From Caballeronia sp. SEWSISQ10-4 2 (lineage in GTDB: Bacteria > Pseudomonadota > Gammaproteobacteria > Burkholderiales > Burkholderiaceae): a stretch of DNA of 64,000 bases. The notes below the pieces were generated by a model, which worked only from the letters and a program-made list of their open reading frames with translations, had not been told where the DNA came from and ran no database searches. The stretch lies in assembly GCF_030464885.1 (NCBI RefSeq), contig NZ_JALPRJ010000007.1, positions 62,001-126,000 of the forward strand, read 5' to 3'. The position numbers and the translations under genes are program-made. This document shows positions 1-64,000 of the stretch, piece after piece (within the stretch, counting starts at the first letter, position 1; every line of letters begins with the position of its first letter).

Positions 1-499
1 CGGTCCGCACGATCTTGCCTTCACGGAAGGTCACCACGCCCACCGAGCGACCGGTATAACGCCCGAGCGGATCGTCACCTTCAGTGCCCAGTTCGATGGC
101 CAGCAGATGCTCGACGCCAAGAGCCTTCGCGATAGGTGCCGTAATGAACGCGTTAGTCGCGGTAACAATGCAGCACAAGTGCCCCGCGTCGAGATGGTGG
201 CGCAGCAGCGCAAGCGCTTCAGGGCGGATGGCCGGTTCGATTACCGTCTTCATGAAGGCCACGTGCCATGTATCGAGCTGCGCGCGCGGATGACATGCGA
301 GCGGTGCGAGCGTCAGGCCCAGATACGCGTCCATGTCGAGCGTGCCAGCTACGTATTGCTGGTAGTACGCATCGATTTCCTCCGCATGGTCCGCACTGCC
401 CTCGAAACCAAGTGTGGCGTAGAAACGTGCCCACGACTGATCGCTATCCAGCGGCAGCAACGTGTGATCCAGATCGAACAGCGCCAGAGTACGACTCAT
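1..499 (-). CDS. HAD-superfamily hydrolase (subfamily IB, phosphoserine phosphatase-like), partial
   Basis: The 3' end lies beyond position 1, so only the first 166 residues are visible. The protein opens MSRTLALFDLDHTLLPLDSD. Asp9 and Asp11 of the DLDHT motif are the HAD nucleophile and acid/base pair. A second motif (IVTATN, about residues 120-125) supplies the Ser/Thr of HAD motif II. The lysine and acidic motifs III/IV would fall outside the window. Members of this subfamily are cytosolic phosphatases acting on small phosphomonoesters; the substrate cannot be read from sequence. It is divergent from the Na/Pi cotransporter gene at 685, with a 185-bp intergenic region, which fits a role in phosphate-ester metabolism (inference). 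Confidence 0.85.
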   Translation of the reverse strand, partial: MSRTLALFDLDHTLLPLDSDQSWARFYATLGFEGSADHAEEIDAYYQQYVAGTLDMDAYLGLTLAPLACHPRAQLDTWHVAFMKTVIEPAIRPEALALLRHHLDAGHLCCIVTATNAFITAPIAKALGVEHLLAIELGTEGDDPLGRYTGRSVGVVTFREGKIVRT

Positions 500-684
500 C
501 CGTATAGTCCTTTAATACCGGTAAAAAGTGCGCAGAACCCCACTGTCCGGCGCACGATGCGCAACCCGATTCGATCGTATAGTTAAATACCCAAAACTAC
601 AACAAAGCAAAATTGTACAACTCATTTGCGTGGCATCATGGCACGAATCGCAGTACAGTCGGAACGAACAACGGACGCGGCCTC

Positions 685-2358
685 ATGTTGATTCTCTTGA
701 ATATTCTGTCGGGCGTGGCGTTGCTGGTATGGGGCACGCACATTGTCCGGACCGGCATCCTGCGGGTCTTCGGCGCCGAATTGCGGCGCGTGCTGGGACG
801 CAGCGCGAACAGCCGCTTCAGGGCGTTCGGCGCGGGCTTGTGTGTGACAAGCCTGGTCCAGAGCAGCAACGCAACTGCCGTGCTGGCTTCGTCCTTCGCG
901 GCGCAGGGCCTGCTGCCGCTCGCGCCCGGGCTCGCGATCATGCTTGGCGCGGACGTTGGCACGGCGCTGATGTCGCGCGTACTCACACTTGATCTCTCGT
1001 GGTTGTCGCCCATTCTGCTGCTGGGCGGTGTGATCGCGTTCCTATCGTTCAAACAGACTCGCACGGGCCAAGTGGGGCGCACGGTCATCGGGCTGGGGCT
1101 GATCCTGCTGGCGCTGCATCTGATTGTGGAAGCCGCGCAGCCCGTGATGCAGGGCGAAGGCGTGAAGGTCATGTTCGGGGCGCTGACGGGCGACTCCATG
1201 CTCGACACCCTGGTGGGCGCGGCCTTCGCCATGATCTCCTATTCCAGTCTCGCGGCGGTCCTGCTGACCGCGACGCTGGCGTCGTCGGGCGTGATTTCGC
1301 TGAAGGTGGCCGTTTGCCTGGTGATTGGTGCGAACCTGGGCAGCGGCCTGCTTGCCGTGATCGGCACGCTGGGACAAAACCCGGCCGGCCGGCGCCTCGC
1401 ACTCGGCAACGTCCTGTTCAAGCTGGCCGGCGCATTGATCGTGCTGCCGTTCGCTCCGTGGATCGCGCAAGGAATTGGCGCGTTGATCCCGTATCCACGC
1501 GAGTCGGTCATCACGTTCCATCTTGTCTACAACATGGTGCGATGCGTCGCGTGCATGCCGCTGATCGATCTCGTCTCGCGCCTGTGTTACCGCGTGTTGC
1601 CGGACCGGCCCGAAGCGAACCCGGAATTGCGGCCGCTCTATCTCGATCCCGTCGCGCTCACCACGCCCACTCTGGCGCTGGCGAATGCCGCGCGCGAAGC
1701 GCTGCGGATCGGCGACATCATCCGCACAATGCTCGACAACCTGATCGAGCTGATGCGTGCCAACGATCCGGCCAAGGCGCGCTCGACCATCCGCATGGAC
1801 GACGACGTCGATCAGTTATATACCGCCGTGAAGACCTATCTGGCGCGCATTTCACGGGAACAGCTCGATGAAGCGGACAGCCGCCGCTGGACCGACATCA
1901 TCACCTTGACGATCAATCTGGAGCATGCCGGCGACATCATCGAGCGGGTGGTGACCAACATCCAGGAGAAGAAGATCATGCACCGGCTGGCGTTTTCGCC
2001 GGAGGGACTGGCCGAGCTGGAGGACTTGCATGCACGCGTGATCCTGACTCTGCAACTGGGCCTGAGCGTGTTTCTCAACAGCGATCTGCGCAGCGCCGAG
2101 CGCCTGCTGGCAGAGAAGGAAAGGTTCCGCGATCTCGAACGCAGTTATTCATATGCGCACCTGGACCGGCTGGCCGGGCAGAGCGCGCGCAGCATCGAAA
2201 CCAGCGCGTTGCATCTCGACATCATCAGCGACCTCAAGCGCCTCAACTCGCTGTTCTGCTCGACGGCGTACCCGGTGCTCGATGCAGCCGGTGCGTTGCG
2301 CGACACTCGGCTGCGTCGTCGTGTGCTCGACGCTACCTACGGCAACGACAGCGCTTAA
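685..2358 (+). CDS. Na/Pi cotransporter family protein with C-terminal PhoU-like domain
   Basis: 557 residues from ATG 685; the frame is open from 613, but homology to the family begins at MLILLNILSGVALLVWGTHI. The first half carries the two inverted Na_Pi_cotrans repeats: a QSSNATAV signature near residue 60 and a second SYSSLAAV element near residue 187, in a series of about eight hydrophobic helices. Residues from about 345 onward are soluble and helical and match the PhoU-like tail found in bacterial NptA/YjbB-type proteins. The family moves phosphate with sodium, often as an exporter in bacteria (YjbB-type). It stands beside a HAD phosphatase (divergent) and a DeoR regulator (convergent, 10-bp gap). 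Direction of transport is not decidable here. Confidence 0.88.
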   Translation: MLILLNILSGVALLVWGTHIVRTGILRVFGAELRRVLGRSANSRFRAFGAGLCVTSLVQSSNATAVLASSFAAQGLLPLAPGLAIMLGADVGTALMSRVLTLDLSWLSPILLLGGVIAFLSFKQTRTGQVGRTVIGLGLILLALHLIVEAAQPVMQGEGVKVMFGALTGDSMLDTLVGAAFAMISYSSLAAVLLTATLASSGVISLKVAVCLVIGANLGSGLLAVIGTLGQNPAGRRLALGNVLFKLAGALIVLPFAPWIAQGIGALIPYPRESVITFHLVYNMVRCVACMPLIDLVSRLCYRVLPDRPEANPELRPLYLDPVALTTPTLALANAAREALRIGDIIRTMLDNLIELMRANDPAKARSTIRMDDDVDQLYTAVKTYLARISREQLDEADSRRWTDIITLTINLEHAGDIIERVVTNIQEKKIMHRLAFSPEGLAELEDLHARVILTLQLGLSVFLNSDLRSAERLLAEKERFRDLERSYSYAHLDRLAGQSARSIETSALHLDIISDLKRLNSLFCSTAYPVLDAAGALRDTRLRRRVLDATYGNDSA

Positions 2359-2368
2359 ACACCACGTC

Positions 2369-3139
2369 TCAGGCGAGAATCACCTGCGGCAGCTTTTTAC
2401 GCAGCGACAGCAGCGCCGGGCCTTCGGCGCCTTTCTTGTTGGTAATAAGTGTATCCACGCGATTGATCGGGCAGAACGCAATCCTGCTGCACTGCCCGAT
2501 CTTGCTGTAGTCGGCCAGGATCACCACGCGATCGGCATGCGCGACCATCGCGCGCGCCACTTCGGTTTCAGCGTGATCGAAATTGGTCGCGCCATGCCGG
2601 TGATCGATGGCGACCGGCGAGAGCAACGCGAGGTCGGCGCGGTATCGGAGAATCTCGGCTACGGTCGTGCCGCCCACCGTGGCAAATGCACGGTCGCTGA
2701 TCGAGCCGCCTAGCAGGATGATCTCGTTGCTCGCGTCGGTCTTCTCGCCGGTCGCCCGCATTTTCTGCGCGACGTCGATAGAGTTGGTAATGATGGTCAG
2801 GTTAGCGAGCTTGGCCAGTTCCTCGGCAAGGATGGCGGTGGTCGTGCCGGCGTCGATGAACAAAGTTTGTCCGCTGCTCACCAGCGCGGTGGCCGCGCGT
2901 GCAATGGCGTTCTTCGACTTGACGTGCGTGTGGCTGCGTTCTGCGATCGGCGCTTCATCAGCGGGGCGCGTCACGCCGCCATGCACACGCCGCAATTCAC
3001 CCAATGCTTCCAGATCCACCAGGTCGCGCCGGACCGTCTCGCGCGACACGCCGAGTTCGGCCATGATGCGTTCGGTCGACACGCGTTCAAGCGTGGCGAG
3101 CAGCGCGCGAATTCTCTGATGACGATCTTCCTGCCACAT
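2369..3139 (-). CDS. DeoR/GlpR family transcriptional regulator
   Basis: 256 residues. An N-terminal DeoR winged helix-turn-helix (about residues 5-60, with ERIMAELGVSRETVRRDLVDLE) precedes a DeoRC sensor domain carrying the sugar-phosphate-binding-type motif LFIDAGTTTAILAEEL near residue 95. DeoR-family proteins are usually repressors released by phosphorylated metabolites. The gene is divergent from the ABC importer starting at 3606, so that operon is the likely target; the 466-bp gap between them holds direct and inverted repeats (separate entry). Its 3' end lies 10 bp from the Na/Pi gene stop. The effector is unknown; a phosphorylated compound is inferred from family habits and neighbours. 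Confidence 0.9.
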   Translation of the reverse strand: MWQEDRHQRIRALLATLERVSTERIMAELGVSRETVRRDLVDLEALGELRRVHGGVTRPADEAPIAERSHTHVKSKNAIARAATALVSSGQTLFIDAGTTTAILAEELAKLANLTIITNSIDVAQKMRATGEKTDASNEIILLGGSISDRAFATVGGTTVAEILRYRADLALLSPVAIDHRHGATNFDHAETEVARAMVAHADRVVILADYSKIGQCSRIAFCPINRVDTLITNKKGAEGPALLSLRKKLPQVILA

Positions 3140-3605
3140 GCTGTATTCCTGAGGGTTGAGGTCGAGCTAAAACTAGTGAAAACCCCGGGCCGCCGATTCA
3201 GCGGATCTTTAAGTTCAGCAGCCCTTGAAATCTTGTGAGCGAACTATGTGTCGCCCGTGTGTCGCCAATATTAATTCTCTCCCCGCGGCTGGATGTATCG
3301 CAGATTCCAGCTGAAAGATTAACAAGAACCGGCGCTGTCGATGTTGCATTTTTTTGGATACTTGCGAATTTGGGTATTTGAACTTAGTCTCTCCGTCACA
3401 CTATCGGATAGTTCCCTTCGACTGTCCGCAGTGCCTGAAAATAGTCCTGGATTGCTGTCTTTTTCACCGTCGTCATTGTTCTTAAACATTTGGCCGCCAG
3501 AGTCGCGTGCGCGCCAGATGTGAGTGCGCATTAAAACAAGTTTCGGAACCACGCAGCACGCAACTTTCCAAAAACGTAAGCACGCAGGCAGAGGATGGAA
3601 ACACC
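3140..3605. promoter_or_regulatory. Divergent DeoR / ABC-importer control region
   Basis: 466 bp without a convincing gene. It holds two direct copies of TGTGTCGCC at 3247-3255 and 3258-3266, 11 bp apart, so on the same helix face. It also holds an inverted repeat ACTAT-CGG-ATAGT at 3400-3412. Local composition is AT-richer than the flanks. I see no convincing tandem Pho box. Either repeat could be the DeoR site; this is inference from position. Confidence 0.45.
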
Positions 3606-4745
3606 ATGAATCAAGACGGGTTGCGAGTGATCTCGACATTTCGCCGGGTTGGCGGCAAGGCATCCATTACGGCAGCTATCGCCGCGTTGACCGCGGTGGC
3701 GGGGCAAGCCGTGGCGGCACCGCCGGCTTCGCTCATCGCTGCTGCGAAGAAGGAAGGCCAGTTGACCACGATCGCGTTGCCGCACGACTGGTGCGGTTAT
3801 GGCGCGGTGATCGAGGGCTTCAAGGCGAAGTACGGTATCCAGGTAAACGAACTGAATCCGGACGCTGGTTCGGGTGACGAAGTCGAAGCCATCAAGGCGA
3901 ACAAGGGCAACACGGGGCCGCAGGCGCCGGACGTGATCGACGTCGGGTTGTCGTTTGGACCGACAGCACAAGCCGCGGGCTTGCTGCAGCCTTACAAGGT
4001 GTCGACCTGGGCGACGATTCCCGATTCGGCCAAGGAGAAGGACGGTTACTGGTACGGCGACTATTACGGCGTGTTGTCGTTCGAAGTAAACACCGACATG
4101 ATTGACAAGGTCCCCGCCGACTGGCCCGACCTGCTCAAGTCCGACTATAAGAATGCCGTGGCGCTCGCGGGCGATCCGCGTTCGGCCAATCAGGCCATTC
4201 AGGCCGTGTACGCAGCCGGGTTGTCGCAGAGCAAGGGCGATGCATCGAAGGCCGGCGCTGCGGGCCTGAGCTACTTCGGTACGCTGAACAAGAATGGCAA
4301 TTTCGTGCCGGTGATCGGCAAAGCGGCGTCGCTGGCGCAGGGCACCACGCCGATCGTCGTGCGCTGGGACTACAACGCGCTATCGGATCGCGATACGCTG
4401 AAGGGCAATCCGAAGGTGGCGGTGGTCGTGCCGAAGACGGGCGTAGTGGCCGGCGTCTATGTGCAGGGCATCAGTGCTTACGCACCGCATCCGAACGCGG
4501 CGAAGTTGTGGATGGAATACCTGTATTCGGACGAAGGCCAGATTGGCTGGCTTACGGGTTACTGCCATCCGATCCGCTTCAAGGACCTGGAAGCCAACAA
4601 GAAGATCCCGGCAGCGCTGCTCGCCAAGTTGCCGCCGCCGTCGGCGTACAAAAACGTGGTGTTCCCGACGCTCGACGAGCAGAACGCTTCGAAGGCGCTC
4701 ATCACGAAGCAGTGGGATCAGGTGGTCGGCGCCAACGTGAAGTAA
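3606..4745 (+). CDS. ABC transporter periplasmic substrate-binding protein
   Basis: 379 residues from ATG 3606; earlier in-frame codons from 3507 lack family similarity. An N-terminal segment with a twin-arginine-free n-region and a hydrophobic core (about residues 18-37, ending AVAAPPA) is a Sec-type signal peptide. The mature part is a type 2 periplasmic binding fold of the family-1 extracellular solute-binding class (AfuA/PotD/PhnS-like). Visible landmarks are PDVIDVGLSFGP, GDYYGVLSFEVNTDMI and a C-terminal YLYSDEGQIGWLTGYCHPI block. It is the first gene of a four-gene importer and is followed by a hairpin (4782-4810) before the permeases. The ligand could be an organophosphate, phosphonate, polyamine or metal chelate; sequence alone does not decide. 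Confidence 0.85.
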   Translation: MNQDGLRVISTFRRVGGKASITAAIAALTAVAGQAVAAPPASLIAAAKKEGQLTTIALPHDWCGYGAVIEGFKAKYGIQVNELNPDAGSGDEVEAIKANKGNTGPQAPDVIDVGLSFGPTAQAAGLLQPYKVSTWATIPDSAKEKDGYWYGDYYGVLSFEVNTDMIDKVPADWPDLLKSDYKNAVALAGDPRSANQAIQAVYAAGLSQSKGDASKAGAAGLSYFGTLNKNGNFVPVIGKAASLAQGTTPIVVRWDYNALSDRDTLKGNPKVAVVVPKTGVVAGVYVQGISAYAPHPNAAKLWMEYLYSDEGQIGWLTGYCHPIRFKDLEANKKIPAALLAKLPPPSAYKNVVFPTLDEQNASKALITKQWDQVVGANVK

Positions 4746-4781
4746 CTGCTTGAAGTAGTCACACGAAGTAACGTAGTGCAC

Positions 4782-4810
4782 GGGTAGCTGGACTTGAGGT
4801 CCGGCTACCC
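4782..4810 (+). promoter_or_regulatory. Intercistronic hairpin between binding protein and permease genes
   Basis: Arms GGGTAGCTGGAC (4782-4793) and GTCCGGCTACCC (4799-4810) pair over 12 bp with one T-G position and a 5-nt loop. No T run follows, so it looks like a 3'-end-stabilising or partial-termination hairpin. Such elements let the binding protein be made in excess over the permeases. Confidence 0.6.
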
Positions 4811-4867
4811 TTCCGGCTCGCGCTTTGTGCTTGTTCCCAGCGCCGCCTGTCAGTCAAGAGCGACATC

Positions 4868-5815
4868 ATGAGCACTTCATCGAAGATCGCCACGCCCATG
4901 TCCGGACATGAGGAGCGCGAGGAGCAGTCGAACCCGTCGCTCGGCCCCGGCACGAAGGCGGCGCGACGCGTGTCGCCCGCGTGGAATTATCTCGGCGTCT
5001 TACCGTTTTTTGCGTTTGCCGTATTGTTCTTGCTGCTGCCTACCGCGTGGCTGATGGTCGGCGCATTCCAGGATGCGCAGGGTCATTTCACGCTGGGTAA
5101 TTTCCGCGAACTGCTGCAGCCCAGTGTGCTCGATGCCTACTGGATCAGCTTCAAGGTCAGCGCGGCATCGGCACTGGGTGGCGGATTTCTCGGACTGCTG
5201 CTCGCCTGGGCCGCCGTGCAGGGCAAGTTGCCCGTGTGGATTCGTCCGACCTTGATGACGTTCTCCGGCGTGGCGTCGAACTTCGCGGGCGTACCGCTCG
5301 CATTCGCGTTCATCTGTACGCTCGGGCGCGTCGGGCTCGTCACGGTGCTGCTGAAGAAGTACGTCGGCATCAATCTGTATTCCACGGGCTTCAGCATCCT
5401 GAGCTTCACAGGGCTGACGCTGACTTATCTGTACTTCCAGATTCCCCTGATGGTTCTCATCATCACGCCCGCGCTCGACGGCCTGAAGCGCGAATGGCGC
5501 GAGGCGTGCGATTGCCTGGGCGGCAGTGCGTACCACTACTGGATGTTCGTTGCGTTGCCTGTGCTCTGGCCGAGCGTGCTCGGCGCAACACTGTTGCTGT
5601 TTGCGAACGCGTTCGGCGCTGTGGCAACGGCTTATGCGCTCACCGGCAGCTCGCTCAACATCGTGCCGATCGTGCTGTATGCGCAGATTCGCGGTGACGT
5701 GTTGCACAACGAAAATCTTGGCTATGCGCTCGCGCTAGGCATGGTGCTGGTGACGGGATTGTCCAACGGCGGTTATATCTGGCTGCGTTCGCGCGCTGAA
5801 AGGGGACGTCGATGA
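4868..5815 (+). CDS. ABC transporter permease (first subunit)
   Basis: 315 residues with a charged cytosolic N-terminus of about 40 residues and then six predicted membrane helices. The EAA loop that docks on the ATPase is visible near residues 195-215 (EWREACDCLGGSAYHYWMFV). The fold is the binding-protein-dependent transport inner-membrane type shared with PotB/CysT-like permeases. It overlaps the next permease by 4 bp (ATGA at 5812-5815), so the two are translationally coupled and probably form a heterodimeric channel. Confidence 0.88.
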   Translation: MSTSSKIATPMSGHEEREEQSNPSLGPGTKAARRVSPAWNYLGVLPFFAFAVLFLLLPTAWLMVGAFQDAQGHFTLGNFRELLQPSVLDAYWISFKVSAASALGGGFLGLLLAWAAVQGKLPVWIRPTLMTFSGVASNFAGVPLAFAFICTLGRVGLVTVLLKKYVGINLYSTGFSILSFTGLTLTYLYFQIPLMVLIITPALDGLKREWREACDCLGGSAYHYWMFVALPVLWPSVLGATLLLFANAFGAVATAYALTGSSLNIVPIVLYAQIRGDVLHNENLGYALALGMVLVTGLSNGGYIWLRSRAERGRR

Positions 5816-6639
5816 GCACCGTTGCCACAGTCACTCCGGACAACAAGGTTCGGGCTCAGACGCGGGCGGGCGCGTGGATCGCGATGGTGATCGGCACGCT
5901 GTACTTCCTGCTGCCGCTGTTCGCGACAGTGGAGTTCAGCCTGAAGATGCGGCGCGGTGAATACAGCTTCGACGCCTACCGCGTCGTGCTCACCGACCCG
6001 CATTTCCAGGCCTCGTTCGGCTATTCCATCATGATGGGCGTATTCGCCATCGTGCTTGGGGTGCTGCTGGTTGTTCCGACCGCCTACTGGGTGCAGTTGC
6101 GCTTGCCGAAGCTGCGTCCGTTGATCGAGTTCATCACGTTGTTGCCGCTTGTGATTCCGGCCATCGTGATCGTGTTCGGTTATCTGCATATCTACAACAG
6201 CAGTTCGTTCCTGCCGCTGACCGGCAACGAGCGCGCAACGGACTTCCTGCTGATCTGCGGTTACGTCACGCTGTGTTTGCCCTATATGTACCGATCCGTC
6301 GATGCAGGCCTGCGTGCCGTCGATGTCCGCTCGCTCACCGAAGCAGCCGAATGCCTCGGGGCGAACTGGCCGACCATCCTCTTCAAGATCATCTTTCCGA
6401 ATGTTCGCTCAGGGATCTTGTCGGGTGCGTTCCTGACTTTCGCGGTGGTGATCGGCGAATTCACGCTGGCGAGCCTGCTCAACCGTCCGGCGTTCGGACC
6501 GTATCTGCAACTGATCGGTGCGAACCGGGCGTATGAACCCTCGGCGCTCGCGATCATCGCGTTCGCTATCACGTGGGCCTCGATGGGGCTTATTCAGGTC
6601 TTCGGCTCGGCGCGCTCTCTCGCCGGACAAAAAATTTAA
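5812..6639 (+). CDS. ABC transporter permease (second subunit)
   Basis: 275 residues with about six membrane helices. The EAA motif appears near residues 178-200 (LTEAAECLGANWPTILFKII), in the PotC/CysW-like style. The start codon lies inside the stop of the upstream permease. The ATPase gene follows 14 bp after its stop. It should pair with the 4868-5815 permease in the inner membrane. Confidence 0.88.
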   Translation: MSTVATVTPDNKVRAQTRAGAWIAMVIGTLYFLLPLFATVEFSLKMRRGEYSFDAYRVVLTDPHFQASFGYSIMMGVFAIVLGVLLVVPTAYWVQLRLPKLRPLIEFITLLPLVIPAIVIVFGYLHIYNSSSFLPLTGNERATDFLLICGYVTLCLPYMYRSVDAGLRAVDVRSLTEAAECLGANWPTILFKIIFPNVRSGILSGAFLTFAVVIGEFTLASLLNRPAFGPYLQLIGANRAYEPSALAIIAFAITWASMGLIQVFGSARSLAGQKI

Positions 6640-6653
6640 AGGGCAGGCTTGTC

Positions 6654-7721
6654 ATGGCACTTCTCGAGATCGAAAACCTTTCCAAGACTTTCGGCACGAA
6701 TACCGTGCTGCATCAGTTCGATATGCAGATCGAACGCGGCGAATTCATCACTTTTCTCGGGCCCTCGGGTTGCGGCAAGACGACGGTGCTGCGAATGATT
6801 GCCGGCTTCGAAACGCCCACGCGCGGCACGATCAAGCTCGGCGGCCGCGACGTGACCCATGTACGTACGCGGCAACGCAAGGTCGGCATGGTGTTCCAGT
6901 CGTATGCGCTGTTTCCGAACATGACGGTGGCGGACAACATTGGCTTCGGACTGAAGGTGTTGGGGCGGCCGCAGGCGGAGATCAAGGCGCGGGTGGAGGA
7001 AATGCTCGCGTTGATCAAGCTGCCCAAGCTCGCGGACCGGTATCCGTGGCAAATGTCGGGCGGCCAGCAGCAGCGCGTGGCGCTGGCGCGTGCGTTGGCC
7101 AGCAAACCACAGGTGCTGCTGCTCGACGAACCGCTGTCCGCCCTCGATGCCAAGATACGCGTTTCCTTGCGCGAAGATATCCGCAACCTGCAGCGCGAGC
7201 TTGGCATTACATCGATTTTCGTCACGCACGATCAGGAAGAGGCGCTGTCGATTTCCGACCGTATCGTGGTGATGAACGAAGGGCGCGTGGAGCAGATCGG
7301 GACGCCGTCGGAGATTTATAACTTTCCGCGCACACGCTTCGTGGCGTCGTTTGTCGGCACGTTGAACCTGTTGTCGGGGCAGGTGGTGGACCCGGCGAGC
7401 GGGAAGATCGTGGTCGGTGGCCAGGAGTTGCGGACCTCGCACGCACTCAATTCCAGCGACGCCGGCAAGCTGCGCATGCTTGCCGTCCGGCCGGAAGCGA
7501 TCGTATTGGAGGCGCCGGCGAACGGACGCAATACGCTCGCGGCGACTGTTGAGGAGGTCAACTTCCTCGGCGCGGTGGTGCGGATCAGGACACGCGTGGA
7601 TGAGTCCGTGATTTCACTCGATGTATTCAACGACCCGAATCGACGATTGCCGGAGCGGGGACAACCCGTGGCGCTCGGGTTCTCGCATGAGAATCTGCTG
7701 GTGCTGGAAGAGGGTGCCTGA
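6654..7721 (+). CDS. ABC transporter ATP-binding protein
   Basis: 355 residues from ATG 6654; codons open from 6573 run over the previous gene and are not needed. Walker A is GPSGCGKTT at residues 36-44, the Q-loop is VFQSYALFPNMTV, the signature is MSGGQQQRVALARAL, Walker B is VLLLDEPLSALDA, and the H-loop follows in IFVTHDQEEA. After about residue 240 comes a TOBE-type regulatory domain (VRPEAIVLEAP). This is the PotA/UgpC/FbpC layout used by importers of polyamines, glycerol-phosphates, phosphonates or iron. It is the last gene of the operon and is followed by a strong terminator. Confidence 0.92.
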   Translation: MALLEIENLSKTFGTNTVLHQFDMQIERGEFITFLGPSGCGKTTVLRMIAGFETPTRGTIKLGGRDVTHVRTRQRKVGMVFQSYALFPNMTVADNIGFGLKVLGRPQAEIKARVEEMLALIKLPKLADRYPWQMSGGQQQRVALARALASKPQVLLLDEPLSALDAKIRVSLREDIRNLQRELGITSIFVTHDQEEALSISDRIVVMNEGRVEQIGTPSEIYNFPRTRFVASFVGTLNLLSGQVVDPASGKIVVGGQELRTSHALNSSDAGKLRMLAVRPEAIVLEAPANGRNTLAATVEEVNFLGAVVRIRTRVDESVISLDVFNDPNRRLPERGQPVALGFSHENLLVLEEGA

Positions 7722-7761
7722 TCGTTAATTAACGGTAGGTAGGCGCACTGTTTCAGAGAAG

Positions 7762-7791
7762 GCCGCTTGCGCATTGTGCAAGCGGCTTTTT
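7762..7791 (+). terminator. Rho-independent terminator of the ABC importer operon
   Basis: A 9-bp perfect stem (GCCGCTTGC 7762-7770 / GCAAGCGGC 7778-7786), a 7-nt loop and a T5 run, starting 40 bp after the ATPase stop. Confidence 0.88.
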
Positions 7792-7852
7792 CTTCGCCCC
7801 GCGATCGGGGCCGTATCTTCAAAGCATTACTTTCTGTGGCTACAAAAAGTAA

Positions 7853-7890
7853 TTGCCCTCAAACATTTTTGCATCTACAATAAGTAGATG
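7853..7890 (+). promoter_or_regulatory. brnTA promoter with palindromic operator over -10 and start codon
   Basis: A -35-like TTGCCC (7853-7858) and a -10 TACAAT (7876-7881) are 17 bp apart. A perfect inverted repeat CATCTAC-AATAA-GTAGATG (7872-7890) covers the -10 and ends in the brnT ATG (7888-7890). A transcript from this promoter would start at or next to the ATG, and no Shine-Dalgarno is visible, so brnT may be leaderless. BrnA antitoxins are known autorepressors; this palindrome is the natural candidate operator. Confidence 0.65.
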
Positions 7891-8154
7891 GAAATTGCAT
7901 TCGATCGCGTGAAAGACGCCGCCAACTTGCAAAAGCACGGCGTCTCGCTGGCGGATGCAGTTCATCTTGACTGGTCGAGCCTGTTGATTGCGACCGATAC
8001 ACGCCGCGATTACGGCGAAGATCGTGACAAGGGCTTTGGAGTTATCGGCGGCCGGTTGTACCTCGTGGCGTTCACACCCCGTGACGACACCATGCGGGTT
8101 ATCAGCTTCCGAAAAGCAAATAACCGGGCGATACACGACTATGAGCAAAACTAA
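7888..8154 (+). CDS. brnT: BrnT family type II toxin (ribonuclease)
   Basis: 88 residues, the usual BrnT length. It shows the family opening (MEIAFDRVKDAANLQKHGVS), a central DYGEDRDKGFGVIGGRLYLV segment, and the C-terminal RVISFRKANNRAIHDYE block with the conserved Arg/Lys and His-Asp-Tyr residues. BrnT has a RelE-like fold and degrades RNA when not bound by BrnA. Its last 14 bp overlap brnA, the standard toxin-first arrangement. Expression probably starts at the 7853-7881 promoter. Confidence 0.92.
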   Translation: MEIAFDRVKDAANLQKHGVSLADAVHLDWSSLLIATDTRRDYGEDRDKGFGVIGGRLYLVAFTPRDDTMRVISFRKANNRAIHDYEQN

Positions 8155-8446
8155 ACTAAGGCGGAACACGCCGGAAGAAGAAGCCGCGATCAATCGCGGT
8201 ATCGCTGCCGATCCCGACACCGCGGCACTGTCAACGCAAGAAATGAAGGCGCTGCGTCCCTTCCCCGAGGTGATGGCCGAACGCCGCATGGGCCGGCCCC
8301 CGAAAGAGCATCGGAAAGAGCAGGTCAGCGTGCGTTACGACGCGGATGTGATTGCCGCTTTTCGCGCGACCGGTGAAGGGTGGCAAACGCGGATGAACAA
8401 CGCGCTGCGCACTTATCTGAGCGAGCATCCGTTGCAGGCGGCTTGA
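8141..8446 (+). CDS. brnA: BrnA family antitoxin
   Basis: 101 residues from ATG 8141, which sits inside the end of brnT. The N-terminal half is charged and extended (toxin-binding region; TPEEEAAINRGIAADPDT). The C-terminal half holds the ribbon-helix-helix DNA-binding domain (KEQVSVRYDADVIAAFRATGEGWQTRMNNALRTYL). BrnA neutralises BrnT and represses the operon. The pair is complete and shows no disruption. Confidence 0.92.
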   Translation: MSKTKLRRNTPEEEAAINRGIAADPDTAALSTQEMKALRPFPEVMAERRMGRPPKEHRKEQVSVRYDADVIAAFRATGEGWQTRMNNALRTYLSEHPLQAA

Positions 8447-8579
8447 ACACAATGACCGGCGCGTCAGTTCGAAAGGGGCGGGCGAGACCGGTCGCCTCTC
8501 TTCATCGCTTGCAAACCGGCAAATCAAACACAGCGCCGGAACACCCCTTGTTTTTCCTGGCGGCGCTGCCGTTCAAGAA

Positions 8580-8612
8580 TCCGTCCCAAATCTGTTCCAA
8601 ATCCGTTCCAAA
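8580..8612. repeat. Three 11-bp tandem repeats
   Basis: TCCGTCCCAAA, TCTGTTCCAAA and TCCGTTCCAAA lie end to end, about 75 bp upstream of the lipoprotein start at 8687. The one-turn period suggests a helically phased protein site, but no factor can be named. Confidence 0.6.
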
Positions 8613-8686
8613 CGCGACACACTCTCCGCCTTCGTCTCAAAATGTTAAGGTAGTGCTCGGTTTATTTTGAGACGGACAGCAAAAGC

Positions 8687-9232
8687 GTGATTTTCACCAG
8701 CCATTCCAGGGTTTTAGGCGTTTCCCTCGCCGCATCGATTCTTCTCTTCAGCGCCTGTGCACCCTTGCCGCCGGACGGCAGCGCCGGCAACTCGCTGCCG
8801 GGCGCGGCCACCGCGTCCGTGGCGGCCGCCAAACCTCAGCCTGCCTCGAAACGCTCCGCGCAAGCCAATGCTTCCGGCGTTCCCGGCGAACAGCGCATTG
8901 ATGTCGGCGGCGCTAATGGTTACCACACCGTGGTCACCATGACCCCGCCGAAGCAGGTATGCGATCTCGACGCCTTCGCAGACGGTGTCCAGTACGGTTA
9001 TGCCTACACGTGGAATCGTCTCGTGATGGAAAAGGCGCGCGATGGCGGCAAGACCGCCACTCCGCCGCAGCAGCAGTTCGATCCCTCCACCATCCGGCTA
9101 CAGGATGAGCAGTACAAGATCGTGTGGAACGGCGATCAGCGGGTGAACGCGTGTGCGTCGGATGGATATCTCATCGGGCGGATCGTGGGCACACACCGGG
9201 CTTACACCGACTTGAAGGGCGGCGCGAGTTGA
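8687..9232 (+). CDS. Predicted lipoprotein of unknown function
   Basis: 181 residues from a GTG start. A lipoprotein signal ends in the lipobox LFSAC, with the acylated Cys near residue 25. A Pro/Ala/Ser-rich linker spans about residues 26-65. The folded part holds three cysteines (PPKQVCDLDAF, VNACASDGY) and an aromatic patch (YGYAYTWNRLVM). I recognise no domain. The upstream region carries the 11-bp tandem repeat. It converges on another lipoprotein gene with a gap of 16 bp. Confidence 0.7.
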   Translation: MIFTSHSRVLGVSLAASILLFSACAPLPPDGSAGNSLPGAATASVAAAKPQPASKRSAQANASGVPGEQRIDVGGANGYHTVVTMTPPKQVCDLDAFADGVQYGYAYTWNRLVMEKARDGGKTATPPQQQFDPSTIRLQDEQYKIVWNGDQRVNACASDGYLIGRIVGTHRAYTDLKGGAS

Positions 9233-9248
9233 TCCCGCCCCGCGGCGT

Positions 9249-9608
9249 TTAGTCGCACTTGTGGGCGTCGGCAACATACGCGGACGCGCTGATGATATCG
9301 CCGTAGATCGTATATCCCGTGCCGGTCGCCGACGGTTCCGCATCGATCATCAGCATGGTTTGCCCGTTCGCGCCGTGTACGGTGATGACGTCGCCGTCTG
9401 CGCTCGGCGAGTATTCGGCGATCTTCAGCGGCCGCGCGGCCCATTTCGCTTTCACGCAAGCGACGAACGGCAGCGTGGTGAGATGCGACGTTCCCGAGCC
9501 GACCGGCACTGTCTTGATCAGCGAATCGGATTGTGTCGTGCAGGCGCTCAAGGCGAGGACGGCGACGGTAAGTGTCACGGCTGCCGCTGCGAGGCGTTGC
9601 TTTTTCAT
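9249..9608 (-). CDS. Small predicted lipoprotein
   Basis: 119 residues. The N-terminus MKKQRLAAAAVTLTVAVLAL leads into a lipobox LSAC (Cys near residue 23). The mature 96 residues have two further cysteines (FVACVKAKW and the C-terminal HKCD), likely a disulphide, around a beta-rich core (DGDVITVHGANGQTMLMIDA). The pattern fits a periplasm-facing outer-membrane lipoprotein; function unknown. It converges with the 8687 lipoprotein gene. Confidence 0.72.
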   Translation of the reverse strand: MKKQRLAAAAVTLTVAVLALSACTTQSDSLIKTVPVGSGTSHLTTLPFVACVKAKWAARPLKIAEYSPSADGDVITVHGANGQTMLMIDAEPSATGTGYTIYGDIISASAYVADAHKCD

Positions 9609-9957
9609 ACGGTAGAACCTTTTTATCGATGATAAATGCGGCGCCCGAAGGCGTGCATCGGAGCCAAGATGCTAACCGCTCGCCCGTTCTGGTGTGAAGG
9701 AAACGACCGAAACCGGTAAGAAACGCCCGCCGCGCCCCTCCCGAACGGCTAGACTCCCAGACTTTTCTTAAGTCCCGTCAACCTAGGCCGTTATACAGCC
9801 GTTGCTAACCGTAACGTTCTGTTCAGGAATTTGAAATCTGAATGAACGCCGGATACACGCGATACGGTCCGGCATTTGCCGATCAGAACCAAGAACCAAC
9901 AAAAACGCTAAAAGGGCCGAAAGGCCGGAAAGCGTTGGAGCAAGTCCGGTAATCCGC
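9609..9957. promoter_or_regulatory. Divergent region between small lipoprotein and mprF
   Basis: 349 bp without a gene. Near the mprF side is a loose inverted repeat (GTTCAG at 9820-9825 against CTGAATGAAC at 9838-9847). The last 45 bp before the mprF ATG can form two small hairpins: GGCC-GAAA-GGCC (9914-9925), and CCGGA/TCCGG (about 9924-9928 and 9945-9949) enclosing a GGAG at 9935-9938. That GGAG lies about 19 nt before the ATG, too far for an ordinary ribosome site. These are weak signals. Confidence 0.35.
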
Positions 9958-12552
9958 ATGTCTCGCAGAAATATTGTTCATTCAGTCTCTTTGCTGGAAC
10001 CGCTGCTTCGTGTGCCGAAGTCGTGGCGGCTGCAGCGTTTCACCGCGCCAGTCCTCGCGATGGTCGTGTGCGGGCTGCTGCTAGTGGTTTTCCAGCATCT
10101 GTCCCACGCCGTCGACTATAAAACGGTCGTTCACCAATTACGTGCGCTTCCTTTCGAGGCGTGGGCTGGTGCGCTCCTCGCCACCGCGCTGAGCTACGCG
10201 GCGCTGGTCGGCCGGGACGCCGTCGGCTTGCGCTACCTCGAAGCCAAAGTGCCGCATTCCGTGCTGTGGGTCGGGGCGACGGTCGCGTCCGCGCTTGGCA
10301 ACGCAACGGGCTTCGGAGCGCTGACAGGGGGCGCCGTACGCTGCCGCGTATATGGCGTAGCGGGCGTCACGCCCGCGCAGGTCGGCCGCCTGACCGTGTT
10401 CACGAGCGTGACGCTGGCGCTCGCACTGGCGCTGATGACGGCCGTCGGCATGGTGTGCGCCGCCGACACCCTCGCCGCCATGCTGCATGCATCGCCGGAC
10501 ATCCTGCGATGGAGCGGCGGCGCGATCCTGGCCGGATTCGCCGTGATGATCGCGCTGTGCGGCGCCGCGCCCAGAACCCTGCAAGGGCGGTGGCGTTGGC
10601 TCGTCGTCACGATTCCGGCGCGTCGCGATCTGGTCGCACAACTCGTGCTTGCCGCGCTCGACGTGTTTGCCGCCGCGCTCGCGCTGTGGGCCGTACTGCC
10701 GCATGCCCAGGTGGGTTTCGGTGAATTTCTCACGGTGTTTTCGGCGGCCATGCTGCTTGGCATGATCGGTCATACGCCCGGCGGCGTCGGCGTGTTCGAG
10801 GCCGCGATGGTGTTTGCGCTCGGCGGCAGCGTCAAGACGCCCGAGATGCTGGCGGCGCTGCTCGCGTATCGCGCGATCTATTTTGGTCTGCCGCTGATCG
10901 TGGCCACGTTCGTGCTGGCGGCGTTCGAAGGCCGGGCGCTCAAGGGGCGCTTCGCATTTCTGAATCCATCGAATGTGTCGCAACTCGCGCCGCTGTTCCT
11001 GAGCGTGGTGACCTTCGTGGTCGGTGGCATGCTCGTGATTTCCGGCGCAACACCCGCGTTCGGCAAACGCATCGCGGTGCTCCAAGCCGTGTTGCCGCTG
11101 TGGGTGCTCGAAAGCTCGCAATTGCTCGGAAGCGTGCTGGGCGTGGTGTTGCTGTTCGTCGCGCGCGGTTTGCTGCGCCGGCTCGACGCCGCCTGGTGGC
11201 TCTCCATCACGCTGGCGGTGGCGAACCTGGCGCTGTCCATGGCGAAGGGGCTTGCATTTGTCGAAACCGGGGTGCTCGCGCTGCTTATCGTCATGCTGCT
11301 GGCCACGCGGGACCGCTTCAACCGCCGCTCGTCGCTGCTGGCGGAGCGGTTCACGGGGAGCTGGCTGGTGTCGGTGGCTATTGTGATCGGGCTGGCCGTC
11401 TGGATCTTCCTGTTCGCTTTTCGCGATGTCAATTACAGCCGCGATCTCTGGTGGCAATTCGCTTTCGATGAACGCGCCCCGCGCGCGCTGCGCGCGACGC
11501 TGGCCGCCGGCTTGTTCGCCGCGCTGTTCGCCGTGTGGCAATTGCTGCGCCCGGCCGCCGGCCGTTTCGAGAAACCCGCGCCGCAGGATCTGCTGGACGC
11601 CGCGCGCATTTTTCGTGCGCAGGAGCGCAGCGACGCCGGCCTGGCGATGATGGGCGACAAGAGTTTCCTGTTCTCGACCTCGCGCGAGGCGTTCCTGATG
11701 TACGCCAAACACGGCCGTACGTGGGCGGCGCTTCACGACCCCGTCGGTCCGCGCCGCGAATGGGCGGAACTGATTCGCCGGTTCGTGGAAATGGCGCACG
11801 CGCACAATGGTCGCGCCGCCTTCTATCAGGTCCGCGCCGACGCGTTGCCGCTTTACCTCGATGCCGGCCTCACGCTGATGAAACTCGGCGAGGAGGCACA
11901 CGTGGTGCTGGAGGATTTCGACCTGAAGGGCTCACATCGTGCGCATTTGCGATACGCGCTGAAGCGCGGCGAACGCGATGGTTTCGACGTAGAAGCCATC
12001 GATTTGCCGCGTGTTCCCGAATGCATGCCGATCCTGCGCGAGATTTCCGACGCGTGGCTCGGGAGCCGCGAGGCGCGCGAAAAGAGCTTCTCGGTCGCCG
12101 CGTTCACCGACGATTACCTCGCCGCGCAATCCGTGTTGCTGGTGCGCCAGCAGGGCACGCCGGTGGCGTTCGTGACCTTCATGACGACCGACCTGAACAC
12201 CGAAGCGACGGTCGGCGTGATGCGTCATCTCCCCGATGCGTCGCCGTACGCCATGGAATACCTGTTCACCAAGCTCGCGCTGCATCTGAAGCAGGCCGGT
12301 TTCCAGACCTTGAGCCTCGGCATTGCGCCGTTGTCCGGCATGCAGCCGACGCCACTGGCTTCGCCCTGGCATCGGCTGGCCGGGCTGGTATGGCGGTTCG
12401 GCGGGCGTTTCTATAATTTCCGGGGCTTGCGCGGTTTCAAGAGCAAGTTCCAGCCGCGCTGGGAGCCGCGTTATCTGGCGGCATCCGGCTCGGTCGGCGT
12501 GTTTTTCACGCTCGCAGATCTCTCGTTGCTGGCGGGAGGCTGGCGTTCATGA
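9958..12552 (+). CDS. mprF: Bifunctional phosphatidylglycerol lysyltransferase/flippase MprF
   Basis: 864 residues, full length for the family. Roughly residues 25-500 hold about 14 membrane helices forming the flippase and linker part, including the conserved GHTPGGVGVFEAAM block near 270-285. From about residue 540 lies the cytosolic DUF2156/GNAT-like synthase domain, which moves lysine or another amino acid from its tRNA to phosphatidylglycerol (GDKSFLFSTSREAFLMYAKH; CSP-like end in PRYLAASG). The product neutralises membrane charge and protects against cationic peptides and acid. The stop overlaps the start of acvB by 4 bp, giving translational coupling. The amino acid used (Lys, Ala or other) cannot be read from sequence. 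Confidence 0.93.
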   Translation: MSRRNIVHSVSLLEPLLRVPKSWRLQRFTAPVLAMVVCGLLLVVFQHLSHAVDYKTVVHQLRALPFEAWAGALLATALSYAALVGRDAVGLRYLEAKVPHSVLWVGATVASALGNATGFGALTGGAVRCRVYGVAGVTPAQVGRLTVFTSVTLALALALMTAVGMVCAADTLAAMLHASPDILRWSGGAILAGFAVMIALCGAAPRTLQGRWRWLVVTIPARRDLVAQLVLAALDVFAAALALWAVLPHAQVGFGEFLTVFSAAMLLGMIGHTPGGVGVFEAAMVFALGGSVKTPEMLAALLAYRAIYFGLPLIVATFVLAAFEGRALKGRFAFLNPSNVSQLAPLFLSVVTFVVGGMLVISGATPAFGKRIAVLQAVLPLWVLESSQLLGSVLGVVLLFVARGLLRRLDAAWWLSITLAVANLALSMAKGLAFVETGVLALLIVMLLATRDRFNRRSSLLAERFTGSWLVSVAIVIGLAVWIFLFAFRDVNYSRDLWWQFAFDERAPRALRATLAAGLFAALFAVWQLLRPAAGRFEKPAPQDLLDAARIFRAQERSDAGLAMMGDKSFLFSTSREAFLMYAKHGRTWAALHDPVGPRREWAELIRRFVEMAHAHNGRAAFYQVRADALPLYLDAGLTLMKLGEEAHVVLEDFDLKGSHRAHLRYALKRGERDGFDVEAIDLPRVPECMPILREISDAWLGSREAREKSFSVAAFTDDYLAAQSVLLVRQQGTPVAFVTFMTTDLNTEATVGVMRHLPDASPYAMEYLFTKLALHLKQAGFQTLSLGIAPLSGMQPTPLASPWHRLAGLVWRFGGRFYNFRGLRGFKSKFQPRWEPRYLAASGSVGVFFTLADLSLLAGGWRS

Positions 12553-13802
12553 CATTTTTCAGGAAGTTCGCAGTCGTTTCGCTGTTATCGATGTCAATGG
12601 TGCATGCCGCCACGCTACCCGGCGGTCGTTACGGCGACGTAGCGTTCACCAAACCCGCCGGTCCGATGCGCGGTTTCGTCGTGCTTTTCTCCGATAAAAA
12701 CTGGACCCCCGCTGACCAGCAAGCCGCCGATGCATTGGCAAAAAATGGTGCGATGGTTGTCGGCGTGGACACGGCACGCTACGCGGCGAAACTGCCTGGC
12801 GAGAAGGAAAGCTGTCACAACCTCGTTGGCGACGCCGAGGCGGTGAGCCATCAACTGGAACGCGAAGTGCAATCCAGCCGCTATTTCGCGCCGATCCTGA
12901 TGGGCACGGGCCAGGGCGGGGTGCTTGCCACGAAGATCCTGGCGCAGGCGCCGGACAACACGGTGGCGGGCGCGCTTGCGTTGAACCCCGATTCGCAACT
13001 GGACGCACGTTTCAACCTGTGCCCGCCCGATCCGACCATCACGCACGCGAAGGGCCTGCCCGGTTTCTTCGATAAAACCACGCAACCCGCCGCCGCTTCA
13101 AAGGCCGATGCGCTGCTCGCGCTTGCCGCGCCGCATCTCAAGGTCGAGCAAACACGCGATGAAGATGTATCGGATCTGCCGCTGATCGAACTGCCCGCCG
13201 CGCATCCGACGAACCTGCTTGCCATCGTGATTTCCGGCGATGGCGGCTGGCGCGATCTCGATAAAACCGTCGCGGAGTCGTTGCAGAAGGACGAGGTATC
13301 GGTGATCGGCATCGACAGCTTGCGTTATTTCTGGAGCGCCAAGACGCCCGAACAGACGAGTCACGATCTCACGCGGGTGATTCAGGCGTACAGCGCGCGC
13401 TGGCACTCGGAGCACATCGCGCTGATCGGCTATTCGTTCGGTGCGGACGTGATGCCGTTCGCCTACAACCGGCTGCCGGATGCGGTGCGCGCGAAGGTGT
13501 CGCTGGTATCGCTGATGGGCTTTGCGCCCGACGCCGATTTCCAGATTCGCGTGACTGGCTGGCTCGGCATGCCCGCGAGCAAGGACGCGTTGAAAGTGCA
13601 GCCCGAACTCGCGAAATTGCCGCCCTCGATCGTGCAGTGCATCTACGGCGAGGCCGAGGAAGATACGCTGTGCCCGTCGCTGACGAAGACGGGTATGGAG
13701 GTGGTCAAGACCAGTGGCGATCACCATTTCGGCGGCGATTACAACGTGCTCGCACGACGGATCTTGGCTAGCTGGCAGAAGCAGATCGCCGCACGGACTT
13801 GA
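12549..13802 (+). CDS. acvB: AcvB/VirJ family periplasmic lipid hydrolase (aminoacyl-PG hydrolase)
   Basis: 417 residues with a Sec signal (about 1-20, SMSMVHA). Two tandem VirJ-type alpha/beta-hydrolase halves follow. The second half keeps the nucleophile elbow GYSFGAD (Ser near residue 295). The first half reads GTGQGG near residue 119 and lacks the serine, so only the C-terminal half should be catalytic. In Agrobacterium AcvB hydrolyses lysyl-phosphatidylglycerol and sits beside the mprF homologue lpiA; the same coupling here (4-bp overlap) supports a synthesis/turnover pair. The stop is 30 bp from the convergent DUF1993 gene. Confidence 0.88.
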   Translation: MTFFRKFAVVSLLSMSMVHAATLPGGRYGDVAFTKPAGPMRGFVVLFSDKNWTPADQQAADALAKNGAMVVGVDTARYAAKLPGEKESCHNLVGDAEAVSHQLEREVQSSRYFAPILMGTGQGGVLATKILAQAPDNTVAGALALNPDSQLDARFNLCPPDPTITHAKGLPGFFDKTTQPAAASKADALLALAAPHLKVEQTRDEDVSDLPLIELPAAHPTNLLAIVISGDGGWRDLDKTVAESLQKDEVSVIGIDSLRYFWSAKTPEQTSHDLTRVIQAYSARWHSEHIALIGYSFGADVMPFAYNRLPDAVRAKVSLVSLMGFAPDADFQIRVTGWLGMPASKDALKVQPELAKLPPSIVQCIYGEAEEDTLCPSLTKTGMEVVKTSGDHHFGGDYNVLARRILASWQKQIAART

Positions 13803-13832
13803 GCCGGGCGGCGGCCTGCTTTTAAGCGCTCG

Positions 13833-14348
13833 TTATGCCGCCTGGAACGCGCCGAGGAAATCCATCTTTCCTACCGGCACGCCCAGATGCCGTAGGATGT
13901 CGTAAGCGGTAACGATGTGGAAATAGAAGTTCGGCAGCGCGAACAAGAACAAATAATCTTCGCCGCTGAACTTCGGCTCGAAGTTCTTTTGCTTCAGGGT
14001 CACCACACGCGTCTCGCTGCCTTCGAACGTCCCTGCATCGATGCTTTTCAAATACGCCACCGTCTTCACAACGCGTTCCCGCAATTCGGCGAAGGTCGTT
14101 TCGGTATCGTCGAAAGCAGGCGCCGCGACGCCCGACAAACGTTGTGCCGACAGCTTCGATGTATCGCTTGCCCGCTGGATCTGACCTGTGAGCGACAGCA
14201 TGTCGTCGATCAACCGCGCGCCCGTCATGTCCGTGTCACTCAAGCCTTTTTCTTTCGCATGCGCTGTGGCTTTATCGAGCAGGGAAACGAGCACGTCGAG
14301 GCCTCGGATGAAAACCGGAATGGTTGCGCGATACATTGAAACGGACAT
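13833..14348 (-). CDS. DUF1993 family protein
   Basis: 171 residues starting MSVSMYRATIPVFIRGLDVL, chosen because an AGGAG lies 7 nt upstream; a longer frame to 14450 lacks support. The protein is all-helical with a DinB-like layout: KATAHAKEKGLSDTDMTGARLIDDM, then a histidine-bearing helix FALPNFYFHIVTAYDILRH. DUF1993 proteins are common, soluble and uncharacterised; the helical bundle and late His resemble metal-binding DinB proteins (inference). Confidence 0.85.
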   Translation of the reverse strand: MSVSMYRATIPVFIRGLDVLVSLLDKATAHAKEKGLSDTDMTGARLIDDMLSLTGQIQRASDTSKLSAQRLSGVAAPAFDDTETTFAELRERVVKTVAYLKSIDAGTFEGSETRVVTLKQKNFEPKFSGEDYLFLFALPNFYFHIVTAYDILRHLGVPVGKMDFLGAFQAA

Positions 14349-14594
14349 GATGGTGCTCCTGATTGAACGGGCCATAAGCATACCGGGACGTCGCCCATAG
14401 CGCTTTTTCCGCAGCTTGAGCGCCGCATTCTCCCGGCACGCGCGTGCCATTCTTCAAGCTTGCGAAATGGCTGTCGCGCGCGCTGCTAAAGGCGAAAAAG
14501 CCGCGCCGCCGACATTCGGCTCATGAGAAACTGTGCGTTCGAACTGCCACTAAACACGGCTATCATTGATATTTAAACGGCCGGGACGCCCGTC

Positions 14595-16067
14595 ATGATC
14601 TCAGACGATCTTACTCAAGAAATACAGCGCATCGACCAAATCGACCGTCAAGCACTGCGGGAATTCGTCGACCGGAAATGGGACGACGAGATTCTTCCCG
14701 CACTCACCGACTACATCGCAGTGCCCGCTAAAAGCCCGATGTTCGACCCCGACTGGGTGCGTAACGGATTCATCGAACGCGTCATTACGGATGCTGCGCA
14801 ATGGGCCGAACGGCAACCCGTTCGCGGCCTGAAAGTCGAAGTCATCCGCTTGCCCAATCGCACGCCGGTGATCTTCTTTGAAGCACCTGCTACACGTTCG
14901 AACAGCAGCGACACTATCGTCCTGTACGGTCATCTCGACAAACAACCCGAGTTCGACGGCTGGCGTCGGGACCTCGGTCCGTGGTCGCCGAAATTCGAAG
15001 ACGGCAAGCTCTACGGCCGTGGCGGCGCGGACGACGGTTACGCCACGTATGCGTCGATCAGCGCAATCGCCGCGCTGGACGCGCAAGGCATCGAACGGCC
15101 GCGCTGCGTCGGCATTATCGAAACGTGTGAAGAATCGGGCAGCTACGATCTGCTGCCGTATATCGATGCGCTGCGTGACCGGCTCGGCAACGTGAGCCTC
15201 GTGATCTGTCTGGACTCCGGTGCGGGCAATTACGATCAGCTCTGGCTGACCACGTCGCTGCGTGGCCTGGTGTCGGGCGACCTTGAAGTGCAGGTTCTCG
15301 ACGAAGGCATCCACTCGGGCACAAACGGCGGCATCGCGCCATCTACATTCCGCATCATGCGCAGGCTGCTGGAACGGCTCGAGGATTCGAGCACCGGCAA
15401 CCTGTTGCCGAAGGGTTTTCATTGCGATATCCCGTCGCGGCGCCTGAGCGAAGCGGAAGCGACGGCACGAATTCTCGGTGACGATGTATGGAAGAAACTT
15501 CCGTGGAGCTGCGGCCAGAACGGCGGCACGGTGCTGCCTGTTACCACCGATCCGCGTGAAGCGCTGCTCGATTCCACGTGGCGGCCATCGCTGGCGGTGA
15601 CGGGCGCGGAGGGACTGCCGTCACTGATCAATGCCGGCAATGTGCTGCGTCCGCGCACCGCGTTCAAGTTGTCATTGCGGCTGCCGCCGCTGGTCGAGGC
15701 AACGAAGGCGCTGGCGGAACTCAAGGCCATGCTCGAAGCCGATCCGCCTTACAACGCGAAGGTGACGTTCAAGCCCGAACGCGGCGAGGCGACGGGCTGG
15801 AGCGCGCCTGAACTCGCGCCGTGGCTGGATAGTGCGTTGAACGATGCATCACGCCGGCACTTCGGCGAGGACGTCGCGTTCCTGGGGCAGGGCGGCACCA
15901 TTCCGTTGATGAGCACCTTGCAAGAAGGCTTCCCGCGTTCGCAGTTCATGGTATGCGGCGTGCTGGGACCGAGGTCGAACGCGCACGGGCCGAATGAGTT
16001 CCTGCACGTGCCTTTCGCAAAGAAATTGACGGCGACGGTCGCCGAGGTGATCGCGGCGACGCCTTGA
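14595..16067 (+). CDS. M20 family metallopeptidase (dipeptidase-like)
   Basis: 490 residues from ATG 14595. Zinc-site motifs are in order: YGHLDKQPEF (His113, Asp115), GRGGADDGYA (Asp146/147) and ETCEESGS (Glu179 as general base, Glu180). A lid/dimerisation domain lies at about 220-400 and the terminal zinc histidine is in the NAHGPNEFLHVPF block near residue 470. This is the ArgE/DapE/carnosinase-like clan; the KQPE variant is typical of cytosolic non-specific dipeptidases. It is a single gene followed by a hairpin terminator. Confidence 0.9.
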   Translation: MISDDLTQEIQRIDQIDRQALREFVDRKWDDEILPALTDYIAVPAKSPMFDPDWVRNGFIERVITDAAQWAERQPVRGLKVEVIRLPNRTPVIFFEAPATRSNSSDTIVLYGHLDKQPEFDGWRRDLGPWSPKFEDGKLYGRGGADDGYATYASISAIAALDAQGIERPRCVGIIETCEESGSYDLLPYIDALRDRLGNVSLVICLDSGAGNYDQLWLTTSLRGLVSGDLEVQVLDEGIHSGTNGGIAPSTFRIMRRLLERLEDSSTGNLLPKGFHCDIPSRRLSEAEATARILGDDVWKKLPWSCGQNGGTVLPVTTDPREALLDSTWRPSLAVTGAEGLPSLINAGNVLRPRTAFKLSLRLPPLVEATKALAELKAMLEADPPYNAKVTFKPERGEATGWSAPELAPWLDSALNDASRRHFGEDVAFLGQGGTIPLMSTLQEGFPRSQFMVCGVLGPRSNAHGPNEFLHVPFAKKLTATVAEVIAATP

Positions 16068-16096
16068 TGTTTTGTTATCGGCAGTGAGCTTAAGGG

Positions 16097-16122
16097 CGGC
16101 GCGCAGTTTTTGCGCGCCGTTT
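16097..16122 (+). terminator. Hairpin terminator after the M20 peptidase gene
   Basis: A 9-bp stem CGGCGCGCA (16097-16105) / TGCGCGCCG (16111-16119) with a TTTT-containing loop. The following TTTCATTT tract is weak, so termination may be partial. Confidence 0.6.
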
Positions 16123-16213
16123 CATTTGGGCGGAACGGTGATGAACCGGCGCGCCTTTGATCTTCGCCGTTGACCTTGAAACGCAGCATTTTTCTGTCAG
16201 GAGACGCAGTCGC

Positions 16214-17308
16214 ATGAGCACTGAAAAAACGCGCGAATCGCGCATCGCCCCAAGCACCTTGCACGCCTTTGTCAGCGCGATCTGGACCCACGCAGGCAGC
16301 ACGCCGCGCGAAGCGCAACTAGTGGCCGATCACCTGGTGATGGCGAATCTATCGGGGCATGATTCGCATGGCGTTGGCATGATTCCGCGTTACATGGCCT
16401 CGCTTGCGGACGGCGAATTGCAGCTCAACACGCACGCTGAAATAGTTCGCGATGTCGGCGCGGTGCTGACTATCGACGGGAAAAAGGGGTTTGGCCAGGT
16501 CGTGGCTTACGAGGCGATGGAACACGGCATCGAGCGTGCGAAAAAGCTCGGCGTATGCGCGGTCGGCTTGCGCAATGCGCATCATATCGGGCGCATCGGA
16601 CATTGGGCTGAACAGTGTGCGGCGGCGGGCTTGGTATCGGTTCACTTCGTCAATGTGGCGGGCGATCCGCTGGTCGCGCCGTTCGGCGGTATCGACCGGC
16701 GCTTCGGCACAAATCCGTTCTGCGCCGCGTTTCCGCGCGAGGGTAAAACGCCACTGGTGCTCGACTTTGCGACGGCCGGAATTGCCTACGGCAAGACGCG
16801 CGTGGCTTACAACAAGGGCATGACGGTCGCGCCGGGTTATCTGATCGACCACGCCGGCGTGCCGACGATCGAACCGAAGGTCATGCACGAAGCGCCGTTC
16901 GGCTCGCTAACAGCGATGGGCGCGCACAAGGGGTACGGCCTCGCCGCGATGTGCGAGATCTTCGGCGGCGCGCTGTCCGGCGGGTTCACCACGCACGAAG
17001 ACACGCTCGTTAAAACCAACGCGATCATCAATTGCATGACTTCGGTGATCGTCGATCCGAACGCCTTCGATGCCCCCAACGCACAGGCCGAAGCCGATGC
17101 GTTCGTCGAATGGGTGAAGGCGTCGCCGCTCGCGGCAAATACAGACAAGATCATGGTGCCGGGCGAGCCGGAACAGGCGCGGCGCGCCGAGCTCGAAGCG
17201 AGCGGTGTAGCAATCGATCCAACCACGTGGCAGCAAATCCGCGACGCCGCGGTGCGCTCGGGCATGCCGGCGGGGAAGATCGAGGAGTTTGTGCAAGCGT
17301 TGAAGTGA
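16214..17308 (+). CDS. Ldh/malate dehydrogenase-2 family NAD(P)-dependent oxidoreductase
   Basis: 364 residues from ATG 16214, 9 nt after CAGGAGACG. The family signature HDSHGVGMIPRYM sits at about 49-61 with catalytic His52. The nucleotide-binding core includes NAHHIGRIGHWAEQCA and FGGIDRRFGTNPFCAAFPR. This fold reduces 2-oxo acids with NAD(P)H in malate/lactate, ureidoglycolate, delta1-piperideine-2-carboxylate or sulfolactate metabolism; the substrate is not evident. It converges with the SDR gene across a GC-rich hairpin. Confidence 0.88.
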   Translation: MSTEKTRESRIAPSTLHAFVSAIWTHAGSTPREAQLVADHLVMANLSGHDSHGVGMIPRYMASLADGELQLNTHAEIVRDVGAVLTIDGKKGFGQVVAYEAMEHGIERAKKLGVCAVGLRNAHHIGRIGHWAEQCAAAGLVSVHFVNVAGDPLVAPFGGIDRRFGTNPFCAAFPREGKTPLVLDFATAGIAYGKTRVAYNKGMTVAPGYLIDHAGVPTIEPKVMHEAPFGSLTAMGAHKGYGLAAMCEIFGGALSGGFTTHEDTLVKTNAIINCMTSVIVDPNAFDAPNAQAEADAFVEWVKASPLAANTDKIMVPGEPEQARRAELEASGVAIDPTTWQQIRDAAVRSGMPAGKIEEFVQALK

Positions 17309-17342
17309 GCTTGGCGCGAGGTGCATAAGCTTCAAAAGCAGT

Positions 17343-17375
17343 CGCGCGGCCGAGGGCAAAAGCTCGGGCCGCGCG
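17343..17375. terminator. GC-rich hairpin between convergent genes
   Basis: CGCGCGGCCGAG (17343-17354) pairs with CTCGGGCCGCGCG (17363-17375) with one bulged base and an 8-nt loop. It sits in the 100-bp gap between convergent stops; no strong T run follows, so it could act as a barrier in both directions. Confidence 0.5.
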
Positions 17376-17408
17376 CTACGCAAAAACTTTGCTTTTAAGG
17401 CTTCAAGG

Positions 17409-18311
17409 CTAGCTCGCTCGAACCATCTCGTTGCTGATCCAGTCAGTCACCGACGTCCGCTTCGGTTCCCATCCCAGCAGTTCGCGCGCGTGTTTGCCGC
17501 GCACCCGGCTGTTCGATCCCAACCCGTACGACGCCATTTCGTAGCCCCATTCCTTCTTGGCTTCCTCGAGCGGCCAGTCTTGAGGCGCGCCGAGGCCGAG
17601 TCTTTTAGCCATCGCGATCGTCATATCGCGGAAGGCCGCTTCGCCGCTTTCGACGAAATAAAACGTTCCCGCCGGGGATTTTTCGAGCGCACGAGCGTAC
17701 AGGTCGGCGACATCGTCGATATGCACGTTCGACCAGATATTGCGTCCCGGCCCCACGTGCCGCACGATGCCGCTCTTTTTCGCCTGAGCCAGCAAACGCG
17801 GCAACTGTACGCTTTTCGCGGTTGTCATCGCGCCGTGGCCGTAGATCAGCGTGTTGCACAGCACGGACGAACGCACGCCGCGTTTGGCGGCATCGAGCAC
17901 GAGATTATCGATGGCTACGCGCGGCGCTTTGTCAGCGGTCGGTTCGGGCAAGTTGTCCTCGTAGTAGATCGAGTCCGATCCTTCGCCGCCGGACGCATCG
18001 CCGACAATGCTCGAGCCGCTCGTATGCAGCAGCGGTTTGTTCGAGCCCTCGAGCCCTTCGATCAATGCCTCGACCGCGCCGCGGTGGTCGCTGCTGGCGG
18101 CGTTGATCACGCCATCGGCGGCCTTGGCCTGCGCGACCAGCAACGCCCGGTCCTCCAGGCTGCCGATCACGGGTTCAATCCCAAGCGCCTTGAGTTCGTC
18201 CGCCTGCTCCGGGCGACGGATGAGGCCGCTGACCTGATGGCCGTCGCGAACCAGACGCGCCGCAATCGAGCCGCCGATAAAACCGCCTGCGCCAGTCACA
18301 AAAATCTTCAT
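17409..18311 (-). CDS. NAD-dependent epimerase/dehydratase (extended SDR) family protein
   Basis: 300 residues starting MKIFVTGAGGFIGGSIAARL, which carries the extended-SDR dinucleotide motif TGxxGFIG at residues 6-13. A long upstream frame to 18395 is ignored because the fold begins here. Other landmarks are NAASSDHRGAVEALIEGL and the VHIDDVADLYARAL segment near 220. The usual YxxxK pair is not obvious (APRVAIDNLV stands in the expected place), as in atypical SDRs. It is divergent from a LysR gene with a palindrome between, so it is probably the LysR target. Confidence 0.82.
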   Translation of the reverse strand: MKIFVTGAGGFIGGSIAARLVRDGHQVSGLIRRPEQADELKALGIEPVIGSLEDRALLVAQAKAADGVINAASSDHRGAVEALIEGLEGSNKPLLHTSGSSIVGDASGGEGSDSIYYEDNLPEPTADKAPRVAIDNLVLDAAKRGVRSSVLCNTLIYGHGAMTTAKSVQLPRLLAQAKKSGIVRHVGPGRNIWSNVHIDDVADLYARALEKSPAGTFYFVESGEAAFRDMTIAMAKRLGLGAPQDWPLEEAKKEWGYEMASYGLGSNSRVRGKHARELLGWEPKRTSVTDWISNEMVRAS

Positions 18312-18402
18312 GTCCGTTCTCCTTAAAACCCGTGGATGAGTCGATGCAGGCAGTATCCACGTCTTCGACTTTCGCAAAAACGGTGTTAGTCTCAAATCAC
18401 TC

Positions 18403-18417
18403 TTGATCCAGAATCAA
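18403..18417. promoter_or_regulatory. Candidate LysR box
   Basis: A perfect inverted repeat TTGAT-CCAGA-ATCAA lies 10 bp before the LysR start and about 90 bp upstream of the divergent SDR gene. Dyads of this size in such gaps are typical LysR autoregulatory sites. Confidence 0.5.
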
Positions 18418-18427
18418 TAATCGATAG

Positions 18428-19333
18428 ATGAAGACGACCACTGAAGAGCTGCTGGCTTTTGTCACCGTAATCGACAGCGGTTCGATCACGGCGGCCGCCG
18501 AAGCATTGCAGCAAACCGTTTCCGGCGTGAGCCGGGCGTTGACGCGGCTGGAACACAAGCTCGATGCCACATTGGTACGGCGGACCACGCGCCGCCTGCA
18601 ACTCACCGACGAAGGTGAACTCTTCCTGGTGCGCGCCCGCGCCATCCTCGCCGCGATGGAAGACGCGGAGGAGTCGATTGCCCGTCAACGCGAGCGTCCC
18701 GCGGGGCGATTGCGGGTGGATGCGGCGTCGCCATTCGTCCTTCATTGCATCGTGCCGCACGTGCAGGCGTTCGCGGCGGCGTATCCGGAAATCCTGCTGG
18801 AATTGAGCAGCAACGAGCGGATCGTCGACTTGATGGAGCAGCGTGTGGATATCGCGATCCGGATCGGCGCGCTGCAGGATTCCACGCTGCACGCGCGTTC
18901 GCTCGGCAGCAGCCGGCTGCGCATCCTGGCGAGTCCGGTGTATCTGGCGGAGCGTGGAGAACCGCGTACGGTGGCTGAATTGCGGCGGCATCGGCTGATC
19001 GGTTTTACGGCGCCGGAGAGCCTGAACGACTGGCCCTTGATCGATGACGACAGCGACCACCGCGACGCCGGCGCGCGTTTTCGGATCGTGCCCGAAATCG
19101 CGGCATCGAGCGGCGAGACCATGCGGCAACTCGCGCTGGCAGACGGCGGGATCGTATGCCTGGCTGCATACTTGACTCACGCCGACGTGGCGAGCGGACG
19201 CCTGCACCCCGTGATGAACGGCGTTTTGCTGGACGTCCGGCAGCCGATCAGCGCGGTGTTCTACCAGAGCGCATCAATGGCCGGACGGGCGAAAGCCTTC
19301 CTCGATTTCCTCGCCGGACGGTTGGTGCTTTGA
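18428..19333 (+). CDS. LysR family transcriptional regulator
   Basis: 301 residues. The N-terminal winged helix is clear (ELLAFVTVIDSGSITAAAEALQQTVSGVSRALTRLEHKL), followed by the linker helix and a periplasmic-binding-like effector domain (LRVDAASPFVLHCIVPHVQAF onward). It is divergent from the SDR gene at 18311, with an intergenic gap of 116 bp. Target SDR regulation and autorepression are inferred; the ligand is unknown. Confidence 0.92.
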   Translation: MKTTTEELLAFVTVIDSGSITAAAEALQQTVSGVSRALTRLEHKLDATLVRRTTRRLQLTDEGELFLVRARAILAAMEDAEESIARQRERPAGRLRVDAASPFVLHCIVPHVQAFAAAYPEILLELSSNERIVDLMEQRVDIAIRIGALQDSTLHARSLGSSRLRILASPVYLAERGEPRTVAELRRHRLIGFTAPESLNDWPLIDDDSDHRDAGARFRIVPEIAASSGETMRQLALADGGIVCLAAYLTHADVASGRLHPVMNGVLLDVRQPISAVFYQSASMAGRAKAFLDFLAGRLVL

Positions 19334-19385
19334 GCTGTCCGACGTATGCTGCCGGCTCCTCCTTTGTTAATTCGTGAACGTCACC

Positions 19386-19775
19386 ATGCCCATTCAGCTC
19401 ATTAACGCGCCCGGTCTTCCCGTTCCCGCCGGCCACTACAGCCACGCGACCCGTACGGGCAATCTCGTCTGTGTCTCGGGCCAGTTGCCGATGCGTCCCG
19501 ACGGCACGCATACCGGCGACTTGCCGTTCGAAGAACAGGCTCGGCAGGCGCTGGACAATGTGAGCACGGTGCTGGCCGCAGCCGGCGCGGGGTTGAAGGA
19601 CGTCATCGAAGTGACGGTTTACCTCGTCGGCGTGGATCACTGGAAGACTTTCAATGAGATCTACGCGCGACATTTCGGCGACTGGAAACCGGCGCGTGCG
19701 GTCGTTCCCGTCGGCGCGCTGCATTATGGTTATTTGCTGGAAATAGCGGCGCGGGCCTGGGTGGCGGAGGGTTGA
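19386..19775 (+). CDS. RidA/YjgF family enamine/imine deaminase-like protein
   Basis: 129 residues from ATG 19386; a GTG at 19374 is an alternative. It shows family hallmarks: a GHYSHATRTGNLVCVSGQLP N-terminal half, the VLAAAGAGLKDVIEVTVYL helix-strand and KPARAVVPVGALHYGYLLEI, whose Arg is the substrate-carboxylate-binding residue. RidA trimers hydrolyse reactive 2-aminoacrylate-type intermediates in the cytosol. It follows the LysR gene by 52 bp on the same strand. Confidence 0.88.
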   Translation: MPIQLINAPGLPVPAGHYSHATRTGNLVCVSGQLPMRPDGTHTGDLPFEEQARQALDNVSTVLAAAGAGLKDVIEVTVYLVGVDHWKTFNEIYARHFGDWKPARAVVPVGALHYGYLLEIAARAWVAEG

Positions 19776-19834
19776 GCGTTTGCCCGTGCGTCGGGAGCCC
19801 GAAGCCGTTGGCGTAACGCGGCATCGCTTTTATC

Positions 19835-21322
19835 ATGGCAGGGTCGCGTGTTCTCGCAGGTAACCTGATGATCCATCTCGTGATGCTTCTGCTAGGTGTG
19901 GACTACCTGCGCCGCCGTTGGCGCACGCTGGCCGTGGTGGGCGGCATCTGGCTGGTGATCGGAATCTCGGTTTTCATCGATGCCCTCGACGGTGTTCTCT
20001 ATTTTCCCATCCACGTCTTCGCCTGGCTGCTGCTCGCCGAAGGTCTCGCGACTCTCGCTATAGCGAATATTGGCGTGGGCGGGCAGCGCACGTTGCGTTA
20101 TGTGAAAGGCGGCGCGTTCACGCTCGCTGCGCTGCTGATCATGGCGGGCAATCATCACGGCAACTTTGTGCTGTCGATGATCTTCGGTACGATTTTTCTC
20201 GCCGATGGCTTGCTGCAGACGGTGTCGGCTGTCGTCGTGCGCTACAGCCGATGGAGGATCGTGCTGGCACTGGCTATTGTCGAAATCCTGCTTGCGATTT
20301 TTTTCTTCGAACCGTATCCGACGCATTACGTCGGCACGGCACCCTACGCAGTTGGGCTCGGACTCGCGTTCGGCGGCTGGAACATGCTGTGGATCGCATT
20401 TCGCGTGCGTCGCATGGAAAGCCTGCCGCCGGAAAACGAAAAGACCCTGGCGCTTTCCGATGACGTGATCGCCGATCCCGCTCATGCCGAAAAAACCGCG
20501 GCAGCGCAAGCCGTCGCCGGTGCGGCAGCGATAGAGGCCGACGGGCCTTTCGAATGGGACGGCCCACCCGCCGCCGATGAAAAAGCGCTCACCGTTCACG
20601 TGTGGACACCGGTCGGGTCCGCGCGGGCGCAGGCGCATCGGCGTCTGATCGTTGACCGCTACATTGCCGCCATTGATGCCAACGGCGTCATCTCGACGGG
20701 CCACGCGGCGCTGGAGTCGCCCGAGGGCATTTACATCAGCTTGTATCCGGGCGTGGAAATCGACCGTTCGCCGGACGAGTTCGGACGCATCCTGCGTGCG
20801 ACCCGCGAGAACAATGTGCCGGGCACGTTCCAGCCTGACTACCTGACGGAATCGAAGGCATGGTGCGAGTCCACGACTCGCGTGCGCATTCGCAACTACC
20901 GGCCGGAACGGCTGAAGGCGTTCTGGGAGAAATACCGGCAGGATCCGACCTATAACCTGACCTACCGGAATTGTTCGAGCACCGTGTCCAAGGCGCTGGA
21001 AGCGGCGCTGGAAGGGACGGTAGGCACCTTTCACGGTCACGATGCCGGCTGGCGGGCGTTCCTGCGTCTGATCGTGACGCCGGAGTTGTGGGTCGCCGCG
21101 CAGATCCGCAAACGCGCCGCCACGATGGCCTGGACACCTGGCCTGACGCTCGACTACGCGAGGGCGCTGAGCATGCTGGCCGATCCGCGGCCATTTGGCT
21201 ATCTGAAAATGGCGCGGCTCGCGGTGCGCAAGATGCTGCGTTCGCGGCGCGAATGGCGACAGGAAGCGTCCGATGCCGCCGATGCACGCGCAGGCCGGAT
21301 GGACGGCTCGCGCGCTTCTTAG
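19835..21322 (+). CDS. HdeD-like membrane protein fused to a permuted papain-like domain
   Basis: 495 residues from ATG 19835; ATG 19868 is an alternative. Residues 1-210 hold about six membrane helices with DUF308/HdeD character. After an acidic Ala-rich linker (about 210-250) comes a soluble domain with TGHAALESPEGIYISLYPG (His290) and later YNLTYRNCSSTVSKALEAAL (Cys380). The His-before-Cys order and the NC[ST]xxV context resemble circularly permuted NlpC/P60 or LRAT/PPPDE-type cysteine hydrolases, so I infer a membrane-anchored amidase/peptidase-like module. Catalytic activity is not proven. It converges on the AcpA-type gene 48 bp away. Confidence 0.65.
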   Translation: MAGSRVLAGNLMIHLVMLLLGVDYLRRRWRTLAVVGGIWLVIGISVFIDALDGVLYFPIHVFAWLLLAEGLATLAIANIGVGGQRTLRYVKGGAFTLAALLIMAGNHHGNFVLSMIFGTIFLADGLLQTVSAVVVRYSRWRIVLALAIVEILLAIFFFEPYPTHYVGTAPYAVGLGLAFGGWNMLWIAFRVRRMESLPPENEKTLALSDDVIADPAHAEKTAAAQAVAGAAAIEADGPFEWDGPPAADEKALTVHVWTPVGSARAQAHRRLIVDRYIAAIDANGVISTGHAALESPEGIYISLYPGVEIDRSPDEFGRILRATRENNVPGTFQPDYLTESKAWCESTTRVRIRNYRPERLKAFWEKYRQDPTYNLTYRNCSSTVSKALEAALEGTVGTFHGHDAGWRAFLRLIVTPELWVAAQIRKRAATMAWTPGLTLDYARALSMLADPRPFGYLKMARLAVRKMLRSRREWRQEASDAADARAGRMDGSRAS

Positions 21323-21370
21323 CGCCTTAGCGGACCTCGCGACGTGCGACTCGTGGCCCGAGTTCGTGGC

Positions 21371-23065
21371 TCAGGCCAGATCGAGCGCTGCCGTCAAATC
21401 CCCCAGCGGCGCTTCGCCGTTTGCCGCGAATGCCCGGTCCCTCGCGATAACGCCGTCGAGCGGCACCAGGTCGTGGACGCGCGTGATGAATCGCAGGATC
21501 GAGGCCGTATCGTAGACCGTATGGTCGACGATGCCCTTCTTCGCGAAGGGCGCGATCACCAGTGCGGGAACCCGCGATCCCGGTCCCCATCGATCGCCCC
21601 GGGGCGGCGGCACGTGATCCCACCAGCCGCCGTTTTCGTCGTGCGTGATGATCACGACCGTGTTTTCCCATTGCGGTCCGCGCTGGATCCGCTCGACCAC
21701 GTTGGCAAGATGCCGGTCGCCCGATTCGACATCGGCGTAACCCGCATGCATGTTCAGATTTCCTTGCGGCTTGTAGAACGTCACAGCCGGTAGCCGCCCG
21801 GCGTCGATATCCGCAATGAACTTGTTGATCGACGGATCGTCGCCGAGACCGGCGTCGCGCAAGTGTTGAGTGCGCGCCTGCGTGCCAGGAGCAAAGCTGC
21901 GGAAATAGTTGAACGGTTGATGGTGATACTGGAAATCGGGAACCATGCCGGTGTCGCGATGCGTGAGCGCATAGTCCCAGCCGCCGCTGTACCACGCCCA
22001 GTCCACGCCTTTATCCGACAACCGGTCGCCGATGGTTGCGTAAGTCTGCGGCGGCAGCACGCGATAATTCGACGGGTCCGCCAGCGCCGGATCGCCGCCT
22101 TCCGCGGGGCGCACGTTGCTTGGCTGATAGGGCGGCGCCATTGTGTTGACCGCGTAGCCGTCGGCTGTGAGCGCACCGTCGTTGACGTAGGACGGCGGTC
22201 CGTCGAGTGCCGACGCCGGGGAGTCGGCCGCGGGCTTCAGGCGCGTGCCGAGCGGATCCTCGCCGTCCAGCACGGACAGGAGCTTTTTCGCGGGGCCGCT
22301 GTGCGCGTCTGGATAAAGCGGGGTCTGTGCCGAAATCAAGAAGATGTGATTGAGCCAGGAACCGCCGAACGCAGCCATGAAGAAGTTGTCGCACAGCACG
22401 TTTTGCCGCGCGATGTTCCAGAGCTTCAGCGATTCAGCCGAATTGCGGTAATGCCCCATGACCAGCCCGCCGGAATCGCCCCATGCGGCGAACTGGTTGT
22501 TGCGTCCCGCGTTGATCTGCATCTGGTTCTGATAGAAACGGTGCACGAGGTCACGCGTGATGACACCGTTCGGCAAGGGCTGTCCTTCCGCGTCGACAAG
22601 GTGGAACGGTCCGTTAGGCACTTTGTCGATCTGTTTCTCAGAGATCATGTAGCGCTTGCCGTCCACTTCCTGCGCCTGCGGCACGAGCCCGCCCCAGATT
22701 TTTGGCAGGACAGGCAGGGGTGTGCGGCCGTCGCGATCCAGTTGCACATAGCGCGATGCGGGCACGCCCTCGAGCGGATATTGCACGCCGGGATAATTGA
22801 CCCACAGGTTGCTGAAGCTGCGATTTTCCGCGTAGATCACAACGATATGCCGCACCTTGGCCTGCAGCGTCCGGTCGAGCGCGATGTCAGCGGTGGTCTT
22901 GGGCGTGGTGGGACGCGAATCGAAGAGATTACAGCCGCTCAGCGACAATCCAGTCAGGCCAGCCAGACCAACGCCAGCCGCGAGCAGGCGACGGCGCACG
23001 GGATCGTGGGGCAGGTCGGAGGCGGGCAGTTCGTCTTCGTCGCGGGGATCGTCGGTGTGGCTCAT
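21371..23065 (-). CDS. AcpA-type acid phosphatase / phospholipase C family protein
   Basis: 564 residues. After a 25-residue N-region comes a twin-arginine-like export signal (RRRLLAAGVGLAGLTGLSLS) ending in a possible lipobox LSGC. The catalytic fold is the phosphoesterase (alkaline-phosphatase-like) family: VIYAENRSFSNLWVNYPG carries the family nucleophile/metal region, with later TIGDRLSDKGVDWAWYSGGWDYA and TVVIITHDENGGWWDHV (metal Asp/His) blocks. Members hydrolyse phosphomonoesters or phospholipids in the periplasm. A ribosome site AGGAG precedes ATG by 7 nt. Folded export via Tat and an own promoter are inferred. Confidence 0.85.
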   Translation of the reverse strand: MSHTDDPRDEDELPASDLPHDPVRRRLLAAGVGLAGLTGLSLSGCNLFDSRPTTPKTTADIALDRTLQAKVRHIVVIYAENRSFSNLWVNYPGVQYPLEGVPASRYVQLDRDGRTPLPVLPKIWGGLVPQAQEVDGKRYMISEKQIDKVPNGPFHLVDAEGQPLPNGVITRDLVHRFYQNQMQINAGRNNQFAAWGDSGGLVMGHYRNSAESLKLWNIARQNVLCDNFFMAAFGGSWLNHIFLISAQTPLYPDAHSGPAKKLLSVLDGEDPLGTRLKPAADSPASALDGPPSYVNDGALTADGYAVNTMAPPYQPSNVRPAEGGDPALADPSNYRVLPPQTYATIGDRLSDKGVDWAWYSGGWDYALTHRDTGMVPDFQYHHQPFNYFRSFAPGTQARTQHLRDAGLGDDPSINKFIADIDAGRLPAVTFYKPQGNLNMHAGYADVESGDRHLANVVERIQRGPQWENTVVIITHDENGGWWDHVPPPRGDRWGPGSRVPALVIAPFAKKGIVDHTVYDTASILRFITRVHDLVPLDGVIARDRAFAANGEAPLGDLTAALDLA

Positions 23066-23339
23066 ACGCGGCTCCTGGATATCTCGTGGCTAACCATTGT
23101 GAATCAAGCACGAAAGCGAATCAAAGCGCGAGACGCTACCCGCTCCGTAGCGGGCAAGTGCGTGTATGCGCTACTTCATCAACATTCGTCCACCTGAATC
23201 CTGCGCGAAAACGTCGGCTCCGGATAGCTGACCGAACGGCCTATGCGCCCAAAAACGCGTCTGCCCAGACCTCCTATGCCTTTTGGTCTACTGGAAAGCG
23301 TCACGCTGGGCGACTACTATCGTTCGAACTGCCCGAGAA

Positions 23340-24158
23340 TCAACTGAGCACCAGTTTCACGCCGACAATCACGAGCGTCGCGGCCAGCACGTTGCGCAGC
23401 AGCACTTCCGGCGCCCGGGTGGAGAGCAGGCTGCCCAGCACGATACCCGGCAGCGAGCCCACGAGCAGGGACAGCAGCAGGTCCCAATTGACGGAACCGA
23501 GCAGCCAATGGCCGGTCCCCGCAATCAGGGTAAGCGGAACAGCGTGCGCAATATCGGAGCCGACTATCCGCGCGGTCGGCAAACGCGGGTAAAGCAGCAA
23601 GAGCACGGTCACGCCAATGGCGCCCGCGCCGACCGAGGTAATGGACACCAGCACGCCGAGGATTGCGCCGGTGAGCACCGTCCAGGCCGCCGTGCGGGTC
23701 TCGCGGCTTGCCGCGTCCAATTTTCCGCTTGCCTCGCGGGCCATGCCGGTCTTGTACGCAAAGCGGGCGAGCTGCGGCCGGAACACGAGCGAGACCGCGG
23801 TGACGAGCAGCGCGGAGCCCAATACGAGCTGGATTACGCGGGCCGCGGCGGGCGTGTTCAAACCGTACCGGTTGAGCAAGACCAGGGTGATTGCCGCCGC
23901 CGGTATGCTTCCGGCCGCGAGCCGGCCGGTGATACGCCAGTCCACGGAACCCTTGATGCCGTGGACCAGCGTGCCGGTCGCCTTGGTCGCGGCCGCGTAG
24001 AGCAAGTCCGTGCCCACCGCGGTGGCAGGGTGGATGCCGAACAGGAGCACGAGCAACGGCGTCATCAGCGAGCCGCCGCCTACGCCGGTCAGGCCCACGA
24101 GGAAGCCGACGGCCAGGCCGGATGCTGAATAAAGTAAGTCGATGTGTGGAAAAGGCAT
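23340..24158 (-). CDS. TauE/SafE family sulfite exporter-like membrane protein
   Basis: 272 residues starting MPFPHIDLLYSASGLAVGFL. The frame stays open far upstream over the next gene, but similarity begins here. Two homologous halves carry the family repeats GLTGVGGGSLMTPLLVLLFG (about 18-40) and SITSVGAGAIGVTVLLLLYP (about 160-185), with about eight helices. These proteins export sulfite or organosulfonates, or import similar anions; the substrate is unknown. It is divergent from the glycosidase at 24312 with 153 bp between. Confidence 0.88.
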   Translation of the reverse strand: MPFPHIDLLYSASGLAVGFLVGLTGVGGGSLMTPLLVLLFGIHPATAVGTDLLYAAATKATGTLVHGIKGSVDWRITGRLAAGSIPAAAITLVLLNRYGLNTPAAARVIQLVLGSALLVTAVSLVFRPQLARFAYKTGMAREASGKLDAASRETRTAAWTVLTGAILGVLVSITSVGAGAIGVTVLLLLYPRLPTARIVGSDIAHAVPLTLIAGTGHWLLGSVNWDLLLSLLVGSLPGIVLGSLLSTRAPEVLLRNVLAATLVIVGVKLVLS

Positions 24159-24311
24159 GCGGCGCGGAGAACCGGTTGAGTGAGCGTCGGTCGAAAAACG
24201 GTCGATGATAGCGGGTCCGCGGTGCGCTTGCTTCCGGATCGTGCAAATTGATTCGCAGGCTCCGGCCGTACAATCGGCCGGGTGTCCAGGCAACTCTTTC
24301 AGGAAGGTGTA

Positions 24312-26660
24312 ATGGAAACGAAGGAACAACAGCAAGCAAAGCAGGCGCTCAAGGACCGAGAGGACCGTGATATTGCTCGCGAAGCTGCCCACGGCCCCGC
24401 TCATGACGACCTGCCCGATCCGATTCGCAGCACGGCCGGCGTTCGCGAGGTTCCTCCGTCGACGCCCGTCGCAGTCACGGATGGCGCGTTTATCGCGACC
24501 GAGCATACGAACTACGCGAACGAGCGCCAGTTCGTGCTCAAGGCGGGCAATACCTTCGTCGTCAACGACGCAAACGGCGACATCCGCGGCAATGACGACG
24601 GCCTTTTCGTCAACGACACACGTGTGTTGTCGCAGTTGCGCCTGACCTTCGGCGGACGCTCGCCGTCGCTCCTGTCCGGCAGCGTGTCGAGCGACAACGC
24701 CGTCTTCACCGCGCATCTGACCAACCGGCCGCTGCCGCCCATCGGCGGCGCGACCACGCCCGAAGGCGTGATCCACGTCGAGCGTCGGCGGGTGTTGTCG
24801 CGGCACGTGCTGCACGAAGCGATCGTGCTGACCAACTACGGCACGGAACCGGCCACTGTGCCGCTTTCCATCAACTTCGCCGCCGACTTCCACGACATGT
24901 TCGAAGTGCGTGGGTCTACCCGTCCGAAACGCGGGGAGATGCGCGAGCCGTGTATCGAAGATGGCGAGGTGGTGTTGCGCTATACGGGTCTCGATGAAGT
25001 GGAGCGGACCGCGCGCATCCAGTTTTCGCCCGCACCCCATTCGCTCTCGGTCAATCGCGCGGATTACGTGCTGCGGATCCAGTCGGAAACCGCCATGTCG
25101 ATCTACTTGTCGATCACGGCGGTGACACATGCATTGAGCGAGGCTAGCGCGGAGAGCAAGAAGATTGCCGAGGAAGGCGCCGAATGCGCACCGGAGTCGG
25201 GCCGCCCGGCCATTCGTGAAGCGCTCGTCGATGCCCACCGGCGCATGCGCGAGCGGCGGCGGTCCGTGGCGCGAGTGCGGTCCAGCAATCCGTTGTTTAG
25301 CGAATGGATCGACCGTTCGCTCGCCGACCTTGGCTTGCTGACTACGGATCTTGAAACGGGACCGTATCCGTACGCGGGAATCCCGTGGTTTTCAACGGCT
25401 TTTGGCCGGGACGCCATCATTACGTCCTTGCAGATGTTGTGGATCGATCCGTCGCTTGCCCGCGGTGTGCTGCGTTTTCTCGCGGCGCACCAGGCTCGCG
25501 AGGATTCGGCGTTTCGCGACGCGGAAGTCGGCAAGATCATGCATGAGACGCGCAATAGCGAAATGGCCGCAACGGGCGAAGTGCCGTTCGCGATGTACTA
25601 CGGCGGCGTCGACAGCACTCCGTTGTTCGTCGCGCTGGCCGGCGCGTACGCCGAGCGAACGGGCGACTCCGCGCTTATCGACGAATTGTGGCCCGCGCTG
25701 CAACTGGCTGGCCAATGGATCGCGCGTCACTGCGATAAAAACGAATTCGGCTTGCTGAGCTACCAGCGCGCAACCGAAGCAGGCTTGGCCAACCAGGGCT
25801 GGAAAGACAGCGGCGACTCCGTGTTTCATGCCGACGGCAGTTTCCCGGTCGGGCCGATCTCGCTGGTCGAAGTCCAGGCGTATGCATCGACCGCGTTCTC
25901 CACCATGGCCCGCTTCGCCAGACAACGCAAAGCACCCGAGCAAGCGCTGGCTTTCGAGCTGCGCGCGCAAAACATCCGCGAGCGCGTGGAGACGATGTTC
26001 TGGATGCCTGAGTCGGAGTTCTACGGCATCGCACTCGACGGCAAGGGCGAGTTGTGCAAGGTGTTGGCGTCGAATGCGGGACACTTGCTGGCCTTCGATC
26101 TGGTCGAGCGCAGCCGCGGCGAAGCGGTCGCGCGCCAACTCGAATCGACCTTGTTCAACACCGGCTGGGGCGTGCGCACGTTGGCAGCAGGCCAGCCACG
26201 CTTCAATCCGATGTCGTACCACAACGGCTCCGTGTGGCCGCACGACAGCGCCATGTGCGCTCGCGGACTCGCGCGTTATGGCGATCGCGGCGGCGCGGTG
26301 CGTTTGTTGCAGGCGCTATTCGAAGCGGCCGTCACCTTCGACATGCGCCTGCCCGAGTTGTTCTGCGGTTTCACCCGGCAACGTGGCGAGCGGCCGATCG
26401 GGTATCCGGTCGCGTGTTTGCCGCAAGCGTGGGCGGCCGGATCGCCGTTCATGATCCTGGAGGCCTGTCTCGGGATCACAATCGATGCCGAGCACGAGGA
26501 AGTGCGGATCGACCGGCCGCAGTTGCCCGATGGTATCGACTGGCTCGAAATCGGCGAACTGCGGGTGGGCAACAAGACCGTGTCCATTACCTTCCGGCGC
26601 GTGGGCGGGCAGGTTGTGCCGTCCATCGAAGGCGATATCCGGGTAGTGGCGGTGCTTTGA
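24312..26660 (+). CDS. Amylo-alpha-1,6-glucosidase family protein (glycogen-debranching type)
   Basis: 782 residues from ATG 24312, right after AGGAAGGTGTA; GTG 24282 is less likely. An N-terminal GDE_N-type beta domain spans about residues 60-260 (NTFVVNDANGDIRGNDDGLFVNDTR split across it). The (alpha/alpha)6 catalytic barrel fills about 320-780, with GIPWFSTAFGRDAIIT, AATGEVPFAMYYGGVDSTPLF, GWKDSGDSVFHADG and YHNGSVWPHDSAMCARGL blocks. Carboxylates in the last two are candidate catalytic acids. The family cleaves alpha-1,6 branches or related oligosaccharides in the cytosol. No glycogen genes lie nearby, so the substrate stays open. Confidence 0.88.
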   Translation: METKEQQQAKQALKDREDRDIAREAAHGPAHDDLPDPIRSTAGVREVPPSTPVAVTDGAFIATEHTNYANERQFVLKAGNTFVVNDANGDIRGNDDGLFVNDTRVLSQLRLTFGGRSPSLLSGSVSSDNAVFTAHLTNRPLPPIGGATTPEGVIHVERRRVLSRHVLHEAIVLTNYGTEPATVPLSINFAADFHDMFEVRGSTRPKRGEMREPCIEDGEVVLRYTGLDEVERTARIQFSPAPHSLSVNRADYVLRIQSETAMSIYLSITAVTHALSEASAESKKIAEEGAECAPESGRPAIREALVDAHRRMRERRRSVARVRSSNPLFSEWIDRSLADLGLLTTDLETGPYPYAGIPWFSTAFGRDAIITSLQMLWIDPSLARGVLRFLAAHQAREDSAFRDAEVGKIMHETRNSEMAATGEVPFAMYYGGVDSTPLFVALAGAYAERTGDSALIDELWPALQLAGQWIARHCDKNEFGLLSYQRATEAGLANQGWKDSGDSVFHADGSFPVGPISLVEVQAYASTAFSTMARFARQRKAPEQALAFELRAQNIRERVETMFWMPESEFYGIALDGKGELCKVLASNAGHLLAFDLVERSRGEAVARQLESTLFNTGWGVRTLAAGQPRFNPMSYHNGSVWPHDSAMCARGLARYGDRGGAVRLLQALFEAAVTFDMRLPELFCGFTRQRGERPIGYPVACLPQAWAAGSPFMILEACLGITIDAEHEEVRIDRPQLPDGIDWLEIGELRVGNKTVSITFRRVGGQVVPSIEGDIRVVAVL

Positions 26661-26680
26661 ACGCACCGTAAGAGCCACGA

Positions 26681-26704
26681 CCGCCACCGCCACCGCCACC
26701 GCCA
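26681..26704. repeat. CCGCCA hexamer microsatellite between convergent genes
   Basis: Four perfect CCGCCA units plus a partial one (to 26708) fill the 48-bp gap between the glycosidase stop and the pobA stop. Such runs expand and contract easily; here they lie outside both reading frames. Confidence 0.8.
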
Positions 26705-26708
26705 CCGC

Positions 26709-28094
<1,386 letters not shown>

Positions 28095-28125
28095 TTACCG
28101 GGCACCACGCGCTGCTCAAACGCCC

Positions 28126-28656
28126 ATGCTCATGCCCACGCCTTTCACCATTCGCCGTCTCACTCCCGCCGATGCTTCCGCCTATCGCGACATCAGGCTC
28201 GAAGGTCTCGCCCTGCACCCTGACGGCTTCGGTTCGGCGTGGGAAGATGAGGTCGAACAACCGCTTGCATCGTTTGAGCAACGGATCGCAAACGCCGCCG
28301 TGTTCGGCGGTTTTCTAAACGATGAAAACGACCTGGCGGGCGTGGCGGGCCTGATCGTGCCGCAAGGCGCGAAACTCCGGCACAAGGGCGTGCTGATGGG
28401 GATGTACGTGCGGCCGAGCGCTCGTGGAACGGGCATGGCGGCGGCCATTGTGCAGGCTGTCATAAGCCACGCACGCACCATCGTGGAGGAAATCCAGCTG
28501 ACGGTCGCACCGCACAACGAAGCAGCGCAGAAGCTGTATCGCGCAGCGGGTTTCGTCGAGTACGCGCGTGAACCGCGTTCGCTGAAAATCGACGGCAAGT
28601 ATCATGACTCGCTGCTCATGACCTTGCCGTTCGACCCTGCCGCTCAAACTGACTAA
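28126..28656 (+). CDS. GNAT family N-acetyltransferase
   Basis: 176 residues from ATG 28126 (or 28132). The acetyl-CoA motif A is clear: KGVLMGMYVRPSARGTGMAAAIVQAVISHA, followed by the motif B pattern LTVAPHNEAAQKLYRAAGFVEYAREPRSL. It acetylates an amine of unknown identity in the cytosol. The stop is inside a 13-bp triple repeat shared with the convergent aldo/keto reductase. Confidence 0.88.
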   Translation: MLMPTPFTIRRLTPADASAYRDIRLEGLALHPDGFGSAWEDEVEQPLASFEQRIANAAVFGGFLNDENDLAGVAGLIVPQGAKLRHKGVLMGMYVRPSARGTGMAAAIVQAVISHARTIVEEIQLTVAPHNEAAQKLYRAAGFVEYAREPRSLKIDGKYHDSLLMTLPFDPAAQTD

Positions 28657-28690
28657 GTAGCTAATCCAAGCAGCTAAATTAAGCGACTAA
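28652..28690. repeat. Three imperfect 13-bp repeats spanning convergent stop codons
   Basis: ACTAAGTAGCTAA, TCCAAGCAGCTAA and ATTAAGCGACTAA follow head to tail. The first holds the GNAT stop and the last holds the aldo/keto reductase stop, so duplication has shaped both gene ends. Confidence 0.6.
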
Positions 28691-29733
28691 CCGCCGCTCG
28701 ATTCCCGCAGTTGATTTGCCCGGTACTCGCCCTGGCGCGCGAACATCCAGCCCGGATATTCGCTGGCGAGCTGACTGACTTCATCGAGTGCGGCGAGCTC
28801 GTCGTCGTTCAGCTTCACTTGCGTCGCGGCGATATTGTCATCGAGTTGCTCGACGCGTTTCGCCCCGATAATCACGCTGGTCACCACCTTCTGATGCAGC
28901 AACCACGCGAGCGCGATCTGCGCGACGGTCGCGCCCTTGGCTTCGGCCATCTTCGTCATGGCGTCGATACAGTCATACGCGCGATCCATGTTCACCGGCG
29001 GGAACTGGAAGTTCGTGCGGCGGCCTTGCTCGCTCGAACTGCCGTCGCGCTTGTATTTGCCGCTGAGCAAACCGCCCGCGAGCGGACTCCACACCATCAA
29101 GCCGACGTTTTCGCTCTTCAGCATTGGCACGATTTCACGTTCGAGATCGCGCCCGGCAATCGTGTAATACGCCTGTAGCGACTCGAAACGCGCGAGGCCG
29201 AGGCGCGCCGAAATGCCGAGCGCCTTGGCGATCTGCCACGCCGCCCAGTTCGATACGCCGATATAACGCACATGGCCATGTTGCACGAGCGTGTCGAGCG
29301 CCCGCAACGCTTCTTCCATTGGCGTGGCCTGATCGAAACCATGCAACTGATACAGATCGATGTGATCGAGTTGCAGGCGTTTCAAACTCGCCTTCACGCC
29401 GTCGATGATGTGATACCGAGACGCCCCGCGCGAATTGATGCCCTTCGTGCCGGTTTCGCCGTGGATCTTGGTCGCGATCACCACGTTTTCGCGTGGTACT
29501 TTCAGGTTCTTGAGCGCCTGGCCGGTCATGATCTCCGAGGTGCCGTCGGCGTAGACGTCGGCGGTATCGATGAAGTTGATGCCTGCATCCAGCGCCCGGC
29601 CGACGAGCTTGTCCGCGTCCGCCTGTTGCAGCCCGCCAATATTGGTCCAGATGCCGCCTTCGCCGAAGGTCATCGTGCCGAGACAGAGTTCCGAGACGAA
29701 CAAACCGGTATTGCCGAATTTTCTGTTACGCAT
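28687..29733 (-). CDS. Aldo/keto reductase
   Basis: 348 residues. The catalytic tetrad is complete: Asp56 (FIDTADVYADG), Tyr61, Lys89 (IATKIHG) and His131 (DLYQLHGFD). The NADPH-binding C-terminal SVIIGAKRVEQLDDNI block is present. Proteins of this type reduce aldehydes or ketones, often in detoxification (YajO/Tas-like). It is divergent from an AraC regulator, matching the common regulator/AKR pairing; a perfect 8-2-8 palindrome sits 73 bp upstream. Confidence 0.9.
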   Translation of the reverse strand: MRNRKFGNTGLFVSELCLGTMTFGEGGIWTNIGGLQQADADKLVGRALDAGINFIDTADVYADGTSEIMTGQALKNLKVPRENVVIATKIHGETGTKGINSRGASRYHIIDGVKASLKRLQLDHIDLYQLHGFDQATPMEEALRALDTLVQHGHVRYIGVSNWAAWQIAKALGISARLGLARFESLQAYYTIAGRDLEREIVPMLKSENVGLMVWSPLAGGLLSGKYKRDGSSSEQGRRTNFQFPPVNMDRAYDCIDAMTKMAEAKGATVAQIALAWLLHQKVVTSVIIGAKRVEQLDDNIAATQVKLNDDELAALDEVSQLASEYPGWMFARQGEYRANQLRESSGG

Positions 29734-30074
29734 GCTGGGTTCCTTAGAATTCGTGCTTCAGTCAGTGGTTTGCCCGATCGAAGCAAACCGCCGCGCGGCG
29801 GGACTATCGAACGCCCGTTCGATGTTTCAGCGACACCGCGATCAAGCAGTATCTGCCTGCGCCGCTTCGCCGGGCTAGCCTGATCCTGTCGGATCATTGC
29901 CCGATTCTGCAAAGGCCGCGCGCGCCTATGGGCGAAAATACTCGCGCGCGAGTAAGCTAACTGGAATTCGCCGACAGCACGCGCTCACCTGGCTGACGGC
30001 AACCCTTCTCCATCCTTGCAAGGCTGCGGCCGGTTCATCGGGCGACAGACACGCAAACTCACTGACTGCGAATC
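29734..30074. promoter_or_regulatory. Divergent aldo/keto reductase - AraC control region
   Basis: 341 bp with no gene. It contains a perfect palindrome ATCGAACG-CC-CGTTCGAT at 29806-29823. Small GC-rich stretches follow toward the AraC start. The palindrome is the best candidate site for the divergent regulator, although AraC proteins more often use direct repeats. Confidence 0.5.
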
Positions 30075-31055
30075 ATGGCCCTGAATGAGACGGCGGATTC
30101 CGCCATCGATCCTTCGAACCACGCTATCAATGGCGCATCAACGCCGCTCGATCCCGGCCTCGACCATGCCCGGCTCGATCTCGTCGCGTTGCTGGACCGC
30201 TTTACCGCCGATACCGCGGGCACGTGCGCGACTGCGGTGCAGGGTTTGTTCCTGCACCGGATCACGCATTGCGGCGGCCCGAGCCACGGCATCCAGACGC
30301 CTGCGCTCGGCGTAATCGCGCAAGGCTCGAAGCGGATCATGGTCGGCGACGAGCTGTATGTCTACGATCCCATGCACTATCTCGTTTCGTCAGTGGACTT
30401 GCCGGTGATGGGGCAGGTGACTGGCGCGACCGAGGACAAGCCGTATCTCGGCGTGCGCCTCGATCTCGATGTGGAGGAAATCACCAAGTTGATTCGCGAC
30501 GAAAGCCTGCCGCCATCGACTCCTGCCGATGCGTCACGCGGCCTGTATGTCAACCGGCTGGGCACGTCGCTGCTCGATGCCGTGTTGCGGCTGCTGCGCC
30601 TGCTCGATACACCCGAGGACATTCCGATTCTCGCGCCGCTGGTCAAGCGCGAGATCTTGTATCGGCTGCTGATGAACGGTCCGGGCGCGCGCTTGCGTCA
30701 GATCGCGCTGCAGGACAGCCAGACGCAGCGCATCGCGAAGGCGATCATGCTGCTGCGCCAGCACTTCGATCAGCCGTTGCGCGTGGAGTCGATCGCACGC
30801 GACGTGCATATGAGCGTGTCATCGCTCCATCATCATTTCAAGGCGGTCACGGCGATGAGCCCGCTGCAATACCAGAAGCAGTTGCGGCTTCAGGAAGCGC
30901 GCCGGCTGATGCTGATCGACATGACCGATGCAGCGACGGCGGCGCATCGCGTGGGCTATGAGAGCGCGTCGCAATTCAGCCGCGAGTACAGCCGGTTGTT
31001 CGGCGCGCCGCCATTACGCGATACCCGCAAATGGCGCGAGTCAGCGAGCGCGTGA
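30075..31055 (+). CDS. AraC family transcriptional regulator (AraC_N effector domain)
   Basis: 326 residues. About 45-195 is the AraC-type N-terminal effector domain of the YqhC class (HRITHCGGPSHGIQTPALGVIAQGSKRIMVG). The C-terminal double helix-turn-helix spans about 215-320 (LRVESIARDVHMSVSSLHHHFKAVTAMSPLQYQKQLRLQEARRLM; GYESASQFSREYSRLFG). It is divergent from the aldo/keto reductase, the typical target of this subfamily (aldehyde-responsive YqhC/YqhD is the model). Followed by a 42-bp palindromic terminator. Confidence 0.92.
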   Translation: MALNETADSAIDPSNHAINGASTPLDPGLDHARLDLVALLDRFTADTAGTCATAVQGLFLHRITHCGGPSHGIQTPALGVIAQGSKRIMVGDELYVYDPMHYLVSSVDLPVMGQVTGATEDKPYLGVRLDLDVEEITKLIRDESLPPSTPADASRGLYVNRLGTSLLDAVLRLLRLLDTPEDIPILAPLVKREILYRLLMNGPGARLRQIALQDSQTQRIAKAIMLLRQHFDQPLRVESIARDVHMSVSSLHHHFKAVTAMSPLQYQKQLRLQEARRLMLIDMTDAATAAHRVGYESASQFSREYSRLFGAPPLRDTRKWRESASA

Positions 31056-31087
31056 TGAAGGTTTAAAGCGCAAGGTTTAAAACCAGC

Positions 31088-31129
31088 AAAAACGAAAAAG
31101 CCAGGGACGTCCCTGGCTTTTTCGTTTTT
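31088..31129. terminator. Bidirectional terminator, 42-bp perfect palindrome
   Basis: Arms at 31088-31107 and 31110-31129 are perfect complements (core GCCAGGGA/TCCCTGGC, outer A/T runs) with CG at the centre. It separates the AraC gene from the convergent small exported protein and supplies a T run in both directions. Confidence 0.92.
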
Positions 31130-31157
31130 TAACGCCTGCGCGACCGGTCAGGAACGA

Positions 31158-31394
31158 TCAATAGCCCCGGTGCACCGGCCCGTCATAGCGTGGCGCGTGA
31201 TGGCGTTCCCACTCGCGCCGTTCCCAGTAGCGATGCCCGTCGTAATACCGGTCGCCGTGCCAGCCGCGGCTCTCTGCGTGAACGTAGCCGGGGTGGTAAC
31301 GGTCGTCGGCGGATGCGGTATTCGTGAAGCCGAGACTCATCGCTGCCGCAGCCGCAAGCGATGCGGCTGCCAACACTTTCCTGACTGTCAACAT
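31158..31394 (-). CDS. Small exported His/Tyr/Arg-rich protein
   Basis: 78 residues. The signal peptide (MLTVRKVLAAASLAAAAAMS) is followed by a cleavage-like NTASADDR site near residue 29. The mature about 49 residues are rich in Tyr, His, Arg and Trp (HPGYVHAESRGWHGDRYYDG; WERREWERHHAPRYDG), with no cysteine. The composition suggests metal or polyanion binding in the periplasm, but this is only inference. It has a family look of Burkholderia small exported proteins of unknown function. Confidence 0.75.
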   Translation of the reverse strand: MLTVRKVLAAASLAAAAAMSLGFTNTASADDRYHPGYVHAESRGWHGDRYYDGHRYWERREWERHHAPRYDGPVHRGY

Positions 31395-31479
31395 GATGGT
31401 TTCCTTCGCGTTTGTTTTGTCGGTTTGCCGCTTGATCGCTGTGCATCATCGGCTGTCGATCACGGTGTTATTGGCGGGC

Positions 31480-31599
31480 TTAATAGCGGCCGTAATAGTC
31501 GTGATGGTGGTATCCGCCGCCCTCCGGCACGATGATGCAACCACCGAGGGCGCTGCCGAGAAGCACTGCGAGCGTGGCGAGAATCGCTAATCGTTTCAT
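31480..31599 (-). CDS. Tiny lipoprotein, 39 residues
   Basis: ATG at 31597-31599 (reverse), stop at 31480-31482. A GGAG lies 6 nt upstream of the start. The sequence runs MKRLAILATLAVLLGSALGG then Cys21, a well-formed lipobox (LGGC), and ends IIVPEGGGYHHHDYYGRY in its last 18 residues, with a HHH metal-binding-like patch. It lies just upstream of, and on the same strand as, the 31394 exported protein (86-bp gap), so they are possibly co-transcribed. Function unknown. Confidence 0.7.
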   Translation of the reverse strand: MKRLAILATLAVLLGSALGGCIIVPEGGGYHHHDYYGRY

Positions 31600-31729
31600 C
31601 GGTTTCTCCAAGTGAAATCCGTGAAATCAATGTAGCGATTAGGTAAATGACAAGCCGTTTGCGTTTGTAAGGAAACGTGTGTGCCGAAATATTCGGCAAA
31701 GGCGGCGAAGGCTTGTGTGCCGTGCGCTG

Positions 31730-32160
31730 TTACCGAACGATCTTCGGCCTTACATTTGGCGTGAGCGAGACCCCTACAACGCGGCCATCGCGCACACCGC
31801 AGCGGCTGTCCACGCGGGTCCACTGCGACTGGCCGCGAGCTTTGGCGAAGGCGCGCATGATGATCACTTCATCCACTGGAATGGGATTGCCGGCGCTGAA
31901 GATGGTGGTGTCGCCATCGACTTTCGCGCTCAGCACACGCCGGTCGGGCACGATGAAGGTGTCGTACTTCGGCGTGAGCGCAACCCAGCGGTCAAACGCG
32001 GCGACGCAGCGGATCACCGGGTCCGACACATGCATGCGCTTGAGGTAGGCGTAGTCTTCCTGCGACGGGTCCGGGGTTTCCTGCGCGTGGCCTAACTGAT
32101 AAAACGATGCGACAAGCAGTAGAGCAAGTAGTGCGGCAGGGGTCGAATTGAGTTTTTCAT
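31730..32160 (-). pseudogene. Exported protein with apparent frameshift in a poly-A tract near its start
   Basis: From ATG 32160 the direct frame stops after about 22 residues. Adding one A to the run of five A that follows the ATG (32153-32157) would give MKKLNSTPAALLALLLVASF, an excellent signal peptide, then YQLGHAQETPDPSQEDYAYL and on to the stop at 31730. The downstream frame is well conserved in character: MHVSDPVIRCVAAFDRWVAL; a cysteine pair; VDEVIIMRAFAKARGQSQW. A read-through mechanism, a sequencing slip or a real inactivating deletion are all possible. Only the internal start at 32035 would be annotated by a naive caller. Function unknown. Confidence 0.6.
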
Positions 32161-32296
32161 GCAGACGATTTTCAATTCACGGGAGGAGGTGGCCTGCGAG
32201 CGGAGCCGCAGACGGGAGAAAGTATACCGTGGGACCACGTGAAACCCTCATCCCCTCATAATATCGGTCATCGCTACTTTGCCGGATCGTTCCCGA

Positions 32297-33361
32297 ATGA
32301 CTGAACTCAAGCTGAATTCGAACCCGTCGCCACGTTTGACGAGCCTGTCTCACGGCGGCGGCTGTGGCTGCAAGATCGCCCCGGGCATCCTCGCGGATTT
32401 GCTGAAGCGCAATGTTCCCTTACCCCTGTTCCCCGATCTGCTGGTCGGCAACGACACCGCCGACGACGCGGCGGTGTATCGCCTGAACGACGAGCAGGCG
32501 ATTGTCGCGACCACGGACTTCTTCATGCCGATCGTCGACGACCCGTTCGACTTCGGCCGCATCGCCGCGGCCAACGCGCTGTCCGATGTCTACGCGATGG
32601 GCGGCAAGCCGATCCTCGCGCTCGCGCTGGTCGGCATGCCGATCAACGTGCTGCCGCACGAGGTGATCGCGGCCGTGCTGAAGGGCGGCGAGTCGATCTG
32701 CGCCGAGGCGGGCATCCCGGTTGCGGGCGGCCACTCCATCGATTCGGTTGAGCCTATCTACGGCCTCGCGGCGCTTGGCATCGTGCATCCGCTACGCGTG
32801 AAACGTAATGCAGCCGCGCGTCCGGGCGATGTGCTGATCCTCGGCAAGCCGCTGGGCGTGGGTGTGTTGTCGGCGGCGCTAAAGAAGGATCAACTCGATG
32901 CCACCGGCTACGCCGCGATGATCGCTGCCACCACGAAGCTCAACCGGCCCGGCACGGACCTCGCCGCGCTCGACGCCGTGCACGCCCTCACCGACGTGAC
33001 CGGTTTCGGCCTGCTCGGCCATACCCTTGAACTCAGCCGCGGTGCCAAACTGACCGCACGCCTTCGATACGCCGACTTGCCGTGGCTGCCCGGCGTCCAG
33101 GACTTTGCCAAGGCGGGCGTGTTCACAGGCGCCTCTGGTCGCAACTGGACGGCATACGGGCACGACATCGTGCTGGCCTCGTCGTTGCACGACGTGGCAC
33201 GAACGCTGCTCACCGACCCCCAGACTTCGGGCGGCCTGCTGGTCTCCTGCGCGCCCGAAGCGGTGGATGAAGTGCTCGCCATCTTCCGCGCGGACGGTTT
33301 TGACGACGCCGCTGTGATCGGTGAAATGATCGATGGCGCGAGCCGCGTCGAAGTCGTTTAG
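32297..33361 (+). CDS. selD: Selenide, water dikinase SelD
   Basis: 354 residues from ATG 32297; a TTG at 32279 is less likely. The catalytic loop SLSHGGGCGCKIAPG aligns Cys23 and Lys26 with E. coli Cys17 and Lys20. It is a cysteine-type (not Sec) enzyme. ATP/Mg binding blocks follow: DDAAVYRLNDEQAIVATTDF, DFGRIAAANALSDVYAMGGK, GGHSIDSVEP and LTDPQTSGGLLV. It makes selenophosphate from selenide and ATP for Sec-tRNA and selenouridine. No selA, selB or mnmH is in the window. Followed at 33 bp by a CDF transporter. Confidence 0.95.
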   Translation: MTELKLNSNPSPRLTSLSHGGGCGCKIAPGILADLLKRNVPLPLFPDLLVGNDTADDAAVYRLNDEQAIVATTDFFMPIVDDPFDFGRIAAANALSDVYAMGGKPILALALVGMPINVLPHEVIAAVLKGGESICAEAGIPVAGGHSIDSVEPIYGLAALGIVHPLRVKRNAAARPGDVLILGKPLGVGVLSAALKKDQLDATGYAAMIAATTKLNRPGTDLAALDAVHALTDVTGFGLLGHTLELSRGAKLTARLRYADLPWLPGVQDFAKAGVFTGASGRNWTAYGHDIVLASSLHDVARTLLTDPQTSGGLLVSCAPEAVDEVLAIFRADGFDDAAVIGEMIDGASRVEVV

Positions 33362-33393
33362 CGCGTCCCTGATTCATTCCCGCCAGGAGCACG

Positions 33394-34314
33394 ATGAAAG
33401 AAGAATCGCCGAAGGCCATTTTCTACGCGCTTGCAGCCAATTTCGGCATCGCCGTCTGCAAGTTTGGAGCGGCCGCGTTTACGGGTTCCGGCTCCATGTT
33501 CGCCGAAGCGATCCACTCCACCGCCGACTGCGGCAATCAACTCTTGCTGCTGTTCGGTCTCAAGCGTTCACAGGCTCCCGCCGACGTTTTGCATCCGCTC
33601 GGCTCGGGCCGGGAGATCTACTTCTATTCCATGCTCGTCGCGTTGCTGCTGTTCTTTGTCGGCGGCGCGTTTTCGGTCTATGAAGGCGTGCATCGGCTCG
33701 CCCGGCATGAGGAGGTCAGCAATCCGGTCGTCGCGCTGGTGGTGCTCGGGGTGTCGGTTGTGCTCGAAGCGTTTTCCTTGGCCGGTGCGTTGCGTGAGAT
33801 TCGCAAGTCATCGGGGAATAAGTCGCTGTGGCGCTGGTTTCGTGAGACACGGGAATCCGAACTGATCGTGGTCACAGGCGAAGATGTCGCTGCGCTGGCT
33901 GGTCTCGCTATCGCGTTCTGCGCTGTGCTCATGACCATGATCACCGGCAATCCCGTCTACGATGCAGCGGGTTCGATCGGCGTCGGTGTGCTGCTGATGG
34001 TGATCGCGTACATCGTCGCACGCGAAGTGAAGTCGATGATCGTCGGGGAATCGGCGAGTCCGGAAGTGCGCCGAGCTATCGACGCTCACTTGCGCGCACG
34101 CCCGGAAATTGTTCGCGTGATCAACCTGATTACGTTGCAGTGGGGCAAGCAGATCGTCGTGGCTGTGCAGGCCGAAATGGTGGAATACGACAGCGGCCGC
34201 GCGATGGTCGATGCAATCAACGTGATCGAAGCCGATCTGCAGCGTGCGTTTCCCGAAGCGCGCTGGGTATTCTTCGAGCCGGATATTCCCCGCGCGGCCG
34301 AGACGGGCGCTTAA
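33394..34314 (+). CDS. Cation diffusion facilitator family transporter
   Basis: 306 residues with about six helices. The HxxxD metal-site pattern is AEAIHSTADCGNQ (His41, Asp45), and a second pair of acid residues lies in TGEDVAALAGL (about 167-177). The C-terminal cytosolic domain (ARPEIVRVINLITLQWGK onward) is CDF-like but short. CDF proteins export Zn, Co, Fe or Mn by proton exchange. The start is 33 bp after selD, with GCCAGGAGCACG before ATG, so the two may be co-transcribed. The metal cannot be assigned. Confidence 0.88.
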   Translation: MKEESPKAIFYALAANFGIAVCKFGAAAFTGSGSMFAEAIHSTADCGNQLLLLFGLKRSQAPADVLHPLGSGREIYFYSMLVALLLFFVGGAFSVYEGVHRLARHEEVSNPVVALVVLGVSVVLEAFSLAGALREIRKSSGNKSLWRWFRETRESELIVVTGEDVAALAGLAIAFCAVLMTMITGNPVYDAAGSIGVGVLLMVIAYIVAREVKSMIVGESASPEVRRAIDAHLRARPEIVRVINLITLQWGKQIVVAVQAEMVEYDSGRAMVDAINVIEADLQRAFPEARWVFFEPDIPRAAETGA

Positions 34315-34547
34315 CCAAGCGCTTAACCACGAATACGCGTTCCACTAAACTGCACGACATCGCGTTGATTCGATTCCGGTGTCGTAATTTGGATGTGCAT
34401 GCCCATGTCCGGTTGTTTTTGATCAGACGTTTGATGCATCAACCATTCCAGCTTGTTCAGCTTGAGAGTGATCACCGCTGGTTCATCGCGCTGTGGCCCC
34501 AAGCGCGTCCGTTGCGGAATCCCTAACCGAGTTCCTCATCTCCGCCC

Positions 34548-37103
34548 ATGCGCAAAATTGTTCTCGTCCTCTTTCTTTTTGTCCTGAGCGTCCTGAGCAG
34601 CACGCTTCCGTCTGCCACGAACGCCGCCTCCGGCGCAGCCAGTCCGGTCACTAATCCATCATCCGTCACGCTTACCCCTGAACAGGCACGTGCCGCGCTG
34701 GCCGTCCTCAACGATCCCGCGCGCCGCAGTCAGATTGAGGACACGCTGCGCGCCGTCGCGGCCGCTGGAGCACTCGCTGCGCCCGTGCAGGCGGCATCGG
34801 GCAGCTCGGCATTGACCGCCTCGGCCGCGAGCGGCGCATCGGGTGCGGCGAGCGTGCTGGCGAAGTCGCTGACGAGCAACGGCCTCGCGTCGCAGATCTC
34901 GCATGAGGCGAGTTACTGGCTCGTGCAGATGAGCGGCGGCTTGCGCCGTTCCGTCGCCGCGCTGCTCGATTACGGCTCGGTCGTGCAGTGGTGGCGCCAG
35001 CGCACCGTAACCGCCAGCGGTCGCGAGCTGATCGGTCAGATGATCTGGTCGATTGCGATCTCGTTGTTGCCCGCGCTGGTGCTCGAATACCTGACGGCGC
35101 GATGGGCGCGCCGGCCGCGCGCGCGGATCGCGGCGCGCGGGATCGTGGATATCGACGCGACCCAGCCTGAACTCGCGAAGAACGAAGAGGCGGCGGCGCA
35201 CGCCGAGGCCGTGGCCGAGCGTTCGGGCAACGAGGCGGCCATCGATGTCGCTGAACGCAAGACCGAAACCGCGCGTGGCGTGCACCATGCAGCGCGTCAC
35301 TGGACCTTGCTGCAGCGGCTGCCAAGCGCCGTCTTGCACGGCTTGTTCGCCTTGCTGCCGCTGGTCGTGTTCATGATCGTGACAGCGGTGCTGATGTCCA
35401 TTTTCGTCGACGAGAACACGCCGCAGGGCCGTTCCGTCGGTGCGCTGATCGACGTGTACCTGGTGTGCCGCGGCATTGTGATCGCGAGCGGATTTTTTCT
35501 CGCGCCTCGTGCTCCGGGGCTGCGCCTGCTTCAGATGCACGACGATGCCGCCCGCTTCGCGCACGGCTGGCTGGTGCGCATCGTGTGCGTGGCGGGGGCG
35601 GGCGCGGCGCTCGCTGAAGCCGCAGCGCCGCTGGGTCTGACCGACACCGCCCACGATTCGCTCCTGAAGGCCATCGCGCTGGTCGTGCATGTGCTGATCG
35701 CGATCGTGATCCTCAAATGCCGCGTGCCGGTCGCGGCCTGGATTCGCGAGAACATGCAGGGGCGCCGCCCGTTCGTGCTGCTGGGCAACTGGATCGCCGA
35801 TGTCTGGGCCGGGCTTTCGGTGTTTCTTATTCTGGCGCTGTGGTTCGTCTGGGCGCTCGATGTACGCAACGGTTATCGCACGCTGTTCCATCTGTTCAGC
35901 GTCACCGTGCTTGTGCTGGTGGCCGCGCGCGTGGTGGCTATCGTCGCGTTCGGTGCGCTCGGCCGGCTCTTTCATACGGCGGGCGGAAAGGGCGATCTGT
36001 CGGACAAGTCGATCGTGCATCGGCATGCCTACCGCTATTACCCGCTGCTGCGGCGCGTGATCCGTACGGCGATCATCGTGGTCACGTTGCTCGCGCTGTT
36101 GCAACTCTGGGGGCTTCACGTCTTCACGCTGTTCTCGTCGGGCGGCGTTGGGCATCGGCTTGCGTCCGCGCTTGTCACCATCGGGGTCGCCGCTGCGTTC
36201 GCCGTGATCGTATGGGAAGGCGCAAACGTGATGGTCGAGCAGCGGCTGGAAAGGTGGACGTCGAGCGGCGACCTCTTGCGTGCCGCGCGCCTTCGAACCC
36301 TGCTGCCGATGATGCGCAGCGCGCTGTTTATCGTGATCGCGATGGTCGTCGTGTTGACGGGGTTGAGCGAGATCGGCGTGAACACCGGGCCGCTGCTGGC
36401 GAGCGCGAGTATCTTCGGCGTGGCGCTGGGTTTCGGTTCCCAAAAGCTCGTGCAGGACCTGATCACCGGCATCTTCCTGCTGATGGAGAACGCGATGCAA
36501 GTCGGCGACTCCGTCACGCTCGCGGGGGTGTCGGGAACGGTGGAGTATCTGTCGATCCGTACGGTGCGTTTGCGAGGCAGCGACGGTTCGCTGTTCACGG
36601 TGCCGTTCAGTTCGGTATCGACGGTGAATAACACGAATCGCGGCCTTGGCAATGCCGCGGTGCGCGTGAGCATTGCGCTCGGGCAGGACGTGAATCTGGC
36701 GGCGGATACGCTCAAGGAGATCGGGGCATCGTTGCGTGAAGACGATGCATTCAAGGACGGCATTCTCTCGGACTTCGCCCTGTGGGGCGTGGACGCGATG
36801 GATGGTTCGACGGTCACGCTCGCCGGTCAGATGCAGTGCCGCGATACCGCGCGCTGGGGCGTTCAGCGCGAGTTCAACCGGCGTGTTGTCGATCGCTTCA
36901 CTGAACGCGGCATCGAGATCGCCAATCCGCAGCGCAGTTTCCTGATCGTGAAAGGCGGCGAGGGCGAGTTGGCTGTAGCGATAAAGACGGATCAGCGCGA
37001 CGGTGGTTCACACACGAGCGAGCCGGATCAACGCGGCGAGCGCACCATTACCGGCGAGCCTTCGAACTTGCCGCCCGAGCGCTCGAAACCCAGCCGCACG
37101 TAA
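34548..37103 (+). CDS. Large mechanosensitive channel of the MscS family
   Basis: 851 residues. A Sec signal (about 1-26) leads into an Ala/Ser-rich periplasmic region of about 130 residues. About ten membrane helices follow in the central part. The MscS core is at about 600-790: a pore-lining glycine/alanine helix (GPLLASASIFGVALGFGSQKLVQDLITGIFLLMEN split over it), then the beta domain DSVTLAGVSGTVEYLSIRTVRLRG and the alpha/beta cytosolic vestibule. It belongs to the large YbdG/MscK-like type and releases solutes on hypo-osmotic shock. Its last 76 bp overlap a convergent GNAT gene. Confidence 0.9.
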   Translation: MRKIVLVLFLFVLSVLSSTLPSATNAASGAASPVTNPSSVTLTPEQARAALAVLNDPARRSQIEDTLRAVAAAGALAAPVQAASGSSALTASAASGASGAASVLAKSLTSNGLASQISHEASYWLVQMSGGLRRSVAALLDYGSVVQWWRQRTVTASGRELIGQMIWSIAISLLPALVLEYLTARWARRPRARIAARGIVDIDATQPELAKNEEAAAHAEAVAERSGNEAAIDVAERKTETARGVHHAARHWTLLQRLPSAVLHGLFALLPLVVFMIVTAVLMSIFVDENTPQGRSVGALIDVYLVCRGIVIASGFFLAPRAPGLRLLQMHDDAARFAHGWLVRIVCVAGAGAALAEAAAPLGLTDTAHDSLLKAIALVVHVLIAIVILKCRVPVAAWIRENMQGRRPFVLLGNWIADVWAGLSVFLILALWFVWALDVRNGYRTLFHLFSVTVLVLVAARVVAIVAFGALGRLFHTAGGKGDLSDKSIVHRHAYRYYPLLRRVIRTAIIVVTLLALLQLWGLHVFTLFSSGGVGHRLASALVTIGVAAAFAVIVWEGANVMVEQRLERWTSSGDLLRAARLRTLLPMMRSALFIVIAMVVVLTGLSEIGVNTGPLLASASIFGVALGFGSQKLVQDLITGIFLLMENAMQVGDSVTLAGVSGTVEYLSIRTVRLRGSDGSLFTVPFSSVSTVNNTNRGLGNAAVRVSIALGQDVNLAADTLKEIGASLREDDAFKDGILSDFALWGVDAMDGSTVTLAGQMQCRDTARWGVQREFNRRVVDRFTERGIEIANPQRSFLIVKGGEGELAVAIKTDQRDGGSHTSEPDQRGERTITGEPSNLPPERSKPSRT

Positions 37104-37408
37104 AACGCTTCGAGCGCCGTGCTGTCGGGTGCGGTGTCATCGATGGAAGGCACAGCCATGCCTTGCCCTTGTCGCGTGAGCGGCCGTGGCACGAGCGAGA
37201 GCATGACACCGTGCAGGTCCGCCAGCGCAACCAGCCGTTCCATTGCCGCCCGCGCATGTCCCCGATGATGCTCGCCCTCGGACCACAAGGCCTCGAGCGC
37301 GACGGCGCAGTCGCCGGTCGCCTCGATCCACATCTCGACGTGCTGCCGGTCCTCGACACGGCTGGCGTGAAACGCATCGATCATTCTTGAAGCGGCGGTG
37401 GCGGACAT
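37028..37408 (-). CDS. Small GNAT-like acetyltransferase
   Basis: 126 residues from ATG 37408. Features fit a short GNAT: MIDAFHASRVEDRQHVEMWI, then HHRGHARAAMERLVALADLHG in the motif A helix position, and ALEAFYVRLGFERSGGKFEG as the C-terminal motif B. Core acetyl-CoA glycine spacing is poor (RGHARA). Its 3' end overlaps the tail of the MscS gene by 76 bp in opposite orientation. The GC content and codon position bias look coding in both frames there. Confidence 0.62.
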   Translation of the reverse strand: MSATAASRMIDAFHASRVEDRQHVEMWIEATGDCAVALEALWSEGEHHRGHARAAMERLVALADLHGVMLSLVPRPLTRQGQGMAVPSIDDTAPDSTALEAFYVRLGFERSGGKFEGSPVMVRSPR

Positions 37409-37637
37409 GGGCGCCTTGCAGACAAGTGGACGTAACCGGCAAGACAGCAAGATTAGTGCTTGGTGGCTATTACCGGGACATTTTTTGTTCCTTACAAAGA
37501 CGTCTTTTGCCCCTTTATAATGCGCTCAACGCATGAACGTCCGCCAGCTTGTATCGGCGGGTTGGATCGTGTGTTGAGTCGTGCGTCATGCCGTGTGTTT
37601 CACCTCGCGTTCCCCTTCCACTTACGGTGCCGCCAAG

Positions 37638-38780
37638 ATGAAATCAATCGTCCGTTCCTCGCTCGACCTGTTCCTTCGTTCCGCTCGCATCCCTGCCAAA
37701 ATTCCTACCAGAATTCCCGCACGAATCCCTGCATTGAGCCTGGCCACCGCAGCGGCGACGCTCGCTTTCAGCGCCTGTGCGCCAACGTTTGCGCAGGACT
37801 CCGACAGCTTCCGCAGCGGCGATGGCGGAGGCCAGCCCGTCAAGGTCATGATTATTTCCATGTTCGGCCCCGAAGGCCAGGTCTGGCTCGACAAGCTCGG
37901 ACCGTGGAAGGCCATCCGCGTGACCGGACTTTCGCCGGATTATCCGGTCGTGAACTGCAACCGGCAGGAAATCTGCGTGATGACCACGGGCATGGGGCAC
38001 TCGAACGCGGCAGCGTCGCTGATGGCCCTCACGTTCTCCGATAAATTCGAGTTGCGCCGCACCTATTTCATGATCGCGGGGATTGCGGGCATCGACCCGA
38101 TGCAAGGCACGCTCGGATCCGCGGCGTGGGCGAAGTATCTCGTCGATTTCGGCATCCAGTGGGAACTCGATGCTCGCGAAAAACCCGATAGCTGGCCGAG
38201 CGGTTTTCTCGGCATCAATACGAAAAGCCCGGACGATAAACCGCCGCTCGACTACAGGACCGAGGTGTTTCAGTTGAACCCGGATCTGGCCGACGCGGCT
38301 TATGCGTTGTCGAAGAACGTAGTGCTTTCCGACAGCCCCGAAGCCCAGGCCGCGCGCGCCAAATTCAGCTATGCGCCGGCGAACCAGGCGCCGAAAGTGA
38401 TCCAGTGCGACACGCTGGCGGGCGATACGTGGTGGTCGGGGAAATACATTGGCGAGCGGGCGCGTGCCTGGACGAAGTTGTTGACCGATGGCAAGGGTGT
38501 CTATTGCACGACGCAGCAAGAGGACAACGCGACCTATGAGGCATTGAAACGCGCGGCGAGTGCGCATCGAGTGGACCTGAACCGGGTGGCCGCGGTGCGT
38601 GCGGGTTCGGATTTCGATCGGCCTTACGACGGGCAATCCGCCTCCGATAACCTGCTCAACTACGCGGCTCAGGGCGGCTTCACCCCGGCTATCGAAAATT
38701 TGTATCGCGCGGGCAATCCGCTGGTGCAGGACATTGCAACGCACTGGAGTGAGTGGCGCGAAGGCGTGCCGCAACGCTAA
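37638..38780 (+). CDS. Purine nucleoside permease-type exported protein
   Basis: 380 residues from ATG 37638. The signal region carries a short repeat (RIPAKIPTRIPARIPA, about 17-32), then a hydrophobic core ending in ACAPTFAQ. The mature part resembles the purine nucleoside permease (NUP) family, a phosphorylase-like alpha/beta fold: VKVMIISMFGPEGQVWLD; CVMTTGMGHSNAAASLMAL; FMIAGIAGIDPMQGTLGSAAWAKYLVDF. The family is linked to nucleoside uptake, probably as a periplasmic nucleoside-binding or phosphorylase-like protein. It precedes the flhDC region. Confidence 0.8.
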   Translation: MKSIVRSSLDLFLRSARIPAKIPTRIPARIPALSLATAAATLAFSACAPTFAQDSDSFRSGDGGGQPVKVMIISMFGPEGQVWLDKLGPWKAIRVTGLSPDYPVVNCNRQEICVMTTGMGHSNAAASLMALTFSDKFELRRTYFMIAGIAGIDPMQGTLGSAAWAKYLVDFGIQWELDAREKPDSWPSGFLGINTKSPDDKPPLDYRTEVFQLNPDLADAAYALSKNVVLSDSPEAQAARAKFSYAPANQAPKVIQCDTLAGDTWWSGKYIGERARAWTKLLTDGKGVYCTTQQEDNATYEALKRAASAHRVDLNRVAAVRAGSDFDRPYDGQSASDNLLNYAAQGGFTPAIENLYRAGNPLVQDIATHWSEWREGVPQR

Positions 38781-39468
38781 CGATTGCCGTCGTGAATCCG
38801 GCCACCGGTCTTCCGCCTTGGCGCGCTCGCAGGGAAGACTGGCGGTACCGATGGATTGCGTGGCCCATTGATTTGCTATTGACCTGATGATTTCGATAGT
38901 CTGGTTACAGCCGTTACAACTGGATGCAACATATTCCGATGGAGCTTTATTTGTCTCCGCAGCCGGTCGAATTTCCGTATAAAAATGAAAGCAAAATGAC
39001 AGTTTTATCCGAGGGTTTTCCATCGCCTCAATACCGTAAAGTTCACTGCGGCGCTGTTACAACTACTCCATCTTCGCAATCCGGCTAATTCGCCGGAGCG
39101 TGTCAACCGAGTTTCAGCTCCATCCGTTTTTCCCCTAGCAAATCAACCGTCAAGCGCAGCTTCTACCGATCGGGGTTCTCCGCATCGCTCCAAAAACAAC
39201 GCCAAAAAGCGGCAACACTTTCCTGTTACAACTTCGGGAAAAAATTACCGTTTCTCTCTGTTGTTTTATGGAAATTTATTATTGAGATGTTCTTGATTTC
39301 CCGCTCCGCCGTACTTACAATCCGTTTCACAGTGTTGTTACAAGATGTAACTCACTGAAACAAAGTTTAAACGTAGCCGAACAGAACAAACGTTTGGCTA
39401 GGCAAAAAAAGATAGCCGGTAAAAATGCCGGCGTGGTGCTCGGGGTTTATATCGAACGCAGGAACATC
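38781..39468 (+). promoter_or_regulatory. Long flhDC control region with recurring TGTTACAAC motif
   Basis: 688 bp with no gene, notably AT-rich for this genome. GTTACA-type elements occur at 38904-38909, 38913-38920 (GTTACAAC), 39055-39063 (TGTTACAAC), 39224-39232 (TGTTACAAC) and 39336-39344 (TGTTACAAG). The last is part of a perfect palindrome GTTACA-AGA-TGTAAC (39337-39351). flhDC promoters integrate many signals; these repeats are a candidate site family for one regulator. Confidence 0.6.
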
Positions 39469-39786
39469 ATGAACGGTCGCGAAACGCTGGACTCGATTCG
39501 AGAAATCAACTTGTCGTACATCATGCTCGCGCAGCGCATGCTGCGAGAGGACCGTGCTATCGGGATGTTTCGACTGGGTTTGTCTAAGGAACTCGCCGAC
39601 CTTCTGTCCGGGCTGACGCTCGCGCAGGTCGTCAAGCTGGCGGCTTCCGACCAGTTGCTGTGCTTTTTCCGGTTCAACGATCACACCATGCTGGCCGCAC
39701 TGACGTCGCCCGCGAAGCATGCGGATATCGCGCCGACACATGCAGCCATTTTGCTGGCCGGCCAGCCAGCGGAACAGTTCCTCTAA
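39469..39786 (+). CDS. flhD: Flagellar master regulator subunit FlhD
   Basis: 105 residues from ATG 39469, preceded by GCAGGAAC; upstream codons open from 39394 are not FlhD-like. ETLDSIREINLSYIMLAQRMLREDRAIGMFRLGLSKELADLLSGLT is the characteristic helical N-terminal half. FlhD joins FlhC in the heterohexamer (FlhD4C2) that activates class II flagellar promoters with sigma-70. flhC follows 15 bp later. Confidence 0.93.
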   Translation: MNGRETLDSIREINLSYIMLAQRMLREDRAIGMFRLGLSKELADLLSGLTLAQVVKLAASDQLLCFFRFNDHTMLAALTSPAKHADIAPTHAAILLAGQPAEQFL

Positions 39787-39801
39787 GCACGAGAGCGCGC
39801 C

Positions 39802-40461
39802 ATGCTTAAGAAGAGCCTCACCGAAGATGCACAGGAAGTTTTCCGCGCGATCGCATTGATCGAACTCGGGGCGCGGATGCAGGTGCTCGAAAGTGAACTG
39901 ACACTGTCGCGTGACCGGATGATCCGGTTGTATCGCGAGGTGAAGGGCGTATCGCCGCCGAAGGGCATGCTGCCGTTCTCGGCTGACTGGTATATGACGT
40001 GGCTCGCGAACATCCATGCTTCGCTCTTCTACAACACCTATGTGTTCTTGAAGAAAGAAGCGGCTTGCTCGCACCTCGATGCCCTGACGAAGGGGTATCG
40101 GCTGTATCTCGAACATTGCAGGAATAGCGATGTCGAGGCGGTACTTGATTTGACACGGGCCTGGACCCTTGTGCGCTTTTTCGACGCGGGCATGCTGCAG
40201 CTCACGAAATGCTGCCGCTGCACTGGAAAGTTCATAGCGCACAAACATGATTTGCAAGAAAACGTGGTGTGCGGGGCCTGCCAGCCGCCGTCACGCGCGG
40301 GGAAGACCAAGAAAGCGGCGGCCGCCCGTCAGGCGAGCCAGGAGACCGCGCTGGTGGAGTTGAGTATGGCAATGACTAACGAAGTGCCGGAACCGACGGT
40401 ACTCGAAAACGCGACGATGTTACAGCCGCGCACAGAAAGCCTGATTGCACAGGCTGCTTAG
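39802..40461 (+). CDS. flhC: Flagellar master regulator subunit FlhC
   Basis: 219 residues. The DNA-binding subunit has the conserved zinc cluster: Cys137 and Cys140 (KCCRCTGKF) plus Cys157 and Cys160 (VCGACQPP), the same numbering as in E. coli FlhC. The N-terminal MLKKSLTEDAQEVFRAIALIELGARMQVLE region and the WYMTWLANIHASLFYNTYVFL helix are typical. It is co-transcribed with flhD. No flagellar or chemotaxis genes follow; a hydrolase gene comes next. Confidence 0.94.
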   Translation: MLKKSLTEDAQEVFRAIALIELGARMQVLESELTLSRDRMIRLYREVKGVSPPKGMLPFSADWYMTWLANIHASLFYNTYVFLKKEAACSHLDALTKGYRLYLEHCRNSDVEAVLDLTRAWTLVRFFDAGMLQLTKCCRCTGKFIAHKHDLQENVVCGACQPPSRAGKTKKAAAARQASQETALVELSMAMTNEVPEPTVLENATMLQPRTESLIAQAA

Positions 40462-40744
40462 GGCAGTAGCGGGCCGGTGACCCCGAGGACCATCGATGGA
40501 TGGTGTGGCCGCAGGACCCGCTGCTGTTTTTTACTTAGAATATTTTGTTTTTTTGGTTTTTTGGGGCTGCCGAGGGTTGGTGGCCCTTTTGCTTTTTTGT
40601 TCGCACTGGATTGGTCGGGGCTGGCCGCCGCGCACAGTGGCTAATCGTGATAAAGAAATCAGCCAAAATATAATGACCACAAGCCTGGGTAGCAGCAACC
40701 CGGCATCACCCCCGAGTGCGAACGAAAAAACCGGAGATAAATGC

Positions 40745-41542
40745 ATGAATCCTTCGTGGCGCAACATGGATCGCGCGACCCTCGACGCGGCTTATGACAA
40801 CGGCGATCCGCCGACGGACTTCAAGACGCGCGGCGCCGCATTCTACGCAGCGCATCACGGCGAACTCGATGTGAGATATGGACCCGCCCCGCGCCAGCGC
40901 TACGATTTTTTCCCGGCAAACAAGGGCGACCGGACGCACACACCGACCTTTGTCTTCGTCCATGGCGGTTACTGGCAAAGCTGCGATAAAGAACTCTGCG
41001 CGTTCGTGGCGGAAGGGCCACTCGGGCTCGGCATGAACGTGGTCATCGCGGAATACACACTGGCGCCGGATGTGTCGATGACACAGATTGTCGGAGAGAT
41101 TGGACTGCTGCTCGACTTTCTCGCCGAACGCGGCCACTCGACGCTCGTGCTGGGCGGCCATTCCGCCGGCGGTCATCTCACGGCCATGCATCGCGCTCAT
41201 CCGGCGGTCAGGCACGCGCTGCCCGTCAGCGGTCTCTTCGATCTCGAGCCCATCAGCGCGGGCCGATTGAACACCAAGCTGCGGTTGTCGGAGGAAGAAA
41301 TCGCGCGCTGCAGTCCAATCCGCCATATCACCCACGGTGCACCGATGGTCGTCAGCGTGGGCGACGCCGAACGGCCCGAACTCATCCGCCATTCGCATGA
41401 CTACGCACAGGCATGCGTTGACGCCGGCGAGCGCGTGGTCTACGTGCCGTTGCCGGGTGCGGACCATTTTTCCGTGCTCTATGACCTGGCCAAACCCGAT
41501 GGCTTGCAACTCACAGCGCTCGCACAATTAATGCAGGGCTAA
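40745..41542 (+). CDS. Alpha/beta hydrolase (kynurenine formamidase / carboxylesterase-like)
   Basis: 265 residues from ATG 40745; ATG 40673 would add 24 residues, and the frame open from 40496 is hydrophobic and unsupported. The oxyanion motif is FVFVHGGYWQS (HGG near residue 73) and the nucleophile elbow is GGHSAGGHL (Ser near residue 142). Catalytic Asp and His fit VGDAERPEL and GADHFSVLYD. This is the HGG esterase subfamily that includes kynurenine formamidase; no tryptophan pathway genes are near, so esterase is the safe call. It converges with the propeller lipoprotein gene. Confidence 0.85.
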   Translation: MNPSWRNMDRATLDAAYDNGDPPTDFKTRGAAFYAAHHGELDVRYGPAPRQRYDFFPANKGDRTHTPTFVFVHGGYWQSCDKELCAFVAEGPLGLGMNVVIAEYTLAPDVSMTQIVGEIGLLLDFLAERGHSTLVLGGHSAGGHLTAMHRAHPAVRHALPVSGLFDLEPISAGRLNTKLRLSEEEIARCSPIRHITHGAPMVVSVGDAERPELIRHSHDYAQACVDAGERVVYVPLPGADHFSVLYDLAKPDGLQLTALAQLMQG

Positions 41543-41585
41543 TACCAACGAATGCCCGGCGCCCATGTGAACGCGAACACGATGT

Positions 41586-43352
41586 TCAATGCGCGCCGAG
41601 CAATCCGAACACCGCTACGCCAGTCGACGTCCCCACATACACTTTCCCGTTCGCGATCATGGGCGTGATGAACTTGTTGCCCGGACCGAACTGGTCGCGC
41701 GAACCCGCCTGATTGCTGTTGTACAACTCCTTCGCGAGGTTGGTCGCATCGTACGCGTGCAGCGCGGCAATATTGCCGTTTTCCGCTGCCCACACAATGC
41801 CGTTCGACGTCCCGTTGGCCGAGATGCTCGGTGTCGCGCCGGGCGTGCCGAAAGTGTTCGATGTCTGGTTGACCGGCGCCGTCGACAGGCGCGCCCCGCT
41901 GATCGCAAACGCCTTGATCTTGTCGCCCCAGGCGCCGAAGTAGACGGTGTTGTTGAAGTACGCCGGCATGCTGAAGACCGGTCCGCTGATTTGCCCGGCC
42001 AGCTCCTGGTAAATGGCGTCCGCCACGGGGTTGTACTTGCCCATCGAATCGCGGTTGACCACGTAGATGATCGAGTCCTTGCCCGCGCCAAGCGCGAGAT
42101 GATGAACGGTGCCGTTGGCATCGGTGAGATCGGGCAGCACGAGCGCTCCGCCTGAACCCAGGTCCTCGTCGGCATTCGATTCCTGGATCGTATTCGACGC
42201 TTCGAAGTAATCGGCTACCGTCAGGCCCGTCGTCGTGCCCAGCTTCAGGAACGCATTGCCGTAATCGCCGGATATCTGCACCCCTGCCGCGTTGACCGTG
42301 GCATCGAAGCTGCCGTTTGCATCGAGCAGATAGATCGAGCTGCCGTCCGAGGCCATGCCCGCGCCGCTCATCCAGATCGCTCCGCCGGAACCGTTCGGCG
42401 TGAGATTCAGCACGCTGGTTTGTTTGAGTGTGTCGGCGCTGTACGCGATGACCCAGCCCGTGTAAGGCTGGATATCGCAATGCGATGTCCAGCCCGTGTA
42501 GATCACGCCGTTCAGCAACAGCAGGGATTGCCGCTCGGCATATTGTTTCGGATCGAAGATAACCCGCCCATTCGAGCTGTTCGCGCCGGTGCCCGGATAC
42601 GACGCCGTGATCTCCGTAGGACCGCCGAACAATTCCGCACCAGTTGTCACGTCCAGCGCATGAATCCTCTGGTGATATGCGCCCCCCGAGTCCTTTGACA
42701 TGCCGACTACATATATCGCACCATTCGGGCCGCGCGAACGATCGATAACGGGCGTCGCGGTCACGCCGATGGTCGGAGAAATCTGGAAACAACCGAGGCT
42801 GTCGCTGGGCGTTTCGCCCGTAGCGAGCGTGGTCCTTTTCCATAATACCGTGCCCGTATCGGCGTCGAATGCATAAACGCTCGCGTTCTCAGTCGCGACG
42901 TAGAGCACGTTGTGCGTGCCGCCCGCAATGGTCATGCTCGCGAGATACAACGGCTCCGCGTCGACCAGGCCGTCCACTGAGTAAAACCCGAGTTTGCCGA
43001 ACGTCGTGGAGTTCACCGTGGCCGGGGTCAATGCGGTCTCGCTGAGATGCTGGCCAGTGCGCCCGATGTCGTTGTGGTAGGTCGTGACGTCGGCCACATT
43101 GATGACCGCTGTGCCCGTGCCCGACGTTGAGCCCGTGCCCGTGCCGGAAGAAGTCGTTGTTCCCGAGGGCGTAGTGGTCGTGCCCGAGGCTGCCGTAGTG
43201 CCGGATGCAGGAGTGGATGCACTGGCGGGACTGGCGCCACCGGACGTAGCAGCAGCGTTGGTGGCCGAATCGCCACCGCCGCCGCTGCATCCGGCAAGTA
43301 CAACCACGAGCAGCACCGCGAAGAGACGATCTGGAGGATACGGGTGTTTCAT
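41586..43352 (-). CDS. PQQ-type beta-propeller lipoprotein
   Basis: 588 residues; start at 43352 because GGGGA lies at the right distance, though ATG 43358 is possible. The lipobox is VLAGC (Cys about 22). A low-complexity Gly/Ser/Thr tract follows to about residue 82 (repeating SGTTT/SGTGTGST elements). The rest resembles outer-surface quinoprotein-like propellers: VLYVATENASVYAFDADTGTVLWKR; INAGRNNQF-type blades are absent, but YVVGMSKDSGG, IYVVNRDSMGKYN and NKFITPMIANGKVYVGTSTGV mark blades. No PQQ-ligand cluster is evident. Probably a cell-surface binding or scaffold protein. Confidence 0.72.
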   Translation of the reverse strand: MKHPYPPDRLFAVLLVVVLAGCSGGGGDSATNAAATSGGASPASASTPASGTTAASGTTTTPSGTTTSSGTGTGSTSGTGTAVINVADVTTYHNDIGRTGQHLSETALTPATVNSTTFGKLGFYSVDGLVDAEPLYLASMTIAGGTHNVLYVATENASVYAFDADTGTVLWKRTTLATGETPSDSLGCFQISPTIGVTATPVIDRSRGPNGAIYVVGMSKDSGGAYHQRIHALDVTTGAELFGGPTEITASYPGTGANSSNGRVIFDPKQYAERQSLLLLNGVIYTGWTSHCDIQPYTGWVIAYSADTLKQTSVLNLTPNGSGGAIWMSGAGMASDGSSIYLLDANGSFDATVNAAGVQISGDYGNAFLKLGTTTGLTVADYFEASNTIQESNADEDLGSGGALVLPDLTDANGTVHHLALGAGKDSIIYVVNRDSMGKYNPVADAIYQELAGQISGPVFSMPAYFNNTVYFGAWGDKIKAFAISGARLSTAPVNQTSNTFGTPGATPSISANGTSNGIVWAAENGNIAALHAYDATNLAKELYNSNQAGSRDQFGPGNKFITPMIANGKVYVGTSTGVAVFGLLGAH

Positions 43353-43516
43353 GTGCATTCCCCTTTCTCAAGCATGTGGGGCCGGCGGTCGGGTACGGGA
43401 TGGCGAGTCTGTTCCGGTGGAGCAATAAGGATGCCGCAGTATCGGGAGACGCCAACTCTTGGCGTAAAAAGCAGGGAGGGCGTAAATGAAGGTGCTATTC
43501 AGGAAATAACGCCCGG

Positions 43517-44104
43517 TTAAGTTCCTGCTGGAAATGGCTTGCTGAGAAATTTTGATCCGGCGAGCCCGAAGCGCCAGGGCACGTCCATCGCCTTTGAGAT
43601 GCCGATTCGTGGTCCGCTCATCAGCGCATATTCCTCTTCCGGCCTTTCGATGTAAAACGGCGCTTCAAGCAGCGACATGCCGTTGTTCCCATGCGTGATG
43701 CCCAAAGCCTGCGCGACGCGTCCCGGCCCCGAGCACAGCAGCCTTGCTGGTTCGAGGCCGCGTCGTTGACGCATTGCATCAAGACCCGTCAGCGGTTCGA
43801 TTGCGCGGATCAGCACTCCCGCGCCGTGGCCTTCTTCGCGGCAAACGAAGTTCAGGCACCAGTGGATTCCGTATGAGCGATACACGTACACGTGCGCGGG
43901 CGGGCCGAACATGACGGCGTTGCGAGGGGTGGGTCCGGAAAAACTATGCGATGCCGGATCTTCGCGATCATAGGCTTCGGTTTCGACAATCCTGCCGCCG
44001 ACGCCATCGACGGTGAACATCGCGCCGATCAGGCGACGCGCGACATGTTCGGAAGGCGCGGCGAAATCGATGGGTGCTGCAGTGCGGGATGGATTGAGCG
44101 TCAT
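43517..44104 (-). CDS. mpg: DNA-3-methyladenine glycosylase (AAG/MPG family)
   Basis: 195 residues from ATG 44104; a longer frame to 44314 lacks similarity. [20 protein letters not shown] (about 38-57) carries the catalytic ETEAY, and [20 protein letters not shown] is the base-flipping/minor-groove segment. [20 protein letters not shown] and [14 protein letters not shown] follow, all typical of the AAG fold. It removes alkylated and deaminated purines in base excision repair. It is downstream of the MFS gene on the same strand with a 155-bp gap. Confidence 0.93.
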
Positions 44105-44259
44105 TGAAAGGAGAGTTCGCACTAGGGGGTTGCTCGGCGGGTTCTGGCGGCGGCAAGGTTTTTTCTGTCCGCACCGGAAGTGTAAGACTGGATTTTGCCG
44201 CCCCACAGACCGCGCGGGAAGCCCACATTCGCCAGCAATCCCACCCCGCCGCGATCGAA

Positions 44260-45639
44260 CTAAATCGCCCGACGAATTCGCTCCCGCGCCATCCCCTTCG
44301 ATGCAAACCACCACACCATCGCCGCCGTCAGCGATACGGCGGCGGCCATTGCCATCGCGGTATGCATGCCGCTTTCAAAGCGATGCAAGGACGCGATCAT
44401 CGTGCCGAAAACCGCGACGCCCAACGCCGCGCCCGTTTGCCGCGCCGAGTTCAGAACACCGGCCGCAATGCCTGCGCGGTTTTTATCGACGGTATCCATC
44501 AGCGAGCTTGTCGCCATCGGCGTAATCAGGCCGGCGAAAAATCCGATCGCCGGCATGGGCAGCGCGATGAGCCAGTACGGCGAAGTGTCCGTCGACATCA
44601 GCATCGCGAGAAAACCCGTCGTGTAGAAACCCAGCGCAACGCAGATCGGCCAACGCGGACCCCAAACCCTGACAACACGCGCCGCCGACATGCTGCCCGC
44701 CGTCACCAGCGCGGTCAGGGGCAAGAAGGCGAGGCCGGTCATCAATGGCGAGTAAGCCCGAACTTGCTGGAAATAAAGGCTGAGCGTGAAGATCAAGCCA
44801 TAGAAGCTCAGCGCCGACACCATGGAGACGAACGCGGCACCGGAAAAGACCCGGTTCTCGAACAGGGACAGGGGCAGCATGGGTTGCGATCGCTTCGATT
44901 CAATCGCGACGAAGCCTCCTCCTGCAAGCACGCTCACAGCGATCCCGCTCAAGATCCACGGCGACCGCCATCCAAACGAATGCCCTTCTATCAGTACCGC
45001 GATCAATGTACCGAGTGCAACGATGGCCGTCGCCTGACCGGCGAGATCGAGATGCCGCGTCACCAGCGCTCGTTCATGCCGGGCAACCCGCGACGTCAGC
45101 CACAAGCCGATCAACCCGATCGGCAGATTCGCCAGGAAGATGCTGCGCCAGCCGAACACATGGATCAGGAAACCGCCGACCAAGGGACCGCCGGCCATCG
45201 CCGCGCCGCCGCAGCCTGCCCATAGGCCGATAGCGCGGCTGCGTTCGCCCGGATCGGTATAAGCGCGGTTGATGAGCATCAGCGAACACGGCACCAGCAT
45301 CGACGCACCGATCCCCTGCAACACGCGAGCACCGGTCAGCGCAGCCAGATTGGGGGCAAGGCCGCAGAGCGCGGAGGCCAGCGTGAACACAGCGAGGCCG
45401 GCGAAATAAACGTTCTTCGCGCCCAGTCGGTCGCCCAGCGCGCCGCCCGTCAACAGCAAGCTCGCGAAGCTCAGCGTGTAGGCGCTGACGACCCACTGAA
45501 GGCCTGCCGTATCGGTCGCGAGCGCATCGGCGATGCTGCCCAGCGCGACATTGACGATGGATGTATCGAGGATAACCACGACATAGCTGATGCTGGTCGC
45601 GGCGAGGACACGGCGCTGAAGCGTTCGGGTATTGGGCAC
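44260..45639 (-). CDS. DHA2-type MFS multidrug transporter (EmrB/QacA-like)
   Basis: 459 residues from GTG 45639 ([10 protein letters not shown]); ATG 45696 would add 19. About 14 helices. Motif C-like and DHA2 signatures are visible: [18 protein letters not shown] (about 22-39, the D1 motif), [30 protein letters not shown], and [19 protein letters not shown]. The family exports drugs with protons. An ArsR-type regulator starts divergently at 45769, a likely repressor. Confidence 0.9.
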
Positions 45640-45768
45640 AGGGGAATGTTTGCAGTGAGGCGGAAAGTTCAGTGTAGGGGCGTCTGCATGCCGCATGCTT
45701 CGACGCGTATCGAAGCATGCGGACAGGCGGGCGGACTATCATGGCGAGGTCATGAACGGAGAGTTCGT

Positions 45769-46479
45769 ATGTCGCGTCATCCCGCGGTTTCGTCGGCCGC
45801 TTTTCTTATCTCCGATCCCACTCGAGCGACCATGCTCATGGCTTTGGCCGATGGCCGCGCGCAACCCGCCGGCGAGCTTGCCTACGCGGCCGGCGTGACG
45901 GCGCAGACAGCCAGTTCGCATCTCGCGAAGCTGCTGGCCGGAGGGCTGTTGTCGGTGGAGACGGAGGGGCGGCATCGGTACTACCGGCTTGCCGGATCGC
46001 ACGTTGCGCTGGCGCTTGAAAATCTTGCATCGATTGCGCCAGGTGCAGCGGTGCGTCGAATGCCGCGCAGCAGGGAAGCCCAGGAATTGCAGTTCGCGCG
46101 ATGCTGCTATGACCATCTCGCCGGCAGTCTCGGCGTAGCGGTGACGCAGGCATTGCAGGAACGCACGTTTATTGTTGCCGCAGCGGATAAACAGTTCGAA
46201 GTGACGCAGGCCGGCATGGAATGGTTCAGCGCGATGGGCCTGGACGTGGCTGCGTTGAAGCCGACCCGGCGCGGGCTTGCGCGGCAATGCCTCGACTGGA
46301 CCGAGCGGCGGCATCATCTGGCCGGGCCGCTGGGCATCGAATTGCTGAGCCGGCTTTGCGCGATCGGATGGGTCCGGCGTTCAAAGTCCTCGCGTGCCGT
46401 TCAGGTCACGCCGAAGGGATGGGCCGGATTGAAGGAACAGCTTGATGTCGATGAACGGTCGGTGCAAGTCGAAGCGTAG
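45769..46479 (+). CDS. ArsR-type winged-helix transcriptional regulator
   Basis: 236 residues from ATG 45769; long upstream codons are not needed. An ArsR-type wHTH spans about 5-85 (ISDPTRATMLMALADGRAQPAGELAYAAGVTAQTASSHLAKLLAGG). The second half is an unusual all-helical extension with a conserved CCYDHLAGSLGVAVTQAL and RQCLDWTERRHHLAGPLGI pattern. Cysteines and histidines there could be a ligand or metal site. It is divergent from the DHA2 transporter, so repression of that pump is the likely job. Confidence 0.87.
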   Translation: MSRHPAVSSAAFLISDPTRATMLMALADGRAQPAGELAYAAGVTAQTASSHLAKLLAGGLLSVETEGRHRYYRLAGSHVALALENLASIAPGAAVRRMPRSREAQELQFARCCYDHLAGSLGVAVTQALQERTFIVAAADKQFEVTQAGMEWFSAMGLDVAALKPTRRGLARQCLDWTERRHHLAGPLGIELLSRLCAIGWVRRSKSSRAVQVTPKGWAGLKEQLDVDERSVQVEA

Positions 46480-46564
46480 TTGCCGCTTGATCAGGACATT
46501 TGGCACGGCCGTTGCTGAGCGAGTTAGTGCAACACCCACGACGTTCTCTCAAAGGAGAGTCATC

Positions 46565-47059
46565 ATGGCTGAGAAGAAAACCATCGAACGCGCGCAGGCG
46601 GCCAGGCGCGCAGGGAAGTCGTCCAGCACGCAGGCCGGCGCGTTCGTCAAGGAGCAGATCGATCACATTCGCGAAGGCAAGCACGGCGCGAAGTCCGCCA
46701 GGCAGGCGATCGCGATCGGCTTGTCGGAGGCACGCAGGGCGGGTGTTGGCGTGAAGGCGCCGAAGAAGGGCACGGCATCCGCTACCACTCGCAAGAAAGC
46801 CGGGAAGGACACTCAGGCGGGCAAGCACAAGACTCAACGCAGCGCGAGCACGGAATCGAAGTTGACGCGCTCCGCCACGTCCACGCGTGTTCTGAAACGC
46901 GAGGGCACCAAGGCCGCTTCGCACAAGTCGCTCTCGAAGCAGGCGCATGCAAGTGCAAGCCGGCGTTCCGCGGCTGACCGGTCGGCGTCCGCCAAGAAGG
47001 GCTGGCAGACGCGCAGGAAGGCGGCATCCAAGGCGGGAGCGGTGCGGCACGCGCGCTAG
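46565..47059 (+). CDS. Basic DUF6496-like protein
   Basis: 164 residues from ATG 46565 with AAAGGAGAG upstream. The first about 60 residues follow the DUF6496 pattern of an N-terminal ERAQAARRAGKSSSTQAGAF and a helical GKHGAKSARQAIAIGLSEAR (a SASP-like turn seen in Burkholderia). The remainder is a Lys/Arg/Ser/Ala-rich tail. It is probably a small nucleic-acid-binding protein; function unknown. Ends before a 13-bp-stem terminator. Confidence 0.78.
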   Translation: MAEKKTIERAQAARRAGKSSSTQAGAFVKEQIDHIREGKHGAKSARQAIAIGLSEARRAGVGVKAPKKGTASATTRKKAGKDTQAGKHKTQRSASTESKLTRSATSTRVLKREGTKAASHKSLSKQAHASASRRSAADRSASAKKGWQTRRKAASKAGAVRHAR

Positions 47060-47090
47060 ATCGCGGTGCGGTTGCTTGCAGCTTCAATGA

Positions 47091-47128
47091 AAGAAGGCCG
47101 TTCCGGATGACTCCAGAACGGCCTTCTT
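47091..47128. terminator. Terminator hairpin between convergent genes
   Basis: AAGAAGGCCGTTC (47091-47103) and GAACGGCCTTCTT (47116-47128) form a 13-bp perfect stem with a 12-nt loop. The T tract is short on both strands. Confidence 0.75.
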
Positions 47129-47168
47129 GCTAGTACGCCAATGACTGTACGCTGCGGTCGAAACCGCG

Positions 47169-48497
47169 TTATTTAACCGTTTCGAGCACTTTGCGCACCG
47201 TGCTGAAAATCTGCTCGATCTGGTCGTCTTCAATGATCAGCGGCGGCGAGAACGCAAGAATATCGCTTGTATAGCGCACCAGAACGCCCGCCTCGAAGCA
47301 CTTCACGAACGCTTCATACGCCCGCGCGCCCGGTGCGCCATCGCGCGATTCCAGCTCGATGCCGGCCACCATGCCGAGATTGCGCACGTCCTTCACGTAA
47401 GGCGCGTCGCGCAACGCGTGGGCAGCAGCTTCGAACTTCGATGCCTTCGACGCTGCCCGTTCAAACAGTTGCTCGCGTGCGTACAGGTCGAGTGTGGCGA
47501 TGGCAGCAGCGGCCGCCATCGGATGCGCCGAGTACGTGTAGCCGTGGAACAACTCGATGCCGTTCGCCGCACCTGCATTGACGATCGTGTCATGCACGTT
47601 GCGATGCGCGGCCACTGCGCCCATCGGAATGGCGGCGTTGTTGATGGCCTTTGCCAGCGTCATCAGGTCCGGCGTCACGCCGAAATATTCGGCTGCCGTC
47701 GCTTTGCCCAGCCGCCCGAAGCCTGTAATGACTTCATCGAAGATCAGCAGGATGCCGTGCTTCGTGCAGATCTCGCGCAGCTTTTGCAGATAACCCTGCG
47801 GCGGCACGAGCACACCGGTAGATCCCGCCAGCGGTTCAACGATGACGGCCGCGATCGTCGACGAATCGTGCAGTGCGACGATGCGCTCGAGTTCATCGGC
47901 GAGATGCGCGCCCCATGCCGGTTGGCCTTTCGTGAACGCGTTGTGTTCAGGTGCGTGCGTGTGCGGCAGATGATCGACGCTTGGCAGCAACGCGCCCGAG
48001 AACGTCTTGCGGTTCGGCGCAATGCCGCCGACTGAAATGCCGCCAAAACCCACGCCGTGATAGCCGCGTTCGCGCCCGATCAGCCGCGTGCGCTGGCCTT
48101 CGCCGCGTGCCCGATGGTAGGCCAGGGCGATTTTCAGCGCGGTGTCGACGGATTCGGATCCCGAGTTGGTGAAGAAGATGCGATCGAGCCCGTCCGGCAT
48201 GATCGCAGCCACCTTCGACGCCGCTTCGAACGCGAGCGGGTGGCCCATCTGGAAGGTCGGCGCGAAGTCTAGCGTGGCGGCTTGCTGCTGGATCGCGGCG
48301 ACGATTTCATCGCGGCAATGGCCAGCGTTCACGCACCAGAGGCCGGCGCAGGCGTCCAGAATCTCGCGGCCATCGGTCGCGCGGTAATACATGCCCTTGG
48401 CGCCCTCGATCAGGCGCGGTGCAGCTTTGAACTGCCGGTTGGCGGTGAAGGGCATCCAGAACGACGAGAGGTCGTCGATGACGGGGCGCGAAGTCAT
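47169..48497 (-). CDS. Class III aminotransferase (omega-amino acid:pyruvate type)
   Basis: 442 residues from ATG 48497 with CAGGAGA before it. Class-III marks: SFWMPFTANRQFKAAPRLIEG start; LIFDEVITGFGRLGKATAAEYFG with the cofactor Asp in DEVITGFGR; and LAKAINNAAIPMGAV with the PLP-binding Lys. The PLP phosphate loop is NSGSESVDTALKIA. Family enzymes move the amino group of beta-alanine, GABA, taurine-like or diamine donors to pyruvate. It is divergent from a MocR regulator (159 bp), a very common pair. Confidence 0.9.
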   Translation of the reverse strand: MTSRPVIDDLSSFWMPFTANRQFKAAPRLIEGAKGMYYRATDGREILDACAGLWCVNAGHCRDEIVAAIQQQAATLDFAPTFQMGHPLAFEAASKVAAIMPDGLDRIFFTNSGSESVDTALKIALAYHRARGEGQRTRLIGRERGYHGVGFGGISVGGIAPNRKTFSGALLPSVDHLPHTHAPEHNAFTKGQPAWGAHLADELERIVALHDSSTIAAVIVEPLAGSTGVLVPPQGYLQKLREICTKHGILLIFDEVITGFGRLGKATAAEYFGVTPDLMTLAKAINNAAIPMGAVAAHRNVHDTIVNAGAANGIELFHGYTYSAHPMAAAAAIATLDLYAREQLFERAASKASKFEAAAHALRDAPYVKDVRNLGMVAGIELESRDGAPGARAYEAFVKCFEAGVLVRYTSDILAFSPPLIIEDDQIEQIFSTVRKVLETVK

Positions 48498-48656
48498 GGG
48501 GAAATCTCCTGTTAGAACACGCAATGTAGCCCTCGATAAAAACCCGCGGCATAGACAGTTGTCCTGTCACGCAGAGAACCGTGCTGGCAAAATGGTGCAA
48601 ACTGTATTGGTCTTATGCTTGGCCAGCTAACCCGATGATCCTCCTTCCGACGACTC

Positions 48657-50066
48657 ATGATCGAACTTCAACTGGACCGTGACCGCGCGCAAGCCACGCT
48701 CGTCGAACAACTCGTGCGGGCGTTTTCGGGCGCCATCGAGCAGCAGGCGCTGCGTGCGGGCGCGTTGCTGCCCTCGGTGCGCCAGCTCGCGCAGGCCGAG
48801 CGGCTAAGCACCTTCACGGTAACGGAAGCATATGGACGTCTTGTGTCCATGGGGCTCGTGGTCGCGCGGCGCGGCTCGGGGTATCGCGTGGCGGCGCGGG
48901 CCCAGGCAGCCCACAAGCGCGCCGTGGCGTGGCAACCGCCGAGCCTCACCGCGACCTGGCTCCTGTCCGACGTATTCGCCGATCATTCCGTGCCGATCAA
49001 GGCCGGCTGCGGCTGGCTGCCCAACGAATGGGTCAACGAAGGCGGCCTGCATCATGCGTTGCGCGCGATCAGCCGCGTGCCGGCTGCACGCATGGCCGAC
49101 TACGGGCACCCGTACGGTTTTGCGCCGTTGCGCGAGCGGATTGCCGAGCAACTGGATCGCCACGGACTGCCCGCTGATCCCGCCACGAACGTGTTGCTGA
49201 CCGCCGGGGCCACGCAGGCGCTCGACCTGATCGTGCGCACGCTGCTGCGTCCCGGCGATACGGTCATTGTCGAAGATCCGGGTTATTGCAACTTGCTGCA
49301 GATCCTTCAACTCGGCGGCCTGATCGTGCTGGGCGTGCCGCGCACGCCCGCGGGTATCGACAACGACGTGCTTGAGCGGCTGGTGATCGAACACAAGCCC
49401 AAGGCCATCTTCCTCAACACGACGCTGCAAAACCCGACCGGTGCGACCTTCGGCATGGCGGCGGCGTTTCGCCTGCTGCAGATTGCCGAACGCCACGGCT
49501 TGTGGGTCGTGGAGGACGATGTGAGCCGCGAACTCGCGCCCGCCGGCGCGCCGCTGCTGGCGGCGATGGAAGGACTGAACCGCGTGCTGTATGTCGGCGG
49601 TTTTTCGAAGACGATCACGCCAGGGTTGCGCAGCGGTTACGTGGTCGCCGAGCGTGACGTGCTGCGCGAACTGGCGCGTACGAAGATGGCGGTGGGCCTG
49701 ACTTCATCGGCGGCGACGGAACGCATTGTTGAAAAGGTGCTGACCGAAGGGCGGTATGCGCGCCACGTGGAAGCCGTGACCGAGAAGCTGAGAGACGCGC
49801 ATGTGCAAGTGGAAGACCGCATGAATGCGCTCGGGCTGGAGGTGTTTCATCGGCCGCGCGCGGGGTTGTTTCTATGGGCGCGGCTGCCGGTCGAACCGGA
49901 GCAGGCGAACGAACTGGCGACGCAGGCGCTGGAGGACGGCATCTGGCTTGCGCCCGGTTCGTATTTCCGCCCCGCAGACGCGGCGAGCGACTGGTTTCGC
50001 TTCAACGTGCCGTATTCCACCGACGACGCGTTGTGGGGGTTTGTCGAAAAGTGGATGGGACGCTAA
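48657..50066 (+). CDS. MocR-type regulator (GntR winged helix plus aminotransferase-like domain)
   Basis: 469 residues. The GntR wHTH is residues about 12-80 (ALLPSVRQLAQAERLSTFTVTEAYGRLVSMGLVVARRGSG), then an aspartate-aminotransferase fold to the end. PLP Lys lies in YVGGFSKTITPGLRSGYV (about residue 320). MocR proteins sense amines via PLP and control neighbouring transporters or transaminases. The divergent omega-aminotransferase is the expected target. Followed by a bidirectional terminator. Confidence 0.92.
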   Translation: MIELQLDRDRAQATLVEQLVRAFSGAIEQQALRAGALLPSVRQLAQAERLSTFTVTEAYGRLVSMGLVVARRGSGYRVAARAQAAHKRAVAWQPPSLTATWLLSDVFADHSVPIKAGCGWLPNEWVNEGGLHHALRAISRVPAARMADYGHPYGFAPLRERIAEQLDRHGLPADPATNVLLTAGATQALDLIVRTLLRPGDTVIVEDPGYCNLLQILQLGGLIVLGVPRTPAGIDNDVLERLVIEHKPKAIFLNTTLQNPTGATFGMAAAFRLLQIAERHGLWVVEDDVSRELAPAGAPLLAAMEGLNRVLYVGGFSKTITPGLRSGYVVAERDVLRELARTKMAVGLTSSAATERIVEKVLTEGRYARHVEAVTEKLRDAHVQVEDRMNALGLEVFHRPRAGLFLWARLPVEPEQANELATQALEDGIWLAPGSYFRPADAASDWFRFNVPYSTDDALWGFVEKWMGR

Positions 50067-50120
50067 CCAAGCACTCTGGGAGCAATCGTGTGGTTGGCTT
50101 CAGCTCCGAAGAACAAACAT

Positions 50121-50150
50121 AAAAAAGCGCGAGCATGCTCGCGCTTTTTT
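50121..50150. terminator. Bidirectional terminator, 30-bp perfect palindrome
   Basis: Six A, GCGCGAGCATGCTCGCGC, six T: a 15-bp arm palindrome. It ends mocR on one side and the DUF1328 gene on the other. Confidence 0.92.
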
Positions 50151-50200
50151 TATCCGATCCAGTGGTGCCCGCGGGTCGTCTCAATCCCCGGACGCGTGCT

Positions 50201-50362
50201 TCATCGCCGGAATACGCCGAGCAGCAACGTTGCCAGGAAGATCACGATGAAGATGAAGAACAGGATCTTCGCGATTTCGGTTGCACCGCTCGCGATACCG
50301 CCGAAACCAAAAAACGCCGCGATGATCGCGATGATGAAAAAGATGACAGCGTATCGAAGCAT
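50201..50362 (-). CDS. DUF1328 (UPF0391) small membrane protein
   Basis: 53 residues, ATG at 50360-50362 with GGAGG upstream. Two hydrophobic helices are connected by a [12 protein letters not shown] turn, ending LGVFRR. Short UPF0391/YtjA-like membrane proteins of this length and pattern are widespread in Proteobacteria; function unknown, often stress-associated. The reverse strand ends in the shared 50121-50150 terminator. Confidence 0.85.
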
Positions 50363-50539
50363 GAAGCCCTCCAAAGGGGTCGATTATCGGTTTGGTTTGC
50401 GTGCTGGCTTGACGCCCCGCCGCCTTGTCTGCCTGACTGTGCCGCTATGCCAAACGTCTTCTACGGCGACCGAACTTAGAGCAACCGCCGTGCCCAAGGC
50501 GCTCGATATCCGTAAATAGGGCTCAAAACATCCACCTGC

Positions 50540-50571
50540 AAAAAAGCCGCACTGCGTTGCGCGAGTGCGGC
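50540..50571 (-). terminator. Rho-independent terminator for the 54-residue protein gene
   Basis: On the minus strand, an 8-bp stem (AGTGCGGC on plus at 50564-50571 pairing with GCCGCACT at 50546-50553), a 10-nt loop and then a T run (plus-strand A 50540-50545). Confidence 0.75.
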
Positions 50572-50615
50572 CTTGAATGACGCGCCCGGAGGCGCGGGAA
50601 AAAGGGAGAAAAATG

Positions 50616-50780
50616 TTATCGGCGGGGCTTGCCGGTGTCGGGTTCGTCGTCGAGGTCGTCTTCGTCGGCGTGATTTAGCGCGTCCGGCAGGTTGTTCTCG
50701 AGTTCATCGCGTTCGATTTGATCCGCGAGATCAAGGGACTTGCGTGTTGCGGGACCGGACGGCCGGTTTGCTCCAGACAT
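50616..50780 (-). CDS. Small acidic protein, 54 residues
   Basis: From ATG 50780 with a GGAG 6 nt upstream. The sequence is very acidic toward the C-terminus (NLPDALNHADEDDLDDEPDT) with a basic N-terminal stretch (SGANRPSGPATRKSLD). No membrane segment or cysteine. It may be a small adaptor-like protein; function unknown. It is followed by its own terminator. Confidence 0.65.
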   Translation of the reverse strand: MSGANRPSGPATRKSLDLADQIERDELENNLPDALNHADEDDLDDEPDTGKPRR

Positions 50781-51104
50781 GGCGTACTCCTTGGGAGATT
50801 TCAAAGCCGCGCCAACATGGCGCGAGTTGATCGGGCAGCAAGCTCCATACATGCCTGTCGATCCCCCGGATAACGGAGTGTGCGCATTTCTTGCCGCTTT
50901 TTACGGCCAAAGTTGCAATCAGGCTGCATATTTTGCGCGACGGCAGGCAAGAACCAGTATGCGCCGCCTACAAAAAAATAGGCTGGATCTGAATGCGCGG
51001 ATTGTTAAATCACACCGCCCGCAATGCAACGCTCGCGGCACTGATTATGCAATTACGCCAGTACGTGCGCTGGTACGTCGCTGGTACGTCCGCAGGTATC
51101 TCCA
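50781..51104. repeat. Intergenic region with GTACGT-type tandem repeat
   Basis: 324 bp between the small acidic gene start and the LysE gene stop; I see no gene. At 51061-51096 are imperfect 11-12-bp units (GTACGTGCGCTG, GTACGTCGCTG, GTACGTCCGCAG) plus a partial fourth. The shared GTAC core recalls the CTGTAC arms of the LysE upstream palindrome, but this part lies downstream of LysE. Confidence 0.45.
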
Positions 51105-51728
51105 TCACGCGATTGCGCGCTCTACGATCGGATACAAAGACAGCACCAGCAGCGTGGCCATTGTCCAGTTGAAAACACGCAGCCAGCGCGGTTGCGTGAG
51201 CAAGCGGCGCATCGATGTGCCGAACGCGGCCCAGATCGTAATGCACGGCAATCCGATCACGATGAACACCATCGCCATCAAGACAGCGTTCAGCGAAAAA
51301 CTCGAATGCAGATGGATGGTAGTAGCGGCTGTGAGCACCATCATCCATGCCTTCGGATTGATCCACTGAAACGCGGCAGCTTCAATGAAACGCATGGGCC
51401 TGCGTTCGCCGTCACGAACCTGCATGGTCGACGATGTCGCGATCTTCCACGCGAGATACAACAAGTAGGCAACGCTGGCGGTTTCAAGCACCGTGTAAGC
51501 CCACGTGAAACGCGCAAACGCCTGCGCCACGCCGAGACCGACGAGCACCATCAGGATCGCCACGCCCACGCTAATGCCGAGTATGTGCGGCACCGTGCGG
51601 CGCAAGCCGAAGTTCACACCCGATGCAAGCAGCATGGTGTTGTTCGGACCGGGCGTGATCGTGGTGACGAGTGCGAACAGCACCGCGGCCGGGAGTGCGG
51701 TCAGTAAGGCGGCAGTGTCGAGATGCAT
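51105..51728 (-). CDS. LysE family amino acid exporter
   Basis: 207 residues, six helices, typical length. The RhtB/LysE opening is ALLTALPAAVLFALVTTITPGPNNTMLLASGVNFG (GPNN near residues 28-31). The long upstream frame to 51917 is ignored; ATG 51728 is the best family start. It exports an amino acid or derivative. The upstream region has a strong palindrome (51794-51820) fitting a MocR/GntR or LysR-type site. Confidence 0.9.
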   Translation of the reverse strand: MHLDTAALLTALPAAVLFALVTTITPGPNNTMLLASGVNFGLRRTVPHILGISVGVAILMVLVGLGVAQAFARFTWAYTVLETASVAYLLYLAWKIATSSTMQVRDGERRPMRFIEAAAFQWINPKAWMMVLTAATTIHLHSSFSLNAVLMAMVFIVIGLPCITIWAAFGTSMRRLLTQPRWLRVFNWTMATLLVLSLYPIVERAIA

Positions 51729-51793
51729 GGTGTTTCCCAAGAGCCAAGAACAAGAACGGACCGATAGATTCGGTAGCGTCAGTGTATGAGATG

Positions 51794-51820
51794 CTATCTG
51801 TACAGTACCGGTACAGATAG
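51794..51820. promoter_or_regulatory. Palindromic operator upstream of lysE-like gene
   Basis: CTATCTGTAC (51794-51803) and GTACAGATAG (51811-51820) are perfect 10-bp arms with a 7-bp spacer AGTACCG. It lies 66 bp upstream of the LysE ATG. An internal GGTAC and GTACC give a second smaller dyad. Confidence 0.6.
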
Positions 51821-51944
51821 GCGGATCATTTCCTGTACGGTGGGGGCGGGTTTTGCGCAGCGTGGTCGGGTTCGACGTTTGCAAAAGTCGTTTTGTGGAC
51901 CCTGGCTTTATCGGCACGATTCATCCAGCATCTCGTTCCGTTCG

Positions 51945-52667
51945 CGTGCGGTGAATCCGTTCAAATCTGAAGCGTTTTTTCAACCGGACCGTAATTGCGA
52001 CAGCGTTCGGCATGCTGATCGTTTTAGTCTGCTGATCGATAGCGCTCGTTATTTTCGTATGGTGCGTGAAGCGATCACGCGAGCGCCACGAACGGTGTTT
52101 ATCCTCGGCCGGGATATCGACAGCCGCGTGAAACTCATGCGCCGAAGGCGATGGCGATGGCCGTGCGGACGCGTACGGCTGCATCGATTGCTCAAGGATG
52201 CCGATACGCACGGCAAAGCATGAACGCAGCGATCGATGCGTTGCCGCTCGCGATCGCGTTGGCTTACGTGCTGGCTGCAGTGATATCCGTACTCATCACG
52301 CTATTGATCGCGACATACAACGTACATGGCTCGGTCGATCTCGACGGCAAGCTCGCATCTGGGGTTGGGACTAGGTGAAAGACGTGCTCAGGTCGAGCAA
52401 GTGTTGCAACGTTTCGATACACCGACCATACCGGTGATCTTTCTCGGCGACCTTAACGAGTGGCTTATCGATGGACGTGCGTTACGCCGACCGGTCTCGC
52501 ATTTTTATCGCGCATGCTCCGCGGACCTTCCCCATACGCTATCTGTTGTTCGCTTTGGACTGCATCCGGGCGAGCGTCTTGTGTGCGTCGACGTGCATCG
52601 AAGTCCGTTTGCATGGGCGGCGTCTGATCACGATCCGTTGATCGCGGCGCAATCCATGTCGCTATAA
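51945..52667 (+). pseudogene. Remnant of a phospholipase D / VTT / endonuclease-exonuclease-phosphatase locus
   Basis: Three out-of-frame pieces in original order. (a) 51945 to about 52160: HADRFSLLIDSARYFRMVREAI, a PLD-type N-terminus (RDIDSR). (b) About 52220-52370: an SNARE/VTT-like membrane stretch LPLAIALAYVLAAVIS joined to ATYNVHG of an EEP domain. (c) About 52350-52667: the EEP C-terminal part with IFLGDLNEW and AASDHDPLIA motifs intact. Central portions are missing, with frame changes between pieces. This matches the linked PLD plus EEP genes common in Burkholderiaceae after large internal deletions. It cannot make a working protein. Confidence 0.7.
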
Positions 52668-52821
52668 AAATGACGCTTGTAACGAAACCCCCTTAAAAGA
52701 CAGGTTAAAAACACAAAAAGACTCGCACGAAGCTCAACGGCGCTTGTAGAATCCCGCGTTGATACGGATGCACCCACGCAGCCGTATTCTAAAAACACTG
52801 ACCTCAACAGGTAGGAGAAAC

Positions 52822-53292
52822 ATGCCGACTTCCGCAAAAACCGCCGCCAAGAAAGTTGCGACCAAAGCTGCAACGAAGACTGCAGCAGCACCCGTCAAGA
52901 AAGTCGCTGCCAAGAAGGCTGCATCGACACCGGCTACTGTGGCGAAGAAAGCAGCGGTGAAGACGACGGCAACGCTGTCGCCGATCAAGGACACGTTCAC
53001 GAAGGCATCGCTCGCCGCGCATCTGGCGGACCGTGCGACTGTCGACGTGAAAGCGGTGAAGGCTGTTCTGTCGGCACTCGAGGACACCATCCTCGGCGCC
53101 GTGCATAAGAAGGGCGCGGGCGAGTTCACGCTGTCGGGCCTCTTGAAGATTTCGGCGCAAGTGGTTCCGGCCAAGAAGAAGCGCTTCGGCAAGGATCCGT
53201 TCTCGGGTGAAGACCGTTGGTTCGCAGCGAAGCCGGCGAGCGTGCGCATCAAGGCACGTGCGTTGAAGAAGTTGAAGGATGCCGCAGCCTAA
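52822..53292 (+). CDS. HU-like DNA-binding protein with Lys/Ala-rich N-terminal tail
   Basis: 156 residues from ATG 52822 (TAGGAGAAAC before). The first about 50 residues are a histone-H1-like tail of KKA/AAKK units. The rest is an HU fold: DTFTKASLAAHLADRATVDVKAVKAVLSALEDTIL, GAGEFTLSGLLKISAQ, PVRKKRFGKD-like arm at VPAKKKRFGKDPFSGE, and a basic end ARALKKLKDAAA. It is a nucleoid protein characteristic of Burkholderia relatives. A strong terminator follows. Confidence 0.9.
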   Translation: MPTSAKTAAKKVATKAATKTAAAPVKKVAAKKAASTPATVAKKAAVKTTATLSPIKDTFTKASLAAHLADRATVDVKAVKAVLSALEDTILGAVHKKGAGEFTLSGLLKISAQVVPAKKKRFGKDPFSGEDRWFAAKPASVRIKARALKKLKDAAA

Positions 53293-53351
53293 GCTGACGG
53301 AAAAGCATCGCAGGACTATGGCAGCGCAGGTGTGTGGGTGAACCGTAGTCG

Positions 53352-53393
53352 AAAAAAATGGCCGGTTTCCGCGAGGAAACCGGCCATTTTTTT
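53352..53393 (+). terminator. Terminator after the HU-like gene
   Basis: A 19-bp perfect stem (53352-53370 against 53375-53393; core TGGCCGGTTTCC), loop GCGA, T7 at the end. Both strands show A/T runs, so it may act both ways. Confidence 0.92.
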
Positions 53394-53507
53394 GTGTGCG
53401 CGGGACTGGATATCAACGGCGTTCAAGCGTGTTGGATGACGTGTACATAGAGGTTCGGATCGTGCGCGCAGCTAAATGCAAAGCGTATCGCGCGGTCCTG
53501 GTCAGGC

Positions 53508-53735
53508 CTAACCTTTGAGGATAATCGTCGATGGCCCCGGTTTGCTTTGGCAGCTCGCTTCATAGTCGACGATGCGTGAATCGAAGTGCTGGATTGCGCA
53601 AAGGAGGCGAGGGGAGAACGTGGTGCCGAAGCGCGCGATGAGCTGATCGCGTTGTGCGGGATTCGCGTGAGCGGCCTCGCAGTTCGTCGATTGGGACGCC
53701 GACGAAAAGATTGAGCGGAAAGTTGTTTTATACAC
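53508..53735 (-). pseudogene. Truncated remnant of an unidentified protein gene
   Basis: About 75 codons with coding-like third-position GC (ANPAQRDQLIARFGTTFSPR; IQHFDSRIVDYEASCQSKPG) and a natural stop at 53508. The 5' end fades into unrelated sequence near 53735, the point where the transporter remnant on the other strand begins. No ribosome site. Family unknown; probably the C-terminal part of an exported protein. Confidence 0.45.
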
Positions 53736-53746
53736 ATCACCGGGTG

Positions 53747-54058
53747 CCGAACATCGGCGTCAAGACGCTGGCGATCATGCGAAGTTCGCAAGCAATCGCC
53801 ATCGCGTTCCTGTTCGGGCCGATCACCACGCTGGCTTACTTGACGCTGAAAGCATCGGAGAATGCGGCCGCTTCGGCGCTCTTCACCATGTTCCGCAAGG
53901 TCGCGGGATCGATTGAAATCTCGCTGGCCACGGCGTCCATTGTCGAGCTCACGCGGGCGAACATGACGCACAATTCCGAGCACGTGACGCCGTTGAACCC
54001 GAACTACAACGCCGCACGCACAATAGGCCAGACCATGCAGCAGGCCGTGCCGGCCTGA
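53747..54058 (+). pseudogene. C-terminal remnant of a DHA2-type MFS transporter
   Basis: About 104 codons. AFLFGPITTLAYLTLKASENAAASALFTMFRKVAGSIEISLATA is the late-helix region of EmrB/QacA transporters (normally NAAASxLxxxFRNxGGSIGISLATA). It ends in the usual NPNYNAARTIGQTMQQAVPA-like tail. About 80 percent of the gene is missing upstream, so it is dead. Confidence 0.78.
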
Positions 54059-54086
54059 GGCAGCCACGCACAGCGGCTAGTAGTGT

Positions 54087-54377
54087 CTAAGAGAACAGCC
54101 AACTCACGCAGACCGCGAAGGCCGAAAGCAACCCGGCACCGCCCCAAACCACCGAACCGGAAAGGCTCGTCCCGAACACGGACCAATGAAAACTAAAAAT
54201 CGGATTTGAACCTGAGTGGCCCGCTGCAGCAAGCAGCAGCAAAACCGCGACTAGAAGCCCCCACTCGCTGCCAAGCCCAAACCACAACCCTGTCCACCGG
54301 CGCGAACGCCCCCACTGCACCAAAAACGAGCGTCCCCCAAGCCCTATCAGCCACACCGCTCCCCACCCCGCACTCAT
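54087..54377 (-). CDS. Small predicted membrane protein
   Basis: 96 residues from ATG 54377 (a TTG 54386 is also possible). Two or three hydrophobic segments: SAGWGAVWLIGLGG; WGLLVAVLLLLAAAG; GGAGLLSAFAVCVSWLFS. Tryptophan-rich, and codon use is richer in GGG than neighbours. I do not recognise the family; it sits at the edge of the decay zone and could itself be a remnant. Confidence 0.45.
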   Translation of the reverse strand: MSAGWGAVWLIGLGGRSFLVQWGRSRRWTGLWFGLGSEWGLLVAVLLLLAAAGHSGSNPIFSFHWSVFGTSLSGSVVWGGAGLLSAFAVCVSWLFS

Positions 54378-54573
54378 TTGAAGCAAAATGCCATCAAGCC
54401 CGCCAAAACAATGAGGAAAAACAAGTAGTAAAAAAATGGCACGTCTGTTGCTTAATTGTAGATACTGAAACTACCTAAGCGTCGGACAAGGCGTGGCCCG
54501 GCTTGATGAGCGGTATCGAGTCAGCACTTCCACGCAAAGGCGGCCTCAGGCCGCGATTAAAAAGGACGCACAG

Positions 54574-55980
54574 ATGCAGATCTACGACGAAATGCGTCAC
54601 GAGGAAACCGTGCGGGCGCACTACGCACGCTTCTCCCGGTGGCTTTCTACTCAAAGCCCCGAAACCATCGAGCGCAAGCGCGCGGAAGCCGATCTGCTGT
54701 TCAGGCGTGTCGGCATCACGTTTGCCGTGAACGGCGATCTGTCAGGCACCGAACGTCTGATTCCGTTCGACATGATTCCGCGCATCATCCCTGGCGACGA
54801 ATGGCGCAAGCTCGAAGCCGGCCTCCGGCAGAGGGTGCGTGCGCTGAACATGTTCATCCGCGACGTCTACCACGATCACGACATCGTCCGGGCAGGCAAG
54901 ATTCCCGCCGAACAGGTGTACACGAACGCGCAATACCGTCCCGAGATGCAAGGCGTGGATGTGCCGCTCGATGTGTACGCGCACGTTGCCGGCGTGGACG
55001 TGGTGCGCGCGGGCGACGCTGGCGAGTTCTACGTGCTGGAGGACAACCTCCGCGTGCCGTCGGGCGTGTCGTACATGCTCGAAAACCGCAAGATGATGAT
55101 GCGGCTCTTCCCCGAGTTGTTCGTGCAGAACCGCATCGCGCCGGTCGCGCATTATCCCGACCTGCTGCTCGAAACGCTGCGCTCGATCGCCCCGGCCGGC
55201 GTAGATGACCCCAACGTGGTTGTGCTCACGCCCGGCATGTACAACTCGGCGTACTTCGAGCACTCCTTCCTCGCGCAGCAAATGGGCGTGGAACTGGTCG
55301 AGGGCAAGGATCTTTTCGTCGATGAAAACTACGTGTTCATGCGCACGACGCAAGGGCCGAAGCGCGTCGATGTGATCTATCGAAGGCTGGACGACGACTT
55401 CATGGACCCGCTCGCATTCCGCGCGGATTCGGCTCTCGGCGTGCCGGGGCTGCTGACGTCGTATCGCGCCGGCCGTGTGGCATTGGCCAACGCGATGGGT
55501 ACGGGTATCGCCGACGACAAATCCATCTATCCGTTCGTCCCGGACATGATCGAGTTCTATCTCGGCGAAACGCCGATCCTGAACAACGTGCCTACATTCC
55601 AGTGCCGCAAGCCCGACGATCTCGCCTACACGCTCGCGCATCTTCCCGAGCTGGTCGTGAAGGAGGTTCACGGTGCGGGCGGTTACGGCATGCTGGTCGG
55701 GCCGGCATCGACGAAAGCGGAAATCGAGGCGTTTCGCGAACGCCTGATCGCGCGGCCGGATGGTTATATCGCCCAGCCAACGCTGGCGCTCTCCGCGTGC
55801 CCGACCTTCGTGGAATCGGGTATTGCGCCGCGCCATATCGACTTGCGGCCGTTCGTGTTGTCGGGCAAGGAAGTGACGATGGCCGCAGGCGGCCTGACTC
55901 GCGTGGCGTTGAAGGAGGGTTCGCTGGTCGTGAATTCGTCGCAGGGCGGCGGCACGAAAGACACCTGGATGGTGGACTAA
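54574..55980 (+). CDS. Circularly permuted ATP-grasp protein
   Basis: 468 residues from ATG 54574; earlier in-frame codons from 54493 are not needed. COG2308-type features: MQIYDEMRHEETVRAHYARF; ERLIPFDMIPRIIPGDEW; FYVLEDNLRVPSGVSYMLEN; VFMRTTQGPKRVDVIYRRLDDDFMDP; VVKEVHGAGGYGMLVGP, a glycine-rich nucleotide loop; and HIDLRPFVLSGKEV near the end. ATP-grasp enzymes join a carboxylate to an amine using ATP. In this family the partner is usually the alpha-E protein, as here. It opens the cluster; the next gene is 89 bp away. Confidence 0.92.
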   Translation: MQIYDEMRHEETVRAHYARFSRWLSTQSPETIERKRAEADLLFRRVGITFAVNGDLSGTERLIPFDMIPRIIPGDEWRKLEAGLRQRVRALNMFIRDVYHDHDIVRAGKIPAEQVYTNAQYRPEMQGVDVPLDVYAHVAGVDVVRAGDAGEFYVLEDNLRVPSGVSYMLENRKMMMRLFPELFVQNRIAPVAHYPDLLLETLRSIAPAGVDDPNVVVLTPGMYNSAYFEHSFLAQQMGVELVEGKDLFVDENYVFMRTTQGPKRVDVIYRRLDDDFMDPLAFRADSALGVPGLLTSYRAGRVALANAMGTGIADDKSIYPFVPDMIEFYLGETPILNNVPTFQCRKPDDLAYTLAHLPELVVKEVHGAGGYGMLVGPASTKAEIEAFRERLIARPDGYIAQPTLALSACPTFVESGIAPRHIDLRPFVLSGKEVTMAAGGLTRVALKEGSLVVNSSQGGGTKDTWMVD

Positions 55981-56069
55981 GCGCCCACCGGGACACCATC
56001 GGGACAGTATGCACGGGCGCGGTTTCAAGCGCAGCGCCCGCGCGCGCCACACTACAACGGAACGCCATC

Positions 56070-57026
56070 ATGATGCTAAGCCGCACAGCCGATCACCTTT
56101 TCTGGATGGCTCGCTACATGGAGCGTGCGGAAAATACTGCACGCATGCTCGATATCAACCTGAAGGGCATGCTACTGCCGCAGACGCCCGAGCACGCCGC
56201 GCGCGCACAACGCTCGGTACTCCGTATTTCGGAACTCGAATCGAAGTTTGAGGAGCGCTTCCCGGGCTCGGATTCGCGCGACGACATGCTGCACTTCATG
56301 GTCGCCGACACCGGCAATCCGTCGAGCATTAATTCCTGCCTGCATGCGGCCCGCGAAAACGCGCGCGCCGTGCGCGGCACCCTGACCACGGAGGCGTGGG
56401 AGACCATCAATTTCACGTGGCTCGAATTCGGCGAAAAACTCGCCGCGGGAGAGCTCGAAAAGAGCCCGGACATGCTGTTCGAATGGGTCAAGTACCGCTC
56501 GAATCTGTGTCGCGGCGTGATGGTCGGCACGGCGCTTCAGGATGACGCCTTCTGGTTCATCCAGCTCGGCATGTACCTGGAGCGGGCGGACAACACGGCG
56601 CGCATTCTCGACGTGCGTTTCGCCGATGCCGAACCGAACTCGCGTGAAGCCGCGCGTCAACTGGAAGACTTCTACTACTGGACCTCGATCCTGAGTTCGG
56701 TGTCGGCGCTTGAAATCTACCGGAAGGTTTATCGCGATGTCGTGACGCCGTCGCGGGTAGTGGAGCTGCTGATCCTCAATTCACAGATGCCGCGCTCGCT
56801 GCTGGCGTCGCTGGATGGCGTCTGCGCGACGCTCGACAAGCTGCGAACCAGCGGCTCGAACGAGTGTGAGCGGTTCGCCGGCAAGTTGCGTGCGGACGTG
56901 CTGTACATGGATATCCGCCAGATCCTTGAAACCGGCGTGCACGCCTATCTGACGCAATTCCTGAAACGGGTCGACGAGCTCGGTGTTCGCGTGATGCGCA
57001 CCTTCCTCATGTTGCCTCTTGCCTGA
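56070..57026 (+). CDS. Alpha-E domain protein (COG2307)
   Basis: 318 residues from ATG 56070 (or 56073). Largely helical and without membrane segments: MMLSRTADHLFWMARYMERA start, repeated YLERADNTARILDVRF motif near 170, and YYWTSILSSVSALEIYRKVY. The two internal MERAENTAR/LERADNTAR elements are 165 residues apart and reveal an internal duplication. Its role is unknown; fusions with the ATP-grasp domain in other bacteria suggest they form one enzyme complex. The transglutaminase starts 24 bp later. Confidence 0.9.
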   Translation: MMLSRTADHLFWMARYMERAENTARMLDINLKGMLLPQTPEHAARAQRSVLRISELESKFEERFPGSDSRDDMLHFMVADTGNPSSINSCLHAARENARAVRGTLTTEAWETINFTWLEFGEKLAAGELEKSPDMLFEWVKYRSNLCRGVMVGTALQDDAFWFIQLGMYLERADNTARILDVRFADAEPNSREAARQLEDFYYWTSILSSVSALEIYRKVYRDVVTPSRVVELLILNSQMPRSLLASLDGVCATLDKLRTSGSNECERFAGKLRADVLYMDIRQILETGVHAYLTQFLKRVDELGVRVMRTFLMLPLA

Positions 57027-57050
57027 ACGCATCCGTCCTGGGAAAACATC

Positions 57051-57848
57051 ATGCTTCTGACCATTCGTCATCACACGAGCTACCGCTACGCCGTGCCCGT
57101 GCAGTACTCCATCCAGCAACTGCGCTTGACCCCCGCCAACGGGTCGGCGCAGATGGTGCGGCGCTGGAATATCGATACCGTGGGCAAGCTCGACGTCACG
57201 CGCGACGCCTACGCCAATACGCTGCATACGCTGGTGCTGACGAAACCCCACATGGAGATTCACCTTTCCGTCACTGGCCAGGTGGAAACCACGTTGCTCG
57301 ACGACGGCCGCCTGAACGACGGTCCCGGCCGGATTCCGCTCCAGCATTACACCTGTGCGACCGCTCTGACCGAACCGGACGCCGCGATCCGCGAACTGGC
57401 GAACTCGGTGCCCAAGCTCGATTCACCGTCGGCGCTGATTGCGCTGGCGGAGAATATCGAAGCCAGGGTGCAATTCAAAACGGGCGTAACCGAAGTCAAG
57501 AGCACCGCTGCGCAGGCGCTGGAGCTCGGCAACGGCGTGTGCCAGGACCACGCGCATATCATGCTGGCGTGCTGCCGCGCGCGGGGGCTGCCGGCACGTT
57601 ACGTGAGCGGATATATCGATCCGGGTGATGTTCCGCATGCCGCGAGCCACGCGTGGGTGGATGTGTGGATCGACGACGGATGGGTGTCGGTGGACGTCAC
57701 GCACGCGGCGTTCGCCAGCGGCCGGTATTGCCGGCTCGCGGTTGCGCGCGACTACGAAGCGGCCGCGCCCGTGCGCGGTTCGCGCGTGGGCGGCAAGGAA
57801 GAGCGCATGAGCGTGGATGTTTCGGTGCAGGCAGCGGCCGACCAGTAA
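57051..57848 (+). CDS. Transglutaminase-like cysteine protease/amidase
   Basis: 265 residues. An N-terminal beta region (MLLTIRHHTSYRYAVPVQYS) precedes a transglutaminase core with Cys164 (NGVCQDHAHIML), His200 (ASHAWVDVW) and Asp215 (VSVDVTHAAF) - the full catalytic triad. Such proteins can cleave or form isopeptide/amide bonds. There is no signal peptide, so it is cytosolic like its partners. The anbu gene follows after a 252-bp spacer. Confidence 0.92.
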   Translation: MLLTIRHHTSYRYAVPVQYSIQQLRLTPANGSAQMVRRWNIDTVGKLDVTRDAYANTLHTLVLTKPHMEIHLSVTGQVETTLLDDGRLNDGPGRIPLQHYTCATALTEPDAAIRELANSVPKLDSPSALIALAENIEARVQFKTGVTEVKSTAAQALELGNGVCQDHAHIMLACCRARGLPARYVSGYIDPGDVPHAASHAWVDVWIDDGWVSVDVTHAAFASGRYCRLAVARDYEAAAPVRGSRVGGKEERMSVDVSVQAAADQ

Positions 57849-58100
57849 CAGTTCGCTGCGCCCGTGCTCGTCCGTGCATCGTCCGATACTGTGACATTCA
57901 AGCCCCACGCCCCATCCGCCGATATATATTGGAGCTGAGCTGGGGCGGCCGTGTTTGGAGCGCCTGAGACCAAACGGCGGGCAGAACGGCGAGCGGAATG
58001 CGGCGCGGTTATGGCGCCTCGCCGAGATCATGACGATCAAGGCGATTACAGCGATTACAGCGATTACAATACGAATTTGCTTCTTTCAGGAATTGGACGC
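57849..58100 (+). promoter_or_regulatory. Spacer and leader upstream of anbu with 9-bp tandem repeat
   Basis: 252 bp. An AT-rich GATATATATTGG (57921-57932) breaks the GC background and may mark an internal promoter, but no good -35 pairs with it. Just before the gene are three perfect GCGATTACA copies at 58042-58068. A CAGG ribosome-like element (58087-58090) is 10 nt before the ATG. Confidence 0.45.
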
Positions 58101-58973
58101 ATGACTTATTGCGTGGCAATGCGCGTTGACGAGGGACTGGTGTTCCTGTCCGATACACGCACGAATGCCGGGGTCGACCATGTGAGCGCAGCCCGCAAGA
58201 TGGCGGTCTTCGAACAGCCGGGCGACCGCGTCCTCGTGCTGCTCGCAGCGGGCAATCTCGCCCTGACGCAGGCAGTCATGCAACTGCTGTCGGAACCGGC
58301 GCCCGAAGACAAAACCACGCTGTACAACGCGCCCACCATGGCGGAAGCGGCGCGGCTGGTGGGCGACGCGGTGCGGGAAGTACATCGGCGAGATGCGGCT
58401 ACGCTCGCGGAATTCAGCGTCGACTTCAATTGCAGCTTTATCCTCGGCGGCCAGATCCGCGGAGCGAATACGCGCTTGTTCATGATTTACTCCGCGGGCA
58501 ACTTCGTGGAGTCGTCGCTGGTGAGCCCGTATTTCCAGATCGGCGAATCGAAATATGGCAAACCGATCATCGATCGTGTCGTCACGCCCGCCACGCCGCT
58601 GGACGAAGTCGCGAAATGCGCGCTGGTGTCCATGGACTCCACGCTGCGTTCGAATTTGTCAGTCGGATTGCCACTCGATCTGCTCGTATATGAAAAGGAC
58701 TCGCTGCGGGTCACGCGCTTCTCCACAATCGACAACGACAACCAGTATTTCCAGATGATTCATCGCACCTGGGGTGAAAGGCTGCGGCAGATTTTCGGCG
58801 AGATTCCGAATCCGACCTGGGCCGATCCCGCCAACGTGCCGCTGCGGGAGCGCGAAACGGTGTCGAACGTGCCGCGCTTGACCAACAATGATCTGCGCGC
58901 CGAACCCGATACGTCAGCGCCGCCGTTTCAGACGCTGATGCAGCCGACGGAAAGCGGGCGAGGGCAGCATTGA
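58101..58973 (+). CDS. Anbu-type proteasome-like protease
   Basis: 290 residues from ATG 58101. After Met removal, MTYCVAMRVDEGLVFLSDTR places Thr1 as nucleophile, with Asp17 (SDTR) and Lys32 (AARKMAV) as in the proteasome beta fold. The long frame from 57951 would bury Thr1 and is rejected. The core matches Anbu (bacterial ancestral beta subunit): SCSFILGGQIRG-like NCSFILGGQIRGANTRLFMIYSAGNF and GESKYGKPIIDRVV. The last 50 residues are a Pro/Glu-rich tail. Anbu forms ring or helical oligomers; its substrate is unknown. Confidence 0.93.
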   Translation: MTYCVAMRVDEGLVFLSDTRTNAGVDHVSAARKMAVFEQPGDRVLVLLAAGNLALTQAVMQLLSEPAPEDKTTLYNAPTMAEAARLVGDAVREVHRRDAATLAEFSVDFNCSFILGGQIRGANTRLFMIYSAGNFVESSLVSPYFQIGESKYGKPIIDRVVTPATPLDEVAKCALVSMDSTLRSNLSVGLPLDLLVYEKDSLRVTRFSTIDNDNQYFQMIHRTWGERLRQIFGEIPNPTWADPANVPLRERETVSNVPRLTNNDLRAEPDTSAPPFQTLMQPTESGRGQH

Positions 58974-59048
58974 TCGGGTTCCGATGTCGTGGACGTTTAA
59001 AAGCCCGCTGTCGGATGCCGTGGGCTCGATGAGATAGGTGGCCTGAAT

Positions 59049-59098
59049 AAAACAGAAACGGCCCAATCGGCTTACGCCGATTGGGCCGTTTCTGTTTT
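59049..59098. terminator. Strong terminator after anbu
   Basis: A 23-bp perfect stem at 59049-59071 / 59076-59098 (core GGCCCAATCGGC), 4-nt loop TTAC, with A4 and T5 runs on the two sides, so it can work in both directions. Confidence 0.92.
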
Positions 59099-59152
59099 TG
59101 CTTTTCAAAATGTCATCGCAGCAACCCGGTGACCGTTTTCCGGCGCGCATAA

Positions 59153-59187
59153 AAAAACAGCCATCGATGAAGCCGACGGCTGTTTTT
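59153..59187 (-). terminator. Terminator of the porin gene
   Basis: On the minus strand, stem AAAAACAGCCATCG (59153-59166 plus strand) against CGACGGCTGTTTTT (59174-59187) with one G-T-type mismatch and a 7-nt loop; the A run on plus becomes the T run. Confidence 0.8.
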
Positions 59188-59244
59188 GAACCGAAGTCGA
59201 AATCGGCGCGCTGAGCGGTGAAATGCCGCGCGCCGGATTCAGCT

Positions 59245-60426
59245 TTAGAACTTGTGACGGATACCGACGATCACCATTTCTTGCGTGCTCGTACCAGCGA
59301 AGCCGAACGAACCGATCGATGCTTGCGCGTCTTGCGTTACGCGAGTTGTTACGCCGCCATTCGTGACGTACGTAGCTTGCGTGCCGCTTGCGTGCTGGTA
59401 AGCACCAAGTGCGTAGAAATCCGTACGCTTGGACAGCGTGTAGTCCGCACCGATACCGACTTGATGGTACTTGGCAGCCGTGTCGCCACTAGCTTTCTCG
59501 TACGTGTAGCCTGTACCGATCAGGAGCGCCGGCGTAAGCTGGTAGTTCGCGAACACGCTGCCGACGTTGTACGTCTCTGTCGACGTGTATGCCGAGAAGC
59601 CGTCCGGACGGTACTTCGCATTGCTGTACGAACCGCCGAACGTTACCGGGCCGATAGCGTACTGAGCTGCTGCACGAGCGATGCCGATCGAGTGAGCCGA
59701 CGAGTAGCCATTGTTGATCGGGCTGTCGAAGATCGAATCTGACGACGGGCTATTCCAGTTCGATCCAGCTGCAGCCGTACGGCCTGCGCTCGGGTTGCTT
59801 GTGTAGTAGTAACCGGCAGCCAAGCCCAACGGGCCGTTGTTATACGCAACTGCACCGCTCCACGTCTGGCCTTGACCCGTCGTGCCAGCGCCGTTGCTGA
59901 AACCATACATGCCTTCGAATTGCAGGCCGGCATAGTTCGGCGAAACGTACTTCACAGCGTTGTTTACACGCGAGCTGTTGTCGTAGTTGTCGACGTCACC
60001 CGGCGTACCGACGATCGACGCCCAGTAGTTGTCACCCGTGATGCCTTGCACCATGTCGACGAGCGGATCGTATTGACGACCGAGCGTGACCGTACCGAGC
60101 TTGTCAGACGTCAAGCCGACGAATGCCTGGCGACCAAATTCGCGACCACCTTGGTTCAACTTGCCTGTGTTGACGTCAAAGCCGTTTTCCAATTGGAAAA
60201 TTGCCTTCAAACCGCCGCCCAGATCTTCCTGGCCTTTCAGGCCCCAGCGATCGCCGGACAGGGTGCCGCTATTCGTGCCGATCTGCTTCTGGTTGCCGTT
60301 CGCGTTGTGAACATAAATGAGACCGGTATCGATCACGCCATACAGGGTCACGCTGTTTTGCGCGTGAGCCGCGCCAGCTGTGCCGAGCAGTGCCAGCGAA
60401 AGGGAAGTCAGTGCGAAACGTTTCAT
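59245..60426 (-). CDS. Trimeric Gram-negative porin (OmpC/DcaP-like Burkholderia type)
   Basis: 393 residues. The signal is MKRFALTSLSLALLGTAGAAHA, cut at AHA-QNS. The mature protein starts with QNSVTLYGVIDTGLIYVHN, the general porin start, and ends in VIVGIRHKF with the terminal Phe required for outer-membrane insertion. Loop L3 region RQAFVGLTSDKLGTVTLGRQ is present. It is the diffusion pore for small hydrophilic solutes. The preceding 600 bp hold its promoter region; GGAGAACCTG lies before ATG. Confidence 0.94.
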   Translation of the reverse strand: MKRFALTSLSLALLGTAGAAHAQNSVTLYGVIDTGLIYVHNANGNQKQIGTNSGTLSGDRWGLKGQEDLGGGLKAIFQLENGFDVNTGKLNQGGREFGRQAFVGLTSDKLGTVTLGRQYDPLVDMVQGITGDNYWASIVGTPGDVDNYDNSSRVNNAVKYVSPNYAGLQFEGMYGFSNGAGTTGQGQTWSGAVAYNNGPLGLAAGYYYTSNPSAGRTAAAGSNWNSPSSDSIFDSPINNGYSSAHSIGIARAAAQYAIGPVTFGGSYSNAKYRPDGFSAYTSTETYNVGSVFANYQLTPALLIGTGYTYEKASGDTAAKYHQVGIGADYTLSKRTDFYALGAYQHASGTQATYVTNGGVTTRVTQDAQASIGSFGFAGTSTQEMVIVGIRHKF

Positions 60427-61028
60427 CAGGTTCTCCACGCTAGGATTAAATTCGTTGTTGCCGGCGCAGAGAATAACGCAGCGTTACAAAACTTAAGAAC
60501 TGAAAAATTAAAACCTGTCTCAAAAATAAGACACTTTTTGCAACGCGGCGGGTTGTCTTGTAAGGCAAGCCTGTCAAGGCTTTGGCCCTTGATTCATCTA
60601 GTGAAAGTGCCACGACAAAGGCGATCGATAAAAGTTCCTTTTAATGCTTTTGGTTTTGCTGGAACGGGTGATTTTTATTAGTTTTTTACTAATTCGGCGC
60701 TATAACGCCGGGTACACTGCGGGCGTCCATGAGGAAGGCCTTTTGCCGCCTGAGAGAAGCGCTGCGCGCGGCGCGGCAAGGGTTTGCGCGTACGAGCGGA
60801 TTAGCGGATCCGACGAGCGATGGCTGTCGTGAACTGCATGGATTGCGTTGTACTTAAGCGACACGATTGCTCGGGAATAGACCTGATTTGTGCAGCCAGC
60901 GCAACAAACCTGCACCGCGCTTGCGCCGTGACCGGCTAAATGAGGTTTTCAAAAAGTCAAGTTTTTGACATGAAAAGCGGCCATGTTTTGCACCGCACCA
61001 GCGCCGTAAAACACGGCCGGATCCTGCC
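60427..61028. promoter_or_regulatory. Porin upstream region
   Basis: 602 bp without a recognised gene. It includes an inverted repeat TGTCT-N8-AGACA at 60516-60533 in a locally AT-rich stretch and a second dyad TCAAGG-N7-CCTTGA at 60574-60592. The first is about 90 bp upstream of the porin ATG and is the better candidate regulator site. Frames of 60-70 codons here lack ribosome sites or coding character. Confidence 0.4.
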
Positions 61029-62336
61029 TTACTCGTCGTTTGGTGGCGGCTGGTCGCGTCCCGACAACAGCGCGAGCGCCAAACCCGCGCCTCCGGCCAG
61101 CAATACCGCGCGCCACGGATGCCTTTTCACCAGATCATTTGCCCGTACCGCCTTGCGCCCGCAATCGAGCATGGCCAGCGCGGTCACCCGCGTCGCGGCC
61201 GTCTCCGCGCGGGCCAGCTTGCGGCTCAGATTCAATGCGGTGCTCAACGCCGACACCCTTTTGCGTGCTTGCGCCGTCAGGTGCTGAGAGTGCTCAGCGC
61301 GTCGTTCAATCGACGCCCGCGCACGTCCAGGCACCACGGTGAAGGCCTTCACCGCCCCTCCGCTGGCTGCATCGGCTGCGGCTGAGGCGATCGTCGAGCC
61401 TGCCAGCATCGATCCAATCTTGGCGCGGCTGCCTGGAGGAACCCTGCCACGCTGCTGGCCCCACGCCCCGCGTGGATCGTGCAAGCGCGCTCGCGCCGCT
61501 GAAAACTCCGCGCCAAGCAGCAGCACCGCCGCGGAGAAGAATAACCACATCAGCAACACCGCGAGTGAACCTGCGGCGCCGAACGAATTCGCCGTACCGG
61601 CGTGCGTCAGGTAGAACGCAAACAGCTTTTTGCCGACGGAAAACAAGATCGCAGCGACAACCCCGCCCACCAGCGCGTCGCGCCATTGCACCCGGGCGTC
61701 GGGGAGGAACTTCAGGAGTGCGCCGAACGCGAGCGAGAGAACCACCAGTCCCACCACCAGTTGCACGACGTCGCCGATGATCACGAGCGACGAATCGCCC
61801 CAAAGCCATTTGCCAACGGCCTGGATAGCGGTGTCGAGGACTAGCGAGACGATCAGCAGGAACGCCACGCCCAGCACCAGGCCGAACGAGATCAGCCGCA
61901 CCCGCACCAATGCGAAAACGCTCGATTTCTGCTCGCCGCCAAGTGGCCACACGAGGTTCAGCGCGGTGTTGAGCGATGAAAATGTCGCCGATGCACCCAC
62001 GGCCAGCAACACGAACGAGATCACGGCGGCCACCCCGGTGCCGCCGCTGCGGTGTGCATTCTCGACAATGCTCTGCACGCTCGCCGCGGCCTGATCGCCG
62101 AGGAGGCCGTTGACGTGGTGGAACAGCTGGCCGCGCGCCGCGTCGGCCCCGAACACCCAGCCGGCCACCGCGATCACCATGACCAGCGTTGGCGCGAGCG
62201 AAAACGCCGAGTAGAACGCAATGCTCGCGGCCATTGCCGCACAGCGGTCCTCGCCGAATTTCCTGAGTGCGCCCATCGCCCAGGACGCGTCCTTTTTCAC
62301 AGCGGCCTGAATTTTCTCGCTGGACAACGTGCTCAT
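61029..62336 (-). CDS. YihY/BrkB family inner-membrane protein
   Basis: 435 residues from ATG 62336 with GAGG 6 nt upstream; the frame to 62432 is unneeded. About six helices hold the BrkB core: EDRCAAMAASIAFYSAFSLAPTLVMVIAVAGW, SSLNTALNLVW, and LLMWLFFSAAVLLLGAEFSAA. A cytosolic about 150-residue basic tail and a final hydrophobic stretch (RAVLLAGGAGLALALLSG) follow. The family was once called ribonuclease BN by mistake; its real function is unknown. It is close to, but separate from, the nitrate genes. Confidence 0.9.
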   Translation of the reverse strand: MSTLSSEKIQAAVKKDASWAMGALRKFGEDRCAAMAASIAFYSAFSLAPTLVMVIAVAGWVFGADAARGQLFHHVNGLLGDQAAASVQSIVENAHRSGGTGVAAVISFVLLAVGASATFSSLNTALNLVWPLGGEQKSSVFALVRVRLISFGLVLGVAFLLIVSLVLDTAIQAVGKWLWGDSSLVIIGDVVQLVVGLVVLSLAFGALLKFLPDARVQWRDALVGGVVAAILFSVGKKLFAFYLTHAGTANSFGAAGSLAVLLMWLFFSAAVLLLGAEFSAARARLHDPRGAWGQQRGRVPPGSRAKIGSMLAGSTIASAAADAASGGAVKAFTVVPGRARASIERRAEHSQHLTAQARKRVSALSTALNLSRKLARAETAATRVTALAMLDCGRKAVRANDLVKRHPWRAVLLAGGAGLALALLSGRDQPPPNDE

Positions 62337-62635
62337 GGCAACCTCAACTTCGATGGTGGTAATGATCCTGACGGTTTGAAATCCGTCCGAGCACGATGCG
62401 TTCCACGGCCGGCAAGCCTTCGATGAAACCATCGCGTATCAAGACCATGAAGCATCCGTCATCCCATCGCATCTTGGCAATGAAAAGCGGGCTCATAGGC
62501 CGTTTGGATGCCTGTGGAGCGCACTTTCCGCACTTTCGTCACCAATCGTCGAGTTTGATCTACACCTCGTTTTCAATCGGCGCGCGGAAGCCGGCGCGCC
62601 AAGCAGCAGGCAGAGCGAACGTGGCCGTGGCGTAG
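62337..62635. other. Intergenic region without recognised feature
   Basis: 299 bp between the BrkB start and the NrtA-like stop. Small frames here lack ribosome sites and coding bias. I see no convincing repeat or hairpin. Confidence 0.4.
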
Positions 62636-63787
62636 TCAGGCGCGTACAGCGAACCCGTCGAGATAGGCGGCCGAATCTCGTCCGTCCCAGATTCGTCCAT
62701 CGATCAGCACGTCGGCGCGAATCTCGTCCGGCACGCGAACGTCCGCTAACGCGGCAGCCTCGCGATACAGCGCCGTCTGGCTGATTGCCGATGCAATCGC
62801 GGCGTCGTCGTGATCGCCGCTCAGCAAACCCCATCGGCGATATTGCGTGAGGAACCACAGGCCATCGGACGGGCGTGGATAGTTGACTGCGCCTTCATCG
62901 AAGAAGCTGACGGGTAATGGCCGTTTGGGGAATTGCGCAACGTCATAGTCGCCGAGCAGTCGCGGCGCGATCAGCTCCTGCGGCACGCCGATCAACTCGG
63001 GCGCCGCGAGCCACGTGGAGATGTCGGCACGATGCGCGGGGCTGTCGAGCCAACGGCACGCTTCGAGCATGGTCTGGACCAGCGCGCGTGCCGTGTTGGG
63101 ATAAAGCTCCACGAAATCGCGCCGGCTGGCAAGGACTTTTTCCGGATGGTTCGGCCAGATCTCGCTCGTGACCGCTACGGTCCGTCCCGCCTGACGCGCC
63201 TCGGCAACCGCGTTCCACGGCTCGCCGACACACAGGCCGTCGAGCTGGCCCTCGGCGAGCGCATCGACCATTTGCGGCGGCGGAATCACGATGCTGCGAA
63301 TGTCGCGCAACGGATGCACGCCAAGAGCTGCGAGCCAGTAATACAACCACATCGCGTGCGTGCCGGTCGGAAAGGTCTGCGCGAAGACAGGAGGGCGGCC
63401 GAGCGAGGCAAGCGCCTCCTTCAAATTTCCGCTTTCGTTAAACGCCTCGGCAAGCGGATTCGACAGCGTGATTGCCTGGCCATTGCGGTTCAGCACCATC
63501 AGCACGGCCATGTCACCCTGCGGTCCGCCGATGCCCAGTTGCACGCCATACACGAGGCCATAAAGCGCGTGCGCCGCGTCGATCTCGCCGGACAAAAGCT
63601 TGTCGCGCACGGCTGCCCAGGACGGTTGCCGGCACAGTTCCAACGTCAGCCCGTGGCTATGCCCGAACTCGAGGATCTTGGCAGCGGCCAGCGGGGCGGC
63701 ATCGCTCAGCGCCACGAAACCAAGACGGACGTGGGTTTTCTCGGGCTTGTCGGCGAGGCTGCGTGAAGCAGCTTTGGGCGTATTCAT
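62636..63787 (-). CDS. NrtA/CmpA-like nitrate-sensing protein (cytosolic, no signal)
   Basis: 383 residues. The binding-protein fold is VRLGFVALSDAAPLAAAKIL, QPSWAAVRDKLLSGEIDAAHAL, and a NrtA-like GTHAMWLYYWLAALGVHPLRDI and PPPQMVDALAEGQLDGLCVGEPWN. There is no signal peptide, so it is cytosolic, matching NasS-type nitrate sensors rather than a periplasmic receptor. In NasS/NasT pairs the sensor binds nitrate and frees the ANTAR antiterminator. The gene follows an ANTAR gene on the same strand by 10 bp. Confidence 0.85.
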   Translation of the reverse strand: MNTPKAASRSLADKPEKTHVRLGFVALSDAAPLAAAKILEFGHSHGLTLELCRQPSWAAVRDKLLSGEIDAAHALYGLVYGVQLGIGGPQGDMAVLMVLNRNGQAITLSNPLAEAFNESGNLKEALASLGRPPVFAQTFPTGTHAMWLYYWLAALGVHPLRDIRSIVIPPPQMVDALAEGQLDGLCVGEPWNAVAEARQAGRTVAVTSEIWPNHPEKVLASRRDFVELYPNTARALVQTMLEACRWLDSPAHRADISTWLAAPELIGVPQELIAPRLLGDYDVAQFPKRPLPVSFFDEGAVNYPRPSDGLWFLTQYRRWGLLSGDHDDAAIASAISQTALYREAAALADVRVPDEIRADVLIDGRIWDGRDSAAYLDGFAVRA

Positions 63788-63797
63788 GTTATGCGGG

Positions 63798-64000
63798 CTA
63801 CCCTAATAAATCGGTCATCGATACCAACTGGCGCGCGACCTCGGCAAGCTTCACTCCCTGATCCATTGCACGCTTGCGCAGGGTGGCGTACGCCTCGGGT
63901 TCGGACATCTTGCGCCGGTCCATCAGCAGGCGTTTGGCCCGGTCGATAAGCTTGCGGTCCGCCAGTTCGTTCTCGGCTTCGGCGAGGCGCTTGCGCAGTT
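63798..64000 (-). CDS. ANTAR-domain antiterminator (NasT-like), partial
   Basis: Only the C-terminal about 67 residues fall in the window. It is a classical ANTAR three-helix RNA-binding domain: RKLIDRAKRLLMDRRKMSEP and AYATLRKRAMDQGVKLAEVA. The N-terminal receiver-like part lies beyond 64000. NasT binds leader RNA of nitrate assimilation operons to prevent termination and is held by NasS. Its stop is 10 bp from the sensor start, so the two are co-transcribed. Confidence 0.88.
   Translation of the reverse strand, partial: LRKRLAEAENELADRKLIDRAKRLLMDRRKMSEPEAYATLRKRAMDQGVKLAEVARQLVSMTDLLG

What the first reader, a model, noticed from the sequence alone, without database searches (positions are those of the whole stretch)
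54574..58973. Ligase-plus-proteasome cluster: ATP-grasp, alpha-E, transglutaminase, Anbu
Four cytosolic genes on one strand combine a carboxylate-amine ligase (permuted ATP-grasp with its alpha-E partner), an active-triad transglutaminase fold (Cys164/His200/Asp215) and a proteasome-like protease with intact Thr1/Asp17/Lys32. Comparative genomics has described this association, but the peptide or tag made and removed is unknown. The layout suggests a modification-and-degradation circuit, in the manner of a minimal tagging system. No candidate tag gene is visible within or beside the cluster.
Basis: partly seen in the sequence, partly recalled or inferred. Interest (0 to 1): 0.8.

Follow-up and report, generated by a model that had tools for sequence, protein, structure and literature searches.

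The report
Nitrogen-switched ligase operon with proteasome cousin
This is a known type of four-gene bacterial cluster, holding a bond-making enzyme and a relative of the proteasome, with an exact match to a nitrogen-starvation-type promoter sequence in front of it; it is therefore likely switched on when nitrogen runs short and is predicted to build and trim an unknown amide-linked molecule, which would tell researchers under which condition to look for that molecule.

Summary
In detail: permuted ATP-grasp, alpha-E, transglutaminase fold and Anbu lie on one strand with intact signature residues. The system is known (Iyer 2009; P. putida PP_2688-2685; solved Anbu structures).

Added here:
(1) An exact sigma-54 promoter sequence (54437-54452), one of 7 in the 9.4-Mb genome, precedes the operon. 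Sites of >=10/12 precede the ATP-grasp gene in 38 of 90 four-gene operons (3.1 expected by shuffling), but Anbu in 3 of 90 and lone Anbu in 1 of 61. NtrC-like boxes behave alike. Two large families mostly lack the sites.
(2) In 12 genomes of one family whose ligase pair lies apart from Anbu, a site of >=9/12 sits before the ligase in 12 of 12 (>=10 in 8).
(3) Anbu rarely occurs without alpha-E (3 of 161 genomes); alpha-E often lacks Anbu (74 of 232).
(4) No extra gene is shared by more than 12 of 90 operons, so no linked tag was found.

I read it as a nitrogen-starvation ligase module with Anbu as optional product hydrolase. Protein tagging loses support but is not excluded. Substrate unknown. 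Published P. putida data showing induction in an rpoN mutant conflict with strict sigma-54 dependence.

The parts
54316..54332 (+). weak NtrC-like box TGCACCAAAAACGAGCG, centred about 138 nt before the start site expected from the sigma-54 box
   Evidence: 10 of 14 positions of a recalled consensus; the same-genus locus L034 has 12 of 14 at the same distance (-259 against -258 from the ATP-grasp start)
54437..54452 (+). sigma-54 -24/-12 promoter sequence TGGCACGTCTGTTGCT
   Evidence: 12 of 12 scored positions; 7 exact matches in the 9.44-Mb genome
54574..55980 (+). circularly permuted ATP-grasp ligase, 468 aa
   Evidence: PF14403 549.8 bits; 3n6x 714 bits
56070..57026 (+). alpha-E protein, 318 aa, internally duplicated with one ER motif per half
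   Evidence: PF04168 302.4 bits (run on 56064-57026); hhalign of the two halves, probability 99.1
57051..57848 (+). transglutaminase-fold enzyme, 265 aa, Cys164/His200/Asp215
   Evidence: PF01841 and PF08379; triad
58101..58973 (+). Anbu, 290 aa, Thr1/Asp17/Lys32
   Evidence: 5loy 329 bits; residues; single Anbu copy in the genome
59052..59095 (+). terminator-like hairpin (20 pairs counted) after Anbu
   Evidence: pattern scan; consensus match only

Best explanation
This is an ordinary member of the known Anbu operon (permuted ATP-grasp ligase, alpha-E, transglutaminase-fold enzyme, Anbu), it is preceded by an exact sigma-54 consensus promoter sequence, and it is predicted to make and then trim an amide-linked small molecule or short peptide when nitrogen runs short. 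Shown here: gene content, intact signature residues, the promoter sequence, its enrichment before the ligase gene in relatives, and the one-sided dependence of Anbu on alpha-E across genomes. Inferred from the families: the ATP-grasp enzyme activates a carboxylate with ATP and joins it to an amine, with alpha-E as its partner; the transglutaminase-fold enzyme and Anbu cut, transfer or trim that amide or isopeptide bond. Inferred from distribution: the ligase pair is the core and Anbu an optional hydrolase acting on the product. Inferred from promoter anatomy and published expression in relatives: NtrC with sigma-54 would switch the operon on under nitrogen limitation. I commit to a small-molecule or short-peptide substrate rather than a genetically encoded protein tag, because no tag gene or other widely shared neighbour accompanies the operon.
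For: Exact sigma-54 box, 1 of 7 in 9.44 Mb. Sites >=10/12 before the ATP-grasp gene in 38 of 90 four-gene operons; shuffles 3.1, opposite strand 4; before Anbu 3 of 90, before TG 1 of 90, before lone Anbu 1 of 61. NtrC-like boxes >=11/14: 28 of 90 against 2.56; Anbu 4 of 90 against 3.28; lone Anbu 2 of 61 against 1.94. Ligase pairs lying apart from Anbu: >=9/12 in 12 of 12, >=10 in 8 of 12. Anbu without alpha-E 3 of 161, alpha-E without Anbu 74 of 232, Fisher p 6e-48 (relatedness not corrected). Genomes without Anbu are scattered among Anbu-linked ligases in the tree (6 label changes for 7 rows). rpoN (two) and ntrC (one over cut-off) in the host. Published passages: P. putida PP_2685/PP_2688 induced by nitrogen limitation; a sister cluster in B. 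cenocepacia is NtrC- and sigma-54-dependent. The ATP-grasp of the Y. bercovieri operon releases phosphate from ATP.
Against: P. putida PP_2686-2688 stay induced in an rpoN mutant (PP_2688: wild type 14.66, rpoN 19.61), and PP_2685 (Anbu) is not induced in wild type there (1.12) (PMC7801951); the urea transporter urtA, another putative NtrC target of that table, behaves likewise (12.7 and 11.12). The sites are missing in much of the phylum: 1 of 17 loci in f63, 0 of 7 in f53, 18 of 31 families without one. The nearest named Caballeronia locus, L129, scores only 8/12. The window's own NtrC-like box is weak (10/14). In loci of genomes without Anbu only 3 of 7 ligases have a site >=10. At the looser NtrC cut of 10, TG upstream regions are enriched too (33 of 90 against 16.6). 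Substrate, product and reaction order are untested; the authors of PMC5666114 prefer protein degradation over peptide synthesis.
Confidence: 0.5

Rival explanations
1. Protein tagging and removal: ATP-grasp/alpha-E add a peptide or amino acid to proteins, TG transfers or trims it, and Anbu removes the tag or degrades the target (first reader; one of the hypotheses listed in PMC6376114).
For: Two amide-handling enzymes and a proteasome relative in one operon; hypothesis in print; an unlinked tag gene or a single amino acid as tag cannot be excluded here.
Against: No gene shared by more than 12 of 90 operons; no conserved short ORF in the TG-Anbu gap of 9 relatives; Anbu absent in 74 of 232 alpha-E genomes; no specific interactions and no peptidase activity found in vitro.
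Confidence: 0.2
2. Anbu mainly degrades proteins for amino-acid recycling in nitrogen starvation, and the other three genes only supply or activate it.
For: Listed as a hypothesis in PMC6376114 and favoured in PMC5666114, where inhibitor binding was seen; nitrogen-linked expression in P. putida.
Against: Promoter sequences go with the ligase, not with Anbu; the ligase pair persists without Anbu, the opposite of what helper genes should do; no partner ATPase is known.
Confidence: 0.13
3. The operon answers sigma-54 with another activator than NtrC, or a signal other than nitrogen.
For: Many NtrC-like matches in the genome (111, one gene over the ntrC cut-off); weak NtrC-like box in the window; induction without rpoN in one P. 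putida study.
Against: NtrC-like boxes enriched before the ligase gene; nitrogen links in transcriptomes of two genera.
Confidence: 0.15

Closest known systems
Anbu operon of Iyer et al. 2009 (known to me through PMC6376114 and PMC5666114), e.g. Y. bercovieri and P. putida PP_2688-PP_2685
   Same: Same four genes, order and strand; same signature residues; P. putida operon nitrogen-regulated.
   Different: Nothing in gene content. Wider TG-Anbu gap (252 nt against a median of 38 in 63 operons) and a roughly 50-residue, poorly conserved Anbu tail.
B. cenocepacia H111 cluster I35_5080-5083 (DUF404/407, DUF403, TG, large TG)
   Same: Same ligase, alpha-E and TG types; NtrC- and sigma-54-dependent (PMC5491218 passages).
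   Different: Has a large TG and no Anbu among the genes listed; corresponds to a sister cluster (the window's own genome holds two Anbu-less clusters, L126 and L127).
3n6x, annotated as putative glutathionylspermidine synthase
   Same: Full-length homologue of the ATP-grasp protein (714 bits).
   Different: The title is only an annotation; a profile of this family finds no other solved chain at E <= 10, so no enzyme with known substrates is close by sequence.

Membership tests
Anbu operon | ATP-grasp, alpha-E, TG and Anbu genes adjacent on one strand in this order | tested here: met
Anbu operon | Anbu with Thr1, Asp17, Lys32 and homology to solved Anbu | tested here: met
Anbu operon | operon ATP-grasp turns over ATP | not testable with these tools
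   shown for Y. bercovieri only
NtrC/sigma-54 regulon | -24/-12 promoter sequence | tested here: met
   12 of 12; rarity
NtrC/sigma-54 regulon | NtrC site 100-150 nt upstream of the start site (spacing from PMC5491218) | tested here: inconclusive
   10 of 14 at the right distance in the window; enriched in the set
NtrC/sigma-54 regulon | rpoN and ntrC in the genome | tested here: met
NtrC/sigma-54 regulon | expression lost in ntrC or rpoN mutants | not testable with these tools
   literature split: for; against
Encoded-tag degradation system (ubiquitin- or Pup-like) | tag gene in or beside the cluster | tested here: not met
   (ORFs of 30 aa or more, 5 kb each side, 90 operons); an unlinked tag was not tested
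Encoded-tag degradation system (ubiquitin- or Pup-like) | conserved ATPase unfoldase beside the protease | tested here: not met
   no neighbour family in more than 12 of 90 operons; no dedicated ATPase search was run

The most novel reading that the evidence does not exclude
Anbu, a bacterial cousin of the proteasome, is not a protein-quality protease but the product hydrolase of a nitrogen-starvation pathway: ATP-grasp and alpha-E store or salvage nitrogen in an unknown amide-linked peptide or amino-acid conjugate, and Anbu and the transglutaminase-fold enzyme release it. The NtrC-controlled ligase is the core, and Anbu an add-on lost several times.
Probability: 0.28. Interest if true: 0.8.

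Novelty: new member of a known kind. Interest (0 to 1): 0.42.

Why it matters
The function of the Anbu operon is a long-standing open question; the published assays that I saw used standard proteasome substrates and found no activity. The promoter and distribution evidence gives a growth condition (ammonium limitation), a core to delete first (the ligase pair) and a predicted order (ligase before Anbu), which makes the product searchable by metabolomics in a laboratory Pseudomonas.

Tried and rejected
Tag gene: clustering of ORFs of 30 aa or more within 5 kb of 90 four-gene operons gave at most 12 loci per family, in mixed positions, and no family with 3 or more members between the genes; BLAST at E 1e-4 can miss very short peptides. 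Short ORFs (12 aa or more) in the TG-Anbu gap of the window and 8 relatives are not conserved.

Fused ATP-grasp/alpha-E model (P0241) meant to show the interface: poor (pLDDT 57), not used.

Replacement of Anbu: 8 downstream ORFs from 6 loci (L221, L222, L224, L225, L227, L228) gave unrelated or no Pfam families; L223 and L226 were not tested, and L221's genome has Anbu elsewhere.

Amino-acid permease upstream of the own paralogue L126 as a substrate hint: only neighbouring ORFs were listed for other loci, the recurrence was not tested by family, and I drew nothing from it.

Motifs: the sigma-54 pattern was recalled and later seen in PMC5491218 (GGcacg-N4-ttGC); the NtrC pattern is recalled and comes from no call.

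Print status: searches (open-licence library) listed no paper that I saw to report that the promoter goes with the ligase rather than Anbu. Iyer 2009 and both Hervas papers are not held. [quoted passage not shown]

Limits of the sets: one search did not list all matches, so 7 of 98 positive genera were not fetched; one search kept only the best 80 of at least 591, hence close relatives.
Full report
Observation. Pfam assigns CP_ATPgrasp_2, Alpha-E, Bact_transglu_N plus Transglut_core, and Proteasome; NCBIfam has no match. Solved relatives exist for the ATP-grasp (3n6x, 714 bits), the TG core (3isr, 47 bits) and Anbu (5loy, 329 bits), none for alpha-E by sequence. A terminator-like hairpin lies at 59052-59095, and the sigma-70 pattern scan of 54050-59250 found one site, on the - strand. 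The nearest protein with a species name is from Caballeronia sordidicola (94% identity), so the host is probably a Caballeronia (inference).

Promoter. Upstream of the ATP-grasp gene stands TGGCACGTCTGTTGCT (54437-54452), 12 of 12 positions of the sigma-54 -24/-12 consensus. The genome of 9.44 Mb has 7 exact matches on both strands, against 2 for the reversed pattern. A second of the 7 lies in the same window at 46501. The host has two rpoN genes and one ntrC gene over the family cut-offs. In the 8 close relatives compared a box of 10 or 12 of 12 is kept although the 300 nt upstream are only 34-66% identical to the window; the named Caballeronia glebae locus L129 is an exception (best 8 of 12).

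Is it general? Of 397 Pseudomonadota genomes, 161 have Anbu. I fetched 92 Anbu loci from 91 genera (one genome gave two); 7 of the 98 positive genera had no listed coordinates and were not fetched. Another 80 named loci, mostly Burkholderiales, are the best 80 of at least 591. Four-gene operons: 62 of the 92 and 27 of the 80, with the window 90. The rest of the 92: 20 with no partner within 4.5 kb, 5 with ATP-grasp and alpha-E on the other strand, 4 with those two but no TG found, 1 rearranged. Sigma-54 matches of at least 10 of 12 within 500 nt upstream of the ATP-grasp gene: 38 of 90, against 3.1 from shuffles and 4 on the opposite strand; at least 11: 17 (0.35; 0); 12: 5 (0; 0). Controls in the same loci: upstream of Anbu 3 of 90 (shuffles 2.85), of TG 1 of 90 (2.75); lone Anbu 1 of 61 (2.05). 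NtrC-like boxes of at least 11 of 14: ATP-grasp 28 of 90 (2.56), Anbu 4 of 90 (3.28), TG 5 of 90 (1.98), lone Anbu 2 of 61 (1.94); at least 12: ATP-grasp 11 (0.2), Anbu 0, TG 0, lone Anbu 1 (0.2); at the looser cut of 10 TG is enriched too (33 against 16.6). The rows are related, so these are not independent trials. Counted by family in the about-one-per-genus set (73 loci with an ATP-grasp gene, 31 families), 13 families have at least one site of 10 or more; f63 has it in 1 of 17 loci and f53 in 0 of 7.

A natural experiment. In family f2 (same order as the host; the named Comamonadaceae loci mostly show the same lone Anbu) the ATP-grasp/alpha-E pair lies apart from Anbu. I fetched 12 such pairs; the Anbu loci of 10 of these genomes were examined and stand alone, the other two (G171, G394) were judged only from different contigs. 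All 12 have a sigma-54 site of at least 9 of 12 upstream, 8 of 12 at least 10. No shuffle control was run for this set; the shuffle rates were 13.9 and 3.1 of 90. One further unlinked pair (L221, family f10) scores 10. NtrC-like boxes in 11 of the 12: 2 at 11 or more against 0.54 expected, so not clear. In the ATP-grasp tree the 12 form one clade nested among Anbu-linked relatives (quick tree, SH-aLRT only). The simplest reading is one separation, after which the promoter stayed with the ligase. Large TG frames (over 900 aa) in 10 of the loci examined score 10 or 11 in 4 and 8 or 9 in 6; DUF2126 was confirmed by Pfam in one, L212.

Who needs whom. Of 397 genomes: both 158, Anbu without alpha-E 3 (one genus), alpha-E without Anbu 74, neither 162. 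In the tree 7 ligases from genomes without Anbu are scattered (6 label changes), which points to repeated loss of Anbu. Of these 7 ligases, 3 have a sigma-54 site of 10 or more. The alpha-E count is by genome and includes paralogues; the host itself has three alpha-E genes. The asymmetry fits Anbu acting on the ligase's product (inference).

Neighbours. No family of ORFs of 30 aa or more within 5 kb occurs in more than 12 of 90 operons, and none has 3 or more members between the genes. The TG-Anbu gap holds no conserved short ORF in the window and 8 relatives.

Alpha-E. Its halves align with each other (hhalign probability 99.1, 133 columns), each with an ER motif. The AF2 model is helical (pLDDT 85) without a Foldseek match at E <= 0.001.

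Literature (passages only). PMC6376114: operon described; no peptidase activity, no specific interactions found, ATP-grasp releases phosphate from ATP; several untested hypotheses. PMC5666114: structures; degradation preferred over peptide synthesis. PMC8050072: PP_2685 log2 4.44 and PP_2688 log2 3.99, nitrate over ammonium; the PP_2688 promoter responds 3.7-fold to nitrogen depletion, the PP_2685 promoter tested alone did not. PMC3325844: PP2685 11.1, PP2686 6.6, PP2687 7.1-fold, N- over C-limited. PMC5491218: I35_5080-5083 NtrC- and sigma-54-dependent. PMC3597751: these domains associate with urea metabolism domains in marine metagenomes. PMC12316311: COG3484 enriched in predicted sigma-54 regulons. 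Against: PMC7801951: PP_2686-2688 still induced in an rpoN mutant, PP_2685 not induced in wild type; urtA, another putative NtrC target there, also stays induced. PMC5748707, a Paraburkholderia nitrogen-starvation transcriptome, does not contain the six terms searched in its main text.

Mechanism. Established for the families: ATP-grasp ligases go through an acyl phosphate to an amide; TG folds and Ntn-hydrolases break or transfer such bonds. I read the operon as a nitrogen-starvation ligase module whose product TG and, where present, Anbu trim. The small-molecule or short-peptide substrate is my commitment and is inferred. Not shown: transcription in this host, substrate, product, reaction order.

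Verdict. An ordinary member of a known system. The tagging idea loses support but is not excluded. The nitrogen link, partly in print, is extended here and shown, by promoter sequence only, to go with the ligase. On checking I lowered the main confidence from 0.55 to 0.50 and the novel case from 0.30 to 0.28, because of the L129 exception, the 3-of-7 result in genomes without Anbu and the unclear NtrC boxes of the unlinked pairs.

Noticed in passing
window 46501-46516 (+): A second exact sigma-54 consensus (TGGCACGGCCGTTGCT), about 50 nt before an ATG at 46566 that opens a small Lys/Ala-rich frame; two of the genome's seven exact sites lie in this window.
   Followed up: partly
L126 (G000:C143) and L127 (G000:C55): Two sister clusters without Anbu in the host genome: ATP-grasp, alpha-E and TG beside an amino-acid permease, and a fused ATP-grasp/alpha-E with a 1164-aa TG-containing frame and two further TGs.
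   Followed up: partly
L057 (G094) and genomes G248, G339: The only three Anbu genomes without an alpha-E match, all of one genus.
   Followed up: no
window 58821-58970: The last 50 residues of Anbu are poorly conserved among its 120 closest relatives: median identity 40% against 81% for the core.
   Followed up: partly
L035 (genus g2, 1.7-Mb genome): A 13-of-14 NtrC-like box 80 nt before the ATP-grasp gene without a good sigma-54 site nearby, perhaps NtrC working with another sigma factor.
   Followed up: no
L040, L059, L063, L064, L069: A divergent ATP-grasp subfamily whose pair is transcribed away from Anbu with no TG found nearby; in L064 a zinc-metallopeptidase-like gene (PF15887) lies next to Anbu.
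   Followed up: partly
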